This document shows, piece after piece, positions 1 through 64,000 of a stretch of DNA of 64,000 nucleotides; position 1 is the first letter of the stretch, and the number at the start of each line of letters is the position of its first letter. Under the pieces are notes generated by a model, which was not told the DNA's origin, searched no databases, and was given only the letters and a program-made list of their open reading frames with translations. Source of the stretch: Prochlorococcus sp. AG-402-O21 (GTDB lineage Bacteria; Cyanobacteriota; Cyanobacteriia; PCC-6307; Cyanobiaceae). The stretch lies in the NCBI GenBank assembly GCA_003216375.1, contig QCIZ01000003.1:1-64000 (forward strand). Reading direction: 5' to 3'. A program made the translations under genes and the position numbers.

Positions 1-427
1 TGAAAGCATCTGAATAAGCAGAAGTTGTTGCTGCAACAACATCATCCTGATCAAGTAAAGGACCAGCAGTTACTTCTAGATCGCCAACAGGGAACGCATA
101 AAATAAAGAATGCAATGTGATAGCACCTGTTCCACCAGTTGCACTATCCATGCTTGCTAAAGGACCACTAGCATTACCAGTTTCCATGCCCATATAAAGC
201 ATGTCTTCACCAGTGAAGCTAGAAGTTACATCAAGGCCATATGCATACTGCATATAAAGCTCTTCTTCTGTGTCTGTTGTTCCGCCGTCAGAAACAGAAC
301 CAACAGTGAAATAAGCACCACCAGAAAGAGATGTGGTTGATGAGAATGCAGTATCTGCATTAACAGCAACAGGAGCCATAAGGCCCAAAGCTGCAGGAGC
401 TACCAGCAAACGCTGAAAAAGCTTCAT
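1..427 (-). CDS. SomA/OprB-like outer-membrane porin, 5' part only
   Basis: The reading frame starts at an ATG (427) and runs off the left edge, so only about 142 N-terminal residues are visible. A signal peptide (MKLFQRLLVAPAALGL then an Ala/Val-rich stretch ending VNA) leads straight into Ser/Gly/aromatic-rich beta-strand sequence. The short S-layer-homology domain that usually follows in cyanobacterial porins is missing. The visible part resembles the porin at 23818: both have the pattern FTG-(E/Q)-DML and a later (Y/F)xFPVG...V(T/F)xGP...DD segment. Such porins are trimeric outer-membrane channels for small solutes and ions. The substrate is unknown; lying beside the urea island suggests, but does not show, a nutrient role. 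Confidence 0.8.
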   Translation of the reverse strand, partial: MKLFQRLLVAPAALGLMAPVAVNADTAFSSTTSLSGGAYFTVGSVSDGGTTDTEEELYMQYAYGLDVTSSFTGEDMLYMGMETGNASGPLASMDSATGGTGAITLHSLFYAFPVGDLEVTAGPLLDQDDVVAATTSAYSDAF

Positions 428-482
428 TGTGTCCTCACACAAATTGTATTCAATTTATTTTCCTAATTAACCATTAATCAAG

Positions 483-500
483 ATGTATTTTAAAATACAT
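483..500. promoter_or_regulatory. perfect 18-bp palindrome upstream of porin gene
   Basis: ATGTATTTT is followed directly by its exact reverse complement AAAATACAT, about 56 bases upstream of the porin start at 427. A perfect AT-rich dyad with no spacer is a plausible operator for a dimeric regulator. It could also arise by chance in AT-rich DNA. It does not match the 6-1-6 Zur-type box in this window. Confidence 0.35.
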
Positions 501-708
501 TATCCGAAAATGTTTAGTATCGGTGAATACATTCTTATCTATCTCATGTTTTATTTTTTAATTTAAAATCAATTGATGTAGTTCTATCTTTGGATTTTGA
601 CTATCATATTTTTCTAGAATTAAAAAATTTAAATTGAGTACCCATAGTTTTCCTTTGACTAGTTAAATTCAAAAAAAGTTTAAAAAATAAGCGACTTGGC
701 TCTAGTAT

Positions 709-888
709 TTAATCATTATCTATAGAGTTAGCCTCAGGACCTAAAGAAGATGCAACCAATCCTGATACCACTGTAGAGATGCTTGATAATTTATTCAGAA
801 AAATTCTCTCTTCTAAAGTAACTGATTGATCATTTTCTATTCGGTTGAGTATGTTTTGAATTCGAAGTCTTGTTGCAGTAGAGAGCAT
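709..888 (-). CDS. small conserved-looking protein, 59 aa, unknown function
   Basis: A 59-residue frame starts at ATG 888 with MLSTATRLRIQNILNRI and ends at TAA. It is charged and mostly helical, with an LEERIFLNKL segment and a Ser/Val-rich C-terminal half, and has no signal peptide. From memory, short picocyanobacterial proteins starting MLSTATRLRIQ are common hypothetical proteins, but I cannot name a family or function. It stands alone between the porin gene and the divergent DUF1830 gene. The start context and amphipathic pattern look coding rather than random. Confidence 0.6.
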   Translation of the reverse strand: MLSTATRLRIQNILNRIENDQSVTLEERIFLNKLSSISTVVSGLVASSLGPEANSIDND

Positions 889-1043
889 AAATTTTTTACT
901 TTTTTTATCTAACCTGCTCTGGAGAGGTTGTTCGTGGCGTACTTTTTTAGAATTATTTTATACTTTAATCTTTAAGCTTGGTATAAAAAAGTACAAATAC
1001 TTTTTTATTTTTTTGTTTTAATTTCATCAAATATTTGTGCATT

Positions 1044-1271
1044 ATGGTCGATTTCTCTTACAGAAATATCACTTCAAGTATGGTTATATTGAAATGCATT
1101 GGACCAGATAGATTTTTTTTGGAACGAGCTATTTTCCCCCAAGAAGTTTTTTCATCTATGGCACCAGAAGGTTCTCAATTAGAAATTTGGGGAATAGAGT
1201 CCTATGGGCCTAATTTAGAACAACGCCTAAGAGTATCTTCTTTTATGGCTGAAGACTCAGTTGTAGCTTAA
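1044..1271 (+). CDS. DUF1830-type small protein
   Basis: This is a 75-residue protein from ATG 1044; an in-frame TTG at 1035 is less likely. The central pattern (RNITSS near the start, then FFLERAIFPQE and APEGSQLEIW) fits the cyanobacterial DUF1830 family, whose members share an N-terminal xNxTS motif and a central FERVVFP-like core. The function of that family is unknown. It has no signal peptide or membrane span. It converges on ureC with a 22-base gap, so its 3' end abuts the urease island without being part of that operon. Confidence 0.7.
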   Translation: MVDFSYRNITSSMVILKCIGPDRFFLERAIFPQEVFSSMAPEGSQLEIWGIESYGPNLEQRLRVSSFMAEDSVVA

Positions 1272-1293
1272 TTTCTTTAACTATTTAATACTT

Positions 1294-3003
1294 TTAAAGC
1301 AATAGATATCTTTGCGCAAGTGGGAGCGACTCGGCTGGTTCACAAGTTAAAAGCTCTCCATTTGCAAAAACTTCATATGTTTGAGGGTCAACTTCTATTT
1401 TTGGTTTTGCATCATTGAGTTTCATTGATTGCTTGGATATATTTCTTGTGTCTTTAACGGCAGCAATAGTACGTTCCAATTTGAGTTGTGATGGTACATC
1501 AGCGTCTATTGCGATTTCACTTAAGAAAGTAAGGCATGTAGGATTTATTGCCTTTCCAAAGGTAGAAAACATTGGGCGACCATGCACTGGTTGAGGGGTA
1601 GGAATAGAGGCATTTGCATCTCCCATTTGAGCCCATGCGATAGATCCTCCCTTGATTACTAAGTCAGGTTTGATGCCAAAAAACCCTGGGTTCCATAGTA
1701 CTAAGTCGGCTAGTTTTCCAACTTCTATCGACCCAACATTACCGCTGATTCCATGAGCGATCGCTGGATTAATAGTCACCTTTGATATATACCTTTTCAG
1801 GCGATGATTATCATTCCTTTGATTATCTTCTGGTAATGATCCTCTTTGAACTTTCATTTTATGGGCAGTTTGAAAAGTTCGACTAATAACTTCTCCAACT
1901 CTTCCCATAGCTTGAGAGTCACTCGCAATAATAGAAAAGGCTCCTATGTCGTGAAGGATGTCTTCAGCAGCAATAGTTTCACGACGTATTCTTGATTCGG
2001 CAAATGCGACATCCTCAGGAATTTTAGGATCCAAATGATGGCAAACCATCAGCATGTCTAAATGCTCCTCAAGAGTATTTAGAGTGAAGGGTCTGGTCGG
2101 ATTTGTACTGCTAGGGATCACATTAGATTCCCCGCAAATTTTTATAATGTCAGGAGCATGACCACCGCCAGCTCCTTCTGTATGGAAGGTATGAATTGTT
2201 CTTCCTTTTATTGCCCGAATTGTATCTTCAACAAAACCAGCTTCATTTAGGGTATCTGTATGAATACAAACTTGTACGTCTAGTTGGTCTGCGACACTGA
2301 GGCAAGAATCAATACAAGCTGGAGTCGTTCCCCAGTCTTCATGAAGTTTTAATCCACAAGCTCCTGCTCTTACTTGTTCTTCTAGCGCTGCTTTATTAGT
2401 CGCATTGCCTTTTCCAAAGAATCCCAAATTAACAGGAAAACCCTCCGCAGATTGCAGCATCCTTGAGATGTGAAATGCTCCTGGCGTACATGTAGTTGCA
2501 TTAGTACCAGTTGCTGGACCTGTCCCTCCTCCAAGCATTGTGGTAACCCCACTAGCTAAAGCAGTTTCTATTTGTTGTGGACAGATAAAATGAATATGAC
2601 TATCAATAGCTCCTGCAGTGATAATATTTCCTTCTCCTGCGATTGCTTCTGTACTAGCTCCTACAATAATGTTGACACCTTCTTGAGTATCAGGATTGCC
2701 AGCTTTTCCGATACCTGAGATTTTCCCATCTTTAATACCAATATCTGCTTTAACAATTCCCCACCAATCTAGGATAAGTGCATTTGTAATAACAGTATCT
2801 ACTACTCCATTGTCTCTGCTTTGTTGTGATTGTCCCATTCCATCACGAATAACCTTACCACCACCAAATTTAACTTCGTCTCCATAGTGAGTATGATCTT
2901 GTTCAACTTCGAGTATTAAGTCTGTATCTGCAAGTCTAATGCGATCGCCTTTAGTAGGACCATAAGTCTCTGCATAGGCTTGGCGAGAAATTTTGAAAGG
3001 CAT
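1294..3003 (-). CDS. ureC: urease alpha subunit
   Basis: Catalytic subunit of nickel urease, which hydrolyses urea to ammonia and carbamate in the cytoplasm. It is 569 residues, normal for bacterial UreC. The nickel ligands are all visible: H136 and H138 (SHIHF), the lysine to be carbamylated K219 (GLKLHED), H248 (CIHTD), H274 (FHTEG) and D362 (ASDSQ). The flap cysteine and catalytic histidine are C321 and H322. It is last in the minus-strand run ureD-ureA-ureB-ureC, one base after ureB stops. With every catalytic residue intact it should be active if nickel and the accessory proteins are supplied. Confidence 0.98.
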
Positions 3004-3004
3004 T

Positions 3005-3325
3005 TTATTGTAGAAGTGAATCGTTTATAAGTCCGTTGAACCCAAAAATTTTACGATCTCCTGCATAAGGAACAAGATTAACTTCTCTTTGATCACCTGG
3101 CTCAAATCTGATAGCAGTACCAGCTGGGATGTCTAATCTTTTGCCGAGAGCTTTTTGACGCTCAAATTCTAGACCTTGATTTGACTCAAAGAAATGATAA
3201 TGAGAGCCAATTTGTATTGGCCTATCGGAAGTGTTAGCGACTTTTAGAGTTGTGATTTCTCTTCCTTTGTTGAGTTCAATAAAACCATCTTCTGGAATAA
3301 GTTCTCCAGGAATTAAATAAGACAT
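3005..3325 (-). CDS. ureB: urease beta subunit
   Basis: Small structural subunit of urease, 106 residues, the usual size when beta and gamma are separate polypeptides. It opens with the family start [14 protein letters not shown] and contains the conserved segments [19 protein letters not shown] and GTAIRFEPG. It packs against UreC and UreA in the (alpha-beta-gamma)3 enzyme. It lies between ureA (8 bases away) and ureC (1 base away) in one operon, so translation is probably coupled. Confidence 0.98.
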
Positions 3326-3333
3326 AATTGTAG

Positions 3334-3636
3334 TTAGCTAATTGGATTGTGAAGTGTTACAAGCTTCGTTCCATCGGGGAAAACAGCCTCTATTTGAACT
3401 TCATGGATGAGTTCGGGCACGCCTTCCATGACTTGTTCTCTGGTTAGCCATGTAGTTCCTTCGTTCATTAAGGTTGAGACACTCTTGCCATCTCTAGCAC
3501 CTTCAAGTACTTGAAAGCTAAGCCAAGCAACAGCTTCAGGATGATTTAATTTCAAACCTCTTTTTAATCTTCGCTCTGCCAAAAGAGCAGCGGTAACTAC
3601 AAGTAATTTGTCTTTTTCTTGAGGGCTTAGGTACAT
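3334..3636 (-). CDS. ureA: urease gamma subunit
   Basis: Smallest urease subunit, 100 residues, full length for the family. It begins [20 protein letters not shown] and contains the typical [11 protein letters not shown] and EGARDGKSV segments, ending with the [13 protein letters not shown] motif. It has a structural role in the urease trimer and no catalytic residues. It starts about 50 bases downstream of ureD and leads the structural block ureABC on the minus strand. Confidence 0.98.
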
Positions 3637-3685
3637 TTTTTAATAGTTAGAAGTTCATTTTACTAGCAAAGAAATGCTTAAAAGT

Positions 3686-4609
3686 TCATGATGGACATTT
3701 TATATCTGTTGATGGATTTTCTTGCATTGGCCAAATCCTCATGTATTCAGGCATGCTTAAGTTTCTTAAACTTCTAGTAAGTCTCCAAATTCTATAAAAC
3801 CAAAATCGAGCTGATTGTGTTGATGAGCCTGTGTATCTTGCTGATATGCCATTTTTAAGAAGGCTACAAGTCATAAATCCCTCAAGTCCATCTCTTTGTT
3901 GTCGGCAGTTGACTAATAAATCAGACAAATCTTTTTGTTTGATTTCTTTAGGTGTTATCCAAGTTAAAGATCCAAATACTGGTTGCTTTTCTAAGCCATG
4001 AATGGACTTTAGAGCGTCTCCGGCTAGTTCTAAGCGATCACTAAATTCATAATGTTTTCCTTCAGTATTCTCCCTAAAGATTTCCAAAGATGATCTCCAT
4101 ACTCCACTACCAAGTTCTTCTCCCGCAGCAGTCCTTCCCAAGCGAACCAAATCAACACATAAAAAGCTCGATGAAGGATCAAGATTAACAGTCATATTTT
4201 GTTCGAAAAGACCTCCCTGATAGACAATTAATTCTTGAGGGATCCATTCAAGGTCAGAATTTTTTTCAATTTGAAAAAAACATTTTTGATTTGCCCATCT
4301 TCCTTGCGGATTTAGTTTTGATCTACCTCTGCTTCCATAAACTTTTTGAGCTGCTACCGAAGAACAAATAGCACTGCTATTTTCTTCAGCATTTATATTT
4401 ATTGTGAGTTGGTCACCTCCAACAATTCCACCAGCACTATGGAGAATTGGTATTTCGCATCTCCCATCTTTTTTATCATTGAAAACCCTCATTAATTTTA
4501 ATGGAGCAGTACATTTTGCTTGATGAATTGTTTTGACAATATCTCTATTGTTAGACTTTGGCTTCTTGTAAAGCCTTAGATCACAAGTTCCATGCCATTG
4601 AGAGGTCAT
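3686..4609 (-). CDS. ureD: urease accessory protein UreD
   Basis: Metallochaperone scaffold that binds apo-urease and recruits UreF and UreG for nickel insertion. It is 307 residues. Family features include the LHSAGGIVGGDQL segment near residue 60, a nearby AQKVYGSRG segment and WIPQELIVYQGG near residue 120. It heads the minus-strand ureDABC operon and is divergent from ureE with a 102-base gap that must hold both promoters. I looked for a GTA-N8-TAC NtcA site there and found none. Confidence 0.96.
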   Translation of the reverse strand: MTSQWHGTCDLRLYKKPKSNNRDIVKTIHQAKCTAPLKLMRVFNDKKDGRCEIPILHSAGGIVGGDQLTININAEENSSAICSSVAAQKVYGSRGRSKLNPQGRWANQKCFFQIEKNSDLEWIPQELIVYQGGLFEQNMTVNLDPSSSFLCVDLVRLGRTAAGEELGSGVWRSSLEIFRENTEGKHYEFSDRLELAGDALKSIHGLEKQPVFGSLTWITPKEIKQKDLSDLLVNCRQQRDGLEGFMTCSLLKNGISARYTGSSTQSARFWFYRIWRLTRSLRNLSMPEYMRIWPMQENPSTDIKCPS

Positions 4610-4711
4610 TAAATAGATTTATCGTTTTTGTTTAATTGGTTTTGAGAAAATAATAAATTTCTGATCTGGTAGACATGATCTATAAAATTGAAATCTATAA
4701 AGAATTGAAGC

Positions 4712-5155
4712 TTGTCTCACGAATTAATCTATCTCACTAAGAGAATTAGTGCTCAAGTCATTGGGCAATGCCTCTTCCTTCCCTTGTCTGCAAAAGAGAG
4801 GACTCAGCTTAGGGGCAAACGATCAACTTTAGATGGAACTGATGTGATGTTAAATTTGCCTAGAGAAGGAGGCCGCTTGATCCCTGGAGAGGTATTGAAA
4901 AGTGAGAATTCACAAATTTTTGTAAGCATAGAGGCTGCTCATGAAGATGTAATAAGAATTAGCTCAGAAAATAGATTGAAATTGTTAAAAGCTGCTTATC
5001 ATTTAGGCAATAGACATGTTGAGATTGAGTTGCACGATAAAGAGTTATATTTACTCAATGATGTAGTTATGAAAAAGATGTTAGAAGGCCAAGGCTTTGC
5101 AATAGAAACTTTTCAAAGACCTTTTTCTCCTGAGATAGGTGCTTACGAGTATTAG
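4712..5155 (+). CDS. ureE: urease accessory protein UreE (nickel chaperone)
   Basis: Dimeric nickel donor for urease maturation, 147 residues from a TTG start (no nearby in-frame ATG fits). It has the N-terminal UreE domain (KERTQLRGKR then a DGTDVMLNLPREG core) and the C-terminal metal-binding domain with AYHLGNRHVEIEL; the His in GNRH is the conserved ligand. It lacks the His-rich tail found in some UreE proteins, so it would deliver rather than store nickel. It is the first gene of the plus-strand ureEFG operon, 18 bases before ureF. Confidence 0.95.
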   Translation: MSHELIYLTKRISAQVIGQCLFLPLSAKERTQLRGKRSTLDGTDVMLNLPREGGRLIPGEVLKSENSQIFVSIEAAHEDVIRISSENRLKLLKAAYHLGNRHVEIELHDKELYLLNDVVMKKMLEGQGFAIETFQRPFSPEIGAYEY

Positions 5156-5173
5156 GATTGATTAATTCAGTTT

Positions 5174-5845
5174 ATGAAACTTGAGCTTTTACAATTAATG
5201 AGCCCATCATTACCAATTGGCGCCTTTAGTTACTCAGAAGGATTAGAATGGCTTGTTCAAAATAAAAAAGTGTATGACGAGACAACACTTTTCAATTGGA
5301 TTGAAAGTGAACTTTCTCGAGGTCAAATAACAATTGAGGCCAGCTCAATTTCGCACTTAATGAGAGATTTAGTGAATTGGAGTGATCATACAGATGTTCA
5401 ATATAAGTTAATTATTGAAGAGTGGAATTCTTGGCTTGGTTCATTAAGAGATTCTCCGGAGGTTAGATCTCAACAAAAACAAATGGGCGAATCTTTACTA
5501 CAGCTATTAATTGATCTGGATCATCCTCTTCCTGATAATGAAAAGAAATTTATATGGCCTATAGCTTGGGCTTGGGCTGGAGTATGCTTGGACATAACTC
5601 AAATTGATATGGTGGAGGGTTATTTATATAGCTGGGTAGCCAATCAATTAAGTGCGGCATTAAGGCTATTGTCATTAGGGCCAACAAAAGCTCAAAAGCT
5701 TCAAAAAAAATCTCTAGTACTTATTAAGTCTCAAGCAAGTTACTTATTGGAACAGAATCCTAAAGAAATTTGGGTTAGCGATGTCGGAGCTATTATGGCA
5801 CAACAGTCGCATGTAGAACTTTATTCAAGATTATTTAGAAGCTAA
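5174..5845 (+). CDS. ureF: urease accessory protein UreF
   Basis: Helical accessory protein that joins UreD and UreG in the nickel-insertion complex. It is 223 residues. It shows the UreF start [21 protein letters not shown] followed by EGLEWLV, and a later [20 protein letters not shown]-terminus typical of the family. The stop codon overlaps the ureG start (shared A in TAATG), implying coupled translation. Confidence 0.96.
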
Positions 5846-6462
5846 TGGAAAGTAAATTAAGAGTTGGAATAGCTGGTCCAGTTGGATCTGGTAAAACGGC
5901 TATCATTCAGAGACTATGTGAAAACCTTAAAGATCAATTAGAGATCGCCGTAGTAACAAATGATATCTATACTCAAGAAGATGCGAAATTTTTGACTAAT
6001 TCAAAGGCTTTAGCACCAGAACGAATCAAAGGAGTGGAAACTGGAGGATGCCCACATACAGCGATAAGGGAAGATTGCTCTATAAACCGTATTGCGGTTG
6101 AAGAGCTAGAGCATAAATTTACACCTTTAGATTTAGTATTTGTTGAGAGTGGTGGAGATAATCTTGCTGCAAGTTTTAGCCCTGAGTTAGTTGACATATG
6201 TATATATATTATTGATGTCGCGGCAGGGGATAAGATACCCAGGAAAGGTGGACCAGGCATAACACGTTCGGATTTATTAGTGATCAATAAGATTGACCTC
6301 GCTGAAATGGTTGGCGCAAGCTTGAAAATAATGGAGAGGGATACTTTATTAATGAGGAAGAATCTTCCCTGGTGCTTTACCAATACAAAAACAGGGGAAG
6401 GGATAGAAATAATTGAAGAGTTTTTGTGTAATCAGATACCTTCTGATTACAAAAAGGTATAA
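5845..6462 (+). CDS. ureG: urease accessory GTPase UreG
   Basis: SIMIBI-class GTPase that powers nickel transfer to urease, 205 residues, full length. The P-loop GPVGSGKT is at residues 11-18, the metal-binding Cys-Pro-His is at 69-71 (C69 and H71), FVESGGDNL follows, and the guanine-specificity motif NKID lies further on. It starts inside the ureF stop. It is the last gene of ureEFG, followed by the urtA promoter region. Confidence 0.98.
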
Positions 6463-6506
6463 ACGAATACTGAAATCTATCTTCGTTTACTGAAATAGCT
6501 AAAAGA

Positions 6507-6549
6507 GTTTCATTTGCTACAAAAAGATGGGTGTTCAGTTGGATACTTT
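6507..6549 (+). promoter_or_regulatory. predicted NtcA-activated promoter of urtA
   Basis: GTT-N8-TAC (6507-6520) is followed after exactly 23 bases by TACTTT (6544-6549), which fits a -10 box TAN3T. This matches the known architecture of NtcA class II promoters (GTA-N8-TAC, 22-23 bases before the -10), with one base off the consensus. The inferred transcript would start near 6556, about 39 bases before the urtA ATG. NtcA is the global nitrogen regulator of cyanobacteria, so urea transport would rise under nitrogen limitation. Confidence 0.65.
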
Positions 6550-6594
6550 TCGTAAACCCCAAGGTGGGCAAACAACGAATTTAGTTAGTAATTC

Positions 6595-7872
6595 ATGAAG
6601 CTTTCAAAGCGCATTTTTGCAGGTTTAGCTACTGCCTCATTAGCAGTAACTGTTACTGCTTGTGGTGGATCAGATTCCTCAGGCAACTTTGATGACACCG
6701 TAACTGTTGGAATTCTCCACTCCCTATCGGGGACAATGGCAATCTCCGAATCAACTCTTGTTGATACAGAGAAAATGGCTATTGAGGAAATTAATGCAGC
6801 TGGCGGTGTAACAGTCGACGGTAAAAGCTATAAAATTGAGTACATCGTTGAAGATGGTGCATCAGATTGGCCTACCTTTGCTGAGAAATCCAAGAAGTTA
6901 ATTGATCAGGATGGAGTACCAGTTGTCTTTGGCGGCTGGACTTCTGCAAGTCGTAAGGCAATGCTTCCGGTTTATGAATCTAAAGATGCATTCCTTTATT
7001 ACCCTATTCAATATGAAGCACAAGAGTGCTCTAATAACATCTTCTATACAGGAGCGACTCCTAATCAGCAATCTGAGCCTGCTACTGATTTCATGTACAA
7101 GCGCTCACCAGCGGCTGGAGGAGATTTCTTCTTAGTTGGTTCTGATTATGTTTTCCCAAGAACTTCTAACACAATTACTAAAGCTCAAGTTAAACAACTT
7201 GGCGGTAAAGTTGTTGGAGAAGACTATCTACCTCTAGGTAATACAGAGGTAGCTCCTATTATCTCCAAGATTAAAGTTGCTCTTCCTGATGGTGGAATCA
7301 TCGTTAACACTTTGAACGGTGATCAAAACGTTGCTTTCTTTAAACAAATCCAGGACGCAGGAATCACTCCTTCCAATGGTTATTACGTAATGAACTACTC
7401 CATTGCGGAAGAAGAGATTAGTACGATTGGACCTGAGTTCCTTGAAGGCCACTATGGTGCTTGGAACTACATGATGTCTATTGATACTCCAGCTTCTAAG
7501 AAATTTGCTAAGAGTTTTAAGAAGAGATGGGGTAGTGATCGTGTCGTAGCTGATCCTCAAGAATCTGCTTATAACATGGTTTATCTTTGGAAGCAGGCAG
7601 TTGAAGATGCAGGAACATTTGATGACAATGCTGTTAGAGAAGCATTGGTTGGTCAGACATTCGATGCTCCCCAAGGGCCAGTAGAAGTTATGGCAAATCA
7701 TCACCTATCTCAAACAGTGAGAATCGGTGAAATCAACTCAGAGGGTGGATTTACTATCCTTGAAGAAACTGGAGTGGTTGAACCACAAGCATGGAACCAA
7801 AAACATCCAAGTTCAAAAGGTTACGCTTGTGATTGGACTGATCCTAAGAAAGGTGAAAAATATAGGATGTGA
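6595..7872 (+). CDS. urtA: urea ABC transporter, substrate-binding lipoprotein
   Basis: Periplasmic urea-binding protein that feeds the UrtBC membrane channel. It is 425 residues. An N-terminal lipoprotein signal ends in the lipobox VTAC with C23, followed by a Gly/Ser-rich linker and a type I periplasmic binding fold of the branched-chain amino acid/amide class (TVGILHSLSGTMA, then VVFGGWTSASRKAMLPV and LYYPIQYEAQECS). These segments are typical of UrtA rather than LivJ. It is the first gene of urtABCDE, with a predicted NtcA promoter upstream and a strong hairpin downstream that could let it be made in excess of the rest. Confidence 0.96.
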   Translation: MKLSKRIFAGLATASLAVTVTACGGSDSSGNFDDTVTVGILHSLSGTMAISESTLVDTEKMAIEEINAAGGVTVDGKSYKIEYIVEDGASDWPTFAEKSKKLIDQDGVPVVFGGWTSASRKAMLPVYESKDAFLYYPIQYEAQECSNNIFYTGATPNQQSEPATDFMYKRSPAAGGDFFLVGSDYVFPRTSNTITKAQVKQLGGKVVGEDYLPLGNTEVAPIISKIKVALPDGGIIVNTLNGDQNVAFFKQIQDAGITPSNGYYVMNYSIAEEEISTIGPEFLEGHYGAWNYMMSIDTPASKKFAKSFKKRWGSDRVVADPQESAYNMVYLWKQAVEDAGTFDDNAVREALVGQTFDAPQGPVEVMANHHLSQTVRIGEINSEGGFTILEETGVVEPQAWNQKHPSSKGYACDWTDPKKGEKYRM

Positions 7873-7900
7873 TTCAATTTTTGACTTATAAATAGATTCT

Positions 7901-7926
7901 AATAAGGAGCCTTCGGGCTCCTTATT
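7901..7926 (+). terminator. hairpin after urtA, partial terminator or mRNA stabiliser
   Basis: A perfect 11-bp stem (AATAAGGAGCC / GGCTCCTTATT) closes a UUCG-type tetraloop and is followed by TCTTT. It sits 29 bases after the urtA stop and 25 bases before the urtB start. Such intercistronic hairpins commonly raise the level of the binding-protein mRNA over the membrane and ATPase genes. There is no long T-run, so read-through into urtB is likely. Confidence 0.75.
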
Positions 7927-7950
7927 TCTTTAAAAAAATCAACCAAGCTA

Positions 7951-9108
7951 GTGCAACTTATTCTTGAAAGCCTTTTTAATGGCGTTGCTATTGGCTCAGT
8001 TTTGCTCGTCGCAGCACTGGGACTAGCAATTGTCTTCGGTTTAATGGGTGTCATCAATCTTGCTCATGGGGAATTGATGATGCTTGGTGCTTATTCAACA
8101 TACATAACCCAATTAATTTTCAAACAAGTTTCTTTCTTAAAACCTTTTTATGATTCGTATGTCATAGTTGCAATTGGTATTGCTTTTTTAGTTAGTGGAA
8201 CAGTTGGAATTCTTTTAGAGCGAACAGTTATTAGACGTCTCTATGGAAGTCCTCTTGAAACACTTTTAGCCACATGGGGAGTGAGCCTAATCCTTCAACA
8301 ATTTGTTAGAAGTGTTCCGCTGGCTTATGCCAGTGGTTTGGTAATAGCACTTTTCTTTGGCCTATTTACACCGCTATTTATTTCTGATGACTTACTTCAT
8401 GGTGCAAAAGGTAAATTAATAAGAGCATGTACTTGGGGGTTCTCAGCTTTATTAGGTGTAGCAACAGGAGGTGTTTTATCGTCTTTAGTAAGTAAACTTA
8501 GTCGCGCTAGTGCAAGGAATGTTGATGTTACAGCTCCCTCTTGGATGAGAGGTGGAATTGATTTTGTTGGAATTACTTTTCCTAAAACGCGTCTTTTAAT
8601 AATCCTCATTACCTTAATATCTGTTTTAGTAGTAATTTTCTTTCTTGATAAAACAGCTTGGGGAATGAGAATTAGAGCAGTAACTCAAAATAGACCAATG
8701 AGTGATTGTTTAGGTATATCCACTGAAACAGTAGATATTATTACTTTTGGAATAGGTTCTGGTCTCGCTGGTGTTGCAGGAGTTGCAGTTTCACTCCTTG
8801 GCTCAGTCGGACCAAATGTTGGTGGAAATTATATTGTGGGATGTTTTATGGTTGTTGTTCTTGGTGGAGTGGGCAATTTATTAGGAACAATCCTTGCTTC
8901 TTTCTCTATTGGAATAATGACTGATTTGATAGGAGCAGGAAGACTACTTACTATTTGGCCAGATATGCCTTCCCCTCTTTATTCAACAATAGATTTTTTT
9001 GCGACAACAAGCATGGCTAGAGTAATGATATTTGCTCTGATAGTAATATTCCTTCAATTTAAACCAACGGGGATGTTCCCACAAAAAGGAAGAATGGTGG
9101 AGTCTTGA
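7951..9108 (+). CDS. urtB: urea ABC transporter, permease UrtB
   Basis: Inner-membrane permease of the LivH class, 385 residues from a GTG start. It is strongly hydrophobic with multiple membrane spans. The N-terminus (LFNGVAIGSVLLVAALGLAI then FGLMGVINLAHGELMMLGAY) and the C-terminal part (GPNVGGNYIVGCFMVVVLGG then VGNLLGT) are typical of UrtB. A hydrophilic/hydrophobic insert near residues 130-200 is characteristic of the cyanobacterial form. Its stop is directly followed by the urtC start region. Confidence 0.95.
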   Translation: MQLILESLFNGVAIGSVLLVAALGLAIVFGLMGVINLAHGELMMLGAYSTYITQLIFKQVSFLKPFYDSYVIVAIGIAFLVSGTVGILLERTVIRRLYGSPLETLLATWGVSLILQQFVRSVPLAYASGLVIALFFGLFTPLFISDDLLHGAKGKLIRACTWGFSALLGVATGGVLSSLVSKLSRASARNVDVTAPSWMRGGIDFVGITFPKTRLLIILITLISVLVVIFFLDKTAWGMRIRAVTQNRPMSDCLGISTETVDIITFGIGSGLAGVAGVAVSLLGSVGPNVGGNYIVGCFMVVVLGGVGNLLGTILASFSIGIMTDLIGAGRLLTIWPDMPSPLYSTIDFFATTSMARVMIFALIVIFLQFKPTGMFPQKGRMVES

Positions 9109-9111
9109 TTG

Positions 9112-10239
9112 ATGAGTATTTTTTCTACAAAAAAAAGTTGGATTAACTTAACTATTTGGGTATTACTTATTGCCCTAATTATTGCTGCACCCTCAGTGCT
9201 TCCTGTTTTTAGATTAAATCTATTAGGAAGATATTTATCGCTTGCAATAGTGGCATTAGGAGTGGATTTGATTTGGGGATTCACAGGAATGTTGAGTTTA
9301 GGTCAAGGAATTTTCTTTGCACTTGGTGGATATTGTGCTGCGATGTTCCTCCAATTGAATAGTGCAGGAGAATTCCCAAATGGTATCCCTGAGTTTTTTG
9401 GTTTATATGGAGTCGAAAAGCTTCCATTTTTCTGGGAACCTTTTAAAAGTTCAATTTTTACTCTTATTTCCATTTGGCTGATACCGGCTATTATTGCTGG
9501 TCTTCTTGGGTATTTAGTGTTTAGAAATAGAATAAAAGGTGTTTATTTTTCAATCCTTACACAAGCGGCTCTTTTGGTTTTTTTCAATTTCTTTAATGGA
9601 CAGCAGAAATTGATTAATGGAACAAATGGTTTGAAAACAGATGTGACTCAACTTTTTGGACAAATGGTAGGTTCAGAAATAATGCAAAGATGGTTCTTTT
9701 GGATATCAGCTGTTTTAGTAATACTTGCCTGGTTTTTTGCCCGGTGGATTGTTCGAGATAGATTTGGAAATATCCTTATTGGAATTAGAGACGATGAAGC
9801 TCGAGTTCGTTTCACTGGTTATAATCCAGTAATTTTTAAAACAATAATATTTTCAATAGCAGGAGGATTAGCTGGTATTTCAGGGGCTTTGTATACAGTT
9901 CAATCTGGAATAGTTTCTCCACAGTTTATGACTGTCCCTTTCTCTATAGAAATGGTTGTTTGGGTTGCCGTGGGTGGTAGAGGAACTTTGCTAGGCGCAA
10001 TACTTGGAGCTGTTTTAATTAATTATGCAAAAAGTTTGGTAAGTGAAGCATTACCAGCAAGCTGGATGTTTATTCAAGGTGGATTATTTATTCTTGTTGT
10101 AACAGCTCTTCCAGAGGGGGTACTAGGATGGATTAGGAAAGACGGTCCAAAGAAATTATTGTTTTTACTTGGGATTAATAAAAAATTAGAAACATATCCA
10201 AGTCTTGAAGTCAATGAACAAGGTGAGGTGAAATCATGA
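9112..10239 (+). CDS. urtC: urea ABC transporter, permease UrtC
   Basis: Second inner-membrane permease, LivM class, 375 residues from ATG 9112; an in-frame TTG at 9109 is the only earlier option. It has multiple hydrophobic spans. The conserved LivM/UrtC core includes LGVDLIWGFTGMLSLGQGIF, then GGYCAAMFL, and near the C-terminus MVVWVAVGGRGTLLGAILGA. It overlaps urtD by four bases (ATGA), so the two are translationally coupled. Confidence 0.95.
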   Translation: MSIFSTKKSWINLTIWVLLIALIIAAPSVLPVFRLNLLGRYLSLAIVALGVDLIWGFTGMLSLGQGIFFALGGYCAAMFLQLNSAGEFPNGIPEFFGLYGVEKLPFFWEPFKSSIFTLISIWLIPAIIAGLLGYLVFRNRIKGVYFSILTQAALLVFFNFFNGQQKLINGTNGLKTDVTQLFGQMVGSEIMQRWFFWISAVLVILAWFFARWIVRDRFGNILIGIRDDEARVRFTGYNPVIFKTIIFSIAGGLAGISGALYTVQSGIVSPQFMTVPFSIEMVVWVAVGGRGTLLGAILGAVLINYAKSLVSEALPASWMFIQGGLFILVVTALPEGVLGWIRKDGPKKLLFLLGINKKLETYPSLEVNEQGEVKS

Positions 10240-10991
10240 CTTCTCCATTGCTAGAGCTAAAACAAATTTCAGTTAGTTTTGAAGGATTCCTTGCTCTCAG
10301 AGATCTTAATCTGGTTTTGAATCAGGGTGATCTTAGAGCAGTTATTGGTCCCAACGGTGCAGGTAAAACTACATTCTTAGATGTCATTACAGGGAAAGTA
10401 GCACCTACAAAGGGTGACGTGATTTTTAAAGAAAAATCGTTGATTGGTCAAAAAGAGTTTCGTATAGCGCGTAAAGGGATTGGAAGAAAATTTCAAAGTC
10501 CTAGGATATTTGAGAATTTATCTGTGCAAGAAAACCTAGCTCTAGCAGTGAGTAGACCTAAAACTCCTTTGTCTTTGTTGATGAATAGTTTAAAGGTTAA
10601 GCATTTAGATCAAATTCAACATTTGATGAGTATTGTCAACCTTCAATCAAAAGCCAATATAAGGGCCGGAGCGCTTTCTCATGGTCAAAAACAATGGCTT
10701 GAGATTGCGATGCTAGTGGGACAAGACCCTGATCTTTTACTTGTTGATGAACCTGTTGCTGGTTTGACTGATGAAGAAACAGATTTAACTGCTGATCTTC
10801 TTAAATCTTTAGCGGGTGATCATACAGTTTTAGTCATTGATCATGATATGGAATTTATTCGTAGACTTGATTGCCCTGTTAGTGTTTTACACCAAGGTCA
10901 TGTATTGAAAGAGGGTTCCATGAGTGACATACAAAAAGATCCTTTAGTGATAGAGGTTTATCTTGGAAAAACTGATGAGGAAGAACAATGA
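10236..10991 (+). CDS. urtD: urea ABC transporter, ATPase UrtD
   Basis: First ATP-binding subunit of the urea transporter, LivG class, 251 residues. Walker A GPNGAGKTT is at 38-46, the signature is LSHGQ at 147-151 (a normal variant of LSGGQ in this class), and Walker B LLVDEP is at 168-173. It powers urea uptake with UrtE. It overlaps urtC upstream and urtE downstream by four bases each. Confidence 0.95.
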   Translation: MTSPLLELKQISVSFEGFLALRDLNLVLNQGDLRAVIGPNGAGKTTFLDVITGKVAPTKGDVIFKEKSLIGQKEFRIARKGIGRKFQSPRIFENLSVQENLALAVSRPKTPLSLLMNSLKVKHLDQIQHLMSIVNLQSKANIRAGALSHGQKQWLEIAMLVGQDPDLLLVDEPVAGLTDEETDLTADLLKSLAGDHTVLVIDHDMEFIRRLDCPVSVLHQGHVLKEGSMSDIQKDPLVIEVYLGKTDEEEQ

Positions 10992-11695
10992 CTATGCTTC
11001 AGATAAAAGGCTTGAATACATACTATGGCGAAAGTCATATTCTTCGAGATGTTGATATGAATATCAATCAAGGTGAGATGATTTGTCTTATAGGTCGAAA
11101 TGGAGTAGGTAAAACAACTTTGCTTAAATCTTTAATAGGATTATTAACTCCACGGCGTGGAGAGATTGTTTTTAATGGAGATTTGGTTAATAGAAAGCCA
11201 CCTCATCAAAGGGCTCGTTCCGGAATTGCGTATGTTCCCCAAGGACGAGAAATAATACCTTATTTGACTGTCGAGGAAAATCTTCAACTTGGATTGGAAG
11301 CTTTACCAGGAGGTTTAGCAAAGCATAAACAGATTGATGAATTGGTATATGAACTTTTCCCTGTTTTAAAACAATTTCTATCTCGTAAAGGAGGTGACTT
11401 AAGCGGAGGGCAGCAGCAACAACTTGCAATTGCTCGAGCATTACTTGGGAAACCAAAGTTGCTTTTACTTGATGAACCAACTGAAGGAATACAACCGAAT
11501 ATCGTTCAAGATATTGAGTCTGCAGTTAAAAGGATCATTAGTGAGACTGGTGTTGGGGTTTTATTGGTAGAGCAACATCTGCATTTTGTGAGGCAAGCAG
11601 ATCGTTATTATGCAATGCAACGCGGAGGTATAGTTGCAAATGGACCAACTAGTGAATTAAGTAAAGCTGTGGTAGAGAAATTCCTTAGTGTTTAA
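10988..11695 (+). CDS. urtE: urea ABC transporter, ATPase UrtE
   Basis: Second ATP-binding subunit, LivF class, 235 residues. Walker A GRNGVGKTT is at 36-44, the LSGGQ signature at 138-142, and Walker B LLLDEPTEG follows. The GIAYVPQGREIIPYLTV segment is typical of UrtE. It is the last gene of the urt operon and converges on a small Cys4 protein gene two bases further on. Confidence 0.95.
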   Translation: MTMLQIKGLNTYYGESHILRDVDMNINQGEMICLIGRNGVGKTTLLKSLIGLLTPRRGEIVFNGDLVNRKPPHQRARSGIAYVPQGREIIPYLTVEENLQLGLEALPGGLAKHKQIDELVYELFPVLKQFLSRKGGDLSGGQQQQLAIARALLGKPKLLLLDEPTEGIQPNIVQDIESAVKRIISETGVGVLLVEQHLHFVRQADRYYAMQRGGIVANGPTSELSKAVVEKFLSV

Positions 11696-11697
11696 GT

Positions 11698-11841
11698 CTA
11701 TTTTGTTTGAGTAAAAGCAGTTTCTTGCTCTATTTTGTCTTGGCAAGTAGAGCAGAGAATATGACCTTTTTTTTTCCAAAAAGTCTTTGTTGACCTTTCG
11801 ATATTTTGTCCACAGCCAAGGCATTTGAAGAGTGGACTCAT
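11698..11841 (-). CDS. 47-aa Cys4 zinc-ribbon-like protein
   Basis: A short frame from ATG 11841 encodes a protein with two CxxC pairs (C7/C10 and C30/C33) separated by 19 residues, the layout of a small treble-clef or zinc-ribbon metal site. The region between is basic (STKTFWKKKGHIL). It has no signal peptide. It lies tail-to-tail with urtE two bases away, so it is not in the urt operon. I do not recognise a named family; a nucleic-acid or protein-binding zinc ribbon is the plain reading. Confidence 0.6.
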   Translation of the reverse strand: MSPLFKCLGCGQNIERSTKTFWKKKGHILCSTCQDKIEQETAFTQTK

Positions 11842-12035
11842 TTATTACTGAATCTTTTTTATATAATTATTTATCATACTATTTTCATTCTGTCTTAACA
11901 GATACAAGATTTTTTGGGCCTTAGATTTTGATTTTTAAAGATAATACTAATTTATTTAATTAACATTAAAAAGCATTTTTTGATACTTGCTCTATTTATT
12001 TAGTTTGTTATAAGTGGATCAAGTGCTTCTATTGC

Positions 12036-12146
12036 ATGTCCTTCGAAAGATTAAGCAAAACTGAGATAGTCAATGGCAGAATAGCAATGTCAGGTGTATT
12101 AGTTATTTTATTACTTGAAATAGTATCTAAGTTAAGTATTGCTTAG
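12036..12146 (+). CDS. very short high-light-inducible (Hli) protein, 36 aa
   Basis: The frame MSFERLSKTEIVNGRIAMSG continues into one hydrophobic helix (VLVILLLEIV) and stops after 36 residues. The ExxNGRxAMxG motif is the chlorophyll-binding signature of the Hli/LHC-like family. Here it reads E10-I-V-N-G-R-I-A-M-S-G. Hli proteins are thylakoid single-span proteins that bind pigment and protect photosystem assembly under stress. At 36 residues it has almost nothing outside the helix, shorter than the usual 40-100. A perfect hairpin overlaps its stop codon. Confidence 0.7.
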   Translation: MSFERLSKTEIVNGRIAMSGVLVILLLEIVSKLSIA

Positions 12147-12152
12147 ATACTA
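12121..12152. terminator. perfect 11-bp hairpin overlapping the Hli stop codon
   Basis: TAGTATCTAAG and CTTAGATACTA form a perfect 11-bp stem around a 10-base loop. The stop codon of the short Hli gene (12144-12146) lies inside the 3' arm. There is no clear T-run; the downstream sequence is TATATATG. The position between the Hli gene and the convergent cupin gene suits a bidirectional terminator. Confidence 0.5.
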
Positions 12153-12193
12153 TATATATGAAATTAATTTGGTTTTAATAAAACCTACTTAAA

Positions 12194-12703
12194 TTAAGCT
12201 ACTTTTAAAAATAGAGAATCTTTTATTCTTTTGATTTCTCCATCTTTCCATAACCAGATAATAGGCTCTGTAGATTTTGCTTGTTGTAGATCAATTCTGC
12301 TTTCAATACTTATAGGATTAAATTCTGTATTCGATTCAAATTGTTTGTCTCTAATTGCCTGATTGATAACAATACTTCCATCTTTTCCAGATATTGATCT
12401 ATGAAATGTACCGATAGGTATTTGAAGTGCACCCATCAATCTATGGAGATAAATTATGTGATGGGGTTCATCCCAAAGAGGATTTAATAGTGTGAAGGTT
12501 CTATCTCCCTCAAGTACAAGATTATTATCTGTTTGATGATGGTGTACATAATATTGCTCAAAGCCATTTAAATCAGGAGGTGAAGTTGCTCCTCCTCTAT
12601 GAATAACGACATCACTACCATTAGAACCTTCAACACTGGCATCTAAAAAAGTTACTTCAGGAGTCTCTCGAAAAATATTAACCGGTATAAAATTGAGTTT
12701 CAT
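12194..12703 (-). CDS. cupin-like protein
   Basis: This is 169 residues from ATG 12703; a TTG seven codons upstream is possible. The central part has the two cupin-style motifs: YYVHHHQTDNNLVLEGD (His triplet followed by Glu) and, after a gap, GALQIPIGTFHRSISG (PxG with a later His). That fits a single-domain RmlC-like cupin whose metal ligands would be these histidines and glutamate. There is no signal peptide. The substrate cannot be told. It stands alone on the minus strand among small accessory genes. Confidence 0.65.
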   Translation of the reverse strand: MKLNFIPVNIFRETPEVTFLDASVEGSNGSDVVIHRGGATSPPDLNGFEQYYVHHHQTDNNLVLEGDRTFTLLNPLWDEPHHIIYLHRLMGALQIPIGTFHRSISGKDGSIVINQAIRDKQFESNTEFNPISIESRIDLQQAKSTEPIIWLWKDGEIKRIKDSLFLKVA

Positions 12704-12926
12704 CAAAAATTTTATTTGTTCCAAACATTACTGGAATAAATATATCTAACTGTATTAATTAATTCACTTTTAGCGAATTAATTATCTTTTGGGCAAGAAG
12801 AAGAGTATTTGATTTTACTAAAAGGCATTAAATATGATTTGTTCTAGTTAGCTCACAAAGCAATTAATGATACATAAGATTATGAAAAATATTAATAAGT
12901 TGGATCACATAAAATATTATTAAGTC

Positions 12927-13037
12927 ATGGCTAAATCAACTATTAAAAATAAGAAACTTTTGGTTGATGAAATGATTAAAACCTTTAAATCTATCCCCGC
13001 AACAGCGATAACTTTTTCGAACATAAAAAAAAATTAA
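12927..13037 (+). CDS. possible 36-aa basic peptide, unknown
   Basis: An ATG-started frame of 36 residues (MAKSTIKNKKLLVDEMIKTF then KSIPATAITFSNIKKN) lies 22 bases before the next plus-strand gene. It is Lys-rich with an amphipathic helix in the middle. I know no family for it. It could be a real small gene co-transcribed with the 13060 gene, or chance; only its start codon and spacing argue for it. Confidence 0.35.
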   Translation: MAKSTIKNKKLLVDEMIKTFKSIPATAITFSNIKKN

Positions 13038-13059
13038 ACTCTTAACTTACGATATATTT

Positions 13060-13266
13060 TTGAGATACTTCGCTAGCGGATTATTTTTATTATCACATGG
13101 CCTTTTGGTTTTAGATCATCTAGGAGTAGGAGCAGCTCTTCATGGGATTGGTGAGGTCTTTTTTGCCCCATGGGCTATTAAGCAGAAAGCATGGGACTTG
13201 GTTTTTATAGCTTTTTTATTTGGCGCATTTGATCTTTGGGGAACTTTGAAACTAGGATTTAATTAG
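13060..13266 (+). CDS. small two-span membrane protein, unknown
   Basis: A 68-residue protein from a TTG start: MRYFASGLFLLSHGLLVLDH, then a short loop with a GIGEVFFAPWAIKQKAWD segment, then a second hydrophobic helix LVFIAFLFGAFDLWG. The two predicted membrane spans and conserved-looking aromatic and Gly residues suggest a real small membrane protein. I do not recognise a function. A pair of hairpins follows its stop. Confidence 0.6.
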   Translation: MRYFASGLFLLSHGLLVLDHLGVGAALHGIGEVFFAPWAIKQKAWDLVFIAFLFGAFDLWGTLKLGFN

Positions 13267-13307
13267 TAAATTCATTAGATAAACTTGTTTTTTCTTTAAG
13301 ATTGGGG

Positions 13308-13372
13308 AGGGAGGTCAAAACCCTTCCCAGTAGTGGTGACCTCCCTACAGAAAACTTTGGAACGGGTTTTCT
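13308..13372. ncRNA. candidate structured RNA: two consecutive hairpins
   Basis: AGGGAGGTCA (13308-13317) pairs perfectly with TGACCTCCCT (13337-13346), a 10-bp GC-richer stem. Three bases later AGAAAAC (13349-13355) pairs with GTTTTCT (13366-13372). The segment is clearly more G+C-rich than its surroundings and lies in a gene-free gap. It may be a small RNA or a 3' structure of the 13060 transcript. The strand is undecided because stems are symmetric and no strong T-run follows either way. Confidence 0.4.
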
Positions 13373-13463
13373 GATAAAATAGTTATAGGAATTTGGTTGA
13401 ATAAGTTAAGACTTAATTGATACAAAATCAAAAATCCATGAACAATTTGTATATCTTATGAAT

Positions 13464-13709
13464 TTATTTAATCAATTCTTTATTAGATAGTATTTTTTTT
13501 CGTTTAACTTTTTTCAACTCGTGCATACCTTCTATTTGTTGGTAAACCGACTGTAGTTGATTGCAAATATGTTCAGTATTCTCTACTTTGTTTAATCTGA
13601 GTAGCATTTTCTCTATTTGCTCTTTGCATTCTAAGAAAATATGACAATCTATTGTTCCTGGCTCGTATTGCATGTTGGAAAGTAAAGAGTATATAAATAA
13701 AGGAATCAA
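13464..13709 (-). CDS. small hypothetical protein, 69-81 aa
   Basis: The longest form is 81 residues; the more natural start is the internal Met at residue 13 (MQYEPGTIDCHIFLECKEQI). The rest is helical and charged (EKMLLRLNKVENTEHICNQL) with a basic C-terminus (KKVKRKKILSNKELIK). It has no membrane span. I do not recognise a family. Codon usage and the regular amphipathic pattern favour a real gene. Confidence 0.5.
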   Translation of the reverse strand: MIPLFIYSLLSNMQYEPGTIDCHIFLECKEQIEKMLLRLNKVENTEHICNQLQSVYQQIEGMHELKKVKRKKILSNKELIK

Positions 13710-13843
13710 ATAATTAAATCTGTATATGTTGATTCAAATAATCAAATCTAGTTGGTTATTTATTTTTAAAAAATTATAAATTAATGATATATAATTAAAA
13801 ATTCTAATATATATCAGAAATTAAGTTTTTTGGAATTTATTTA

Positions 13844-13984
13844 TTAACCCATCTCTGCTTTCATTGCTTCATGGATTCTTTTACTCATGATTTCATGACC
13901 ACAATATTGCAAGTGCACTTCTTGTGACCCTTTAGCGGATTTGTTTTGAGTGTACTTAAGTCCTCTGTAAGTTAGCTCAGCCAT
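13844..13984 (-). CDS. DUF4278-type small protein, 46 aa
   Basis: The frame from ATG 13984 begins MAELTYRGLKYTQNK. The L-x-YRG-x-xY start is the hallmark of the cyanobacterial DUF4278 family of short proteins of unknown function. The rest (QEVHLQYCGHEIMSKRIHEA) is polar with a lone Cys-Gly-His. It is a single gene between two other minus-strand genes. Confidence 0.65.
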   Translation of the reverse strand: MAELTYRGLKYTQNKSAKGSQEVHLQYCGHEIMSKRIHEAMKAEMG

Positions 13985-14214
13985 TGGAATGATTTTCAAT
14001 GTTCAAGTCCCCGTTCCATGGCTTGAATCTAACTGCGACTCAAATTGAGCTGAACGTCGTTTGATGATACACAATACATTCCCAATCTGTTGAAGTTTCT
14101 TCAAAAATTATTATCAATCTAGATCTGAACTCGTGATTCATTAAAGAATTAGTGGCAATCAGATTGAATATTCCTAATGAGAGATCTTATTAAATGAATG
14201 AAATTAGTAATTAA

Positions 14215-14844
14215 CTATCTAGCCAGTCTAGAAATATATGAATTTCTTGAACCGGCATTGATCCATCCGGTCGCGATCGTTTTTGGATGAGTCTTATTAA
14301 CTCGACCTCTATGAATATGTGTAAGACCAGCGGGAAAAATAACTAGTTTTCCTCGTTCCGCTGTCTCATGATATTCCTGCCAGTGAAATTCTGTTCCTCC
14401 TGAATCGACATCATTGCAATACAGAATCCAAGCTAAGACTCTGTGAACTGGTTCGGTCGCTTCTTCGCTAATAGTCCAATCACAGTGCCATTTCTTAAAC
14501 CCCTCCCCAGGAGCATAACGTTGTAGATTGAAAATGGGATTAACAAAGAGAGATTGTTCAGGAGCGCATTCGCTAAAAAGTGGGCGTTCTTCAAGGTATT
14601 TTTGAAGACCAGCATTGACTCCTCTTATTATTACTTCAGACAAAGCAAATGATTCTGGATCAGTTCGATCTATTGCTACAAGGCTGATATCTGTAGAAAT
14701 TTTTGCAGGATCTGAATCATTATTTGCCCCATTACTAAAGGCGATTCCATTGCGATGCAAGTCTGTACGACGATCAAAAAATGACATCACGCCATCTGCA
14801 ACAGATTCAAAACCTTTATTTCTATAACTAGCAATCAAATTCAT
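14215..14844 (-). CDS. 2-oxoglutarate/Fe(II)-dependent oxygenase, prolyl-4-hydroxylase-like
   Basis: A 209-residue protein with the double-stranded beta-helix pattern of this superfamily. The iron ligands are probably H120 and D122 (KWHCDW) and H178 (THIHRG); the 2-oxoglutarate-binding basic residue would be K188 in HPKTIATGW. SGGTEFHWQEY and KLVIFPAG fit the core strands. These enzymes hydroxylate proteins or small molecules using O2 and 2-oxoglutarate. The substrate is unknown. It stands alone on the minus strand. Similar genes are frequent in marine cyanobacteria and their phages. Confidence 0.8.
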   Translation of the reverse strand: MNLIASYRNKGFESVADGVMSFFDRRTDLHRNGIAFSNGANNDSDPAKISTDISLVAIDRTDPESFALSEVIIRGVNAGLQKYLEERPLFSECAPEQSLFVNPIFNLQRYAPGEGFKKWHCDWTISEEATEPVHRVLAWILYCNDVDSGGTEFHWQEYHETAERGKLVIFPAGLTHIHRGRVNKTHPKTIATGWINAGSRNSYISRLAR

Positions 14845-14995
14845 AGAATTTTTTTAAGGTTTTTGATCTCTGGAAACTCTAAATCGCTTGAAAGTACCAT
14901 TTTAATGAAAATCTCACAGGGATTTTTCCCCTCTCTTGGTTGGCTAGCTTTTATGTTTAATTTTGATGAAATTGTTTTAATTAAAAGGCTAAAAA

Positions 14996-15151
14996 TCAAG
15001 CTACAGCTTTGTCTTTAAGAGACCTTAAGTATCTCTTTCTTTGACCGCTACCTTCTACTTCAAAACGCCAAGTAGGTTTTTTGTTGTCGGTTTTTTTTAA
15101 GTTAACGCCAGAATTGCTAGTGCTTAACTTCTTCTTAATCTGTGTATTCAT
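14996..15151 (-). CDS. 51-aa basic small protein, unknown
   Basis: The frame from ATG 15151 (MNTQIKKKLSTSNSGVNLKK) ends with PTWRFEVEGSGQRKRYLRSL and a short tail. It is strongly basic, with one beta-like WRFEVEG element. It lacks membrane spans and cysteines. I know no family. The Arg/Lys content suggests nucleic-acid binding, which is inference only. Confidence 0.5.
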   Translation of the reverse strand: MNTQIKKKLSTSNSGVNLKKTDNKKPTWRFEVEGSGQRKRYLRSLKDKAVA

Positions 15152-15225
15152 GGGACTATTAAAGCACATTCTCTAATTCTTTATGGTTCGGTCGTTACTT
15201 TTTCTTCTCGTAAATAGATAATAAA

Positions 15226-15251
15226 AAAGAGGTCCACTTGAACCCCTCTTT
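15226..15251 (-). terminator. intrinsic terminator of the 15279-15422 gene
   Basis: AAAGAGG (15226-15232) pairs with CCTCTTT (15245-15251) over a 12-base loop. Read on the minus strand the hairpin ends in a run of T residues (CCTCTTTTTTAT), a standard Rho-independent terminator. It lies 28 bases after the stop of the 47-residue gene. Confidence 0.7.
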
Positions 15252-15278
15252 GAAATTTAAAACAATTTTGACCTTAAC

Positions 15279-15422
15279 TTATGCAATTCCTCGGTTCTTA
15301 TAAGGGTCATCTTTGAAAGGCTGCGCCTCAAAACTTGGAGGTGAGTTCTCTTTATAAGGATGAAATAGAGCATTTCCCATTGAAATGAGTAATTCTTGAA
15401 GCCAAAGAATTGTTTTTTTCAT
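15279..15422 (-). CDS. 47-aa small protein, unknown
   Basis: The frame from ATG 15422 starts MKKTILWLQELLISMGNALF and ends HPYKENSPPSFEAQPFKDDP plus seven residues. It has an amphipathic N-terminal helix and a proline-rich tail. It is followed by a good minus-strand terminator, which supports an independent transcript. I think similar short proteins exist in other marine picocyanobacteria but cannot name a family. Confidence 0.6.
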   Translation of the reverse strand: MKKTILWLQELLISMGNALFHPYKENSPPSFEAQPFKDDPYKNRGIA

Positions 15423-15568
15423 TGAGTCCTCTGGTGGGTTATAACCATATATAAGTTATGTGGAATATTTATACATCAGTAAAAACTCCTCTTGTTGAAT
15501 TTTTAATTTTCTAAGCAATAGCAATTGAGTAGCTCTCGAGTATCTATTGGAAATAAGAAATTTTGACC

Positions 15569-16642
15569 TTATCCGAATCCTTGAGGTGCTGTTTTTGTCC
15601 GAACCTTAAACTCCCAAACCGTAATTCCTCCATTTGCATTTATTGCAGCCAAGGCAGTGTCATCAGGATGCCAAGCGATTTGGCTTACAAGGTCACCTGC
15701 AAATGCACCACCAACTGGATCACCCTGACCATCTTTTTGGAGAAACCAAGAAAAAACTGAACCATCGCGCGCGCCAGAAGCTAAAAGCATCCCGCTATGT
15801 GAGAAAGCAAGGCATGAGATGGGTTCGGTATGAAGCATTAACTCTCCTGGCACAGTGCCCTCAGGGCCATCGCCTTGAAAACTCCAAACCGTCACTCGAT
15901 CACTACCCCCGGTAGCAAGGACTGTACCGGTTTGATCAAAAGCTAGATGGCTTGGTTTACCTGGGTAGCCTGTCATCTCTGAATCTTGATCAGTGGAACG
16001 ACGCCAGAAATGAACAGAATTATCCTGACTGCCGCATGCCACTATGTCTCCATTTGGACTAAGCACCATAGATACCAGTGAGCCTCGCCACTCCAACTTT
16101 TGATTGATCTTGTCGCCTACTACATCATAAAAAGTTACTTGGCCGTAGCATGCTGTGGCTAATTCATTGGAATTAGACCAAGAAATCGCGCTGACAGTGC
16201 TGGGATGCTCCTCTGATCGCCAATGTTCTTGACCATTTTCATCAAAAACATAGACGTATTTAGTAAAAACTATTGCTAAAAATTTTCCGTCTGGGGACCA
16301 CTTGATGTGTTCAACCCATCCTTTCCCTAGTTCCAAATTTTTAGTTGACTTACCCTCTTTGCTTTCCCATATACACACATGTCCATCCTGGCCAGCAGTT
16401 GCAAAAGTATTTCCATCTGGATGAATAGACATTGCTAGTAAGCCACCTTTATGTATGTCTTTTGATTGCCAAATAAGCTTTCCAGATTTCCCCTCAAATG
16501 CGTAAAGCCCTCCAGCAACATCACCTACTAAAAAGGTTTTACCTTGTAGTGCCCAGCCGCAGACAATCGCATAGTCGTCAACTTGAGCAGACCAACCTTC
16601 ATGAAGCATTCCTTTTGGACTAAATGCTTCTATACCAGACAT
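15569..16642 (-). CDS. WD40-repeat beta-propeller protein in the zinc operon
   Basis: A 357-residue protein made of about seven WD40-like blades, for example GQDGHVCIWE, GSQDNSVHFW, GGSDRVTVWS, GARDGSVFSW and the final NANGGITVWEF. It has no signal peptide, so it should be cytoplasmic. Beta-propellers usually act as protein-binding platforms; no catalytic residues are expected. Its start overlaps the cobW-like gene by 13 bases, implying coupled translation, so the pair probably works together. A role as partner or client-docking protein for zinc transfer by the GTPase is inference. Confidence 0.85.
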   Translation of the reverse strand: MSGIEAFSPKGMLHEGWSAQVDDYAIVCGWALQGKTFLVGDVAGGLYAFEGKSGKLIWQSKDIHKGGLLAMSIHPDGNTFATAGQDGHVCIWESKEGKSTKNLELGKGWVEHIKWSPDGKFLAIVFTKYVYVFDENGQEHWRSEEHPSTVSAISWSNSNELATACYGQVTFYDVVGDKINQKLEWRGSLVSMVLSPNGDIVACGSQDNSVHFWRRSTDQDSEMTGYPGKPSHLAFDQTGTVLATGGSDRVTVWSFQGDGPEGTVPGELMLHTEPISCLAFSHSGMLLASGARDGSVFSWFLQKDGQGDPVGGAFAGDLVSQIAWHPDDTALAAINANGGITVWEFKVRTKTAPQGFG

Positions 16643-18012
16643 TTGTCAAACTCTTTACTCATTTCTGCTTCATCAAGATTTCTACCGATAAAGACGAGTT
16701 GGTTACGGCGAGGTTCATTGCCCCATTCTTTATCAGGTTGTGCTGTGAAGAGCATGTGTACTCCTTGAAAAACTATTCGCTTAGATTCACCCGCATAACT
16801 AATGAAACCTTTAGTGCGAAATATATCCACACCTTTCTCAGACAAAAGTCGACTTAGCCATCTATTGAGTTTCTCCGGATCTACATCACCCTCTCGCTCG
16901 ATAGCGAATGAACCTACTTCGTCATCGTGTTCGTGTTCAGCTACCCAAACCCTCTCAGCTATTGGAGAAATTGTAGAGATGTTCTGATCATTATCTATCT
17001 CGTCTGTATAAGGAGTATTTACTTTCGTTAATTTCATATTAAATTCTTCCGCTGTATGTTGCGTGAATAGACCTATATCCCTTGACTTATCAACATCTAT
17101 GAAGAAGGACTTAGTCCCTTCGGATTGAAGTTGAAGACTCACATGCTTGCCGACTGGAACCAAATCCCCTGGATTCATAAGTTGTTCTTGTTCTGCGTAG
17201 AGTCTCACGCATGATTCAGCACCTGTGTTAAGAGCTGTCTCGTCTTTACCTTGGTCTAATAACTGGACGAGAGACATTGTGGGGTCTGGACCTTCTTCGA
17301 GCGTAAGTTCATAGCGACCTTTTTCAAGTGAAAAAACACCTGTCCACTCAAATGGGTATTCTGGTTCAAGAAAAGTTGGACGACGCTGAAGTACTTGATC
17401 TAGATCAAAAGCACTTAGATTTAGAACAGTATCAATTGAGACGTCTGCTTGTTTACTGCGTATGACACGAGCCATACGATTCATATCGCGTAGCCGTGAT
17501 TCTAAGTTGTCGAGTGATTCATCTGAAACTAGATCTGTTTTATTTAGGACAAGGACGTCAGCAAAGGCAACTTGCTCCGAACTCTCATCACTTCGACCAA
17601 GTTGTTGCTCTATATGGGCTGCATCAACAAGTGTGACTATTCCATCCAGTGAAAACTCCTCACGGATTTCATCGTCCATAAAGAATGTCTGAGCGACAGG
17701 ACCAGGATCAGCAAGGCCAGTAGTTTCAACTAATACATAGTCAAATTTGTCTCGCCTCTTCATGAGGTTTCCAAGTACACGAATAAGATCACCCCGAACG
17801 GTGCAGCAAATGCAACCATTGGACATCTCGAAGACCTCTTCATCAGCATTGATGACTAATCCCTGATCAATGCCAACTTCACCATATTCATTCTCAATAA
17901 CAGCTATTTTTTTACCGTGCTCTTCGCTAAGGATTCGATTGAGTAGGGTTGTTTTGCCTGATCCTAGAAAACCAGTCAGTATTGTAACCGGTACTTTTTG
18001 CGTGTTGCTCAT
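16630..18012 (-). CDS. CobW/COG0523 G3E GTPase, putative zinc chaperone with an extra domain
   Basis: 460 residues. P-loop GFLGSGKT is at 14-21, the metal-binding CxCC motif is C67-I-C-C70, and the guanine motif NKTD is at 157-160. The CobW C-terminal domain covers about 365-459. A His-rich stretch (HEHDD, 360-364) sits between. Residues 221-326 are an insertion beginning FEWTGVFSLEKGRYEL that is homologous to the insert in ZnuA of the same island. COG0523 proteins deliver metals, notably zinc, to target enzymes using GTP. It lies between an unknown small gene and the WD40 gene, downstream of znuA, which supports zinc rather than cobalamin work. Confidence 0.9.
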   Translation of the reverse strand: MSNTQKVPVTILTGFLGSGKTTLLNRILSEEHGKKIAVIENEYGEVGIDQGLVINADEEVFEMSNGCICCTVRGDLIRVLGNLMKRRDKFDYVLVETTGLADPGPVAQTFFMDDEIREEFSLDGIVTLVDAAHIEQQLGRSDESSEQVAFADVLVLNKTDLVSDESLDNLESRLRDMNRMARVIRSKQADVSIDTVLNLSAFDLDQVLQRRPTFLEPEYPFEWTGVFSLEKGRYELTLEEGPDPTMSLVQLLDQGKDETALNTGAESCVRLYAEQEQLMNPGDLVPVGKHVSLQLQSEGTKSFFIDVDKSRDIGLFTQHTAEEFNMKLTKVNTPYTDEIDNDQNISTISPIAERVWVAEHEHDDEVGSFAIEREGDVDPEKLNRWLSRLLSEKGVDIFRTKGFISYAGESKRIVFQGVHMLFTAQPDKEWGNEPRRNQLVFIGRNLDEAEMSKEFDKCLV

Positions 18013-18021
18013 TTTCTTTAA

Positions 18022-18339
18022 TTAACGATGCGAACAATGAGTGCTATCAAGAGAAATATCAGTTAGCCAATTCTTTTGGATACCCAACAATTCAAGTGAT
18101 TTTAATTCAAAGTCATCAAGCTCATGATAATTGTAAGGAACTTTTAGTCTTACTGTAAGCTTGCTATTTTCTTTTTTCAGCGAATGATTTGAAAATTGAA
18201 GTTCTTTTAGATTGTCATCAAAATCAGTTGCGACAGTAAGTTTTAATATCTTATCTTTATCCCATGGTGGTTTATCCATGAAACTTGCCTGGTCTTCCCA
18301 GTGTTGTTTATAAACTTTATATCCTTTAGTTGGAAACAT
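18022..18339 (-). CDS. unknown small protein between znuA and the cobW-like gene
   Basis: 105 residues from ATG 18339 (MFPTKGYKVYKQHWEDQASF); a TTG three codons upstream is possible. The sequence is polar, mixed alpha/beta, without signal peptide, and ends with Cys and His (DSTHCSHR), a possible metal site. I know no family. It is 9 bases before the cobW-like gene, so it is probably in the same operon. A long hairpin lies directly before its start codon. Confidence 0.65.
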   Translation of the reverse strand: MFPTKGYKVYKQHWEDQASFMDKPPWDKDKILKLTVATDFDDNLKELQFSNHSLKKENSKLTVRLKVPYNYHELDDFELKSLELLGIQKNWLTDISLDSTHCSHR

Positions 18340-18345
18340 TTTTTT

Positions 18346-18381
18346 CAATCCCGTCTACATTTTTAAATGTTGACGGGATTG
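18346..18381 (-). promoter_or_regulatory. long intercistronic hairpin after znuA
   Basis: CAATCCCGTCTACATTT (18346-18362) pairs with AAATGTTGACGGGATTG (18365-18381): a 17-bp stem with one mismatch and a 2-base gap between the arms. On the minus strand it lies 13 bases after the znuA stop and 6 bases before the next ATG, followed by a run of A, not T. It is therefore unlike a normal terminator and may act as an RNA stabiliser, processing site or translation control element. Confidence 0.6.
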
Positions 18382-18393
18382 TATCTGTAAAAG

Positions 18394-19917
18394 TTAAGGA
18401 TTAATTAAAGAATTCCATTTCCCCTCAAGTGCATCGCCCTCTTGCTCATCACATTCTCCACCAAGTGAATTAACAATTGTGCAGGTGTTATGTACAGCAA
18501 CTGAAATAGTATTCCCTGTTGGCATTAGACCGTCAACATAGATTTGATTTGATGCGATAGGAGTGGAAGTTTGTCTACTGAGGTTTCTCAATAGCTTTGA
18601 AGGAGGCTTTTGCTCAGCGAATAAAACTTTCACGTTTTCTTCTTTAAGCTCAGCTAATACAGTTGAAATAGTTTGAGGCCTAAGGCTGGATGAATCACCA
18701 AGAAAATCTAGTAGGCTCATGGTCTTCAATCCAAATGCATCTCCATAATATTCCATGGCTTTGTGCTTAGAAACCATCGTCCTTTGATCAGAAGGAATAG
18801 TAGCTATTTGTTCTTGAGTCCATTGATCTAGATCTTCCAAAATGACATTTACAGATTGAGTTCTTTCTTTTAAAACTTTTTTAGTTTCTCTGTCAAAGAA
18901 GGAAATTTTCTTATTGATATTTTTAGAAATGACATTTCCCATCTTGATGATGTTATGAGGGTCATGCCAGATATGAGGATCTAGCCCACCATGGTCATGG
19001 TGATGATGATGATCGCCTTCATCTGGGACTTGAGCTATAGGTTCAACATCGTCGCCTGAAACATCCTTAAAGAAATGTTCGTCGGCTTCAAACTCAAAAG
19101 GCATATGCTCAGTAAAGAATGCATATTTACCAGCTTTTTTGATTTCTACAGTAAATGTTGTGATGTCTTTCTTCTCATTGAATGAAAGAAAATATGCTTT
19201 TTCCTGCGCAACAAGTTTGTCATTATTGCGTTTGGTTTCTGAATCCTTGGATCCTAATAATTCTTTAGCAAGCTCTTCTGATGCTTCAATATCACCAGAA
19301 TTGAGAATAACCATTTTCATTGCAGGATCCGCATAGTCTCCATCGACTTTGGCAAAAGACCATTTGTATGTTCCTGCTGAAAGATCAAAAACACCAGCCC
19401 ATTCAAAAGCTCCTTCTCCATGGCTATCACCATGATCATCGTGGTCATCATGATCGTCATGTTTAGCAGCTGAATGATCGTCATGATCATCATGCTTAGC
19501 AGCTGAATGATCGTCATGATCATCATGGTCGTCATGTTCGTCTATTTCTATTGCACTTACACCAACGACAACAGTTAAGGGATTATCTAACCATTTTTTA
19601 ATTGCAGGGGTCATCTCTGAACCAAGAGTAAATACTTGATTCGCACTTTTTAGTGTTTGAGCTTGCCTTGGAGTGATCTTGATATCATGAACATCTTGCT
19701 TTCTGTCAATTAAGCAGGTTACGGGCGTAGAGGGTGGTGCAATCGCAGATACAACATCGCAAACCAATGGCTCTACAGCAACAATTGATTTTGTATTTGC
19801 TTGCGCTGTCTGATTGATTCCAGAAAATAAAAATGCTCCAGCAACAAGAGAACTTTTGAGAACTGTTTTATTGATTATCGATTTAACCTTTTTGGACTGA
19901 TTTGAAAAATTCAACAT
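18394..19917 (-). CDS. znuA: zinc ABC transporter, substrate-binding protein with extra inserted domain
   Basis: 507 residues, well above the usual ~300-350. A signal peptide ends near TAQA (37-40). Likely zinc ligands are H78 (DVHDIK), H315 (DPHIWHDPHN), H385 (SKHKAMEYYG) and an acidic residue near E435. A His/Asp-rich loop (about 127-166) and a second His cluster (303-309) are usual for ZnuA loops that collect zinc. Between them, residues 171-285 form an extra domain (FEWAGVFDLSAGTYKW at its start) that is also found in the cobW-like protein. It is divergent from znuC across an 86-base gap with a Zur-type box. Confidence 0.92.
   Translation of the reverse strand: MLNFSNQSKKVKSIINKTVLKSSLVAGAFLFSGINQTAQANTKSIVAVEPLVCDVVSAIAPPSTPVTCLIDRKQDVHDIKITPRQAQTLKSANQVFTLGSEMTPAIKKWLDNPLTVVVGVSAIEIDEHDDHDDHDDHSAAKHDDHDDHSAAKHDDHDDHDDHGDSHGEGAFEWAGVFDLSAGTYKWSFAKVDGDYADPAMKMVILNSGDIEASEELAKELLGSKDSETKRNNDKLVAQEKAYFLSFNEKKDITTFTVEIKKAGKYAFFTEHMPFEFEADEHFFKDVSGDDVEPIAQVPDEGDHHHHHDHGGLDPHIWHDPHNIIKMGNVISKNINKKISFFDRETKKVLKERTQSVNVILEDLDQWTQEQIATIPSDQRTMVSKHKAMEYYGDAFGLKTMSLLDFLGDSSSLRPQTISTVLAELKEENVKVLFAEQKPPSKLLRNLSRQTSTPIASNQIYVDGLMPTGNTISVAVHNTCTIVNSLGGECDEQEGDALEGKWNSLINP
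19417..19540 (-). repeat. tandem His/Asp repeat inside znuA
   Basis: An 11-residue unit KHDDHDDHSAA is repeated, flanked by further HDD triplets, giving a loop of about 40 residues rich in His and Asp (residues 126-166). At DNA level the unit is a 33-base near-exact direct repeat, so its copy number may vary between strains by slippage. It would bind several zinc ions loosely in the periplasm. Confidence 0.85.
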
Positions 19918-19942
19918 TAAAAATATAAAGCGTATCTAAAAC

Positions 19943-19955
19943 GATAATCATTTTC
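19943..19955. promoter_or_regulatory. Zur-type operator between znuA and znuC
   Basis: GATAAT-C-ATTTTC is a 6-1-6 inverted repeat with one mismatch, close to cyanobacterial Zur/Fur-family boxes of the TGATAATNATTATCA type. It is 26 bases upstream of the znuA ATG and about 50 upstream of znuC, so one site could silence both divergent genes when zinc is sufficient. The Zur gene itself is 0.7 kb away. Confidence 0.65.
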
Positions 19956-20006
19956 ATTTGGTCTTGGCAAGTATATTATGTTTCTTGTCAGCAAATCCTC
20001 TAATTG

Positions 20007-20702
20007 ATGCCTAGCTTGATTGCTGAAAATTTGACATATTCTTATTCAAGTAAAATTAAACCTGCTTTAAGCAAGGTTTCTCTAAAGCTTGAGCAAGGTA
20101 CTTTGACTGCTCTTGTTGGTCCAAATGGTGCTGGTAAGTCCACATTATTAAGCTTGCTGCAAGGGAGTAGTAAACCGGATCAAGGGGAAATTACTGTTGA
20201 TGGGAAACCATTGCGAAATAATCGATCTCAAGTGGCTTTAATGCCTCAGAGGGGTAAGCTCAATTGGGATTTTCCAATTACTGTTGAAGGATTAGTTTCT
20301 TTGGGTCGAGTCAATCATTCGAAATCGACTTGTTGTGAATTAGAAGCGGCTCTTCAACGTGTTGGAATATCTCATTTAGCAAAAAGGAGACTTGATGCTT
20401 TGTCTGGTGGACAGCAACAAAGAGCATTACTTGCAAAAACATTAATGAATCCAGCCAAAATTTTTCTTCTTGATGAACCTTGCTCCGCCTTTGACCCTCC
20501 GGCTAAAGAAGATTTCCTGTTAATTATTCGTCAGCTAGCCGATTCGGGGTTCACGGTTTTTGTTAGTAGTCACGACTGGGGAACATCTTTAAATGCCTAT
20601 GACAAGGTTGTTGCTTTAGATAAAATTATTTTGGCTTCTGGTAGCCCTCAGGAAGTTCAAGAAAAACTTAGTTCAATTAATTATTTGAGGTGGAAGTTAT
20701 AG
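20007..20702 (+). CDS. znuC: zinc ABC transporter, ATPase
   Basis: 231 residues from ATG 20007 (a TTG at 20004 is possible). Walker A GPNGAGKST is at 38-46; the LSGGQQQRALLAKTL signature and LLDEPCSAFDP Walker B follow. The sequence is of the metal-type (Znu/Mnt/Zia) ABC class. It energises zinc import through ZnuB. It is divergent from znuA and converges on zur, which lies on the other strand between znuC and znuB. Confidence 0.92.
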   Translation: MPSLIAENLTYSYSSKIKPALSKVSLKLEQGTLTALVGPNGAGKSTLLSLLQGSSKPDQGEITVDGKPLRNNRSQVALMPQRGKLNWDFPITVEGLVSLGRVNHSKSTCCELEAALQRVGISHLAKRRLDALSGGQQQRALLAKTLMNPAKIFLLDEPCSAFDPPAKEDFLLIIRQLADSGFTVFVSSHDWGTSLNAYDKVVALDKIILASGSPQEVQEKLSSINYLRWKL

Positions 20703-20725
20703 GTTTGATTGATATTCAAATACTC

Positions 20726-21130
20726 TTATCCAGCATTCAATTGCTGAGAACAAGTTTGGCAGAGACCAAAGTACTCAAGAGTATGAAACAAAAGCTCAAA
20801 GTTTTTAGAGGTGTTTTTCGACAGATCCATCATTTTGACCGGACATCCCTTCAAGCGTGTGGTTTCTCCACAGCTTACGCAAGTTAAATGATGAATATCT
20901 CTTTCAACTGGTGCATAAAGAACCTCACCGTTGGGAAGATGTCTGGAACGAATCAAACCTTGCTTTACTAGTGCTTGCAGGTTTCGATAGACCGTGGTCA
21001 GTCCCATTGCCTTTTCACCATCATGAAGTTGTCTATGCAGCTCTTGCCCGCTCAATTCATCAGTACAGTTCTTGAGTTCATTGAGCAGTTGTTGTTGTCG
21101 TTTAGTGATTTCAGGCTTGCTTTTACTCAT
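20726..21130 (-). CDS. zur: zinc uptake regulator of the Fur family
   Basis: 134 residues from ATG 21130 (an upstream start adding 12 residues is possible). An N-terminal winged helix (GLTTVYRNLQALVKQGLI is the recognition part) is followed by a dimerisation domain with structural zinc cysteines C84/C87 and C124/C127 and regulatory ligands H80, H81 and H116. Context within znuACB identifies it as Zur rather than Fur. It would repress the divergent znuA/znuC promoter when zinc-loaded. It lies antisense between znuC and znuB. Confidence 0.88.
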   Translation of the reverse strand: MSKSKPEITKRQQQLLNELKNCTDELSGQELHRQLHDGEKAMGLTTVYRNLQALVKQGLIRSRHLPNGEVLYAPVERDIHHLTCVSCGETTRLKGCPVKMMDLSKNTSKNFELLFHTLEYFGLCQTCSQQLNAG

Positions 21131-21183
21131 TAGCAAGATCTTAACTTGATCTCCCTTACTGACCATACTGAATCATTGGCTTA

Positions 21184-21969
21184 ATGTCTTTATTCAATAC
21201 AAATTGGTGGCTAATTCCTCTTTTGATAACTTCCTTTTCAGGAATACTTTGCCCTGCTATGGGAACTGTATTGATCACTCACAAAAGGCTTCTCCAAGTT
21301 AATTTAATTTCGCATTGTGTACTGCCAGGTCTTGCTTTGGCTATGGCGCTTGGTTTGGATCCTTCTATTGGTGGAGTCATCAGCGGATTGGTAGGAGCTA
21401 TTGCAGCAGAAAGCTTGACAAATAAAAAAAATCAAAATTATGAAGCGGTTATGAATACAATTCTTGCTGGTTCGATGGGACTCGGTGTTTTGCTTATACC
21501 TCTACTGGGTATCAGGATTGATTTAGAGGCTGTTTTATTTGGAGATTTATTAACTGCAAATTTGAGTGATCTGCTAAGAACTTTGATCGCTTTCTCGGTA
21601 TTTATTTGCTTGATGCTTTTTGGTTACGACAAGCTTGTTCATATTGGTCTTGATCCAGAAGGAGCTGCTTCAAGTGGAGTTAACGTATCTTTTTTAAATT
21701 TGGCTCTTGGTTTTACTACGGCACTTGTCATTGTGAGTTCAATGTCTGCAGTGGGAGTCATTCTTGTGATTGCGTTACTTTCAACCCCAACTTTGTTGGG
21801 ATTGCAGAAAGCAAGATCTTTATGGATTGCGATGGTTAGATCCTCCATATTTGGATTAATTTTATCGCTTATAGGTTTTTCTCTGGCTATGATTTTGAAT
21901 TTGCCTCCTGGACCTTTGATTAGTGTTCTTTGTGTAATTTCATTGATTTTGCTACGAAACAATAGATAG
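21184..21969 (+). CDS. znuB: zinc ABC transporter, permease
   Basis: 261 residues, ABC-3 family permease with about 7-8 hydrophobic spans. Early segments GILCPAMGTVLITHKRLLQV and SHCVLPGLALAMALG and later LVIVSSMSAVGVILVIALLS and PTLLGLQ are family-typical. It forms the inner-membrane zinc channel with ZnuC. It starts 53 bases from the zur start in the opposite direction, so zur and znuB share a very small divergent region. Confidence 0.93.
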   Translation: MSLFNTNWWLIPLLITSFSGILCPAMGTVLITHKRLLQVNLISHCVLPGLALAMALGLDPSIGGVISGLVGAIAAESLTNKKNQNYEAVMNTILAGSMGLGVLLIPLLGIRIDLEAVLFGDLLTANLSDLLRTLIAFSVFICLMLFGYDKLVHIGLDPEGAASSGVNVSFLNLALGFTTALVIVSSMSAVGVILVIALLSTPTLLGLQKARSLWIAMVRSSIFGLILSLIGFSLAMILNLPPGPLISVLCVISLILLRNNR

Positions 21970-22129
21970 ATTTATTTTTACTCTTATTGCTTCTTAGTGG
22001 TACTTTTTGGATGGATGAAAAGAGATAGCTTCTTAAAGATCAAGAAATCTGAAAATAACAACGATTTGATTTTAGTTTGAATAAAATAGAACAAGTTGAT
22101 TTCTAATTCGTCCTTTTATTGATTGAATC

Positions 22130-22747
22130 ATGAAGAGAACGCAACTTAATGTCAGTATTGATCCAAAACTCTTAGAAAAGATTAAAGAGAGTGCCAGGAT
22201 TTCTGGTAAATCATTGGTTGGTTTTGTCTCTGATTGTTTTGTTAATCAAATAGAGAACCTTCCTGTTGAATCGATAGATTCTAGATTTCAAAAAATTGAA
22301 CAAAGGCTTCAATTAATTGAAAATCATCTTCAATTGCCAGTACTTAAAGCTCAAAGAACTCAACCTTTTACATCTCAAGAAGTAGAAAATTTTAATGAAT
22401 TTATAAAGGCTGTTTTTAGAAAAGAATTAAAAAGAAAGGGATATAGATCAATGAAAGAGGCATGGAATGATTTTATAAACCATATAAATTGTTTTGAACA
22501 ATGGGATGAGACATGTTCTTTTAGACTTAAAGAGTCTCTTTTTATTGAACATGCTGATCCTTTAACAAGCGAAGAAATTAATCACCTCAAAGAAGGAGAC
22601 GTATGTCCTCAACCAATTCGAACAGGGATCATTAATTGGATCAACAATTCTGATAGAGGAGAATGTTGTTGTTCCGATAAAGAGTTCCCTTCACAGCAGC
22701 AAATTTGCGAAAAGGGTTCAATGTTAGTTGAAGATATATATTCTTAG
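22130..22747 (+). CDS. RHH-like N-terminus plus Cys-rich tail, unknown
   Basis: 205 residues. The first 45 (KRTQLNVSIDPKLLEKIKES onward) resemble a ribbon-helix-helix DNA-binding fold, followed by a coiled-coil stretch (RFQKIEQRLQLIENHLQL). The remainder is a helical domain I do not recognise, ending in a cysteine-rich segment (ECCCSD, then CEKG). A DNA-binding regulator is a reasonable guess. It stands alone on the plus strand between znuB and the DUF3721 pair, and the cysteines could sense a metal; that is inference. Confidence 0.65.
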   Translation: MKRTQLNVSIDPKLLEKIKESARISGKSLVGFVSDCFVNQIENLPVESIDSRFQKIEQRLQLIENHLQLPVLKAQRTQPFTSQEVENFNEFIKAVFRKELKRKGYRSMKEAWNDFINHINCFEQWDETCSFRLKESLFIEHADPLTSEEINHLKEGDVCPQPIRTGIINWINNSDRGECCCSDKEFPSQQQICEKGSMLVEDIYS

Positions 22748-22879
22748 ACCAATTAAGATCACTTTTCGAAAGTTAATTAAATCCTAATTTGTTACAAAAC
22801 AGGGGGATGAATTTTGTCTTTTTTAGATATATTGCCAAGAACTTTATACCACAACTTTAAATTCTTAATTACTTCAAGA

Positions 22880-23323
22880 TTAGTTAGGGTTTATATGGAT
22901 TGCACAAGGCATCCATAATTCACCCATCTTATGGACACCATTGCATCCGATCTTTTTGGCTTCGATCTCTGCCTGAGCTTTAGTTGGATATGCATATATA
23001 TTTTTTGAAGACGAAGAATCAGAACGATTGATTGACTCCTGAATAGCATTATTTTCTGGACTCCATACCTTTAGACCCATGGTTGTTATTCCGGCGGAAA
23101 ATATTCCCATTCCTACTATTGAGGCATTTAATACTCCCATGGCTACAGCGCCAATAGAAACGACACCCATGGGAACAATTCCAATGCTCACAATTCCCAT
23201 TGGAACAATTCCGATAGAAATGAATCCAAGTGGTGCTATCCCAATCGCAATTTTTTTAGGTTTACTTCCACAATGAGAAGGACCTTCTGATGCTTCCTTC
23301 TTAGAAGTATGTGAAGTTTTCAT
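22880..23323 (-). CDS. decapeptide-repeat protein with C-terminal DUF3721-like motif
   Basis: 147 residues. Residues 25-84 are six tandem ten-residue repeats with consensus (V/I)SIGIVPMG(I/V). The C-terminal part (109-142) has the DUF3721 pattern: Tyr-Pro-Thr-Lys-Ala-x-Ala-Glu, then GCNGVHKMGELWMPC. C127, H131, C140 and H143 look like a metal site. The repeats may form a beta-helix or membrane-buried stack. There is no clear signal peptide. It follows the next gene (23336-23584) by 12 bases on the minus strand, so both are probably one operon within the zinc island. Confidence 0.75.
   Translation of the reverse strand: MKTSHTSKKEASEGPSHCGSKPKKIAIGIAPLGFISIGIVPMGIVSIGIVPMGVVSIGAVAMGVLNASIVGMGIFSAGITTMGLKVWSPENNAIQESINRSDSSSSKNIYAYPTKAQAEIEAKKIGCNGVHKMGELWMPCAIHINPN
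23072..23251 (-). repeat. six tandem 30-bp repeats (decapeptide coding)
   Basis: The coding DNA for residues 25-84 repeats every 30 bases, with units at residues 25, 35, 45, 55, 65 and 75. The two central units (35-54) are nearly identical; the outer ones have drifted. Period, Met-Gly at positions 8-9 and Gly at position 4 are kept in most copies. This is a protein-level repeat, not a CRISPR array: there are no spacers. Confidence 0.85.
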
Positions 23324-23335
23324 TGCTTAAACTTT

Positions 23336-23584
23336 TTAGTGATGATGGTGATGTCCCTCATGTTTTTCTCCTTTTTCATGAGCATCATGACTTTTGCAAG
23401 GCATCCATTTGTCACCCATTTTATGAGCACCCTTGCAATTGAAATCCTTGGCAGCGTTTTCAGCTTCTTTTCTAGTATCAAAGAGGGCACGAGTACTGCT
23501 TATTTCTGAGTTACTTGAACAGCCCATTAGTGAGAATGACAGTGACATAACCAAAACAGAAACAATAGGCTTAAGGGTTTTCAT
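23336..23584 (-). CDS. DUF3721 lipoprotein with histidine-rich tail
   Basis: 82 residues. A lipoprotein signal ends in the lipobox LMGC with C22. The DUF3721 segment reads TRKEAENAAKDFNCKGAHKM followed by GDKWMPC. The tail is rich in histidine (HDAHEKGEKHEGHHHHH), so it should bind zinc or another soft metal at the membrane surface. It is first in a two-gene minus-strand unit with the decapeptide-repeat protein and divergent from the zinc-island porin. Confidence 0.8.
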   Translation of the reverse strand: MKTLKPIVSVLVMSLSFSLMGCSSNSEISSTRALFDTRKEAENAAKDFNCKGAHKMGDKWMPCKSHDAHEKGEKHEGHHHHH

Positions 23585-23759
23585 CCTTTTTGGTCTTACT
23601 AGCTTTTCTAGTATTTAGATTAATTAGATTCTTTTTGTTGTCACTGAGTTCCTTAGGATTGTTTCTAAATAATTGGAAGAATGAAAGAATCCTCTCTTCT
23701 ACTCAGCTCTTGCAATCACTAAGATGTAGGTGTGTATTAGCGTTTCTTCCACTTGTCAA

Positions 23760-23772
23760 AAAAATGATTTTC
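23760..23772. promoter_or_regulatory. possible second Zur-type box upstream of the porin
   Basis: AAAAAT-G-ATTTTC has the same 6-1-6 inverted form as the znuA/znuC box and differs from it at few positions. It lies 45 bases upstream of the porin GTG start. In AT-rich DNA such a match may be chance, so this is weaker than the first site. Confidence 0.35.
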
Positions 23773-23817
23773 TAATTTGTATCGATAGTCACATATTGAA
23801 GAGGCATATAACTAAGA

Positions 23818-25080
23818 GTGCTAGGAAAAAGAAAGCCTAAATTATATAAAGTAGTAAAACTAGCAACACTAGTTAAAAATTTGAAAAATCTCAGTAAAAT
23901 TCTTCTATTCCCTGTTGCGATAGGTCTTCTTGCTCCAGCAGCTGTCGAAGCTGGAGGTGGCGATCATAAAGGTCATCATGATCACCATGGTGGTGATATG
24001 AATATGGGGGATTCATATCCTTCAACTATGTTTATGGGAAAAACGACTTTTGTTTTGGGTGGAGTAGATGGCGTAAGTGATTCTGGAATGGGTGGAATGG
24101 GTGGAATGGGTGGAATGGGTGGAATGTCTACTTCTGAGGAAAAGGATGGGACAGTTTTTCATTACGATACAAAGCTGATGTTTATGACCAGTTTTACTGG
24201 CCAAGACATGCTTAAGACTGCTGTTCGCGTAGGTAATTTTGGCATGATGGAGCCTTTCGGGATGATGGGTGAGGCAAGATTAGATACTGCCTTTAGTAGT
24301 AGTGATTCGTTAGAGCTTCACAAGGCTTATTACCAATTCCCGGTTGGAGGCGATATTCAAGTAACTTTTGGCCCCAAGCTCCGCCAAGATGATTTGCTTG
24401 GAGTTTGGCCTAGTACTTATCCAGGTGATGGAGTTTTGTTCGTCTTAAATCAGGCAGGTGCGAATGATACTTATTCCAAAAAGATGGGTGCTGGAGCTGG
24501 TATTACTTGGTCCAATGAAAAGTTAGTTGCTTCTGCACTTTTCGTTTCAGAAGACGCATCAAATTCTTCGATTGGCTTCTTAGCGGATGAAGGTAAAGAC
24601 CACATAACAACTCAATTGGCATGGGTTGATGAGAAATTTACTCTTGCAGCTGCATATACACAGGCTGATAACGGGAAGACTGATAATTCTCCTGATGTTA
24701 ACGACTACTCTTCTTTTGGCATTAGTGGTAGCTATCAATTTGGAGATGACTATAGCTTGAGTGCAGGAATGGGATGGAAAAATCCTGATAATGAGGATAG
24801 CCCTGACACTGCGATGAATAAGGTGGAGGATGGTAATACATGGTCTGTTGGATTCTTATGGAATGATGCGTTTGTTGAGGGAAATAAGCTTGGTTTTGGC
24901 ATTGGAACAGCTGAAACACATAGAGATGACATTGGCTATGACGATCCTTTGGCTTGGGAGGCTTTTTATGATTTCAAAGTGAACGATAGCGTTACAGTTA
25001 CTCCAGCTGTCTTTGTTATCGAGAAAGATGGCAAAGAAGACGTTAATGGAGCTTTGGTGAAAACCACTTTTAAGTTCTAG
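23818..25080 (+). CDS. His/Met-rich outer-membrane porin of the zinc island
   Basis: 420 residues from GTG 23818; a TTG at 23881 would give a more standard signal peptide (MKNLSKILLFPVAIGLLAPA) and may be the true start. After the signal cleavage near VEA comes a His-rich segment (DHKGHHDHHGGDMNM) and a GMGGM repeat, then an OprB/SomA-like beta-barrel ending in the aromatic C-terminus TTFKF. There is no SLH domain. The barrel resembles the porin at the window start. Together with Znu genes and DUF3721 lipoprotein, it may be a zinc-permeable porin; the substrate is inferred. Confidence 0.8.
   Translation: MLGKRKPKLYKVVKLATLVKNLKNLSKILLFPVAIGLLAPAAVEAGGGDHKGHHDHHGGDMNMGDSYPSTMFMGKTTFVLGGVDGVSDSGMGGMGGMGGMGGMSTSEEKDGTVFHYDTKLMFMTSFTGQDMLKTAVRVGNFGMMEPFGMMGEARLDTAFSSSDSLELHKAYYQFPVGGDIQVTFGPKLRQDDLLGVWPSTYPGDGVLFVLNQAGANDTYSKKMGAGAGITWSNEKLVASALFVSEDASNSSIGFLADEGKDHITTQLAWVDEKFTLAAAYTQADNGKTDNSPDVNDYSSFGISGSYQFGDDYSLSAGMGWKNPDNEDSPDTAMNKVEDGNTWSVGFLWNDAFVEGNKLGFGIGTAETHRDDIGYDDPLAWEAFYDFKVNDSVTVTPAVFVIEKDGKEDVNGALVKTTFKF
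24085..24126 (+). repeat. 9-bp microsatellite in the porin gene
   Basis: GGAATGGGT is repeated four times exactly with a partial fifth copy, coding for Gly-Met-Gly repeats (GMGGMGGMGGMGGMGGM). As the unit is a multiple of three, slippage would change length without breaking the frame. The Met-rich loop might bind soft metals. Confidence 0.9.
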
Positions 25081-25143
25081 TTGTAATTTCTCGTAAGTAT
25101 TGCGGGTTCGCTTTTAGATCAGTTAACAGTTTTTTAAAATGAT

Positions 25144-25890
25144 CTAATAATTTTTACCGAAATTTGACTGCTGTTTAACAAGCTCGAAGAACTCCTGCTT
25201 CAAACTTGCATCATGACGAAAATCACCCCTAACAATTGAATTGATCATGCTGGTTTCTGGCTCTTTTACTCCTCTCCATTTCATACAATAATGTTGAGCT
25301 TTAACAAGAATTGCAAGGCCTTTAGGTTCACACAAACGTTCTATTTCATCGGCAAGAATCATTACGGCTTCTTCTTGGATATGTGGTCTAGAAAAAACCC
25401 AATCAGCTACTCTTGCAAACTTAGAAATTCCAATAACTTTTTCTCCTGGTTTTATTCCTATCCAGCAATCTCCAAGAATTGGAACAAAGTGATGAGAACA
25501 TGCAGATCGAACAGTAATTGGACCAAGTGTATAAATCTCGTCTAAATTTCTATCATTAGGGAAATTGGTTACTTTAGGTTGAGGGTGGTATCTGCCTTTG
25601 AATACTTCATTGAGATACATTCTGGAAACTCGTTCAGCAGTCTCTTGAGTGTTGTGGTCATTATCAACATCAATCAATAAAGTTTTCAGCAAATCTCTAA
25701 CTCTCGTTGCAACTTCTCTCTCAAGAGTTTCTAATTCTCCAGGTTGAATAAAATCAGAAATATTATCATTTGCATGGAATCTAGCTCCATTGGCTTGAAT
25801 GCGTTCGCGAATTATTTCTGAGACTAATTTGCAAGAAATTTTATCTTTTAAATTATCCTTAACATTCTCATTAGGAGCAGTAGAAGTCAT
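25144..25890 (-). CDS. folE: GTP cyclohydrolase I (zinc-dependent FolE1)
   Basis: First enzyme of tetrahydrofolate synthesis, turning GTP into 7,8-dihydroneopterin triphosphate. 248 residues, with a ~50-residue N-terminal extension. Zinc ligands C131 and H134 (SACSHHFVP) and C202 (HYCMKWRG) are present, so this is the zinc-dependent type, not the zinc-independent FolE2 that Zur controls elsewhere. It converges on the porin gene. Lying next to the zinc island may be chance, but FolE is a known type of client for COG0523 zinc chaperones. Confidence 0.95.
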   Translation of the reverse strand: MTSTAPNENVKDNLKDKISCKLVSEIIRERIQANGARFHANDNISDFIQPGELETLEREVATRVRDLLKTLLIDVDNDHNTQETAERVSRMYLNEVFKGRYHPQPKVTNFPNDRNLDEIYTLGPITVRSACSHHFVPILGDCWIGIKPGEKVIGISKFARVADWVFSRPHIQEEAVMILADEIERLCEPKGLAILVKAQHYCMKWRGVKEPETSMINSIVRGDFRHDASLKQEFFELVKQQSNFGKNY

Positions 25891-26153
25891 AACCTTTGCT
25901 TGTAAGGGTAAAAACCGATGACATACATTTAGAGCGCTAAGACCCTAACATATCGAGATCACTTTCGTTATGAGCAGAACACCTTGGCTCTTTTCTTCGA
26001 ATCATTAGTCACAGTTATTTTCTAAGGGAAGATCTTTGTCATTTCAGGAGTAATTACAGTTTTGATAAAAGAAGAAATATTTGAAAAAGTGTCCTTTATT
26101 TAAAGCACCTTCTTTCACTCAAATTTTCTCTAAAGCCATTAAAAAAAACTTTA

Positions 26154-26225
26154 TGCCGATGAGTGGAATTGAACCACCGACCTACTGGTTACGAATCAGT
26201 TGCTCTACCCCTGAGCTACACCGGC
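26154..26225 (-). tRNA. tRNA-Thr (anticodon CGU)
   Basis: 72 bases on the minus strand form a cloverleaf: acceptor GCCGGTG with CATCGGC (one G-U pair), a D arm GCTC/GAGC, an anticodon loop TTCGTAA with anticodon CGU (codon ACG, Thr), and a T loop TTCAATT. CCA is not encoded. The last anticodon-stem pair reads A-C (ACTGA with CCAGT), a mismatch that is unusual and may be a real variant. Confidence 0.93.
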
Positions 26226-26258
26226 ACTAGAATAAATTTATCATCTTTAATTTTATTT

Positions 26259-26525
26259 TTGAGCAACTCTAATAAGCCTGAATCCAATCTGGATCCTAAT
26301 TTAAGGGCTCGACTATTGAAGGAGACTAAAAATCCTTACCGGGGCTTGAGAAGAGCTGTTTGGATCGCACTCTTTGGGTCAGCGGCCCTAGGTTTGTTTA
26401 TTATGCTCACAAATATCATTGCGGGCGATACTGTATCTATCAATGATCTTGCAATCCAAGCATCAGCATTAGTTATTCTAGGATTTTTGTTATTTAAAGA
26501 CAGGAGTAAAGAGGAAGCAAATTAG
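26259..26525 (+). CDS. DUF3493 small membrane protein
   Basis: 88 residues from TTG 26259. A longer frame starts inside the antisense tRNA gene and is not credible. The polar N-terminus (NLDPNLRARLLKETKNPYRG) followed by LRRAVWIALFGSAALGLFIM and a second hydrophobic span (ALVILGFLLF) matches the DUF3493 family of cyanobacteria and plastids. Function unknown. It is convergent with infB. Confidence 0.75.
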   Translation: MSNSNKPESNLDPNLRARLLKETKNPYRGLRRAVWIALFGSAALGLFIMLTNIIAGDTVSINDLAIQASALVILGFLLFKDRSKEEAN

Positions 26526-26566
26526 TTTTATAGCTTTTATTGATTAAATTTACTCAGGCATTAGCT

Positions 26567-26595
26567 CTGACTAATAAGCTTAGCTAATTAGTCAG
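26567..26595 (-). terminator. hairpin over the infB stop codon
   Basis: CTGACTAAT (26567-26575) pairs perfectly with ATTAGTCAG (26587-26595), a 9-bp stem around an 11-base loop that contains the infB stop codon. There is no T-run on either strand, so it may protect the 3' end or terminate weakly. Confidence 0.4.
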
Positions 26596-29500
26596 CTTTC
26601 TCCTTTGAGTCACAAGCTTGAAGGCCTCTATTTGATCTCCTTCTTCCCAGTTCGCAAAGCGATCACATCCTATTCCGCATTCGAAACCTGTTGATACATC
26701 TTTTACGTCATCTTTATTTCTCTTCAGTGAGTCTAGATCGCCTTCAAAAACGATTTGCTTTCCTCGTTTGACTCTAGCCCGGCAATTCCGTTGTATTTTC
26801 CCAGTTGTTACATAGCAACCAGCAACGGCACTTTTACCAATAGAGAATATTGCTCTGACCTCAGCAACCCCTAAGGCTTCTTCTATCATTTCTGGTTCTA
26901 GAAGACCCTCCATGGCTAATTGGATATCTTCTAAAAGCTTATAAATAACCTCGTAATCTCTTACGTCCACACCATTCGCATCAGCTGCGCGTTTAGCACC
27001 CGATGCCATTGAAGTATTGAATCCAACTATGACCGCACCAGAGGCTGCTGCTAAGTCAACATCAGTTTCAGTAATTTCACCTGGAGCTGATAGCAATACC
27101 CTTACTTGGACTTCGTCTTTAGGAAGCTGTTCTAAAGAACCAAGGATCGCTTCTAAGCTTCCTTGAACATCAGCTTTAAGAATTATATTTAATTCTTTAA
27201 GTTCACCCTCACTTGCTTGTCCAGACATCGAAGAAAGTGATACTCGTCTAGAAGCCATTTGCTGCGCAAGTCTTGCTGCACGAGCATCTGTAGCACGTTC
27301 TCCAACCACTGCTCTTGCGGCTTTTTCATCTGGATAAACTTCAAATTCATCACCAGCTGTTGGCACTTCACTGAATCCAAGTGCTTCTACTGGACAAGAT
27401 GGACCTGCCTCTTTAATTCTTGATCCATTTTCATCTACCATTGCTCTTACTTTCCCAAGCACTGGACCAGCTGCTACTACATCTCCTGACTTAAGGGTAC
27501 CGTTTTGAACTAGTAAAGTTGCAACGGGCCCTTTCGCTTTATCTAGGTGTGCCTCTATAACTGTACCTTTTGCCAATCTATCTGGGTTTGCTTGTAAATC
27601 TTCTACTTCAGTTACTAGTAAAACCATTTCTAACAGTTTATCTATGTTTTCCCCTTTAATGGCGCTAACGGGAACCATTACTACGTCTCCTCCCCACTCT
27701 TCTGATAATAAATCCTGTTCTGATAACTCTTGTTTTACGCGGTCGGGAGAAGATCCTTCTTTATCGATTTTATTAATTGCTACGACAATGGGAACTTTTG
27801 CTGCTCTTGCATGACTAATAGCTTCAAGGGTTTGAGGCCTAACGCCGTCATCTGCAGCTACAACTAAAATCGCTACATCTGTAACCCTTGTGCCTCTAGC
27901 TCTCATCGCTGTGAAGGCTTCATGTCCAGGAGTGTCAAGAAAAGTTAGTTTCTTAGTTGATCCATCATGTTCAGTCTCAATTTGATAAGCACCAATATGT
28001 TGTGTTATGCCTCCAGCCTCTCCAGCTGCAACTCTCGCTTTTCTTATCGCGTCAAGTAAGGAGGTTTTCCCATGGTCCACATGCCCCATCACCGTAACGA
28101 CAGGAGGCCTTCTGATTAAGTGTTTTAAATCTCCCTCCTCAATCATTTCAACTGTCTTTTTCGCAGCCTCTTCAACATCATCTTGAAGAACAGGTACCCC
28201 GAATTCCTCCGCAACTGTTTCGATTGTCGCTAGATCTAATGATTGAGTGACAGTTGCAGTAATTCCTTTGAAAAATAATGATTTAATGATTTCGGAACTT
28301 TCAACACTCAACATGTCAGCAAGCTCTTGAACTGTGAGATTGTCTTCTGGAACCACAATCATTTCAGGTCTTACAAGTTTTGCTTCTCTAGCGGCTCTTA
28401 ATTCCATCGCACGTCTTCTTTGTCTTTGGCGAGTTGTTTCTTTTTTACGTTTTTTCAGAGCAGTTAAAGGCTTCCCATTGTTTCTCTTGCCTGATTTAGG
28501 CTTTGATGGCCTAGCCAAGCTTGCTGAGAGAACAACTGCTTGTTGTTCCCCTGCGAATCCACCTCTTTCTGCAGTTAGTGCGTCATCATTTTCTCCAATG
28601 ATGTGGACTTTTTGACGCTGTTTTTGAGGAGATTTATTTCTTAAAGCATCAAGCTTCGCACTGTCATCCCAGTCAGGTCGGCCAGCCCTTCTTGGAGCTG
28701 CAGGGGAGCCACCAGGCCTATGAGCTGGCTTTTTAGGAGCTGCTGGAGTTGGCCTGTTTACTGGTGGCCTTGCGCCAGTTGAGTTTTCTCTTTTTGGTCT
28801 AGGACTAGTTGGGGAATCAGTTTTTCTTTGTGGAGTATTTGGTCTGGCTTGTGGTTTTTGCAGTTGCATCAATTCACTAGGTGCAACTGGCTTTCTCATG
28901 CCAGATGGAACCCCTGGACGATTGTTAGAGCGGTTTGGCCCGCTAATAGATCTGGTAGGAACTCCAGGCCTATTTTGCATTCCGCCTCGATTTGGAGATC
29001 CAGCACGAACTGGTGCTCCAGGTCGATTATTAGCCCCTGGACGCTTTTGACCTTGAGTAGGTCGATTAGCTGCTCCGCCTCGATTGGGACCTTGCCGATT
29101 TGGTGAACCAGGACGACTTGGTCCTCCCATTCTGTTAATAGGTCCAGGTCGATTTGATAATCCTTGACGATTTGCAGAGACTGGCGGTTTTGGTGCGCCA
29201 GGCTTGGATGGCATTAATGGTTTTTTTCTTGCTTCGTTCGTCTGAGGTCTATTTATAGGCTTTTCTCTTCGTATTGGTGCTCCTACAAGTTCAAGAGTAG
29301 TTCCTTTGCTTGGAGGCTGAGGGGAACTCGATGGTGGATTCTGTTTGTTTTGACTTTTAATTCTTTGGATATTCCCTGGACCTAATTTCTGAGGAGAAAT
29401 ATCACCTTGATTAATTCTTGTTTTTGGCTTTTGATTATTAGGTTGTAGCTGTTTTTTAGCTTCAATATTTATTTTTGGTCTGCTTGGTGGTGCTAATGGT

Positions 29501-30135
29501 CTCTTTGCTTCTTGACGATTAGTTTGTAGTGGTTGAATAATTGGCTTTTTAGCTGATTCAGAACTCTTTGGTTGATTGATGAATGTGTTATCTTTTTTTT
29601 GCTCGGAACGTGGAATCGCTAGATCCGTTGGCGTTAAGGACTTAGAAATAGTTGGTTTTACTGCTTCTCTTGACTTTGGAGGTAATGGCTTGTTTGGTTT
29701 AGAGGGTGCAGCTATTTGTTGCTGTGCAGGAAGTTTGTTTTTTAAAGTTTTTTGGTTGTTAGCTTGAGAGGATCCTTTGTTTTCAACCAAAGTTTTACTT
29801 GGTTTTAAAGGTATATTTAGCTTTGCTGGTGAAAGCTCTGATTGATCGGGGGAATTTTGCTTAAGTTCAGTCTTCTGATCCTTTTGAGTTTTGACAGGAT
29901 TTTTTTTAACGGAAAGAATTTGTTTATCTAATTTTTTGCTAGGTATACTGGTCGTTTTTACACTATTGCTTTTTTTCAGAAAATCTTTGATTTGATTTGC
30001 CTCAAGACTGCTTATCGAGCTGCTGTGGCTCTTTGCTGCTATGGCAAGTTTTCGAGCTGCGTCTAGCACATCTTTATTGTCAAGGCTTAAGTCCTTGGAC
30101 AATTCATAAATTCTGATTTTGCCGCTGCTGGTCAT
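26584..30135 (-). CDS. infB: translation initiation factor IF-2
   Basis: GTPase that places initiator tRNA on the 30S subunit. 1183 residues; the G domain begins near residue 680 (GHVDHGKTS) with NKIDKEG near 790, followed by domains III-IV. The long N-terminal half is low complexity, rich in Pro, Lys, Asn and Gly, with NRPG-type repeats at about 318-418. Long N-terminal regions are usual in cyanobacterial IF-2. It is the last gene of rimP-nusA-ylxR-infB, 60 bases after ylxR. Confidence 0.97.
28880..29180 (-). repeat. NRPG-type low-complexity repeats in infB
   Basis: Residues about 318-418 of IF-2 contain many copies of short NRPG/NRGG/NRQGP-like units (for example [33 protein letters not shown]). 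The basic Gly-Pro-rich region is probably disordered and may bind RNA. The DNA is locally more GC-rich, which produces spurious long frames on the other strand. Confidence 0.8.
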
Positions 30136-30195
30136 TAATGTTGTGCTTGAACTTTAGATTTGGGTTTTGAGTTGCCTGAGTTCTCTTAATGAACA

Positions 30196-30471
30196 TCATG
30201 CCTCAGTATCTGAATAAATGCAGGTATTAAGTTGCTTTTGGAGCATATTGAAAACGCTTGAGTGAATATCACATCTCAAAGCTTTTTGTAATCTTTTACG
30301 CTTCAAAGCTTCTTCAAAACATGACTCAGTAGGACAGAGATAGGCTGATCGTCCCATCCCGCCTGACAGAACTACTCCATTCTGAAAATCTCTTGTAACT
30401 TTTAAAAAACACTTGCGATCAAGAACTTTTTTGCAAGCTACACACCTACGCAGAATGGGGCTTTGACTCAC
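30196..30471 (-). CDS. ylxR: YlxR (DUF448) family protein
   Basis: 91 residues with the YlxR motif near the start: RRCVACKKVLDRKCFLKVTR, then GRSAYLCPTESCFEEALKRK. Family members bind RNA/DNA or nucleoid and occur in nusA-infB operons everywhere. It overlaps the nusA stop by 4 bases and precedes infB, the standard order. No unusual features. Confidence 0.9.
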   Translation of the reverse strand: MSQSPILRRCVACKKVLDRKCFLKVTRDFQNGVVLSGGMGRSAYLCPTESCFEEALKRKRLQKALRCDIHSSVFNMLQKQLNTCIYSDTEA

Positions 30472-31901
30472 CGGGTTCCTTCCTCTTGTGTAATTATTTT
30501 ATCTTCATCAGTCACTGCCTCTTCGATTGTTTCTTTAATATCACTTTCTTCAGTTTCAGTGCTATCAGTATCGATTTCTGATAATTCATCATCTGGAAAT
30601 TCTTCTTCGTCTTCTGGAAGGGGGTAAAGCTCTCTTAATCGTGCATCTTCTTCAGCTCTAGCTGCCTGTTCTGCCTCTAATCTCTGCTCAGCTTCTCTCT
30701 GTAAAGACTCTTCTTCTTCTCTTTGAGATATTAGTTCTGCAACCTCAGAATCTTCAGTGGCTTGATCATATTCCTGTGAATTTTTGATATCTATTTTCCA
30801 TCCTGTAAGCCTTGCCGCAAGCCTTACATTTTGTCCTTCTCTACCAATGGCCAGACTAAGTTGATCTGGAGGAACTAGAACATGGGCGTGCTGACCTTCT
30901 GGATCTACAAGTCTTACCACTTCAACTCTCGCAGGACTTAATGAATTACAGATGTATTGAACAGGGTCGGAAGACCAACGAATTACATCTATTTTCTCTC
31001 CTCGAAGTTCATTCACTACTTGTTGGATTCTGGCCCCTCTGGCCCCAATACATGCTCCAACTGGGTCCACCTCTCTTTCAATACTGTCAACAGCTACTTT
31101 TGTTCTAGGACCTACTGCTCTTGAAGGTGGATTTGCTTCACGAGCAACAGCAACAATTCGTACTGATCCTTCTTGAATTTCAGGAACTTCATTCTCAAAT
31201 AAATAGACAACCAGTCCAGCATTTGACCTGCTTACAAAAAGTTGTGGCCCTCTCCTCGGGATTTCACTAACTTCTTTTAGGAAAACTTTAAATGTTGCAT
31301 TTGCTCGGTAATTATCATTTGGCAATTGATCTCTTCTTGGTAGCTCTGCTTCCACCTCTGGCCTTCCTAAACCTGAACTTACTGCCATAATTACTGATTG
31401 CCTTTCAAATCTTATGACTCGGGCCGTTAGCACAGGATCTTCTAAGTCAGCAAATTCCTCTTGAATCATTCTTCTTTGCTGATCTCTTAATTTTTGAGCT
31501 AATACTTGCTTGGTTGTGGCTGCAGCCATTCTTCCAAAATCTTCTTTCTCTGGAGTGACATCTAGGACAACGGTATCTCCAACTTGAGCATCATCAGCAA
31601 CTTGCATAACCTCAGCTATTGCTATTTGATGATCGTCACTCTCAACCTCTTCAACTATTATTTTACTGGCTAAAACCCTATAGCCTTCATCTTCTAAATC
31701 TAACCCAACATCAAAGTTGCTGAAATAGTCTTCTTCAAAAGGATCTTCGCTAATACCCAAGTATAGAGTTCTTCGATATCTCTCATAACCTTTTAGAAGT
31801 GCTTCTCTTAAAGCAGCTTCGACAACTTGTGATGGAAGTTTCTTTTCCTCACTAATGTCTTCAATTAAGTTATTTAAACCTGGGAGTAGAACAAGAGCCA
31901 T
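30468..31901 (-). CDS. nusA: transcription termination/antitermination factor NusA
   Basis: 477 residues. An N-terminal RNA-polymerase-binding domain, an S1 domain, and two KH domains (VGACIGARGARIQQVVNEL then SLAIGREGQNVRLAARLTGW) are visible in order. The C-terminal tail is acidic (many Glu/Asp, residues ~400-470), as in other cyanobacteria. It regulates pausing, termination and antitermination. It is second in rimP-nusA-ylxR-infB and overlaps ylxR by 4 bases. Confidence 0.96.
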   Translation of the reverse strand: MALVLLPGLNNLIEDISEEKKLPSQVVEAALREALLKGYERYRRTLYLGISEDPFEEDYFSNFDVGLDLEDEGYRVLASKIIVEEVESDDHQIAIAEVMQVADDAQVGDTVVLDVTPEKEDFGRMAAATTKQVLAQKLRDQQRRMIQEEFADLEDPVLTARVIRFERQSVIMAVSSGLGRPEVEAELPRRDQLPNDNYRANATFKVFLKEVSEIPRRGPQLFVSRSNAGLVVYLFENEVPEIQEGSVRIVAVAREANPPSRAVGPRTKVAVDSIEREVDPVGACIGARGARIQQVVNELRGEKIDVIRWSSDPVQYICNSLSPARVEVVRLVDPEGQHAHVLVPPDQLSLAIGREGQNVRLAARLTGWKIDIKNSQEYDQATEDSEVAELISQREEEESLQREAEQRLEAEQAARAEEDARLRELYPLPEDEEEFPDDELSEIDTDSTETEESDIKETIEEAVTDEDKIITQEEGTR

Positions 31902-31955
31902 CGATGATGGGATATAAGATGAGAATGATTGGGTTAGATAGTTGAAATCTAGATT

Positions 31956-32426
31956 TTAACCAGAAGGTGTTGTAAGTCGGACTTGAATAATGTCTTCGAC
32001 TGGGATTCGGTGAGTTTTCCCTTTTTGATTTATTTGTAGATCATTATCTGTCCTTTTTAGAAGCAAACCATTTGTTTGTTGTTCAATTTTTTTTAAATCC
32101 TGATAAGTAACTTCAATTGGAAAACCTTTAAAAACTTGAAAATCTTTTTCCTCAGTTAAGATTTCACCAATTCCCTCGCTGCTGATTTCTAGAGTGAAAG
32201 GCCGATTAAGGATTGAAGAGCCTTGAATAGCTTCATCAATATCTTGATTAAGACTGGAACAGTCATCAATTGTGACTTTCTTTTCAGGATTTTTGTGTCG
32301 GATATTTACTTGAATTGACAAGGGTGTTAAATGCGTGAACATCCTAAAATGAGTCACATCAAAGCCATAATTAGTTGCTGACTTTGTTGCAAGAACTTTC
32401 AATTCTGTAACGGTTTGATTAGACAA
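31956..32426 (-). CDS. rimP: ribosome maturation factor RimP
   Basis: 156 residues, full length. The N-terminal segment (VTELKVLATKSATNYGFDVT) and the conserved ISSEGIGEILTEEKDFQVFK-type motif (typically SSPGLDRPL) are recognisable, but the hallmark is degenerate: SSEGIGEIL replaces SSPGLDRPL. The C-terminal SH3-like domain ends VPVEDI-like. It assists 30S assembly. First gene of the nusA-infB operon, with a leader hairpin upstream. Confidence 0.88.
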   Translation of the reverse strand: MSNQTVTELKVLATKSATNYGFDVTHFRMFTHLTPLSIQVNIRHKNPEKKVTIDDCSSLNQDIDEAIQGSSILNRPFTLEISSEGIGEILTEEKDFQVFKGFPIEVTYQDLKKIEQQTNGLLLKRTDNDLQINQKGKTHRIPVEDIIQVRLTTPSG

Positions 32427-32441
32427 AAGGCAGTGTCGAAG

Positions 32442-32459
32442 TCGGGCTGGGAAGCCCGA
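32442..32459. promoter_or_regulatory. GC-rich hairpin in the rimP-nusA-infB leader
   Basis: TCGGGCT-GGGA-AGCCCGA forms a perfect 7-bp, GC-rich stem 15 bases upstream of the rimP start, in an AT-rich context. No T-run follows on the minus strand. It may take part in leader control of the operon, for example feedback by NusA, or be a leftover of another RNA. Confidence 0.4.
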
Positions 32460-32600
32460 GCGGTTTAAGTTTTGACCCGCCCCTATTTAAAGAGGTACCG
32501 TCAGGCAATTAAATATTACTAGATTAAGGTTTCGGTTACCTCTAAAATCAATTTCTTCTTATTTTACATTGATCTACTTTATTGTTTAAATAATTTTTGA

Positions 32601-33752
<1,152 letters not shown>

Positions 33753-33788
33753 AAATCTTGCTACTTTCACTCGAAAAGGTACGTCTAA

Positions 33789-34499
33789 ATGGATCTTCAA
33801 AATCAAATGAAACAAGCAGTTGCTCAAGCTGCTGTAGATCAAATTCAAAATGGGATGATTCTCGGCCTTGGCTCTGGCTCTACGGCAGCTTTGATGATTG
33901 AAGCCCTTGCTTTGAAACTGAAATCAGGAGAAATCAAAGATGTTGTTGGAGTGACTACATCTTTTCAAGGTGAAGTTCTTGCTACTGAATTGGGTATACC
34001 ACTTAAATCTCTTTCCTCAGTTTCAGAAATTGATCTTGCAATTGATGGTGCAGATGAAGTTGATCCCAAATTTCAACTCATTAAAGGGGGAGGAGCTTGT
34101 CATGTTCAAGAAAAACTTGTAGCTGCTTTGGCTAAAAAATTCGTAGTTGTTGTTGACTCAACAAAACTTGTTACGAAATTGAATCTTGATTTCAAATTGC
34201 CAGTAGAGGTTCTTCCTTCTGCCTGGAAACAAGTACAAAAAACTTTAAAAAATCTTGGAGGAGAAGGGAATCTAAGAATGGCTCAGAAAAAAGCTGGACC
34301 CATAGTTACTGATCAGGGGAACTTGATACTTGATTTAACTTTTAGTAATGGTATTGACCAACCCGAACTCTTGGAGAATCAAATTAACAACATTCCAGGA
34401 GTGCTTGAAAATGGACTTTTTGTAAACCTGACAGATGAAGTTTTAGTTGGAAAAGTAGAAAATGACGAAGTGGGCGTTGAATCGCTTAAAAAGATTTAG
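33789..34499 (+). CDS. rpiA: ribose-5-phosphate isomerase A
   Basis: Interconverts ribose 5-phosphate and ribulose 5-phosphate in the Calvin and pentose phosphate cycles. 236 residues. Motifs [18 protein letters not shown] and [11 protein letters not shown] (substrate-binding and catalytic loop) are all present. Its 3' end overlaps that of hisD on the other strand by 14 bases. Confidence 0.96.
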
Positions 34500-35835
34500 A
34501 ATCTCTCATTAGTATTGATTCTGCGTGACTGTGTAACCCCTCGCTATTTGCTAAATGCACAACTGCATTTTTATTCTCATTAAAGGCTTCTTTTGAAAAA
34601 TCTATTAGTGAAGTATTTTTCATAAAAGTTTCAACTCCAAGAGCGCCAGCAAATCTTGCAGTCCCTGAAGTTGGGAGAGTGTGATTAGGCCCTCCAAGAT
34701 AATCTCCAATAGCCTCTGGGCTCCATGGCCCCATAAATATTGCCCCAGCATTCTTGATGCTTTTTGATAGTTCTTTTGGGTTCTCTACAAGTAATTCAAG
34801 ATGTTCTGGGGCAAAAGCATCACTTAATTTTGCACAAGTTTCTAAATCATCACAGAGGACTATTAAGCCCCAGTTAGTGATTGATTCGTGGCATATTTCT
34901 AATCTTGGATGATTAATTAATTGACGTTCAATTTCTGTCGGTAATTTTTCCGCTAATTTTCTATTAGTAGTTATAAGTATTGCTGAAGCTAAAGGATCAT
35001 GTTCCGATTGGGCCAACATATCTGATGCAACATGTCTCAACTTTGCTGATTCATCAGCGATTATCAGGATCTCGCTTGGACCAGCCAAAGAATCAATTCC
35101 TACCTTTCCATAGACTTTCTTCTTTGCCAAAGTTACATAAATATTTCCTGGGCCAGTAATTACATCTACTTTTGGAATTGATTGGGTTCCAGTAGCAAGC
35201 GCGCCAATCGCTTGAGCGCCTCCAATACGAAAAACTTTATTGATACCTGTAATATGTGCTGCAGCTAGTACAGCTTGGTTTAACTCCCCTTGAGCGTTGG
35301 CCGGAGAAACCATAATAGTTTGATTGACTCCAGCAACATAAGCAGGAATAGCATTCATTAATACGGTGCTTGGATATGCGGCTCTTCCACCAGGAACATA
35401 GATTCCTGCTTTCTCAACAGGGCTCCATCTTCGTCCTAGTGATTCACCATGGGGTCCGGTATAAGTGATATTTTTTGGTACTTGAAGACTATGAAATTGT
35501 TCAATTCTTTTTTTTGCCAATAAAAGTGAATCTTGCAACTCCTTTGAAGTCTCTTCCCAAGCTTTCAGTATTAAATCTGATGGAACTTGAAAATTTTCCG
35601 CTAGGAATCCATCAAAGCGAGAAGTGTATTCTTTAAGTGCATCGTCGCCCCTTTTACTTACGTTTTCAAGAATATCTTCGACTACCTTTATAGCTTTATC
35701 TTGAATGGTTCCAGATGTTCTATTAGTGATTTTCTTAAGCTCAATCTGAGCCTGATCAATATTATGAGCCGTTTTTATGGTCAATTTTTTTGACGGGGTT
35801 TCTTGAACCTCATCTTTATTAATTATTTGCGTCAT
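34486..35835 (-). CDS. hisD: histidinol dehydrogenase
   Basis: Zinc enzyme for the last two oxidations of histidine synthesis (L-histidinol to histidine with NAD+). 449 residues. Family motifs: [51 protein letters not shown] and [11 protein letters not shown]; the zinc site comes from the SEHDPLA and EHLEL regions. The overlap with rpiA at the 3' ends is 14 bases. Confidence 0.97.
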
Positions 35836-35946
35836 GAACTTTTGGCTATTGGTTCATTTTGATTATCTTATGCCTTAATTTTGATTTATGTAGATCTTCT
35901 TCATGGTCTTGAGGTAGTGTGGATTAACATAAGACTAAAACACTAA

Positions 35947-36249
<303 letters not shown>

Positions 36250-36298
36250 GAATTAATAATCTAGACTTTAACAATCAAAGTACATTCTATTTTTCATC

Positions 36299-37090
36299 TT
36301 GAACGAGTCTAAAAGTTCAATCATTGATAGCCACTGCCATATTGTATTTTCTAACTTTAATGAAGATAGAGAACAAGTTGCACAAAGATGGAGATCTCAA
36401 GGGGTTAAAGCTTTAATACACGCTTGTGTAGAACCGTCTGAAATCCCAGCTATTAAGTCAATGGCTGATCAGTTTGAAGAAATAAGATATTCTGTTGGAG
36501 TTCATCCCTTAGATGCACATCATTGGGATGATAAAACTCTAAATATTTTAAAAAACGCAGCTCTTGATGACAGTAGAGTTGTAGCGATAGGAGAATTAGG
36601 ACTTGACCTATTTAAGGCAGAGAACTTGAGTGAGCAGTTATCAATCTTAATGCCACAATTGAAATTAGCTTTTGAATTGAATTTACCTGTGATCGTTCAT
36701 TGCAGAGATGCTGCAAAAGAAATGTTAGAAGTTTTTTCTAAGCTCTCCAAAGATGGTTGCTGCCCAAAAGGTGTTATGCATTGCTGGAGTGGAAAAGTTC
36801 AAGAGATGAGACAGTTCCTTGCTCTTGGCTTTTATATAAGCTTTAGCGGAAATGTAACTTTTAAAAATGCTATTGATATCCATGAATGTGCGAAAGAAGT
36901 TCCGCCAAGTAGATTCATAGTTGAAACTGATAGCCCTTTCCTGTCGCCTGTTCCTAATAGAGGGAAAAGGAATGAACCATCTTTCGTAAAGTATGTAGTA
37001 GAAAAAATATCAGAGCTTAGAGGTGAAAGTTTTTCTGAAATCGCAGAAAAAACTACTCAAAATGCACGTGAATTGTTTGCGTTGCCTTAA
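36299..37090 (+). CDS. tatD: TatD-family metal-dependent DNase
   Basis: 263 residues from a TTG start. Metal-binding motifs DSHCHIVF near the N-terminus, GELGLDLF, VIVHCRDAA, MHCWSGK and ETDSPFLSP are all present. The family has 3'-exonuclease or D-aminoacyl-tRNA deacylase-like activity; the biological role in cyanobacteria is unclear. It lies between rpsT and rpoB, as in other picocyanobacteria from memory. Confidence 0.93.
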   Translation: MNESKSSIIDSHCHIVFSNFNEDREQVAQRWRSQGVKALIHACVEPSEIPAIKSMADQFEEIRYSVGVHPLDAHHWDDKTLNILKNAALDDSRVVAIGELGLDLFKAENLSEQLSILMPQLKLAFELNLPVIVHCRDAAKEMLEVFSKLSKDGCCPKGVMHCWSGKVQEMRQFLALGFYISFSGNVTFKNAIDIHECAKEVPPSRFIVETDSPFLSPVPNRGKRNEPSFVKYVVEKISELRGESFSEIAEKTTQNARELFALP

Positions 37091-37344
37091 ATATGATCAT
37101 TTGCCCTAGTTAATTATCTTGTTTGAGTGTAGAGTTATTCATTGTCTTGCATAGCGTGGTATCTGCGCTCAACCCATTGAGGGTTCTAACTTTTGAGTCA
37201 GTTTGTTCGTTGATTAAGTAAATTCATTTTCAGATCACAGTCTTCAACTAGATTGTTTTTTTGTTTTTTCTTAGTAAAGATCATTTTCTGACCAAAGTAC
37301 AAGGCATCAAACCCCGTCCTCTAAATATAAACGCAGGTTCTCGA

Positions 37345-40300
37345 ATGAGCAGAAGCGCAATTCAGGTAGCCAAAGCAGCTACATATCTGCCTGATTTGGT
37401 TGAGGTTCAAAGATCAAGTTTTAAGTGGTTTTTGGATAAAGGCTTGATAGAAGAATTAGATAATTTTTCTCCCATAACTGACTATACCGGTAAGCTTGAA
37501 TTACATTTTATAGGCGCAGAATATAAGCTTAAACGTCCCAGGCATGATGTAGAAGAAGCAAAAAGAAGAGATGCAACTTTCGCTTCTCAAATGTATGTCA
37601 CTTGTCGTTTAGTTAATAAAGAAACTGGAGAGATAAAAGAACAAGAAGTTTTTATCGGTGAACTCCCTTTAATGACTGAGCGTGGAACTTTTATAATAAA
37701 TGGTGCCGAAAGAGTAATAGTCAATCAAATTGTTCGCAGCCCAGGAGTTTATTTCAAAGATGAGCAAGATAAAAATGGTAGAAGAACTTATAATGCAAGC
37801 GTCATTCCTAATCGTGGCGCATGGTTAAAGTTTGAAACTGATAAAAATGATTTGTTACATGTTCGTGTAGATAAAACAAGAAAAATTAATGCTCATGTCC
37901 TTATGAGGGCAATGGGTTTATCAGATAATGATGTAATAGATAAATTACGACATCCTGAGTTTTATAAAAAGTCAATTGATGCCGCAAATGAAGAGGGTAT
38001 AAGTTCAGAAGATCAAGCATTGCTAGAGCTTTATAAAAAGTTAAGACCAGGTGAACCTCCATCAGTTAGTGGTGGGCAGCAGCTTCTTCAAACTCGATTT
38101 TTTGATCCAAAGCGATACGACTTAGGAAGAGTTGGTAGATACAAAATAAATAAGAAATTACGATTAACTATTCCTGATAATGTAAGAACACTTACGAATG
38201 AAGATGTTCTTTCTACTTTAGATTATTTAATTAATTTAGAATTAGATGTTGGCGGAGCGACTCTGGATGATATTGATCATTTAGGAAATAGGAGAGTAAG
38301 GTCAGTCGGTGAACTGTTACAAAACCAAGTTCGAGTTGGCTTGAATAGACTTGAAAGGATAATTAAGGAGAGAATGACAGTAGGGGAAACAGATTCACTT
38401 ACTCCAGCACAACTTGTAAATCCAAAGCCTCTAGTTGCAGCAATAAAAGAATTTTTTGGTTCAAGTCAATTAAGTCAATTCATGGATCAAACCAATCCAT
38501 TGGCTGAATTAACTCATAAAAGACGTATATCTGCTTTGGGACCAGGAGGTTTAACTCGTGAAAGAGCTGGTTTCGCTGTGAGGGATATTCATCCTTCTCA
38601 TTATGGAAGACTTTGTCCTATCGAAACTCCTGAAGGGCCTAATGCAGGTCTAATTAATTCATTAGCAACTCACGCTAGAGTTAATGAATATGGTTTTATT
38701 GAGACACCATTTTGGAAGGTGGATAATGGAAGATTAATTAAAGAAGGAGATCCTATTTATCTTTCTGCAGATTTAGAAGATGAGTGTAGGGTTGCCCCTG
38801 GCGATGTAGCAACGGACGAAGAAGGAAAAATAATGGCAGATCTTGTCCCAGTTAGATATCGACAAGATTTTGAAACAGTTTCTCCTGAACAAGTTGATTA
38901 TGTCCAGCTATCACCAGTTCAGGTTATTTCTGTGGCTGCATCTTTAATTCCATTTTTGGAACACGATGATGCTAATAGAGCTTTGATGGGTTCAAATATG
39001 CAAAGACAAGCAGTCCCTCTTTTGCGTCCAGAAAGACCATTGGTAGGAACTGGTTTAGAGACTCAAGTTGCGAGAGACTCTGGGATGGTTCCAATTTCAA
39101 AAGTAAATGGGACAGTGACTTATGTTGATGCTAATGCAATTGTTGTTACTGATGAAGAAGGTAATGACCATGCACATTACTTGCAAAAATATCAGAGATC
39201 TAATCAGGATACTTGTTTAAATCATAGGCCTATAGTTTTCAATGGTGACCCAGTAATTGTGGGGCAAGTCTTGGCTGATGGTTCAGCCTGTGAGGGAGGG
39301 GAAATAGCTCTTGGTCAAAATGTATTAATTGCATATATGCCATGGGAGGGTTACAACTATGAAGATGCAATTCTAGTGAGCGAAAGGTTAGTTAAAGATG
39401 ATCTTTATACTTCCGTCCATATAGAAAAATATGAAATAGAAGCTCGTCAAACCAAGTTAGGTCCTGAAGAAATAACAAGAGAAATCCCAAATGTATCAGA
39501 AGAAAATCTTGGGAATTTGGATGAAATGGGGATTATTCGAATAGGAGCTTTCGTTGAGAGTGGAGACATCCTTGTGGGGAAGGTGACCCCTAAAGGAGAA
39601 TCAGATCAACCGCCTGAGGAAAAACTTTTAAGAGCTATTTTCGGTGAAAAAGCAAGAGATGTAAGAGATAACTCTCTTCGAGTCCCTTCAACTGAGAGAG
39701 GACGAGTAGTTGATGTCAGAATCTATACACGAGAACAAGGTGATGAACTACCACCTGGAGCAAATATGGTTGTCAGGGTTTATGTCGCACAACGTAGAAA
39801 GATTCAAGTTGGAGATAAAATGGCAGGTAGGCATGGTAACAAAGGGATTATTAGCAGAATACTGCCAAGAGAAGATATGCCTTACCTTCCTGATGGCACG
39901 CCTGTAGATATATGCCTTAACCCACTAGGCGTACCAAGTCGAATGAATGTAGGACAAGTCTTTGAGCTCCTTATGGGTTGGGCAGCCTCTAACTTGGATT
40001 GTCGAGTTAAGATTGTCCCTTTTGATGAGATGTATGGACCAGAGATGTCTAACCAGACTGTTCAAGCTTACTTGGAAAAGGCAGCAAAGCAGCCAGGTAA
40101 ATCATGGGTATACAACCCTAAGGACCCTGGTAAGTTACTTCTTACAGATGGTCGAACTGGTGAACCTTTTGATCAGCCTGTCGCTGTTGGCTACGCCCAT
40201 TTCCTTAAACTTGTTCATTTGGTAGACGATAAGATTCATGCTCGATCTACAGGTCCATATTCTTTGGTTACTCAACAACCTCTTGGTGGAAAGGCACAGC

Positions 40301-40632
40301 AAGGTGGACAGAGATTAGGAGAAATGGAAGTATGGGCACTCGAGGCATATGGGGCTGCATATACTTTGCAAGAACTGTTAACTGTCAAGTCTGATGATAT
40401 GCAAGGCCGTAATGAAGCTCTTAACTCTATCGTAAAAGGTAAGCCCATCCCTCGCCCTGGGACTCCAGAATCTTTCAAAGTTTTAATGAGAGAACTTCAG
40501 TCATTGGGTTTAGACATTGGTGTTTATACAGATGATGGGAAAGAGGTAGATCTTATGCAAGATGTCAATCCTCGTAGAAGCACGCCAAGTAGACCTACCT
40601 ATGAATCACTAGGTAAAGAATATGAGGAGTAA
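37345..40632 (+). CDS. rpoB: RNA polymerase beta subunit
   Basis: 1095 residues from ATG 37345 ([20 protein letters not shown]). The frame is open 28 codons further upstream, but that part is not family-like. All conserved blocks are seen: [50 protein letters not shown] and the C-terminal [12 protein letters not shown]. It forms the catalytic core with RpoC1/RpoC2. A ~250-base leader lies upstream; no terminator separates it from rpoC1, 42 bases downstream. Confidence 0.98.
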
Positions 40633-40674
40633 TTAACTCAATCGAAACAAATCATCTCAACATCCTAAATTCCC

Positions 40675-42582
40675 ATGACTAATAGCAATCTACGTACGGA
40701 AAATCATTTTGATTACGTCAAAATTAAATTAGCTTCTCCTGAAAGAGTAATGGAATGGGGGCAAAGGACTTTGCCCAATGGCCAGGTAGTAGGGGAAGTG
40801 ACCAAGCCAGAAACAATAAATTATCGAACACTAAAGCCGGAGATGGATGGATTATTTTGTGAAAAGATTTTCGGTCCATCTAAGGATTGGGAATGTCACT
40901 GCGGGAAATATAAGAGAGTTAGACATCGTGGAATTGTTTGCGAAAGATGCGGAGTTGAAGTAACAGAAAGTCGGGTAAGAAGGCATAGAATGGGATTTAT
41001 TAAATTGGCAGCTCCCGTATCCCATGTCTGGTATCTAAAAGGTATTCCTAGCTATGTCGCGATCCTATTAGACATGCCTCTGAGAGATGTTGAGCAAATT
41101 GTTTATTTTAACTGTTATGTTGTTTTAGATATTGGTGATAGTAAAGATCTTAAGTACAAGCAGCTATTAACAGAAGATGAATGGCTTGAGATTGAAGACG
41201 AAATTTATGCTGAGGATTCAACTATAGAGAATGAACCAATTGTTGGAATAGGTGCTGAGGCCTTAAAGCAATTACTTGAAGATTTAAATTTAAAAGAAGT
41301 TGCCGAGCAATTGAGAGAAGAAATTGCAACAAGCAAAGGTCAAAAAAGGGCTAAGCTTATCAAAAGACTAAGGGTAATAGATAATTTTATTGCTACTAGC
41401 GCAAGCCCAGAGTGGATGGTTTTAGATGCAATACCTGTTATACCTCCTGATTTGAGACCTATGGTGCAATTAGATGGGGGTAGATTCGCCACTTCAGATT
41501 TAAATGACTTATATAGAAGAGTAATCAATAGGAACAACCGTCTTGCTCGTCTTCAGGAAATATTGGCCCCAGAGATAATAGTTAGAAATGAAAAAAGGAT
41601 GCTACAAGAGGCTGTAGATGCACTTATTGATAACGGTAGAAGAGGAAGAACTGTTGTTGGTGCAAATAATCGTGCCTTGAAATCATTAAGCGATATTATT
41701 GAGGGTAAACAAGGCAGATTTAGACAGAATTTACTTGGAAAAAGAGTTGATTATTCAGGTCGTTCAGTCATAGTTGTTGGTCCAAAATTGAAAATGCATC
41801 AATGTGGACTACCAAAGGAAATGGCAATAGAGCTTTTCCAACCTTTTGTAATTCACAGATTGATTCGTCAGAACATTGTGAATAATATTAAGGCGGCAAA
41901 GAAATTGATACAGAAAGCTGATGATGAAGTAATGCAGGTACTGCAGGAAGTCATAGATGGTCATCCCATACTTCTCAACCGTGCCCCTACTTTGCACCGA
42001 TTGGGTATTCAAGCTTTTGAGCCTAAATTAGTTGCTGGACGAGCTATACAGCTACATCCATTGGTATGTCCAGCTTTTAACGCTGATTTTGATGGAGATC
42101 AAATGGCTGTTCATGTGCCCTTAGCGATTGAGGCTCAAACAGAAGCAAGAATGTTAATGCTCGCAAGTAATAACATTCTTTCTCCCGCAACTGGGGATCC
42201 AATAGTTACTCCATCTCAAGATATGGTTTTGGGTTCTTATTATTTAACCGCAATTCAGCCTCAAGCAAATCAGCCTAAGTTCGGAGATCATGCACATACA
42301 TACGCATCACTTGAAGATGTTTTACAAGCTCTCGAAGATAAAAGGATAGATTTACATGATTGGGTTTGGGTTCGATTCTCTGGTGAAATCGAGGATGATG
42401 ATGAGCTGCAGAAACCGCGTAAGTCAGAAACTTTAAAAGATGGCACACGTATTGAGGAATGGACATATCGACGAGATCGATTAGATGAAGAGGGAAGTTT
42501 AATTAGCCGTTATATCTTGACTACTGTCGGTCGAGTCGTAATGAACCATACAATTATTGATGCTGTGGCAGCCACCTCATAA
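40675..42582 (+). CDS. rpoC1: RNA polymerase beta' N-terminal part (gamma subunit)
   Basis: 635 residues. The zinc-binding cysteines C74, C76, C89 and C92 and the catalytic NADFDGDQM loop (469-477, with D471, D473 and D475 binding Mg2+) are intact. In cyanobacteria and plastids, beta' is split, and this gene is the N-terminal half. It is followed by rpoC2 after 40 bases. Confidence 0.98.
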
Positions 42583-42610
42583 CCCCCATAACAAATCCAA
42601 CCTTTTTTGA

Positions 42611-46732
<4,122 letters not shown>

Positions 46733-46790
46733 ATCAATTTTTCTGCAATACTCTTTTAAATTTTCTAATATTTAGTTCTTCAACCAATAA

Positions 46791-48028
<1,238 letters not shown>

Positions 48029-48058
48029 CAAGTAAAAATCAATTTCTTTTAAGCTTCT

Positions 48059-49816
48059 ATGGTATTTATTGATTGGTTTATTTTATTTCTTTATTTATTA
48101 TTTTCCTTGATCTTAGGAATTTATATTTCACTAAAAAATCATAATGAATCTGATTATTTTGTCGCTGGTAGAAGCCTAAGTGGTTTGCTTGCAGGTATGT
48201 CCATGGCGGCAACAACGTTCTCGATTGATACACCTCTGTATGTGGCCGGCATTATTGGGACGAGAGGCTTAGCAGGGAATTGGGAGTGGTGGAGTTTTGG
48301 ACTTGCACATGTTGCCATGACAGTTGTATTCGCTCCGCTTTGGAGGCGTAGTGGAGTATTGACTGATGCTGCCTTTACTGAATTACGTTATGGGGGCAAA
48401 CCAGCAGCTTATTTAAGAGGTATCAAGGCTTTCTTGCTTTCTGTCCCAATCAATTGTATTGGGATTGGTTATGCATTCTTGGCAATGCGTAAAGTGGCTG
48501 AATCATTAGGTGTCGTGGACGGACATATTGTGTTTGGACCTTTTACTGACACGATCCTTTTAATGGTTTTGGTTGCTTTGTTTTTGCTTGTTTACACTGT
48601 ACTAGGTGGCCTTTGGGCAGTAGTGGTTAATGATTTTGTACAACTTGTATTAGCTCTTTTAGGTGCGTTTGCTGTTTGCTTTGTAGCACTTGATGCTTCA
48701 GGTGGCATGACGGATTTGTTAACAAACTTAGAGGCATTAGATCGACCTGAGCTCCTTTCTTTATTCCCATGGACATTAAATAAAGATGGTTTCAATTGGT
48801 TGGATAGTTCAGGAATAAGTATTACTACTTTTTTCGCTTTTATATCTTTGCAATGGTGGAGTTTTAGACGTAGCGATGGTGGTGGTGAATTTATTCAGCG
48901 TATATTGGCTACTAAAGATGAAAAACAAGCAACTTTGGCAGGAATAGTTTTTTTAATTGTTAATTATCTTATTCGCAGTTGGCTTTGGATTTTAGTTGGT
49001 TTGGCTGGTTTAGTTCTCTTGCCTCAACAAACTGACTGGGAATTAACTTATCCAAACCTCGCTGTTACATATTTGCCACCTGTTGGACTTGGATTGGTCG
49101 TGGTTTCATTGGTTGCTGCATTTATGAGTACCGTAAGTACCTCAATTAATTGGGGGGCAAGTTATCTTGCCCATGATCTCTATAAAAGATTTGTGAGGCC
49201 ATCAGCTGGCCCTAGAGAAATGATTCTTATGGGCCAGGTTGCAAGTATTTTGTTACTGCTAATTGGAGTCGCGACGGCTCTTTTTAGTAACAGTATCGGT
49301 TCAATGTTTAGACTTGTTATTGCAATAGGTACAGGACCAGGCGCTGTCCTTGTGCTTCGGTGGTTTTGGTGGCGAGTTAATGCTCTAGCGGAACTTTCCG
49401 CAATGTTGAGTGGTTTTTTTATAGGTTTAATCACATCAGTTTCTCCCTATTTTACAATTGAAGATTTTGGCAAACGACTTTTATTTACTACTTCATTTAC
49501 AGCTGTGATTTGGTTGCTTACTTTATTTTTTACTGAGCCAGAGTCTGAGGAGACACTCAATAAATTTGTGATGCAGGTAAAACCCCCAGGCCCTGGTTGG
49601 AAAAAAATAAGGAAAAGTATGAATATCAATCCAGTTGACAGTTTTTCAGTGCTTGGATCTCGCTTTGTATTAGGATCCGCAATTCTCTATGGTGGTTTAG
49701 TAAGTATTGGGGCTTTCTTATTACATCAAGAAAGGAGTGCTTGGATTGCGCTTACAATTGTTGTGAGTTGTGTGTTTTTAATGAAGAAAACAAAACTAAA
49801 TAACTTAAAAAGTTGA
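48059..49816 (+). CDS. sodium:solute symporter (SSS family)
   Basis: 585 residues with about 13 membrane spans. Family segments: SDYFVAGRSLSGLLAGMSMA near the start, then TTFSIDTPLYVAG, and VVVSLVAAFMSTVSTSINWG where the sodium site residues lie. The best relations are of the SSS/VC_3705-like group; substrate unknown (sugar, amino acid, or proline-like solutes are all possible). It stands alone after rlmN. Confidence 0.9.
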   Translation: MVFIDWFILFLYLLFSLILGIYISLKNHNESDYFVAGRSLSGLLAGMSMAATTFSIDTPLYVAGIIGTRGLAGNWEWWSFGLAHVAMTVVFAPLWRRSGVLTDAAFTELRYGGKPAAYLRGIKAFLLSVPINCIGIGYAFLAMRKVAESLGVVDGHIVFGPFTDTILLMVLVALFLLVYTVLGGLWAVVVNDFVQLVLALLGAFAVCFVALDASGGMTDLLTNLEALDRPELLSLFPWTLNKDGFNWLDSSGISITTFFAFISLQWWSFRRSDGGGEFIQRILATKDEKQATLAGIVFLIVNYLIRSWLWILVGLAGLVLLPQQTDWELTYPNLAVTYLPPVGLGLVVVSLVAAFMSTVSTSINWGASYLAHDLYKRFVRPSAGPREMILMGQVASILLLLIGVATALFSNSIGSMFRLVIAIGTGPGAVLVLRWFWWRVNALAELSAMLSGFFIGLITSVSPYFTIEDFGKRLLFTTSFTAVIWLLTLFFTEPESEETLNKFVMQVKPPGPGWKKIRKSMNINPVDSFSVLGSRFVLGSAILYGGLVSIGAFLLHQERSAWIALTIVVSCVFLMKKTKLNNLKS

Positions 49817-49876
49817 CCCTAGATAGCCAAATGGTCAAAATTTAGAGCAAAATAGAGTCCTAATTAGTTTGTAACT

Positions 49877-50002
49877 TTGGGTTTTTTACGAACAACTCTT
49901 TTCCCTATTTTAATTGTTGCTCTTTTTGCTGTTGCTTTGTTCGCTGTCAGCGCTCGGATATGGCTTCCCGGGGATATGCTTGCACCAGCACCAATTAATT
50001 AG
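49877..50002 (+). CDS. 41-aa single-span membrane protein
   Basis: From a TTG start: MGFLRTTLFPILIVALFAVA continues LFAVSARIWLPGD and ends MLAPAPIN. One transmembrane helix with a short conserved-looking C-terminal tail is typical of small thylakoid complex subunits (Psb, Psa, Pet, Ndh). I cannot match it to a specific one. It lies 24 bases upstream of the HEAT-repeat gene. Confidence 0.6.
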   Translation: MGFLRTTLFPILIVALFAVALFAVSARIWLPGDMLAPAPIN

Positions 50003-50025
50003 TTTGCTCTTCTTCCTTCAGAGCT

Positions 50026-50835
50026 ATGAATGATGAAAATGAAAAAATAAGTGAAAAAGGGTTGGCTGATTTAGCTATTGACCCTGATCTTTTAGCTAGA
50101 GAATTGGCTGCTCAATTAGCAGGAGATCCTTTGGATGAAATTGAAGTAGATAAAATTGACGGAGATCTAGGGAATTCATCAAAAGAATGTGATCTTGCGT
50201 TGAAATGGCTTCAATCCGGAAATAATGAGAGACTTCAGGGCTTAAGAGTCTTTTGCGAACATAGAGATCCTAGAGCTCTTCCATTCTTATTGCCTTTGCT
50301 TGACGAACCTTCTCCCGTAGTCAGGATGAGTGCTGTTTATGCTTTAGGTAGAAATCCTTGTCCAAAAGCTATAGATCTTCTATTGCATTTGTTAAAGTTT
50401 GATAGTAACGCTTATGTGCGAAAAGCTACTGCATGGAGTCTCGGAAATTACCCTGACGCCCCAGTTCTAGAGCCTCTGATTAATGCATTAAAACAAGATG
50501 TCGCTGCTGTGAGATTGTGGGCATCAAGTTCTCTAGCAGAGGTTGGACTTAATTCAGCAGAGAGCTCTCCCCCAGCGGCGAATCAATTACTAGAAAGTTT
50601 GCAAGTAGATGGTGAATCATTAGTTCGAAGTAACTGTATTTGGTCCCTTGGCCGCCTTTATGGGCTTTTGAGTGCGGAAATCCAAATTCAAATAATAGAG
50701 ACTTTTATATATGTTTTATTAAATGATAGAGAGCCTTCTGTCAGGTATGAAGCAAGGACAGCTTTGGAGCAATTGGATAATCCAGAGGCACAAAAAAAAT
50801 TAAAATCATTAATTGATGATGGTCAATTGGTTTAA
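50026..50835 (+). CDS. HEAT-repeat protein (PBS-lyase-like/IaiH-like)
   Basis: 269 residues. After an acidic N-terminus (about 1-65) come HEAT/PBS-lyase repeats such as RDPRALPFLLPLLDEPSPVV, RMSAVYALGRNP, YVRKATAWSLGNYPD and VRLWASSSLAEVG. Related cyanobacterial proteins include CpcE/F-type lyases and IaiH, a partner of the iron-sulphur scaffold IscA. As Prochlorococcus has reduced phycobiliproteins, an IaiH-like role in Fe-S assembly seems more likely than bilin attachment; the ferredoxin gene just downstream fits, but this is inference. Confidence 0.75.
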   Translation: MNDENEKISEKGLADLAIDPDLLARELAAQLAGDPLDEIEVDKIDGDLGNSSKECDLALKWLQSGNNERLQGLRVFCEHRDPRALPFLLPLLDEPSPVVRMSAVYALGRNPCPKAIDLLLHLLKFDSNAYVRKATAWSLGNYPDAPVLEPLINALKQDVAAVRLWASSSLAEVGLNSAESSPPAANQLLESLQVDGESLVRSNCIWSLGRLYGLLSAEIQIQIIETFIYVLLNDREPSVRYEARTALEQLDNPEAQKKLKSLIDDGQLV

Positions 50836-50925
50836 TTTTTGGTACAAAAACAATTCGTTGTAATTAATAATTCGCGTTTCTAGAGTTTTTTTCTATATCA
50901 TGCGTGACTTAGGGGCTTCAATTTC

Positions 50926-51129
50926 ATGCCACAACGCACATTGCGCTTTAAAATCCGACAAGATGGACGTGTTGAAGAAACCGTTGAAGGTCTTGTTGGT
51001 GAGGCTTGTATTGATTTAACTGAGAAGCTTGAGGATGCCCTAGGCACCGTTGAAAGGAGAGAACCAACCTCTGATACCTTTCTTCGCGAAAACATTCAAA
51101 AACAGACTATTCCTGCAGAAATCCACTGA
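50926..51129 (+). CDS. DUF2997 protein
   Basis: 67 residues: TLRFKIRQDGRVEETVEGLV then GEACIDLTEKLEDALG. It matches the DUF2997 family, almost always next to Ycf35. Function unknown. Its last base is the first base of the ycf35 start codon (TGATG), so they are coupled. Confidence 0.88.
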   Translation: MPQRTLRFKIRQDGRVEETVEGLVGEACIDLTEKLEDALGTVERREPTSDTFLRENIQKQTIPAEIH

Positions 51130-51521
51130 TGTCACATTTCAGCACAGTTAAAACTCAACTTCGTAAGAAAGAGTTCCTTAAACAGGCTCTAATAGACTTA
51201 GGCTATGCCCCCAACGAAGGTGAAAATCTAGTTAGAGGTTATAGAGGTCAAACTGTAAAAGCTCAAATGACTATTGAGATGAGTAAGGGAGCAGACATAG
51301 GATTTCGTTGGAATGAAGGCTCAAAATCATATGAACTTGTAACGGACCTTGATCTCTGGAAGCAATCAATACCAATTGAGAGATTTTTAGCTCAAGTCAC
51401 TCAACGTTATGCCTTAAATACTGTTCTTGATTCAACTGCTCAAGAAGGATTTCAAATTTCTGAACAAAAGGAAAATCTAGATGGATCAATCGAATTAGTT
51501 GTTACTCGTTGGGATTCCTAA
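51129..51521 (+). CDS. ycf35: Ycf35/DUF1257 protein
   Basis: 130 residues: MSHFSTVKTQLRKKEFLKQA at the start and the C-terminal LDGSIELVVTRW are typical for Ycf35, found in cyanobacteria and red-algal plastids. Function unknown. It overlaps the DUF2997 gene by one base and is followed 24 bases later by a ferredoxin gene, a run kept in many cyanobacteria. Confidence 0.9.
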   Translation: MSHFSTVKTQLRKKEFLKQALIDLGYAPNEGENLVRGYRGQTVKAQMTIEMSKGADIGFRWNEGSKSYELVTDLDLWKQSIPIERFLAQVTQRYALNTVLDSTAQEGFQISEQKENLDGSIELVVTRWDS

Positions 51522-51545
51522 ATTTACTAACTCTACTATCTACAA

Positions 51546-51965
51546 TTGACATTCGATCCTAGAGCTGCTTTTGAAACTAGGTCTATAGAATATCAGCCTT
51601 CAAATGATATTTATGATCCAAGTATTGCATATGAAGCAGCTAATAATGAAGATTTCAAGCTAAATGGTAGAGATCCAGTTTTAGGAGGGAAATTAAAAGA
51701 AAAGGCTGTATGGGTTGATGAGAGGAAATGTATTGGTTGTACTTATTGCAGCTCAGTTGCTACGAACACTTTTGCAATGGAGCCTGAGCAAGGCAGAGCT
51801 AGGGCATTTAGACAAGATGGAGATAGTGAGGAATTAATTCAAGAGGCTATAGATACCTGTCCTGTTGATTGCATAGATTGGGTTTCTTTCGAAGACTTGG
51901 TTAAATTAGAAGAAGTTATAAAAAATCATCATTTTAGGAATTTAGGTTTACCACCAGTTACTTGA
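51546..51965 (+). CDS. bacterial-type [4Fe-4S] ferredoxin with N-terminal extension
   Basis: 139 residues from a TTG start. One cluster motif CxxCxxC (CIGCTYC) is followed by CPVDCI about 45 residues later, enough for one [4Fe-4S] cluster. The first ~55 residues are an extension without cysteine. It probably carries electrons for a partner in the same run, such as the downstream aldo/keto reductase 15 bases away, or Ycf35-linked chemistry. Confidence 0.88.
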   Translation: MTFDPRAAFETRSIEYQPSNDIYDPSIAYEAANNEDFKLNGRDPVLGGKLKEKAVWVDERKCIGCTYCSSVATNTFAMEPEQGRARAFRQDGDSEELIQEAIDTCPVDCIDWVSFEDLVKLEEVIKNHHFRNLGLPPVT

Positions 51966-51980
51966 TTTTTAAATTTTGAA

Positions 51981-53207
51981 GTGGAAAGAATTAAAGATAG
52001 TAAAAACAATTCAATTCCTACCAGAAGATTTGGGCGAACAGAGATTCAGATGCCAGTCTTATCTCTTGGAGGGATGCGGTTTCAACAAAGCTGGAAGGAT
52101 TTAGATCCTAAAGAGATTAATAATCAACAACAAGACATCTTGCGAAAAACTATTAAGCATGCGTCTCAAAAAGGTATGCATCATATTGAAACTGCTCGTC
52201 ATTACGGAACTTCAGAACGCCAGATAGGCTGGGCCTTCGATCAAATTGATGATCCAAAAAGAATATTGCAAACGAAAATTCCACCAAATAATGATCCTTC
52301 GATTTTTGAGCAAGAACTTGAGTTAAGTATGAGTAGATTAGGTTCCAAGAAAATTGATTTATTAGCTATTCATGGTATCAACCTTCCTGAACACTTAGAT
52401 ATGACTATTCGTCCTAATGGATGCCTAGAGATTGTTCGTCGTTGGCAAAAATATGGTCTTGTTGGTCATGTTGGATTCTCAACTCATGCAAATGTTGACC
52501 TGATAATTAAAACAATTGAAACAGGACTTTTTGATTATGTGAATTTGCATTGGTATTTTATTCGTCAGGAAAACGAAAGAGCTTTACAAGCAGCGAATGC
52601 CAGGGATATGGGGGTTTTTATTATTAGTCCTACTGATAAGGGAGGCCATTTACATACACCGTCATTGACACTTTTAGATTTATGTAGCCCTTTGCATCCA
52701 ATAGAATTTAATGATCTGTTTTGTTTGAGTGATAAAAGAATTCATACATTAAGTGTCGGAGCGTCAAAACCTGAAGATCTGGATATTCATTTAAGTGCAA
52801 TTTCTAAAATGGATAACATGCATGAGTTCATTGATACCATAGATAAGCGACTAATGAATGCCTTAAATGAATCTCTTGGAGAGTCATGGTTGACTACTTG
52901 GAAGATAGGTTTACCGAGTTGGGATCAAACTCCAGGAGAGATTAATATACCTATTTTGCTATGGTTAAATAATTTATTAGAGGCTTGGGATATGGAAAGC
53001 TTTGCGAAAGATCGTTATGGCCTTTTAGGTAGAGGAGGACATTGGTTCCCAGGCTCAAACGCAGATTGCTTGGATTGTGAAGTGAGCGATAATGACTTGA
53101 AAAAAGTTTTGATTAATAGCCCGTGGAGTTCTGAAATACCTTTTATACTTAGAAATTTGAAAGACAGATTAGGAGGAGAAAGAAGAGATAGATTATGGGG
53201 AATTTAG
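51981..53207 (+). CDS. aldo/keto reductase family protein with degenerate Fe-S C-terminus
   Basis: 408 residues from a GTG start. N-terminal TIM barrel: RRFGRTEIQMPVLSLGGMRF, then HIETARHYGTSERQIGWAF with the catalytic tyrosine, and GLVGHVGFSTHANVDLI. The C-terminal part (SNADCLDCEVS) has only two cysteines where related COG1453 proteins have a ferredoxin-like domain, so any cluster there seems lost. Substrate unknown. It follows the ferredoxin gene closely and converges with rsmG (4-base overlap). Confidence 0.85.
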   Translation: MERIKDSKNNSIPTRRFGRTEIQMPVLSLGGMRFQQSWKDLDPKEINNQQQDILRKTIKHASQKGMHHIETARHYGTSERQIGWAFDQIDDPKRILQTKIPPNNDPSIFEQELELSMSRLGSKKIDLLAIHGINLPEHLDMTIRPNGCLEIVRRWQKYGLVGHVGFSTHANVDLIIKTIETGLFDYVNLHWYFIRQENERALQAANARDMGVFIISPTDKGGHLHTPSLTLLDLCSPLHPIEFNDLFCLSDKRIHTLSVGASKPEDLDIHLSAISKMDNMHEFIDTIDKRLMNALNESLGESWLTTWKIGLPSWDQTPGEINIPILLWLNNLLEAWDMESFAKDRYGLLGRGGHWFPGSNADCLDCEVSDNDLKKVLINSPWSSEIPFILRNLKDRLGGERRDRLWGI

Positions 53208-53950
53208 TAACCTAAAGGCTGTTTTTTGGGTTTGCCAATTGATCTTGGATATTGATTGGGACATTTATTAATAGAATTAATCCTAATAATATTTCTAATA
53301 CCGCGATTATTAGGGAGTACGAATTTATGTGTTCGTTCGATCTCTGCATTTAGCTCAGTTAAAGCTTTTTTTAGTATTTGATGCTCCGCTTCACTCCAGC
53401 CTCCCTTAAATATGAGCGCTTGACCTTTCGAATTTAAAAAAGGCACGAGATATTCTGCTACCACATTCGCAGAAGCAACTGCTCTTGCAATGGCATAGTC
53501 AAAATTACTTCGAAGGATTGGATCCCTTCCTGCTGTCTCAGCTCTTTCAGTTACGACTGTTATACGAGAATTTAATCCAATTTCTTTAGAAACTTCTTTC
53601 AGAAAAATCGTTTTTTTACTTGAAGAATCTAAAAGAGTAATATTTGAATTTGGCATTGCTATAGCTATAGCAATACCAGGAAACCCACAGCCAGAACCAA
53701 TATCTATGTATTTTTGAGAAAGTTCAGGGTGTTGAAGTTCTGCATACAGTGGCAACAAGCTGTCACATACTTGTGCAGTCCAGAAATCATCTCCATCAAC
53801 TAAACGAGTAAGGTTGGTCTTCTGATTCCATTCTTTAAGTAACTCTTGCAAATGGATAAATTGAGCTAATTGTTTTTCACTTGGCACCCATTTGAGCTGA
53901 TTCCATATCATGAGATGATTTGCTTTTTTGTTGCTTTTGTCAGTAGACAT
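53204..53950 (-). CDS. rsmG: 16S rRNA m7G527 methyltransferase
   Basis: Methylates G527 in the 530 loop of 16S rRNA. 248 residues. The NLTR segment is at 46-49 and the SAM-binding motif YIDIGSGCGFPGIAIA starts at 81. ARAVASANVVAEY is the family catalytic region. Convergent with the aldo/keto reductase gene. Confidence 0.95.
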   Translation of the reverse strand: MSTDKSNKKANHLMIWNQLKWVPSEKQLAQFIHLQELLKEWNQKTNLTRLVDGDDFWTAQVCDSLLPLYAELQHPELSQKYIDIGSGCGFPGIAIAIAMPNSNITLLDSSSKKTIFLKEVSKEIGLNSRITVVTERAETAGRDPILRSNFDYAIARAVASANVVAEYLVPFLNSKGQALIFKGGWSEAEHQILKKALTELNAEIERTHKFVLPNNRGIRNIIRINSINKCPNQYPRSIGKPKKQPLGY

Positions 53951-54028
53951 TTTTAATTTTTTTTTGAAATAGTCAGTCCTGAGATATTTAGATAAAATCT
54001 ATACATTATTAGATCATATTTTCTTTAG

Positions 54029-54469
54029 TTGACTCCTCCCTCTAATTGTTACGAACTGCTTGGTGTTTCTACCTCTGCCAATAACGCAGAACTTAGAAAA
54101 GCTTTTCGTCAATTAAGTAAGCAACTTCATCCGGATACGACATCTTTGCCAAGTGATGAAGCGACAAGGCAATTTCAAAATGTGTGTGAGGCTTATGATT
54201 TATTAAGTGATCCTGTCTTAAGGGCAAACTACGACTTATTTATAGAAAAAGAGAATAATCTTATCAGTCAGAAAAAAGAACCTTATTTAAAGAATATACA
54301 ACCTGTACAATTTTCTAAATCGATAGGAGTAAGGCGACCATTATCAGGAGGAGAACTATTTTCACTTCTTCTTTTAATTACCTCTATTTTCTTGAGTCTG
54401 GCTTTAGGAGTGTTTATTGCTTTTTTAAGAGGCGGAAACTTGAATTTTACTCCAAGTTGGTTGATGTAA
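54029..54469 (+). CDS. membrane-anchored J-domain protein
   Basis: 146 residues from a TTG start. J domain at about 7-70 with HPD at 34-36. A linker of about 35 residues leads to one transmembrane helix (ELFSLLLLITSIFLSLALGV, about 107-126) and a short tail. It would recruit Hsp70 (DnaK) to a membrane. It lacks the zinc and substrate domains of DnaJ proper. Confidence 0.88.
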   Translation: MTPPSNCYELLGVSTSANNAELRKAFRQLSKQLHPDTTSLPSDEATRQFQNVCEAYDLLSDPVLRANYDLFIEKENNLISQKKEPYLKNIQPVQFSKSIGVRRPLSGGELFSLLLLITSIFLSLALGVFIAFLRGGNLNFTPSWLM

Positions 54470-54527
54470 GTTTAATATCAGAAATAATTATATAGCTAAA
54501 TGCTAAGAATCTTAGTAAGAAAAAATT

Positions 54528-55853
54528 CTAGGATAAAGAATTTAAGCCCTCTTGGATTCCAAAATAGCATTTTTCTAGTTCCTCATCTGTGATACACAGT
54601 GGTGGCATTAGATAAACTACATCTCCTAATGGCCTGATGAAAACACCAACTCTCAATGCACTTGCTTTCATGATTTTCCCAACCGAATTTAAATAACCTT
54701 TTTTACCTTTCACTTTAATATTAAAAGCAGCAATGGTTCCTGTAATTCTTGGGCAATCAATTCTTGGATCTTTAACTATTTTTTGTAGATGAGGAAGGTG
54801 ACGTGACTCAAAATCCAAATATTTTTGGGGAGAGTTTTCTAAAAGATCTAAGCTGGCATTGGCAGCTGCGCAGCCTAAGGGGTTAGCTGTGAAACTATGA
54901 CCGTGCCAGAAAGTTTGCTTAGGATCTTCCCCAAGGAAACCTTCGGAAATCCTTTTGCTGGACATAGTAACTCCCATCGGAAGGAATCCACCGGTTAACC
55001 CCTTTGAGAGTGATATAAGGTCTGGCTTTAATCCTGCTCTTTGAAAAGCGAATAGCTCTCCACATCTTCCAAAGCCAGTTAAGACTTCATCTGTAATCAG
55101 TAAAGAATTAGCCTGGCGAATTCTTTTTTCGACTTCTACTAAAAATTCTGAACGAACCATTCTCATTCCACCAGCTCCCTGCACTAATGGCTCAAGAATT
55201 ACCGCAATGGTTGGTTTCTTTAGGAGGTGATCAAGAGTTTCTAAAACCTCCTTTTCTCGCCTTTCAAAATCTTCATCGCCCCACCATGTCTCGGGCCAAG
55301 GGACTCTGCTAACAGGAAATAGCATTTGATCAAAAGGTTCGCTAAATATATTTCGTTCGCCTACTGCCATTGCTCCAAACGTATCCCCATGATAGGCCCC
55401 TTCGAATGCAATGATTTGAGATCTATTATCACCTTTATTTTTCCACCATTGACGAGCCATTTTTAAAGCTACTTCTACTGCTGTGGAGCCATTGTCTGAA
55501 AAGAATAACTTTTCTAAACCTGTTAATTTACTTAGTCGATCAGCTAATAGCTCAGCTTGAGGATGAGTGAAATCTGCAAAGATAATTTGTTCTAATTGTT
55601 CTGCTTGAGTTGCGATAGCCTTAGCTATATATTCATTTGCATGACCATGAAGAGTGACCCACCAGCTACTTATGCCATCGATTATTGGAGCTCTGTCTTT
55701 AGGAAGTAAAAGGGCACCTTTGGCTTTTTCAACTAATAATTGAGGCTTAGAGGATTTAAGTTGTGTGAATGGTGGCCATATATGAGGATTCTGAATAGTT
55801 TGATTTGAATTTTCTTTCTCATTCATCAAATTTAGTTTTCCCTCTTGTTTCAT
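54528..55853 (-). CDS. bioA: adenosylmethionine-8-amino-7-oxononanoate aminotransferase
   Basis: Third conserved step of biotin synthesis: KAPA to DAPA with SAM as amino donor. 441 residues. PLP lysine K284 (SLSKGLTGG) and cofactor aspartate D255 (ITDEV) are present; SSWWVTLHGH is the usual N-terminal BioA motif. Last gene of the biotin run; the Met at residue 10 could also be the start. Confidence 0.95.
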   Translation of the reverse strand: MKQEGKLNLMNEKENSNQTIQNPHIWPPFTQLKSSKPQLLVEKAKGALLLPKDRAPIIDGISSWWVTLHGHANEYIAKAIATQAEQLEQIIFADFTHPQAELLADRLSKLTGLEKLFFSDNGSTAVEVALKMARQWWKNKGDNRSQIIAFEGAYHGDTFGAMAVGERNIFSEPFDQMLFPVSRVPWPETWWGDEDFERREKEVLETLDHLLKKPTIAVILEPLVQGAGGMRMVRSEFLVEVEKRIRQANSLLITDEVLTGFGRCGELFAFQRAGLKPDLISLSKGLTGGFLPMGVTMSSKRISEGFLGEDPKQTFWHGHSFTANPLGCAAANASLDLLENSPQKYLDFESRHLPHLQKIVKDPRIDCPRITGTIAAFNIKVKGKKGYLNSVGKIMKASALRVGVFIRPLGDVVYLMPPLCITDEELEKCYFGIQEGLNSLS

Positions 55854-55904
55854 TTAACTTGATTGAAGTCAAAAAAATCTTTTGATTAAGAAAAAAATAA
55901 AATT

Positions 55905-56555
55905 TTAATTTTGAATGAATTCTTTAAGCTTTTGATCTAATTGCTGTTTATTCCATTCTTGTAAAAGTACTTTTGCGTTGACTTCGTCAAAGATAGGAAG
56001 ACTTGCAAGAATTTTAGTATCTCCAAATTGCTCTAGAGTCTTCGGATTATCTTTATGTGGAGGGCCATTTAATACTATTCCTAATACATCTAAATTTCGA
56101 TGTTTCAAGGCTTCTAGACTTAATAAGGTGTGATTGAGAGTACCAAGCCCGGTCCTGGCTACAAGAATTATTGGAGCTCCCCAAGCCTTTAATTGGTCTA
56201 TTTGTAGCCAATTTCGATTTAAAGGAACCATTAAACCACCTGCAGTCTCGATGATTATTAATTTATCTAAGTCAAGTAATTTTAAATTGCTTGGTTCAAT
56301 AAAACTAGATTCTTTTTCGGCAGCCCAATGTGGAGAGACAGGAGCCTTGAATTTATATCTTTCAGGAAGATAACGGTTTGGTTCAAGATTTAAGAGATTG
56401 CAAACAGTTTTTGTATCTGTACCTTCCTCTGTTCCACTTTGAATGGGTTTCCAGTAGATACCTTTAAGACCTTGGACGAAAAAACTACTAACTATCGTTT
56501 TACCTACATCTGTATCTGTACCACAAATAATGATTTTTTTTGAGAAACTACTCAT
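55905..56555 (-). CDS. bioD: dethiobiotin synthetase
   Basis: Closes the ureido ring of dethiobiotin from DAPA, CO2 and ATP. 216 residues from ATG 56555, which overlaps the bioC stop (ATGA); the longer frame runs into bioC and is less likely. P-loop GTDTDVGKT at 12-20, KPIQSGTEEGTD and ETAGGLMVPLN are BioD motifs. Before bioA by 51 bases. Confidence 0.94.
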   Translation of the reverse strand: MSSFSKKIIICGTDTDVGKTIVSSFFVQGLKGIYWKPIQSGTEEGTDTKTVCNLLNLEPNRYLPERYKFKAPVSPHWAAEKESSFIEPSNLKLLDLDKLIIIETAGGLMVPLNRNWLQIDQLKAWGAPIILVARTGLGTLNHTLLSLEALKHRNLDVLGIVLNGPPHKDNPKTLEQFGDTKILASLPIFDEVNAKVLLQEWNKQQLDQKLKEFIQN

Positions 56556-57307
56556 CGTTTTATTAATAAAAACAGAATTGACCAACTAAGGCTTACTTGC
56601 TTACACTCGTTGGAAGTTGGCCAAAAAGATAATAAATGTCGCCAATCTGAAACACTTAATTGTTCCTTCTGACTACTTTGTGCTCCGACCTTGATCATTG
56701 GTTTTAATAAAGCAGTCGCTTTCTTTGCTGTTTGTTTGATAATTTCAATTTTATTATATAAAATACTTTGCTTGGGAACGACTCTAATTAGTGAGTCGTA
56801 TGATGGTAAATCAAGAGCCGTGCATGTCAAATTTGCCTTTTCAGCAGCTTCATGCCATTCTGGGAAACTTCCCTTGATTGGGATTGCCAAAGCAATCCAC
56901 CCATCCAAACTAAGAGAATTCAACCATTCCTTAAGTTTCATTTGTGGATTATCAAGCCAATGTAAAACAAAACTTGAAGCTATTAAATTTGGTTTTTTAG
57001 ACCACTGAGGTAAGCCATTATTTAAATCCCAAAGTTGTTTAACACTCTTTTTTGAATGTTGATCAATCATCTTTTTAGAATTATCCAATCTCACTACATA
57101 TTGGTTTGGATGTAGATCTTCTAATGATTTAGCGAGGAGCCCAGTGCCAGAACCCAGGTCAACCCATAGTCCATGTTTTATTGCATGATGAGAACATATT
57201 TTTGCAAGTTTTAAAGCAGTACTTTTTTGAATTGATGCTGATTCGTTATAACTTAATGCAGCTTCGTTAAAGTTTTTATTAACTTGGCTATACCATGTTT
57301 TATGCAT
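56552..57307 (-). CDS. bioC: malonyl-ACP O-methyltransferase BioC
   Basis: Methylates malonyl-ACP to start pimelate synthesis through the fatty-acid cycle. 251 residues from ATG 57307 (MHKTWYSQVNKNFNEAALSY); an upstream TTG is possible. SAM motif WVDLGSGTGLLA at 48-59. Overlaps the esterase gene upstream by 8 bases and bioD downstream by 4. Confidence 0.88.
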   Translation of the reverse strand: MHKTWYSQVNKNFNEAALSYNESASIQKSTALKLAKICSHHAIKHGLWVDLGSGTGLLAKSLEDLHPNQYVVRLDNSKKMIDQHSKKSVKQLWDLNNGLPQWSKKPNLIASSFVLHWLDNPQMKLKEWLNSLSLDGWIALAIPIKGSFPEWHEAAEKANLTCTALDLPSYDSLIRVVPKQSILYNKIEIIKQTAKKATALLKPMIKVGAQSSQKEQLSVSDWRHLLSFWPTSNECKQVSLSWSILFLLIKR

Positions 57308-58016
57308 GTTCAAATTCTAACCAGTGTTCGACTTTTTTGATATTTTTAATTTTTGTGATGAAATGCCCTTCGTCTTGAAGGTTGATTGTTTTGGGTGCGG
57401 CCTCTAGGTGGTTTATTAAATCTTCAGCTAGCTTTTCTTTCGTTTGATTAGCCAAAATATAGTCTTGTTCACTATTAACAATAAGTACTTTGGCAGAATT
57501 GTTTAAGCCAATTGGTAGAGAATCAGAATTTATAAGAAGTTTTAAATCATTTTTTAGTCTCAACCTTCCTGAATCTGACATATGAAGGAGATTTGATTTT
57601 GAAGACTTAACATTTATGCAATTAGGTTTATAAGCTTTTATCTGAAATTTTTTTAACATAGTTGCTTCATTAGGCGAATTAATTGCATGCATCATCCTAT
57701 TGAGGGCCAGTTTTATGGGGCGATTCTCTTTGCCAGTTGGAATAAAGCGACTAAAACTATTGATTAATACAACATGTGTAGCTGAGTATAAAACTTCGTT
57801 ATCTATTAAATGTGAACCAAGGGAGTGACATATAGCAACTCTTTTAAGTTCGGTATGCTTTGAGTTGTGATTCCATTTCGATATATGAGGACTTTTATCT
57901 TTATATCCGCGTTCAGAAGCTTGCCACTCCCAATTACAACTTTTAAATATCGTTTTCCAATTTGTCCATTGATGACTATCACCAGCCCATCCATGCATAG
58001 CAATTATTTCTTTCAT
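57300..58016 (-). CDS. bioK: pimeloyl-ACP methyl ester esterase, BioK-type alpha/beta hydrolase
   Basis: 238 residues. Oxyanion motif HGW at 8-10, nucleophile S65 in CHSLG, an acidic residue in NSEQDYI and the histidine in DEGHFI make an alpha/beta-hydrolase triad. Placed between bioF and bioC with 4- and 8-base overlaps, it should remove the methyl group that ends BioC-type pimelate synthesis, the job of BioH in E. coli. BioK is the enzyme described from picocyanobacteria for this step; BioG is the alternative. Confidence 0.75.
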   Translation of the reverse strand: MKEIIAMHGWAGDSHQWTNWKTIFKSCNWEWQASERGYKDKSPHISKWNHNSKHTELKRVAICHSLGSHLIDNEVLYSATHVVLINSFSRFIPTGKENRPIKLALNRMMHAINSPNEATMLKKFQIKAYKPNCINVKSSKSNLLHMSDSGRLRLKNDLKLLINSDSLPIGLNNSAKVLIVNSEQDYILANQTKEKLAEDLINHLEAAPKTINLQDEGHFITKIKNIKKVEHWLEFEHA

Positions 58017-59155
58017 TTGTTTTTAAGAACTTCGATAAGTCTTTCGAAGGCCTGATCGGGAGTATTTCGCCTTATCACTAACCTGAGTCTTGATTTGCCT
58101 TCAGGGACAGTTGGTGGACGGATCGCAACAGCTAGAAGGCCTTGTGCCTCAAGTTTCTTCTGACAATCTATGGCTAATTCGTCTGAACCTAGAATTATGG
58201 AGATTATTGGACCTTCTCCAACAGGCCGTTGCCACCCGAGTTGAGACAATCTGTCTCTAAAAGCTATTGCTTTCTCTTTCAGTTCGCTACCCCAGCTAGG
58301 GTTGCTTTGAATTAGATTTAACGCTGCTAAAGCACTTGCACAAAGTGGAGGAGCTAAAGCAGTTGTATAGCGAAATGCCCCACAGTTTTGTATTAAATTT
58401 TCTCCTGTTATCTTGTCTGTTGCTAGAAATGCTCCCCCACTTCCAAATGCTTTACCGAAGGTCCCACTGATAATTGATACGGGCTCTTTGAGTCCAAAAG
58501 ATTCTCCTCTTCCTTCTGGACCCATGACGCCAAAAGCATGAGCTTCGTCTATTAATAACTTTGAATCATACTTAATGCATAATTTTGAAATTTCTTTTAT
58601 GGGGGCTGTTGTTCCCTCCATACTAAAAAGGCTTTCAGTAATTACCAAAGGTTTTTTTTGAGGATTTCTTTGTCTAGATTTTTTTAAAAGTCTTTCTAGT
58701 TCAGATAGATTGTTGTGCTTGAATCTAATGAGCTTTGCTCCACTCGCTTTGACTCCAACGAGCAGGGAATGATGTATAAAACGATCGCAAATAACAGGAG
58801 TGTGACGATCAGCAAGTGCTAAAACCGCAGCCAGATTTGCCTGGAAACCACTAGGGTAAAGCAGGACAATCTCACGATCAAGCCATTCTGCGAGATTCGT
58901 TTCAAGTTTTTGATGAATATTTCTACTACCAGTAATAAATCTTGATCCCCCTGAACCAACTCCATCAGTGTCTAAGGTTTGCCTGGCGGCCTCAATTAAT
59001 AATGGGTGTCTTGCAAGATCTAGATAGTCATTACTTGCAAGGTCAGTTAAGGTAATTTGATTTTTATTTTCATCTACACCAATTAATTCTGATGACCTTG
59101 CCCCTGGGATCCATGTCCTGAGTTTACGAATTCTAGAGTTAGGGATTTCAGGCAT
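58013..59155 (-). CDS. bioF: 8-amino-7-oxononanoate synthase
   Basis: Condenses pimeloyl-ACP with alanine to KAPA. 380 residues. PLP lysine K235 (SGTFGKAFGSGG), DEAH-type segment D203-E-A-H206 and GSGGSRFITGS are all present. First gene of bioF-bioK-bioC-bioD-bioA; its stop overlaps the bioK start (ATGA). Confidence 0.95.
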   Translation of the reverse strand: MPEIPNSRIRKLRTWIPGARSSELIGVDENKNQITLTDLASNDYLDLARHPLLIEAARQTLDTDGVGSGGSRFITGSRNIHQKLETNLAEWLDREIVLLYPSGFQANLAAVLALADRHTPVICDRFIHHSLLVGVKASGAKLIRFKHNNLSELERLLKKSRQRNPQKKPLVITESLFSMEGTTAPIKEISKLCIKYDSKLLIDEAHAFGVMGPEGRGESFGLKEPVSIISGTFGKAFGSGGAFLATDKITGENLIQNCGAFRYTTALAPPLCASALAALNLIQSNPSWGSELKEKAIAFRDRLSQLGWQRPVGEGPIISIILGSDELAIDCQKKLEAQGLLAVAIRPPTVPEGKSRLRLVIRRNTPDQAFERLIEVLKNK

Positions 59156-59280
59156 ATTTTTTATCTTCTGTGGTTAAAGATTTGGATGCTGGCTTAACAT
59201 TTTTTCTTTAGTTTCTTGATTTTATTATGTATCCACGTCAAAAATCATGTGGTCATAGAATATTCCTCTAGGATTTAATA

Positions 59281-62058
59281 ATGACTTCATCAGAAAGAGA
59301 TACGTCTGAGAACGAAATCCTCCAAAACAATTTAAATCCAAAGGAAATCTTTCCTTTTGCATTGGATGAGTTTCAACTTAAAGCAATTGATTCACTGAAT
59401 CAAGGGCATTCAGTAGTTGTCACTGCACCTACAGGATCAGGAAAAACATTAATAGGAGAGTATGCAATTTATAGAGCGATTTCTCATGGGAATAAGGTGT
59501 TTTACACAACTCCCTTAAAAGCTTTATCTAATCAAAAGCTAAGAGACTTTAGGGTTCAATTTGGTTCAAGCAATGTTGGCCTTTTAACAGGTGATTTAAG
59601 TCTGAATAGAGAGGCTTCGATCCTTGTGATGACTACTGAAATTTTTAGAAATATGCTTTACGCAGCAGCTGATAGAAATGATGATCCTCTACTTGATATA
59701 GAAACTGTTGTCCTTGATGAATGCCATTATATGAATGATGCTCATAGAGGGACGGTATGGGAGGAATCAATTATTCATTGTCCTAAATCTGTTCAATTCG
59801 TTGGTCTATCGGCAACAGTCGCAAATGCTGGCCAATTAACTGATTGGATTGAGCGAGTTCATGGACCCACAGATTTAATATTTAGTGATTTAAGGCCAGT
59901 TCCCCTGGAATTCAATTTTTGTAGCGCTAAAGGACTTCATCCATTACTCAACGATAAAGGAACTGGATTACATCCAAATTGCAAGATTTGGCGTCCAACA
60001 AAATCACATAAGAAGAGAGGACGCTTATCCAAGCCTACTCAACCTGAATCACCTTCACTGAGCTTTGTGATATCGAAGTTGGCTGAGAAAAATATGTTGC
60101 CCGCTATTTATTTCATATTTAGTCGTCGTGGTTGTGATAAGGCTGTGAAAACAATTGCGAGTACTTGTTTGGTTAATCAAGAAGAAAGAAACTCAATTCA
60201 AGATCGATTTGAAAAATATTCAATTTTAAATTCAGAAGGACTCAGAGATGATCTACACATCAGAGCTTTATTTAATGGAATCGCCTCTCATCATGCAGGA
60301 GTTCTTCCTGCATGGAAGGAATTGATTGAGGAATTATTTCAAGAAGGATTGATCAAGGTTGTTTTTGCAACTGAAACATTAGCTGCAGGAATCAATATGC
60401 CTGCAAGAAGTACAATTATATCTACTTTATCGAAGCGGTCAGACAATGGACATCGTCAATTAATGGGGAGTGAGTTTTTGCAAATGGCTGGTCGAGCAGG
60501 AAGAAGAGGTCTTGATTCTAGAGGCTATGTGGTTACTGTACAAACTCGATTTGAAGGAGTGCGAGAAGCTGGTCAACTCGCACTCAGTCCAGCGGATCCA
60601 CTGATTAGTCAATTCACGCCCAGCTATGGCATGGTTCTGAATTTATTACAGCGTTATGACTTAGATAAATCAAAAGAATTGATAGAAAGAAGCTTTAGTA
60701 GATACTTAGCCAGCTTAGATTTAGTTGAAGAGGAAGACGAACTTTCTAGATTAAAAGAGGAGTTGAAAGAATATAAAAACTTTTCAGAAGATATCCCATG
60801 GTCAGCTTTTGAAAGATATGAAAAAATAAAGAGCCATTTGAAGGAAGAAAGAAGACTATTAAAAATACTCCAAAAACAGTCTGCTGAGACTTTATCTAAT
60901 GAATTGAATTTAGCTTTAGAATTTGCAAATAATGGGACCCTTATAAGCCTAAAAACTTCGCAGCTAAAGGGTAAAGTCATACCTGCTGTAATTATTGAAA
61001 AGATACAAAAAGGAGATAGACCATCTCAATTGCTATGCTTAACAGATGAAAATATTTGGATACTTATATCTTGCAAGGACGTCGTTAGTCTTTATGCTGA
61101 CCTCGCATGCCTAGACGTATCAAATGCTATGACTCCTAAAATTAGTAGATTGGGTGAAATACATCATGGAGATTTGATAAGTAATGAAATAGCTTTACTA
61201 ATCTCAAAGTTGGCTAAGAAAAATAATATGAGAACTGCTCAATATGATCTTGCTAGTGAAGTTTTGTCTCAAGCTCAATTAGTTAAATCTCTAGATGATG
61301 AATTGTTGCTTCAGCCAGCTCATCGATGGGGAGATAAGAAAAAATTAATGAAGTATAGACGTAAAATGAATGAACTTGAGATTGAAGTTTATGAACGTGA
61401 GGAGAGACTTTATGACAGCTCTAATCGTCACTGGGAAACTTTTTTATCACTGATTAAAGTACTAAACTACTTTGGATGCTTGGATGATTTAAGCCCTACT
61501 GAGATTGGTAGAGGTATTGGATCCTTAAGAGGTGAAAATGAATTGTGGTTAGGTTTGGTTTTGATGAGTGGACATCTTGATGAATTGACCCCGGTAGAGT
61601 TAGCGGGAGTAATTCAGTCAATTGTGACGGAAGTTAATCGTCCTGATTTATGGACTGGATTTGTTCCAAGTGCAGTTGCAGACGAAGCCTTTAATGATTT
61701 ATCAAATATAAGAAGGGAATTATTTAGAGTACAAGAACGATTCGGTATAGAAGTCCCAATTCTTTGGAGTTCAGAATTAATGGGTTTAGTAGAAGCCTGG
61801 GCAAGAGGAAGTACTTGGACGGATTTAATTTCAAATACTTCTTTAGATGAGGGAGATGTTGTTAGAATTCTAAGAAGAACAAATGATTTGCTTTCACAGA
61901 TTCCTTATTGCGAGGCTGTGAGTAGGCAACTTAGGAGTAATGCTAAAGCAGCGATAAAATTAATGGATAGATTTCCAGTTTGTGAAGCTGAAGATATTAA
62001 TCAATCAAAAGAAAAAACGCATGAGATTATTAATCCGGCAACTGAAAGAAATAATTGA
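59281..62058 (+). CDS. SKI2/MTR4-like DEAD-box RNA helicase
   Basis: 925 residues. Walker A APTGSGKT at 49-56, Walker B DECH at 146-149, SAT at 177-179, a helicase C domain with QMAGRAGRRGLDSRGY, and a long C-terminal DSHCT-like domain (EAWARGSTWTDLI). It unwinds RNA using ATP, probably for RNA decay or processing. Large Ski2-like helicases are standard in cyanobacteria; the exact role is unknown. It is divergent from bioF. Confidence 0.93.
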   Translation: MTSSERDTSENEILQNNLNPKEIFPFALDEFQLKAIDSLNQGHSVVVTAPTGSGKTLIGEYAIYRAISHGNKVFYTTPLKALSNQKLRDFRVQFGSSNVGLLTGDLSLNREASILVMTTEIFRNMLYAAADRNDDPLLDIETVVLDECHYMNDAHRGTVWEESIIHCPKSVQFVGLSATVANAGQLTDWIERVHGPTDLIFSDLRPVPLEFNFCSAKGLHPLLNDKGTGLHPNCKIWRPTKSHKKRGRLSKPTQPESPSLSFVISKLAEKNMLPAIYFIFSRRGCDKAVKTIASTCLVNQEERNSIQDRFEKYSILNSEGLRDDLHIRALFNGIASHHAGVLPAWKELIEELFQEGLIKVVFATETLAAGINMPARSTIISTLSKRSDNGHRQLMGSEFLQMAGRAGRRGLDSRGYVVTVQTRFEGVREAGQLALSPADPLISQFTPSYGMVLNLLQRYDLDKSKELIERSFSRYLASLDLVEEEDELSRLKEELKEYKNFSEDIPWSAFERYEKIKSHLKEERRLLKILQKQSAETLSNELNLALEFANNGTLISLKTSQLKGKVIPAVIIEKIQKGDRPSQLLCLTDENIWILISCKDVVSLYADLACLDVSNAMTPKISRLGEIHHGDLISNEIALLISKLAKKNNMRTAQYDLASEVLSQAQLVKSLDDELLLQPAHRWGDKKKLMKYRRKMNELEIEVYEREERLYDSSNRHWETFLSLIKVLNYFGCLDDLSPTEIGRGIGSLRGENELWLGLVLMSGHLDELTPVELAGVIQSIVTEVNRPDLWTGFVPSAVADEAFNDLSNIRRELFRVQERFGIEVPILWSSELMGLVEAWARGSTWTDLISNTSLDEGDVVRILRRTNDLLSQIPYCEAVSRQLRSNAKAAIKLMDRFPVCEAEDINQSKEKTHEIINPATERNN

Positions 62059-62075
62059 TATTAAAAATTTATTTT

Positions 62076-63470
62076 TCAATCAGTCCCAATCATAAATTTT
62101 GGATTAGTGAGATTATCAAATTCTTCTGGATCGATATATTTTAGTTGACTTGATGCTTCTCTTAGACTGAGATTCTTTTCATGTGCTAATTGAGCAATTT
62201 GACTTGCTTTTTCGTATCCGATTGATGGAGTTAATGCAGTAATAAGCATTAAAGAATGATCTAGATATTGTTTAATTTTTGGTTTATTGGGTTGAATACC
62301 CTCAATCATATTTACTCTGCAACTTTTACATGCAGTTTGAATAAGATTAATACTTTTTAAAATGTTGTATCCAATTAGTGGCTTATAAACGTTCATTTGT
62401 AGATGTCCACCACTTCCTGCCATTGATACTGAGGCATCCATACCAATTATTTGTGTACATACCATTGCCATGGCTTCGCATTGAGTAGGATTGATTTTTC
62501 CAGGCATTATTGAGCTACCAGGCTCATTGGCAGGTAGCTGTAGCTCTGATAATCCAGCTCTTGGCCCACAAGATAAAAGTCGAAGATCATTAACAATTTT
62601 GAGAAAAGTTACGGCTAATAATTTTAGTTGGGACATTATATTTACAAGACCATCATGGCTAGCCATGATGGCAAATTTATTAGCTGCTGCTTGAAAGGGT
62701 AAATTTGTTTCTCTAGAGATATCAAGAGCAATGAGGTTATCGAAATTTTTTGGAGCATTTATTCCTGTTCCAATAGCGGTTCCTCCCAGTGGAAGTGAAT
62801 AAAGTTCTTCGAGGTTGATTTCAATGCGTCCTAATGCAGTTTCTAACTGACTTGACCAAGCAGAGACTTCTTGTCCCAGAGTAAGGGGTACTGCATCTTG
62901 AAGATGTGTTCGTCCTATTTTTATAAGATCCTTCCATTCATGACTTTTTTGATGAAATAAATCAATGAGCTTTTTTAATTCGGGTATTAAGGTCTTTTTC
63001 AAATTAATTATTGTGGCTATCTGTATAGCTGCTGGGAAAACGTCATTAGTAGATTGAGAGCGATTGACATGATCATTGGGATGTAGTGGGTCATGACTAC
63101 CTAAAGGATTATTTAAACGCTTTGAAGCTATATTGCTTATTACCTCATTTACGTTCATATTTGTTTGGGTTCCACTGCCTGTTTGCCAGACTTTCAAAGG
63201 AAATTGATCATCATATTTACCTTTAATAATTTCTGAACTTGCTTCAGTGATAAATTGTGCGATTTCTTTATCTATTAGACCTAAATGATTGTTTACTCGG
63301 GCTGCAGAGGCTTTTATTTGGGCAATTGCATGAATAATCTCAAGGGGTACGACCTCATCACCGATATCAAAATTTAATATTGATCTTTGGGTTTGAGCTC
63401 CCCATAGAGCATCTTCTGGCACAGAAATTGAACCTAGACTATCTTTCTCAAGCCTTTGCATATTAGACAT
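62076..63470 (-). CDS. fumC: class II fumarate hydratase
   Basis: Interconverts fumarate and malate. 464 residues. GSGTQTNMNVNEVI, the catalytic H189 (GRTHLQDA) and S320 in the mobile loop GSSIMPGKINPTQ are present, so this is fumarase rather than a paralogous argininosuccinate or aspartate lyase. It lies 125 bases from purB, another superfamily member in the same orientation. Confidence 0.95.
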   Translation of the reverse strand: MSNMQRLEKDSLGSISVPEDALWGAQTQRSILNFDIGDEVVPLEIIHAIAQIKASAARVNNHLGLIDKEIAQFITEASSEIIKGKYDDQFPLKVWQTGSGTQTNMNVNEVISNIASKRLNNPLGSHDPLHPNDHVNRSQSTNDVFPAAIQIATIINLKKTLIPELKKLIDLFHQKSHEWKDLIKIGRTHLQDAVPLTLGQEVSAWSSQLETALGRIEINLEELYSLPLGGTAIGTGINAPKNFDNLIALDISRETNLPFQAAANKFAIMASHDGLVNIMSQLKLLAVTFLKIVNDLRLLSCGPRAGLSELQLPANEPGSSIMPGKINPTQCEAMAMVCTQIIGMDASVSMAGSGGHLQMNVYKPLIGYNILKSINLIQTACKSCRVNMIEGIQPNKPKIKQYLDHSLMLITALTPSIGYEKASQIAQLAHEKNLSLREASSQLKYIDPEEFDNLTNPKFMIGTD

Positions 63471-63595
63471 TGATCTTGGTTTGAAAATTTAAAGTTACCT
63501 AGGGAATAATGATTATAGCTATGGATTTTAGTTAAATCTATTGCTATACCCTTTGATATTCTACTGACTAATATTAATTGATTCAGCTTCTGTAG

Positions 63596-64000
63596 TTATA
63601 AACCAAGTCTATCCCAAATTACCTTCAAATTCGATTGATGTAATTCAGTTGAAAAGCATTCAGAAAGTTGATCTGGTGAGAGACTATTCATTACCTCTGG
63701 ATCATTCTCAAGGTTTTTTTGGAAATTGCCTTCAGGTTGATTCCATGCTGTATGAGCATGCTTTTGTACTAATCGATAAGAATCCTCGCGACTCATCCCA
63801 TTCTCAACTAAAGCCAAAAGAACTCTTTGACTAAAGACTACTCCACCATAAATATTTAAATTATTCAGCATATTATTCGGATAAACGCCAAGCCCTTTAA
63901 TTATCGCTGTCATTTCAGTGATCATAAAATGAAGAGTAATAGACGTGTCTGGGAGCATTAATCTTTCATTGGAACTGTGGCTAATATCTCTTTCATGCCA
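63596..64000 (-). CDS. purB: adenylosuccinate lyase, C-terminal part (cut by window edge)
   Basis: 134 residues are visible; the 5' end lies beyond position 64000. WHERDISHSSNERL and GGVVFSQRVLLALVENGMSR are typical of PurB. It forms AMP from adenylosuccinate and an earlier purine intermediate. The visible part contains no defect. Confidence 0.93.
   Translation of the reverse strand, partial: WHERDISHSSNERLMLPDTSITLHFMITEMTAIIKGLGVYPNNMLNNLNIYGGVVFSQRVLLALVENGMSREDSYRLVQKHAHTAWNQPEGNFQKNLENDPEVMNSLSPDQLSECFSTELHQSNLKVIWDRLGL

Follow-up and report, generated by a model that had tools for sequence, protein, structure and literature searches.

An unnamed domain common to the ZnuA-type binding protein and the COG0523 GTPase of a Prochlorococcus zinc locus

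The locus and its two inserts

The window, a stretch of 64,000 nucleotides of Prochlorococcus sp. AG-402-O21 (contig QCIZ01000003.1), carries a cluster in which a ZnuA-type substrate-binding protein and a COG0523 GTPase lie together with a WD40-repeat protein, a FUR-family regulator and the ATPase and permease of an ABC transporter (Table 1). The ZnuA-type protein matches PF01297 in both lobes (163.1 bits, curated cut-off 29), and the GTPase has all the marks of COG0523, namely the cobW and CobW_C domains, CxCC and NKxD. A scan of the window for a Zur-box consensus gave 15 matches against 9.1 expected, a total reached in 5 of 100 shuffles, and the site between znuA and znuC is the only one with at most two mismatches. 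Promoter and terminator scans returned fewer sites than in shuffles. Passages of Haas et al. 2009 (PMC2770081) describe WD40 and znuABC neighbours for COG0523 subfamily 5; the window's GTPase, which has the same neighbours, is assigned to this subfamily by them only.

Table 1. Features of the zinc locus, in coordinates of the window
Feature	Position	Strand	Evidence or remark
ZnuA-type substrate-binding protein, 507 aa	18394..19917	-	PF01297 E 1.2e-47, two stretches
Domain copy in ZnuA, residues 170-293	19039..19410	-	sequence comparison and model
His/Asp-rich loop ahead of domain, residues 127-169	19411..19539	-	DNA repeats of 9 and 33 bases
Second His-rich loop, after domain, residues 301-311	18985..19017	-	sequence
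COG0523 GTPase, 460 aa	16630..18012	-	PF02492 E 1.4e-61, PF07683 E 2.2e-26
GTPase motifs: P-loop 14-22, CICC 67-70, NKTD 157-160			
Domain copy in GTPase, residues 220-332	17017..17355	-	sequence comparison and model
EHEHDDEVGS motif, residues 359-368, after GTPase domain copy	16909..16938	-	
Invariant E172 (GTPase E222)	19402..19404	-	
Invariant D197 (GTPase D243)	19327..19329	-	
Invariant H271 (GTPase H319)	19105..19107	-	
Invariant E275 (GTPase E323)	19093..19095	-	
WD40-repeat protein	15569..16642	-	PF00400 E 1.2e-30; start overlaps GTPase gene end by 13 bases
108-aa frame between znuA and GTPase gene	18022..18348	-	no Pfam match
ABC-transporter ATPase (znuC position), divergent from znuA	20004..20702	+	PF00005
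FUR-family regulator (Zur position)	20726..21166	-	PF01475
ABC-3 permease (znuB position)	21184..21969	+	PF00950
Zur-box-like site between znuA and znuC	19942..19956	.	2 mismatches to consensus

An initial annotation had proposed that both proteins contain the same inserted domain, lying between the two His-rich loops of ZnuA and between the NKTD half and the CobW_C domain of the GTPase. The Pfam matches agree with these positions: ZnuA and cobW/CobW_C flank the inserts, which themselves have no match, and the GTPase insert follows NKTD and ends 26 residues ahead of the EHEHDD motif with which CobW_C starts. FEWAGVF begins at residue 171 of ZnuA, and its counterpart in the GTPase, FEWTGVF, at residue 221. 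BLASTP aligned the two inserts with 33.9 bits (31/112 identical, E 1e-7), and their Smith-Waterman score of 87 was reached by none of 2000 shuffles (mean 29.0, sd 4.9, maximum 49). Profile-profile comparison, with 8 ZnuA-type rows against 21 GTPase-type rows, gave a probability of 99.0 and an E-value of 3.6e-18 over 104 columns. The proposal of a shared insert is thus borne out, and ZnuA 170-293 and GTPase 220-332 are one homologous domain; the borders first given (171-285 and 221-326) located it correctly and were slightly short relative to those that suit the family alignment better. The window's own genome holds these two copies only.

The ZnuA host resembles other cluster A-I proteins (PF01297) in its scaffold and in a His-rich loop at the expected place, followed by DPHIWHDP, but differs from them in that this loop contains a further folded domain, about 124 residues long, which to our knowledge is absent from the E. 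coli and Synechocystis types of ZnuA. In the GTPase, a clean insertion places the domain between FLE(P)E and HEHDD, whereas in domain-less sister GTPases, the nearest of which show 61-64% identity over the GTPase half, FLEED leads straight into the EHEHDD motif. The window's ZnuA also reaches 31.8 bits with ZrgA (NF047873; curated cut-off 185), over residues 85-167, a stretch that takes in the His loop and stops short of the domain.

Hosts, distribution and flanking histidines

The search for further hosts and their genomic context, which the initial annotation had envisaged, yielded 224 distinct frames with the domain (118 ZnuA-type, 104 COG0523 and two broken or cut), haloarchaeal ZnuA among the hosts, and besides these three stand-alone proteins and one membrane protein encoded on plasmids. 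The stand-alone hosts are haloarchaeal secreted-type proteins in which His runs flank the domain; that of Natrinema directly follows the operon of urease, a nickel enzyme. The membrane host, from Alicyclobacillus, is encoded next to a metal-sensitive repressor (PF02583) and two proteins annotated as cation transporters. Neither the whole protein nor its flanks, taken singly or joined, match a Pfam or NCBIfam family above chance, and by one motif only it presumably resembles nickel/cobalt efflux permeases; a match of 59 residues in Acidithiobacillus caldus likewise has a metal-sensitive regulator next to it. That the hosts are metal-handling proteins, as first supposed, is supported. No match was found in phage records, and none of 34 pattern matches in viral contigs was confirmed.

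Of 250 genomes sampled from the window organism's order, 95 have the importer form; in genus g2, nine genomes have no importer-type match, two of which (G017, G050) were read. Pairing of a ZnuA copy with a GTPase copy in one genome is not obligatory: two small alphaproteobacteria (G969, G1068) have a GTPase-type domain and no PF01297 protein, two marine Synechococcus (G018, G025) have the domain in the GTPase only, and a gammaproteobacterium (G507) has it in ZnuA only, its GTPases aligning over residues 3-215 only (E 1e-31 or weaker). Importers with no, one or two copies exist in nature. Double-domain ZnuA accounts for 21 distinct frames, or 19 after removal of L030 and L143, which come from one genome (G019), whose frame has repeated ends separated by a stretch of N, and represent an assembly artefact. 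One match among 292 genomes (G493, E 0.0019, in a frame of 5248 residues) is regarded as chance, and four distant GTPase copies (G250, G275, G278, G290) come from assemblies for which 1-7% contamination is stated, and their assignment to the phylum concerned is uncertain.

His stretches accompany the domain in different ways in the two kinds of host. A 12-residue window with at least three His occurs no more than 60 residues after the domain in 119/119 ZnuA-type frames and ahead of it in 88/119. By the same rule only 5/109 GTPase copies have a His-rich flank; their typical flank is a short HxH[D/E] motif, which 99/109 have in the 60 residues following the domain and 10/109 lack there.

Fold, invariant residues and a candidate metal site

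No known sequence family covers the domain in Pfam, NCBIfam, PHROGs or PDB sequences, in line with the initial annotation, which had recognised no named family. Among 30 members, ZinT gave no Pfam match at E ≤ 1, while cupredoxin (PF00127; best E 0.096) and CBM35 (PF16990; best E 0.021) stayed below cut-off with two members each. AlphaFold models of the two copies (pLDDT 93.3 for both, pTM 0.84 and 0.86), the ZnuA model being built from an alignment that also held GTPase rows, have strands and helix in the same order, as compared element by element without superposition, and a common fold is predicted, a beta-sandwich with one helix. Foldseek returned nothing at E ≤ 0.001. The best fold neighbour of the GTPase copy is the GOLD region of a SEC14-like protein (Z 6.6, 3.1 Å over 88 residues), to which the ZnuA copy aligns with Z 4.6 (3.4 Å over 88 residues); the GOLD- and CBM35-type matches share 7-9% identity, their scores are tied with those of other sandwiches, and Z < 8 may reflect only the common beta-sandwich arrangement. 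A calycin-type fold is not among the fold rows listed, although absence from such lists excludes no family. Within the open-licence papers searched (titles, abstracts, passages), no prior description of the domain was found; the passages of PMC9010474, on diatom zinc proteins, are not concerned with it.

Four polar residues are invariant among 222 distinct copies: E4 and D29 in 213/213 rows having the column, and H103 and E107 in 215/215. Read by eye, six further plasmid copies keep all four. H271 of ZnuA and H319 of the GTPase, which the initial annotation had aligned as possible ligands, do correspond and belong to this set. With a probability of roughly 55%, the domain is a portable accessory transition-metal site of about 115-125 residues working with the adjacent His stretches. 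The invariant E, D, H and E would form the metal site; the flexible His stretch would collect the ion, and the domain would bind it firmly and hand it over to the host's own site, that is, the cleft of ZnuA or the CxCC/GTP site of the GTPase. The metal would most likely be zinc in this window, with nickel or cobalt possible elsewhere. Invariant E, D and H residues can equally serve structure. In the passages of PMC8786288, the metal of picocyanobacterial Zn/Mn binding proteins is not resolved.

Other functions can be weighed against the same data. The domain always stands beside a loop or linker, and two Prochlorococcus ZnuAs (63-66% identity) that lack it keep one continuous, longer His/Asp loop, as would suit a rigid spacer without any ligand, which would serve to position the His stretch. 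Such a role would not require E, D, H and E to stay unchanged through 222 distinct copies of cyanobacterial, proteobacterial and haloarchaeal origin, or the domain to occur by itself as a secreted-type protein, and this reading is rather improbable. Binding of an organic metal ligand or a sugar instead of the bare ion, in the manner of carbohydrate-binding modules, is suggested by the CBM35 and CBM6 chains among the weak fold matches (Z 4.6-5.3) and by the fact that zinc in seawater is mostly complexed by organic ligands; the low Z-scores and the empty Foldseek search weaken the first argument, cytoplasmic GTPase copies would not encounter such ligands, and this reading too is improbable.

The initial annotation had also raised the idea of a zinc-sensing or zinc-docking module. 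If the domain served in protein docking, the conserved residues would be the face by which the hosts meet a common partner, for example the WD40 protein for the GTPase and the permease for ZnuA. Beta-sandwich domains often bind proteins, and WD40 genes neighbour 99/100 loci of domain-bearing GTPases. They also lie beside 4/5 domain-less sister GTPases, so the partnership between WD40 protein and GTPase is older than the domain; the importer copies are of secreted type and those of the GTPase stay in the cytoplasm, which leaves no one partner within reach of both; and the invariant set is E, D, H and E, not a varied face. Docking is therefore considered unlikely.

Known systems offer partial parallels to such a site. 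In AdcA-ZinT and ZinT/YodA, an accessory zinc domain is likewise added to the binding protein of an importer, but in AdcA-ZinT it is a C-terminal fusion, whereas here the domain is inserted in the His loop and is also found in a cytoplasmic GTPase. The proteobacterial ZnuA host L163 groups with module-free proteins that are presumably AztC-like, a name derived from the NCBIfam AztC score of the window's host. According to PMC6689063, AztD is the periplasmic zinc chaperone of AztC; it hands zinc to an A-I binding protein, but as a separate protein, whereas the domain described here is built into the binding protein.

Movement of the domain

In the domain tree, from which L157 and L143 were left out, ZnuA-type and GTPase-type copies form the two sides of one branch (99/96; 200/200 bootstrap trees), so exchange between the two kinds of host is old. 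In an extended tree with stand-alone, membrane and more GTPase copies, importer and stand-alone copies stay together (98/93), the GTPase group loses support (a branch sets it apart in 52% of 200 bootstrap trees) and the membrane copy is placed weakly among the GTPases (48/31). Copying between this importer and this chaperone, as the initial annotation had imagined, is at odds with this split. Although the genes neighbour each other in a single cluster, the ZnuA copy shares 73-77% identity with ZnuA copies that are gammaproteobacterial or SAR11-labelled, and only about 25% with the GTPase copy beside it; a recent duplication between them is hardly credible, being refuted unless gene conversion has erased its trace. 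As a whole, that first interpretation is partly supported.

Among importers, sequence comparison indicates that the domain moved alone. Identities over domain and scaffold between the window's ZnuA and the proteobacterial ZnuAs L082, L087, L076 and L163 are 77/26, 74/22, 77/24 and 66/25%, whereas they are 89/80, 72/64 and 74/62% within Prochlorococcus, 73/72 and 71/81% within haloarchaea and 79/71% between L082 and L087. Domain and scaffold thus evolve at similar rates within groups, and the 77/26 split is not explained by rate. On the scaffold tree (a quick tree with a long-branch warning, using 39 of 49 wanted rows after 10 without the DPHxW anchor were dropped), five changes are needed, five being forced by starred branches, and domain-less scaffolds adjoin domain-bearing ones in several places. 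The codon composition of the domain is foreign to the L082 and L087 genes: its third-position G+C is 0.336 and 0.360, respectively, and 0/245 and 0/219 windows of 125 codons in the other genes of the two loci are as low or lower, while L163 and L076 have no such contrast. These observations leave it very unlikely that whole ZnuA genes were inherited or transferred with a domain that merely evolved more slowly, a reading with which two others agree, namely that domain and scaffold are not clearly distinct at the third base of identical codons (51/91 against 21/39, window versus L082) and that the scaffolds of L076, L082 and L087 may group together (87, without a star).

How the domain travels can be proposed only tentatively. 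As a mobile metal-site cassette, it may hop as a unit between non-orthologous importers of cyanobacteria, SAR11-type and other proteobacteria by recombination of the His/Asp-loop repeats, with at least one crossing between extracytoplasmic importer and cytoplasmic GTPase; this possibility falls short of an even chance. In importers, repetitive His/Asp-coding DNA on both sides would let recombination insert, delete or duplicate the domain in frame. In the window's znuA, the DNA repeats lie inside the left His loop only and no family of at least 14 bases joins left and right loops, so recombination is a mechanism that we infer. If the cassette reading is true, the His loops would collect metal and also serve as landing sites, and ocean microbes would tune metal affinity by gain, loss or doubling of the cassette.

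Prochlorococcus lives at picomolar zinc, and an unnamed domain common to a zinc importer and a chaperone-type GTPase, as judged by Pfam, NCBIfam and PDB sequences, may bear on how the two win zinc at such levels. Ready-made comparisons are provided by natural genomes in which this importer has one copy, two copies or none. If the domain binds metal, it would be an affinity part that could be transplanted into importers and chaperones; if not, it would still be a clear example of a domain that moved by itself among transport proteins that are not orthologous.

Homology, conserved residues and fold

The inserts of ZnuA (residues 170-293) and of the COG0523 GTPase (residues 220-332) are homologous. 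As single sequences they align with an E-value of 1e-7 and a score above those of 2000 of 2000 shuffles, and with ZnuA-type and GTPase-type relatives kept in separate sets, profile-profile comparison gives a probability of 99.0 and an E-value of 3.6e-18. The view of the initial annotation that both proteins carry one module is borne out, including its alignment of H271 (ZnuA) with H319 (GTPase), both being the invariant histidine of the domain; the role suggested there for the module is a sensible one. A search of the window's genome (1.76 Mb) with both inserts found no third copy.

Seven columns are invariant in 30 representative copies (E4, D29, P30, L76, H103, E107 and F108, numbered as in the ZnuA copy), and the sole polar residues among them are E, D, H and E. 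These four correspond to E172, D197, H271 and E275 in ZnuA and to E222, D243, H319 and E323 in the GTPase. They are never substituted in 222 distinct copies (213/213, 213/213, 215/215 and 215/215 of the rows having the column). AlphaFold predicts a beta-sandwich for both copies, with a single helix 13-15 residues long (mean pLDDT 93.3); the GTPase model had GTPase rows only as input, while the ZnuA model is not fully independent because its 27 rows held both kinds. Fold searches of the PDB return general sandwiches only; each copy has its top match in the GOLD-like region of SEC14-like proteins (GTPase copy Z 6.6, ZnuA copy Z 4.6).

Hosts and occurrence of the domain

The loci collected before the plasmid survey contain 224 distinct frames, of which 118 are ZnuA-type and 104 COG0523; of the remaining two, one is a COG0523 frame truncated at a contig end and the other a haloarchaeal ZnuA copy that is broken. 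On a Haloarcula halophila plasmid (L154/L157, record 362293-362657), a second domain-bearing ZnuA gene copy is split across two frames. The domain occurs in 11 of 72,556 plasmid records, comprising four binding proteins of haloarchaea, three COG0523 genes and two kinds of host beyond those of the initial annotation, namely stand-alone haloarchaeal proteins (three) and a membrane protein (one). Both new kinds are confirmed by profile comparison (E 3.8e-28 and 2.7e-25). P0005 alone of the plasmid COG0523 genes was read whole; the Paraburkholderia frame, preceded by an IS21 transposase gene, begins downstream of the P-loop, and the Pantoea soli copy has no annotated gene beneath it.

The stand-alone proteins (183-208 residues, n=3) have an N-terminal lipoprotein signal, read by eye, DHEHEHDD or DHEHEHED ahead of the domain and more histidines behind it. 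The Natrinema one lies directly after urease genes; on plasmid pNVE414 of Natrinema versiforme (L262:3959-5426) it comes straight after the accessory genes. In the Alicyclobacillus membrane protein (303 residues), the domain splits a His stretch between hydrophobic halves. Beside its gene are one for a metal-sensitive repressor of PF02583 and those for two proteins annotated as cation transporters.

Neighbouring histidines are found in the principal hosts as well. A His-rich stretch follows the domain within 60 residues in all ZnuA-type frames (119/119) and also precedes it in 88 of the 119. Within the same distance HxH[D/E] follows in 99 of 109 GTPase frames, only five of which pass the His-rich rule; eight additional frames from other or broken hosts are mixed in this respect. 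In several Synechococcus genomes (L175, L178, L185, L190), a domain-less ZnuA is adjoined by a protein of 325-397 residues that ends in GTGVTFSF or GTGVTFTF and often has a His/Asp-rich stretch; judged by eye, it belongs to the outer membrane and may be a zinc receptor.

With the ZnuA-type query, 111 of 250 genomes of the window's order match; judged by E-value, 95 have the importer form and 16 the weaker GTPase form only. The GTPase-type query matches 24 of 292 genomes of the phylum, one of them probably by chance. Matches number 6/321 in the class of L082 (three importer, three GTPase), 5/337 in the class of L076 (one importer, four GTPase) and 2/398 in a Pseudomonadota sample, where one of the two is G507 itself, a gammaproteobacterium with the domain in ZnuA only. 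In G969 and G1068 (1.4 Mb, class of L076), the GTPase-type domain is present and a search for a PF01297 protein found none. Public species contigs gave 263 confirmed stretches, and 77 of the best 80 of these are labelled cyanobacterial. The patchy occurrence outside Prochlorococcus fits transfer.

Insertion, loss and movement

The GTPases show a clean insertion: the stretch FLEPEYPFEW...EHEHDDEVGS of the window protein corresponds to FLEED-AHEHDETVGS in sisters without the domain. The GTPase tree holds 37 proteins, and a branch (95/89) separates the 17 that bear the domain from the rest; their neighbours are domain-less COG0523 proteins with 61-64% identity over the GTPase half. Two genomes, G902 and G1115, each hold a domain-bearing and a domain-less GTPase, 61-63% identical over that half. 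As far as sampled, the domain was probably gained once among GTPases. A COG0523 frame of genome G022 (L246) has a TAG within the match and a tail that looks WD40-repeat-like by eye.

The sequences indicate that the domain has moved among importers. The window ZnuA shares 77, 74, 77 and 66% identity in the domain, and 26, 22, 24 and 25% in the scaffold (the host protein minus the domain), with L082 (labelled Halothiobacillaceae), L087 (labelled Gammaproteobacteria), L076 (labelled Pelagibacteraceae) and L163 (a gammaproteobacterial class genome). Domain/scaffold identities are 89/80, 72/64 and 74/62 within Prochlorococcus and 79/71 between L082 and L087. In a tree of 39 domain-removed scaffolds, a quick tree with a long-branch warning, domain bearers fall in four places (Prochlorococcus; L163; L076 with L082 and L087; haloarchaea), and starred branches force five changes, one of these within Prochlorococcus, where L172 and L173 have no domain. 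Third-position G+C of the domain is 0.336 in L082 and 0.360 in L087, under all 245 and 219 other-gene windows, which overlap and come from genes hand-picked in the loci. Such a composition is consistent with the recent arrival of the domain from an A+T-rich donor, e.g. a marine oligotroph. The same contrast was looked for in L163 and L076 and none was found, and comparison of the third bases of identical codons did not separate domain and scaffold. As to the copying between the window's importer and GTPase genes proposed by the initial annotation, that exchange is old; the conspicuous movement is among importers.

Within Prochlorococcus, two genomes have a ZnuA, 63-66% identical, with no domain and a continuous His/Asp loop (L172 in G050, L173 in G017). 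Most simply this is loss, and the two are natural comparison proteins. Two tandem domains occur in 19 distinct Prochlorococcus ZnuA frames (L036, L038, L086 and others). Two more of the 21 first counted, L030 and L143, come from genome G019, whose 838-residue two-copy frame was rejected as an assembly artefact, a run of N lying between its repeated ends. In the sampled rows, first and second copies form separate tree groups, and therefore the doubling is not recent.

The zinc cluster and a putative metal site

Features of the window: the zinc cluster and further genes and frames
Feature	Position	Strand	Remark
Open frame, 207 residues	5863-6369	plus	additional cobW-domain match
WD40 gene	15569-16642		13-base overlap with GTPase gene
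COG0523 GTPase gene	16630-18012		zinc cluster, domain host
108-residue frame			between znuA and GTPase gene
znuA	18394-19917	minus	zinc cluster, domain host
Transporter ATPase and permease		opposite znuA	FUR-family regulator between the two
DUF3721 protein	22880-23323		adjoins the next
DUF3721 protein	23336-23584		C-terminal end GHHHHH
420-residue frame	23818-25080		N-terminal part His- and Met/Gly-rich; porin-like by eye; no match in Pfam search
GTP cyclohydrolase I gene	25144-25890		close to zinc cluster

One site between znuA and znuC resembles the Zur-box consensus. GTP cyclohydrolase I, encoded close by, may be linked to zinc limitation. The likeliest metal in this window would be zinc, because the cluster is of the Zur type, and the urease neighbour of the Natrinema copy points to nickel there. 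A divergent znuA/znuC cluster under Zur control is described for Synechococcus WH8102 (Mikhaylina et al. 2022, PMC9337993). The window GTPase fits the neighbours, WD40 and znuABC, given for COG0523 subfamily 5 in passages of Haas et al. 2009 (PMC2770081) that do not mention the inserted domain. No published description of the domain was found in the open-licence literature.

All hosts of known kind handle transition metals, histidines adjoin the domain and its E/D/H/E residues are invariant; the plainest reading is that the domain provides a putative metal site. The His stretches would catch an ion, the domain would then hold it, and the host's own site would receive it from the domain. In PMC8786288 a collecting role is assigned to the ZnuA His loop, and the metal of picocyanobacterial proteins of this kind is left unresolved. 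The domain is a real, unnamed and mobile family in metal-trafficking proteins, whose function we infer.
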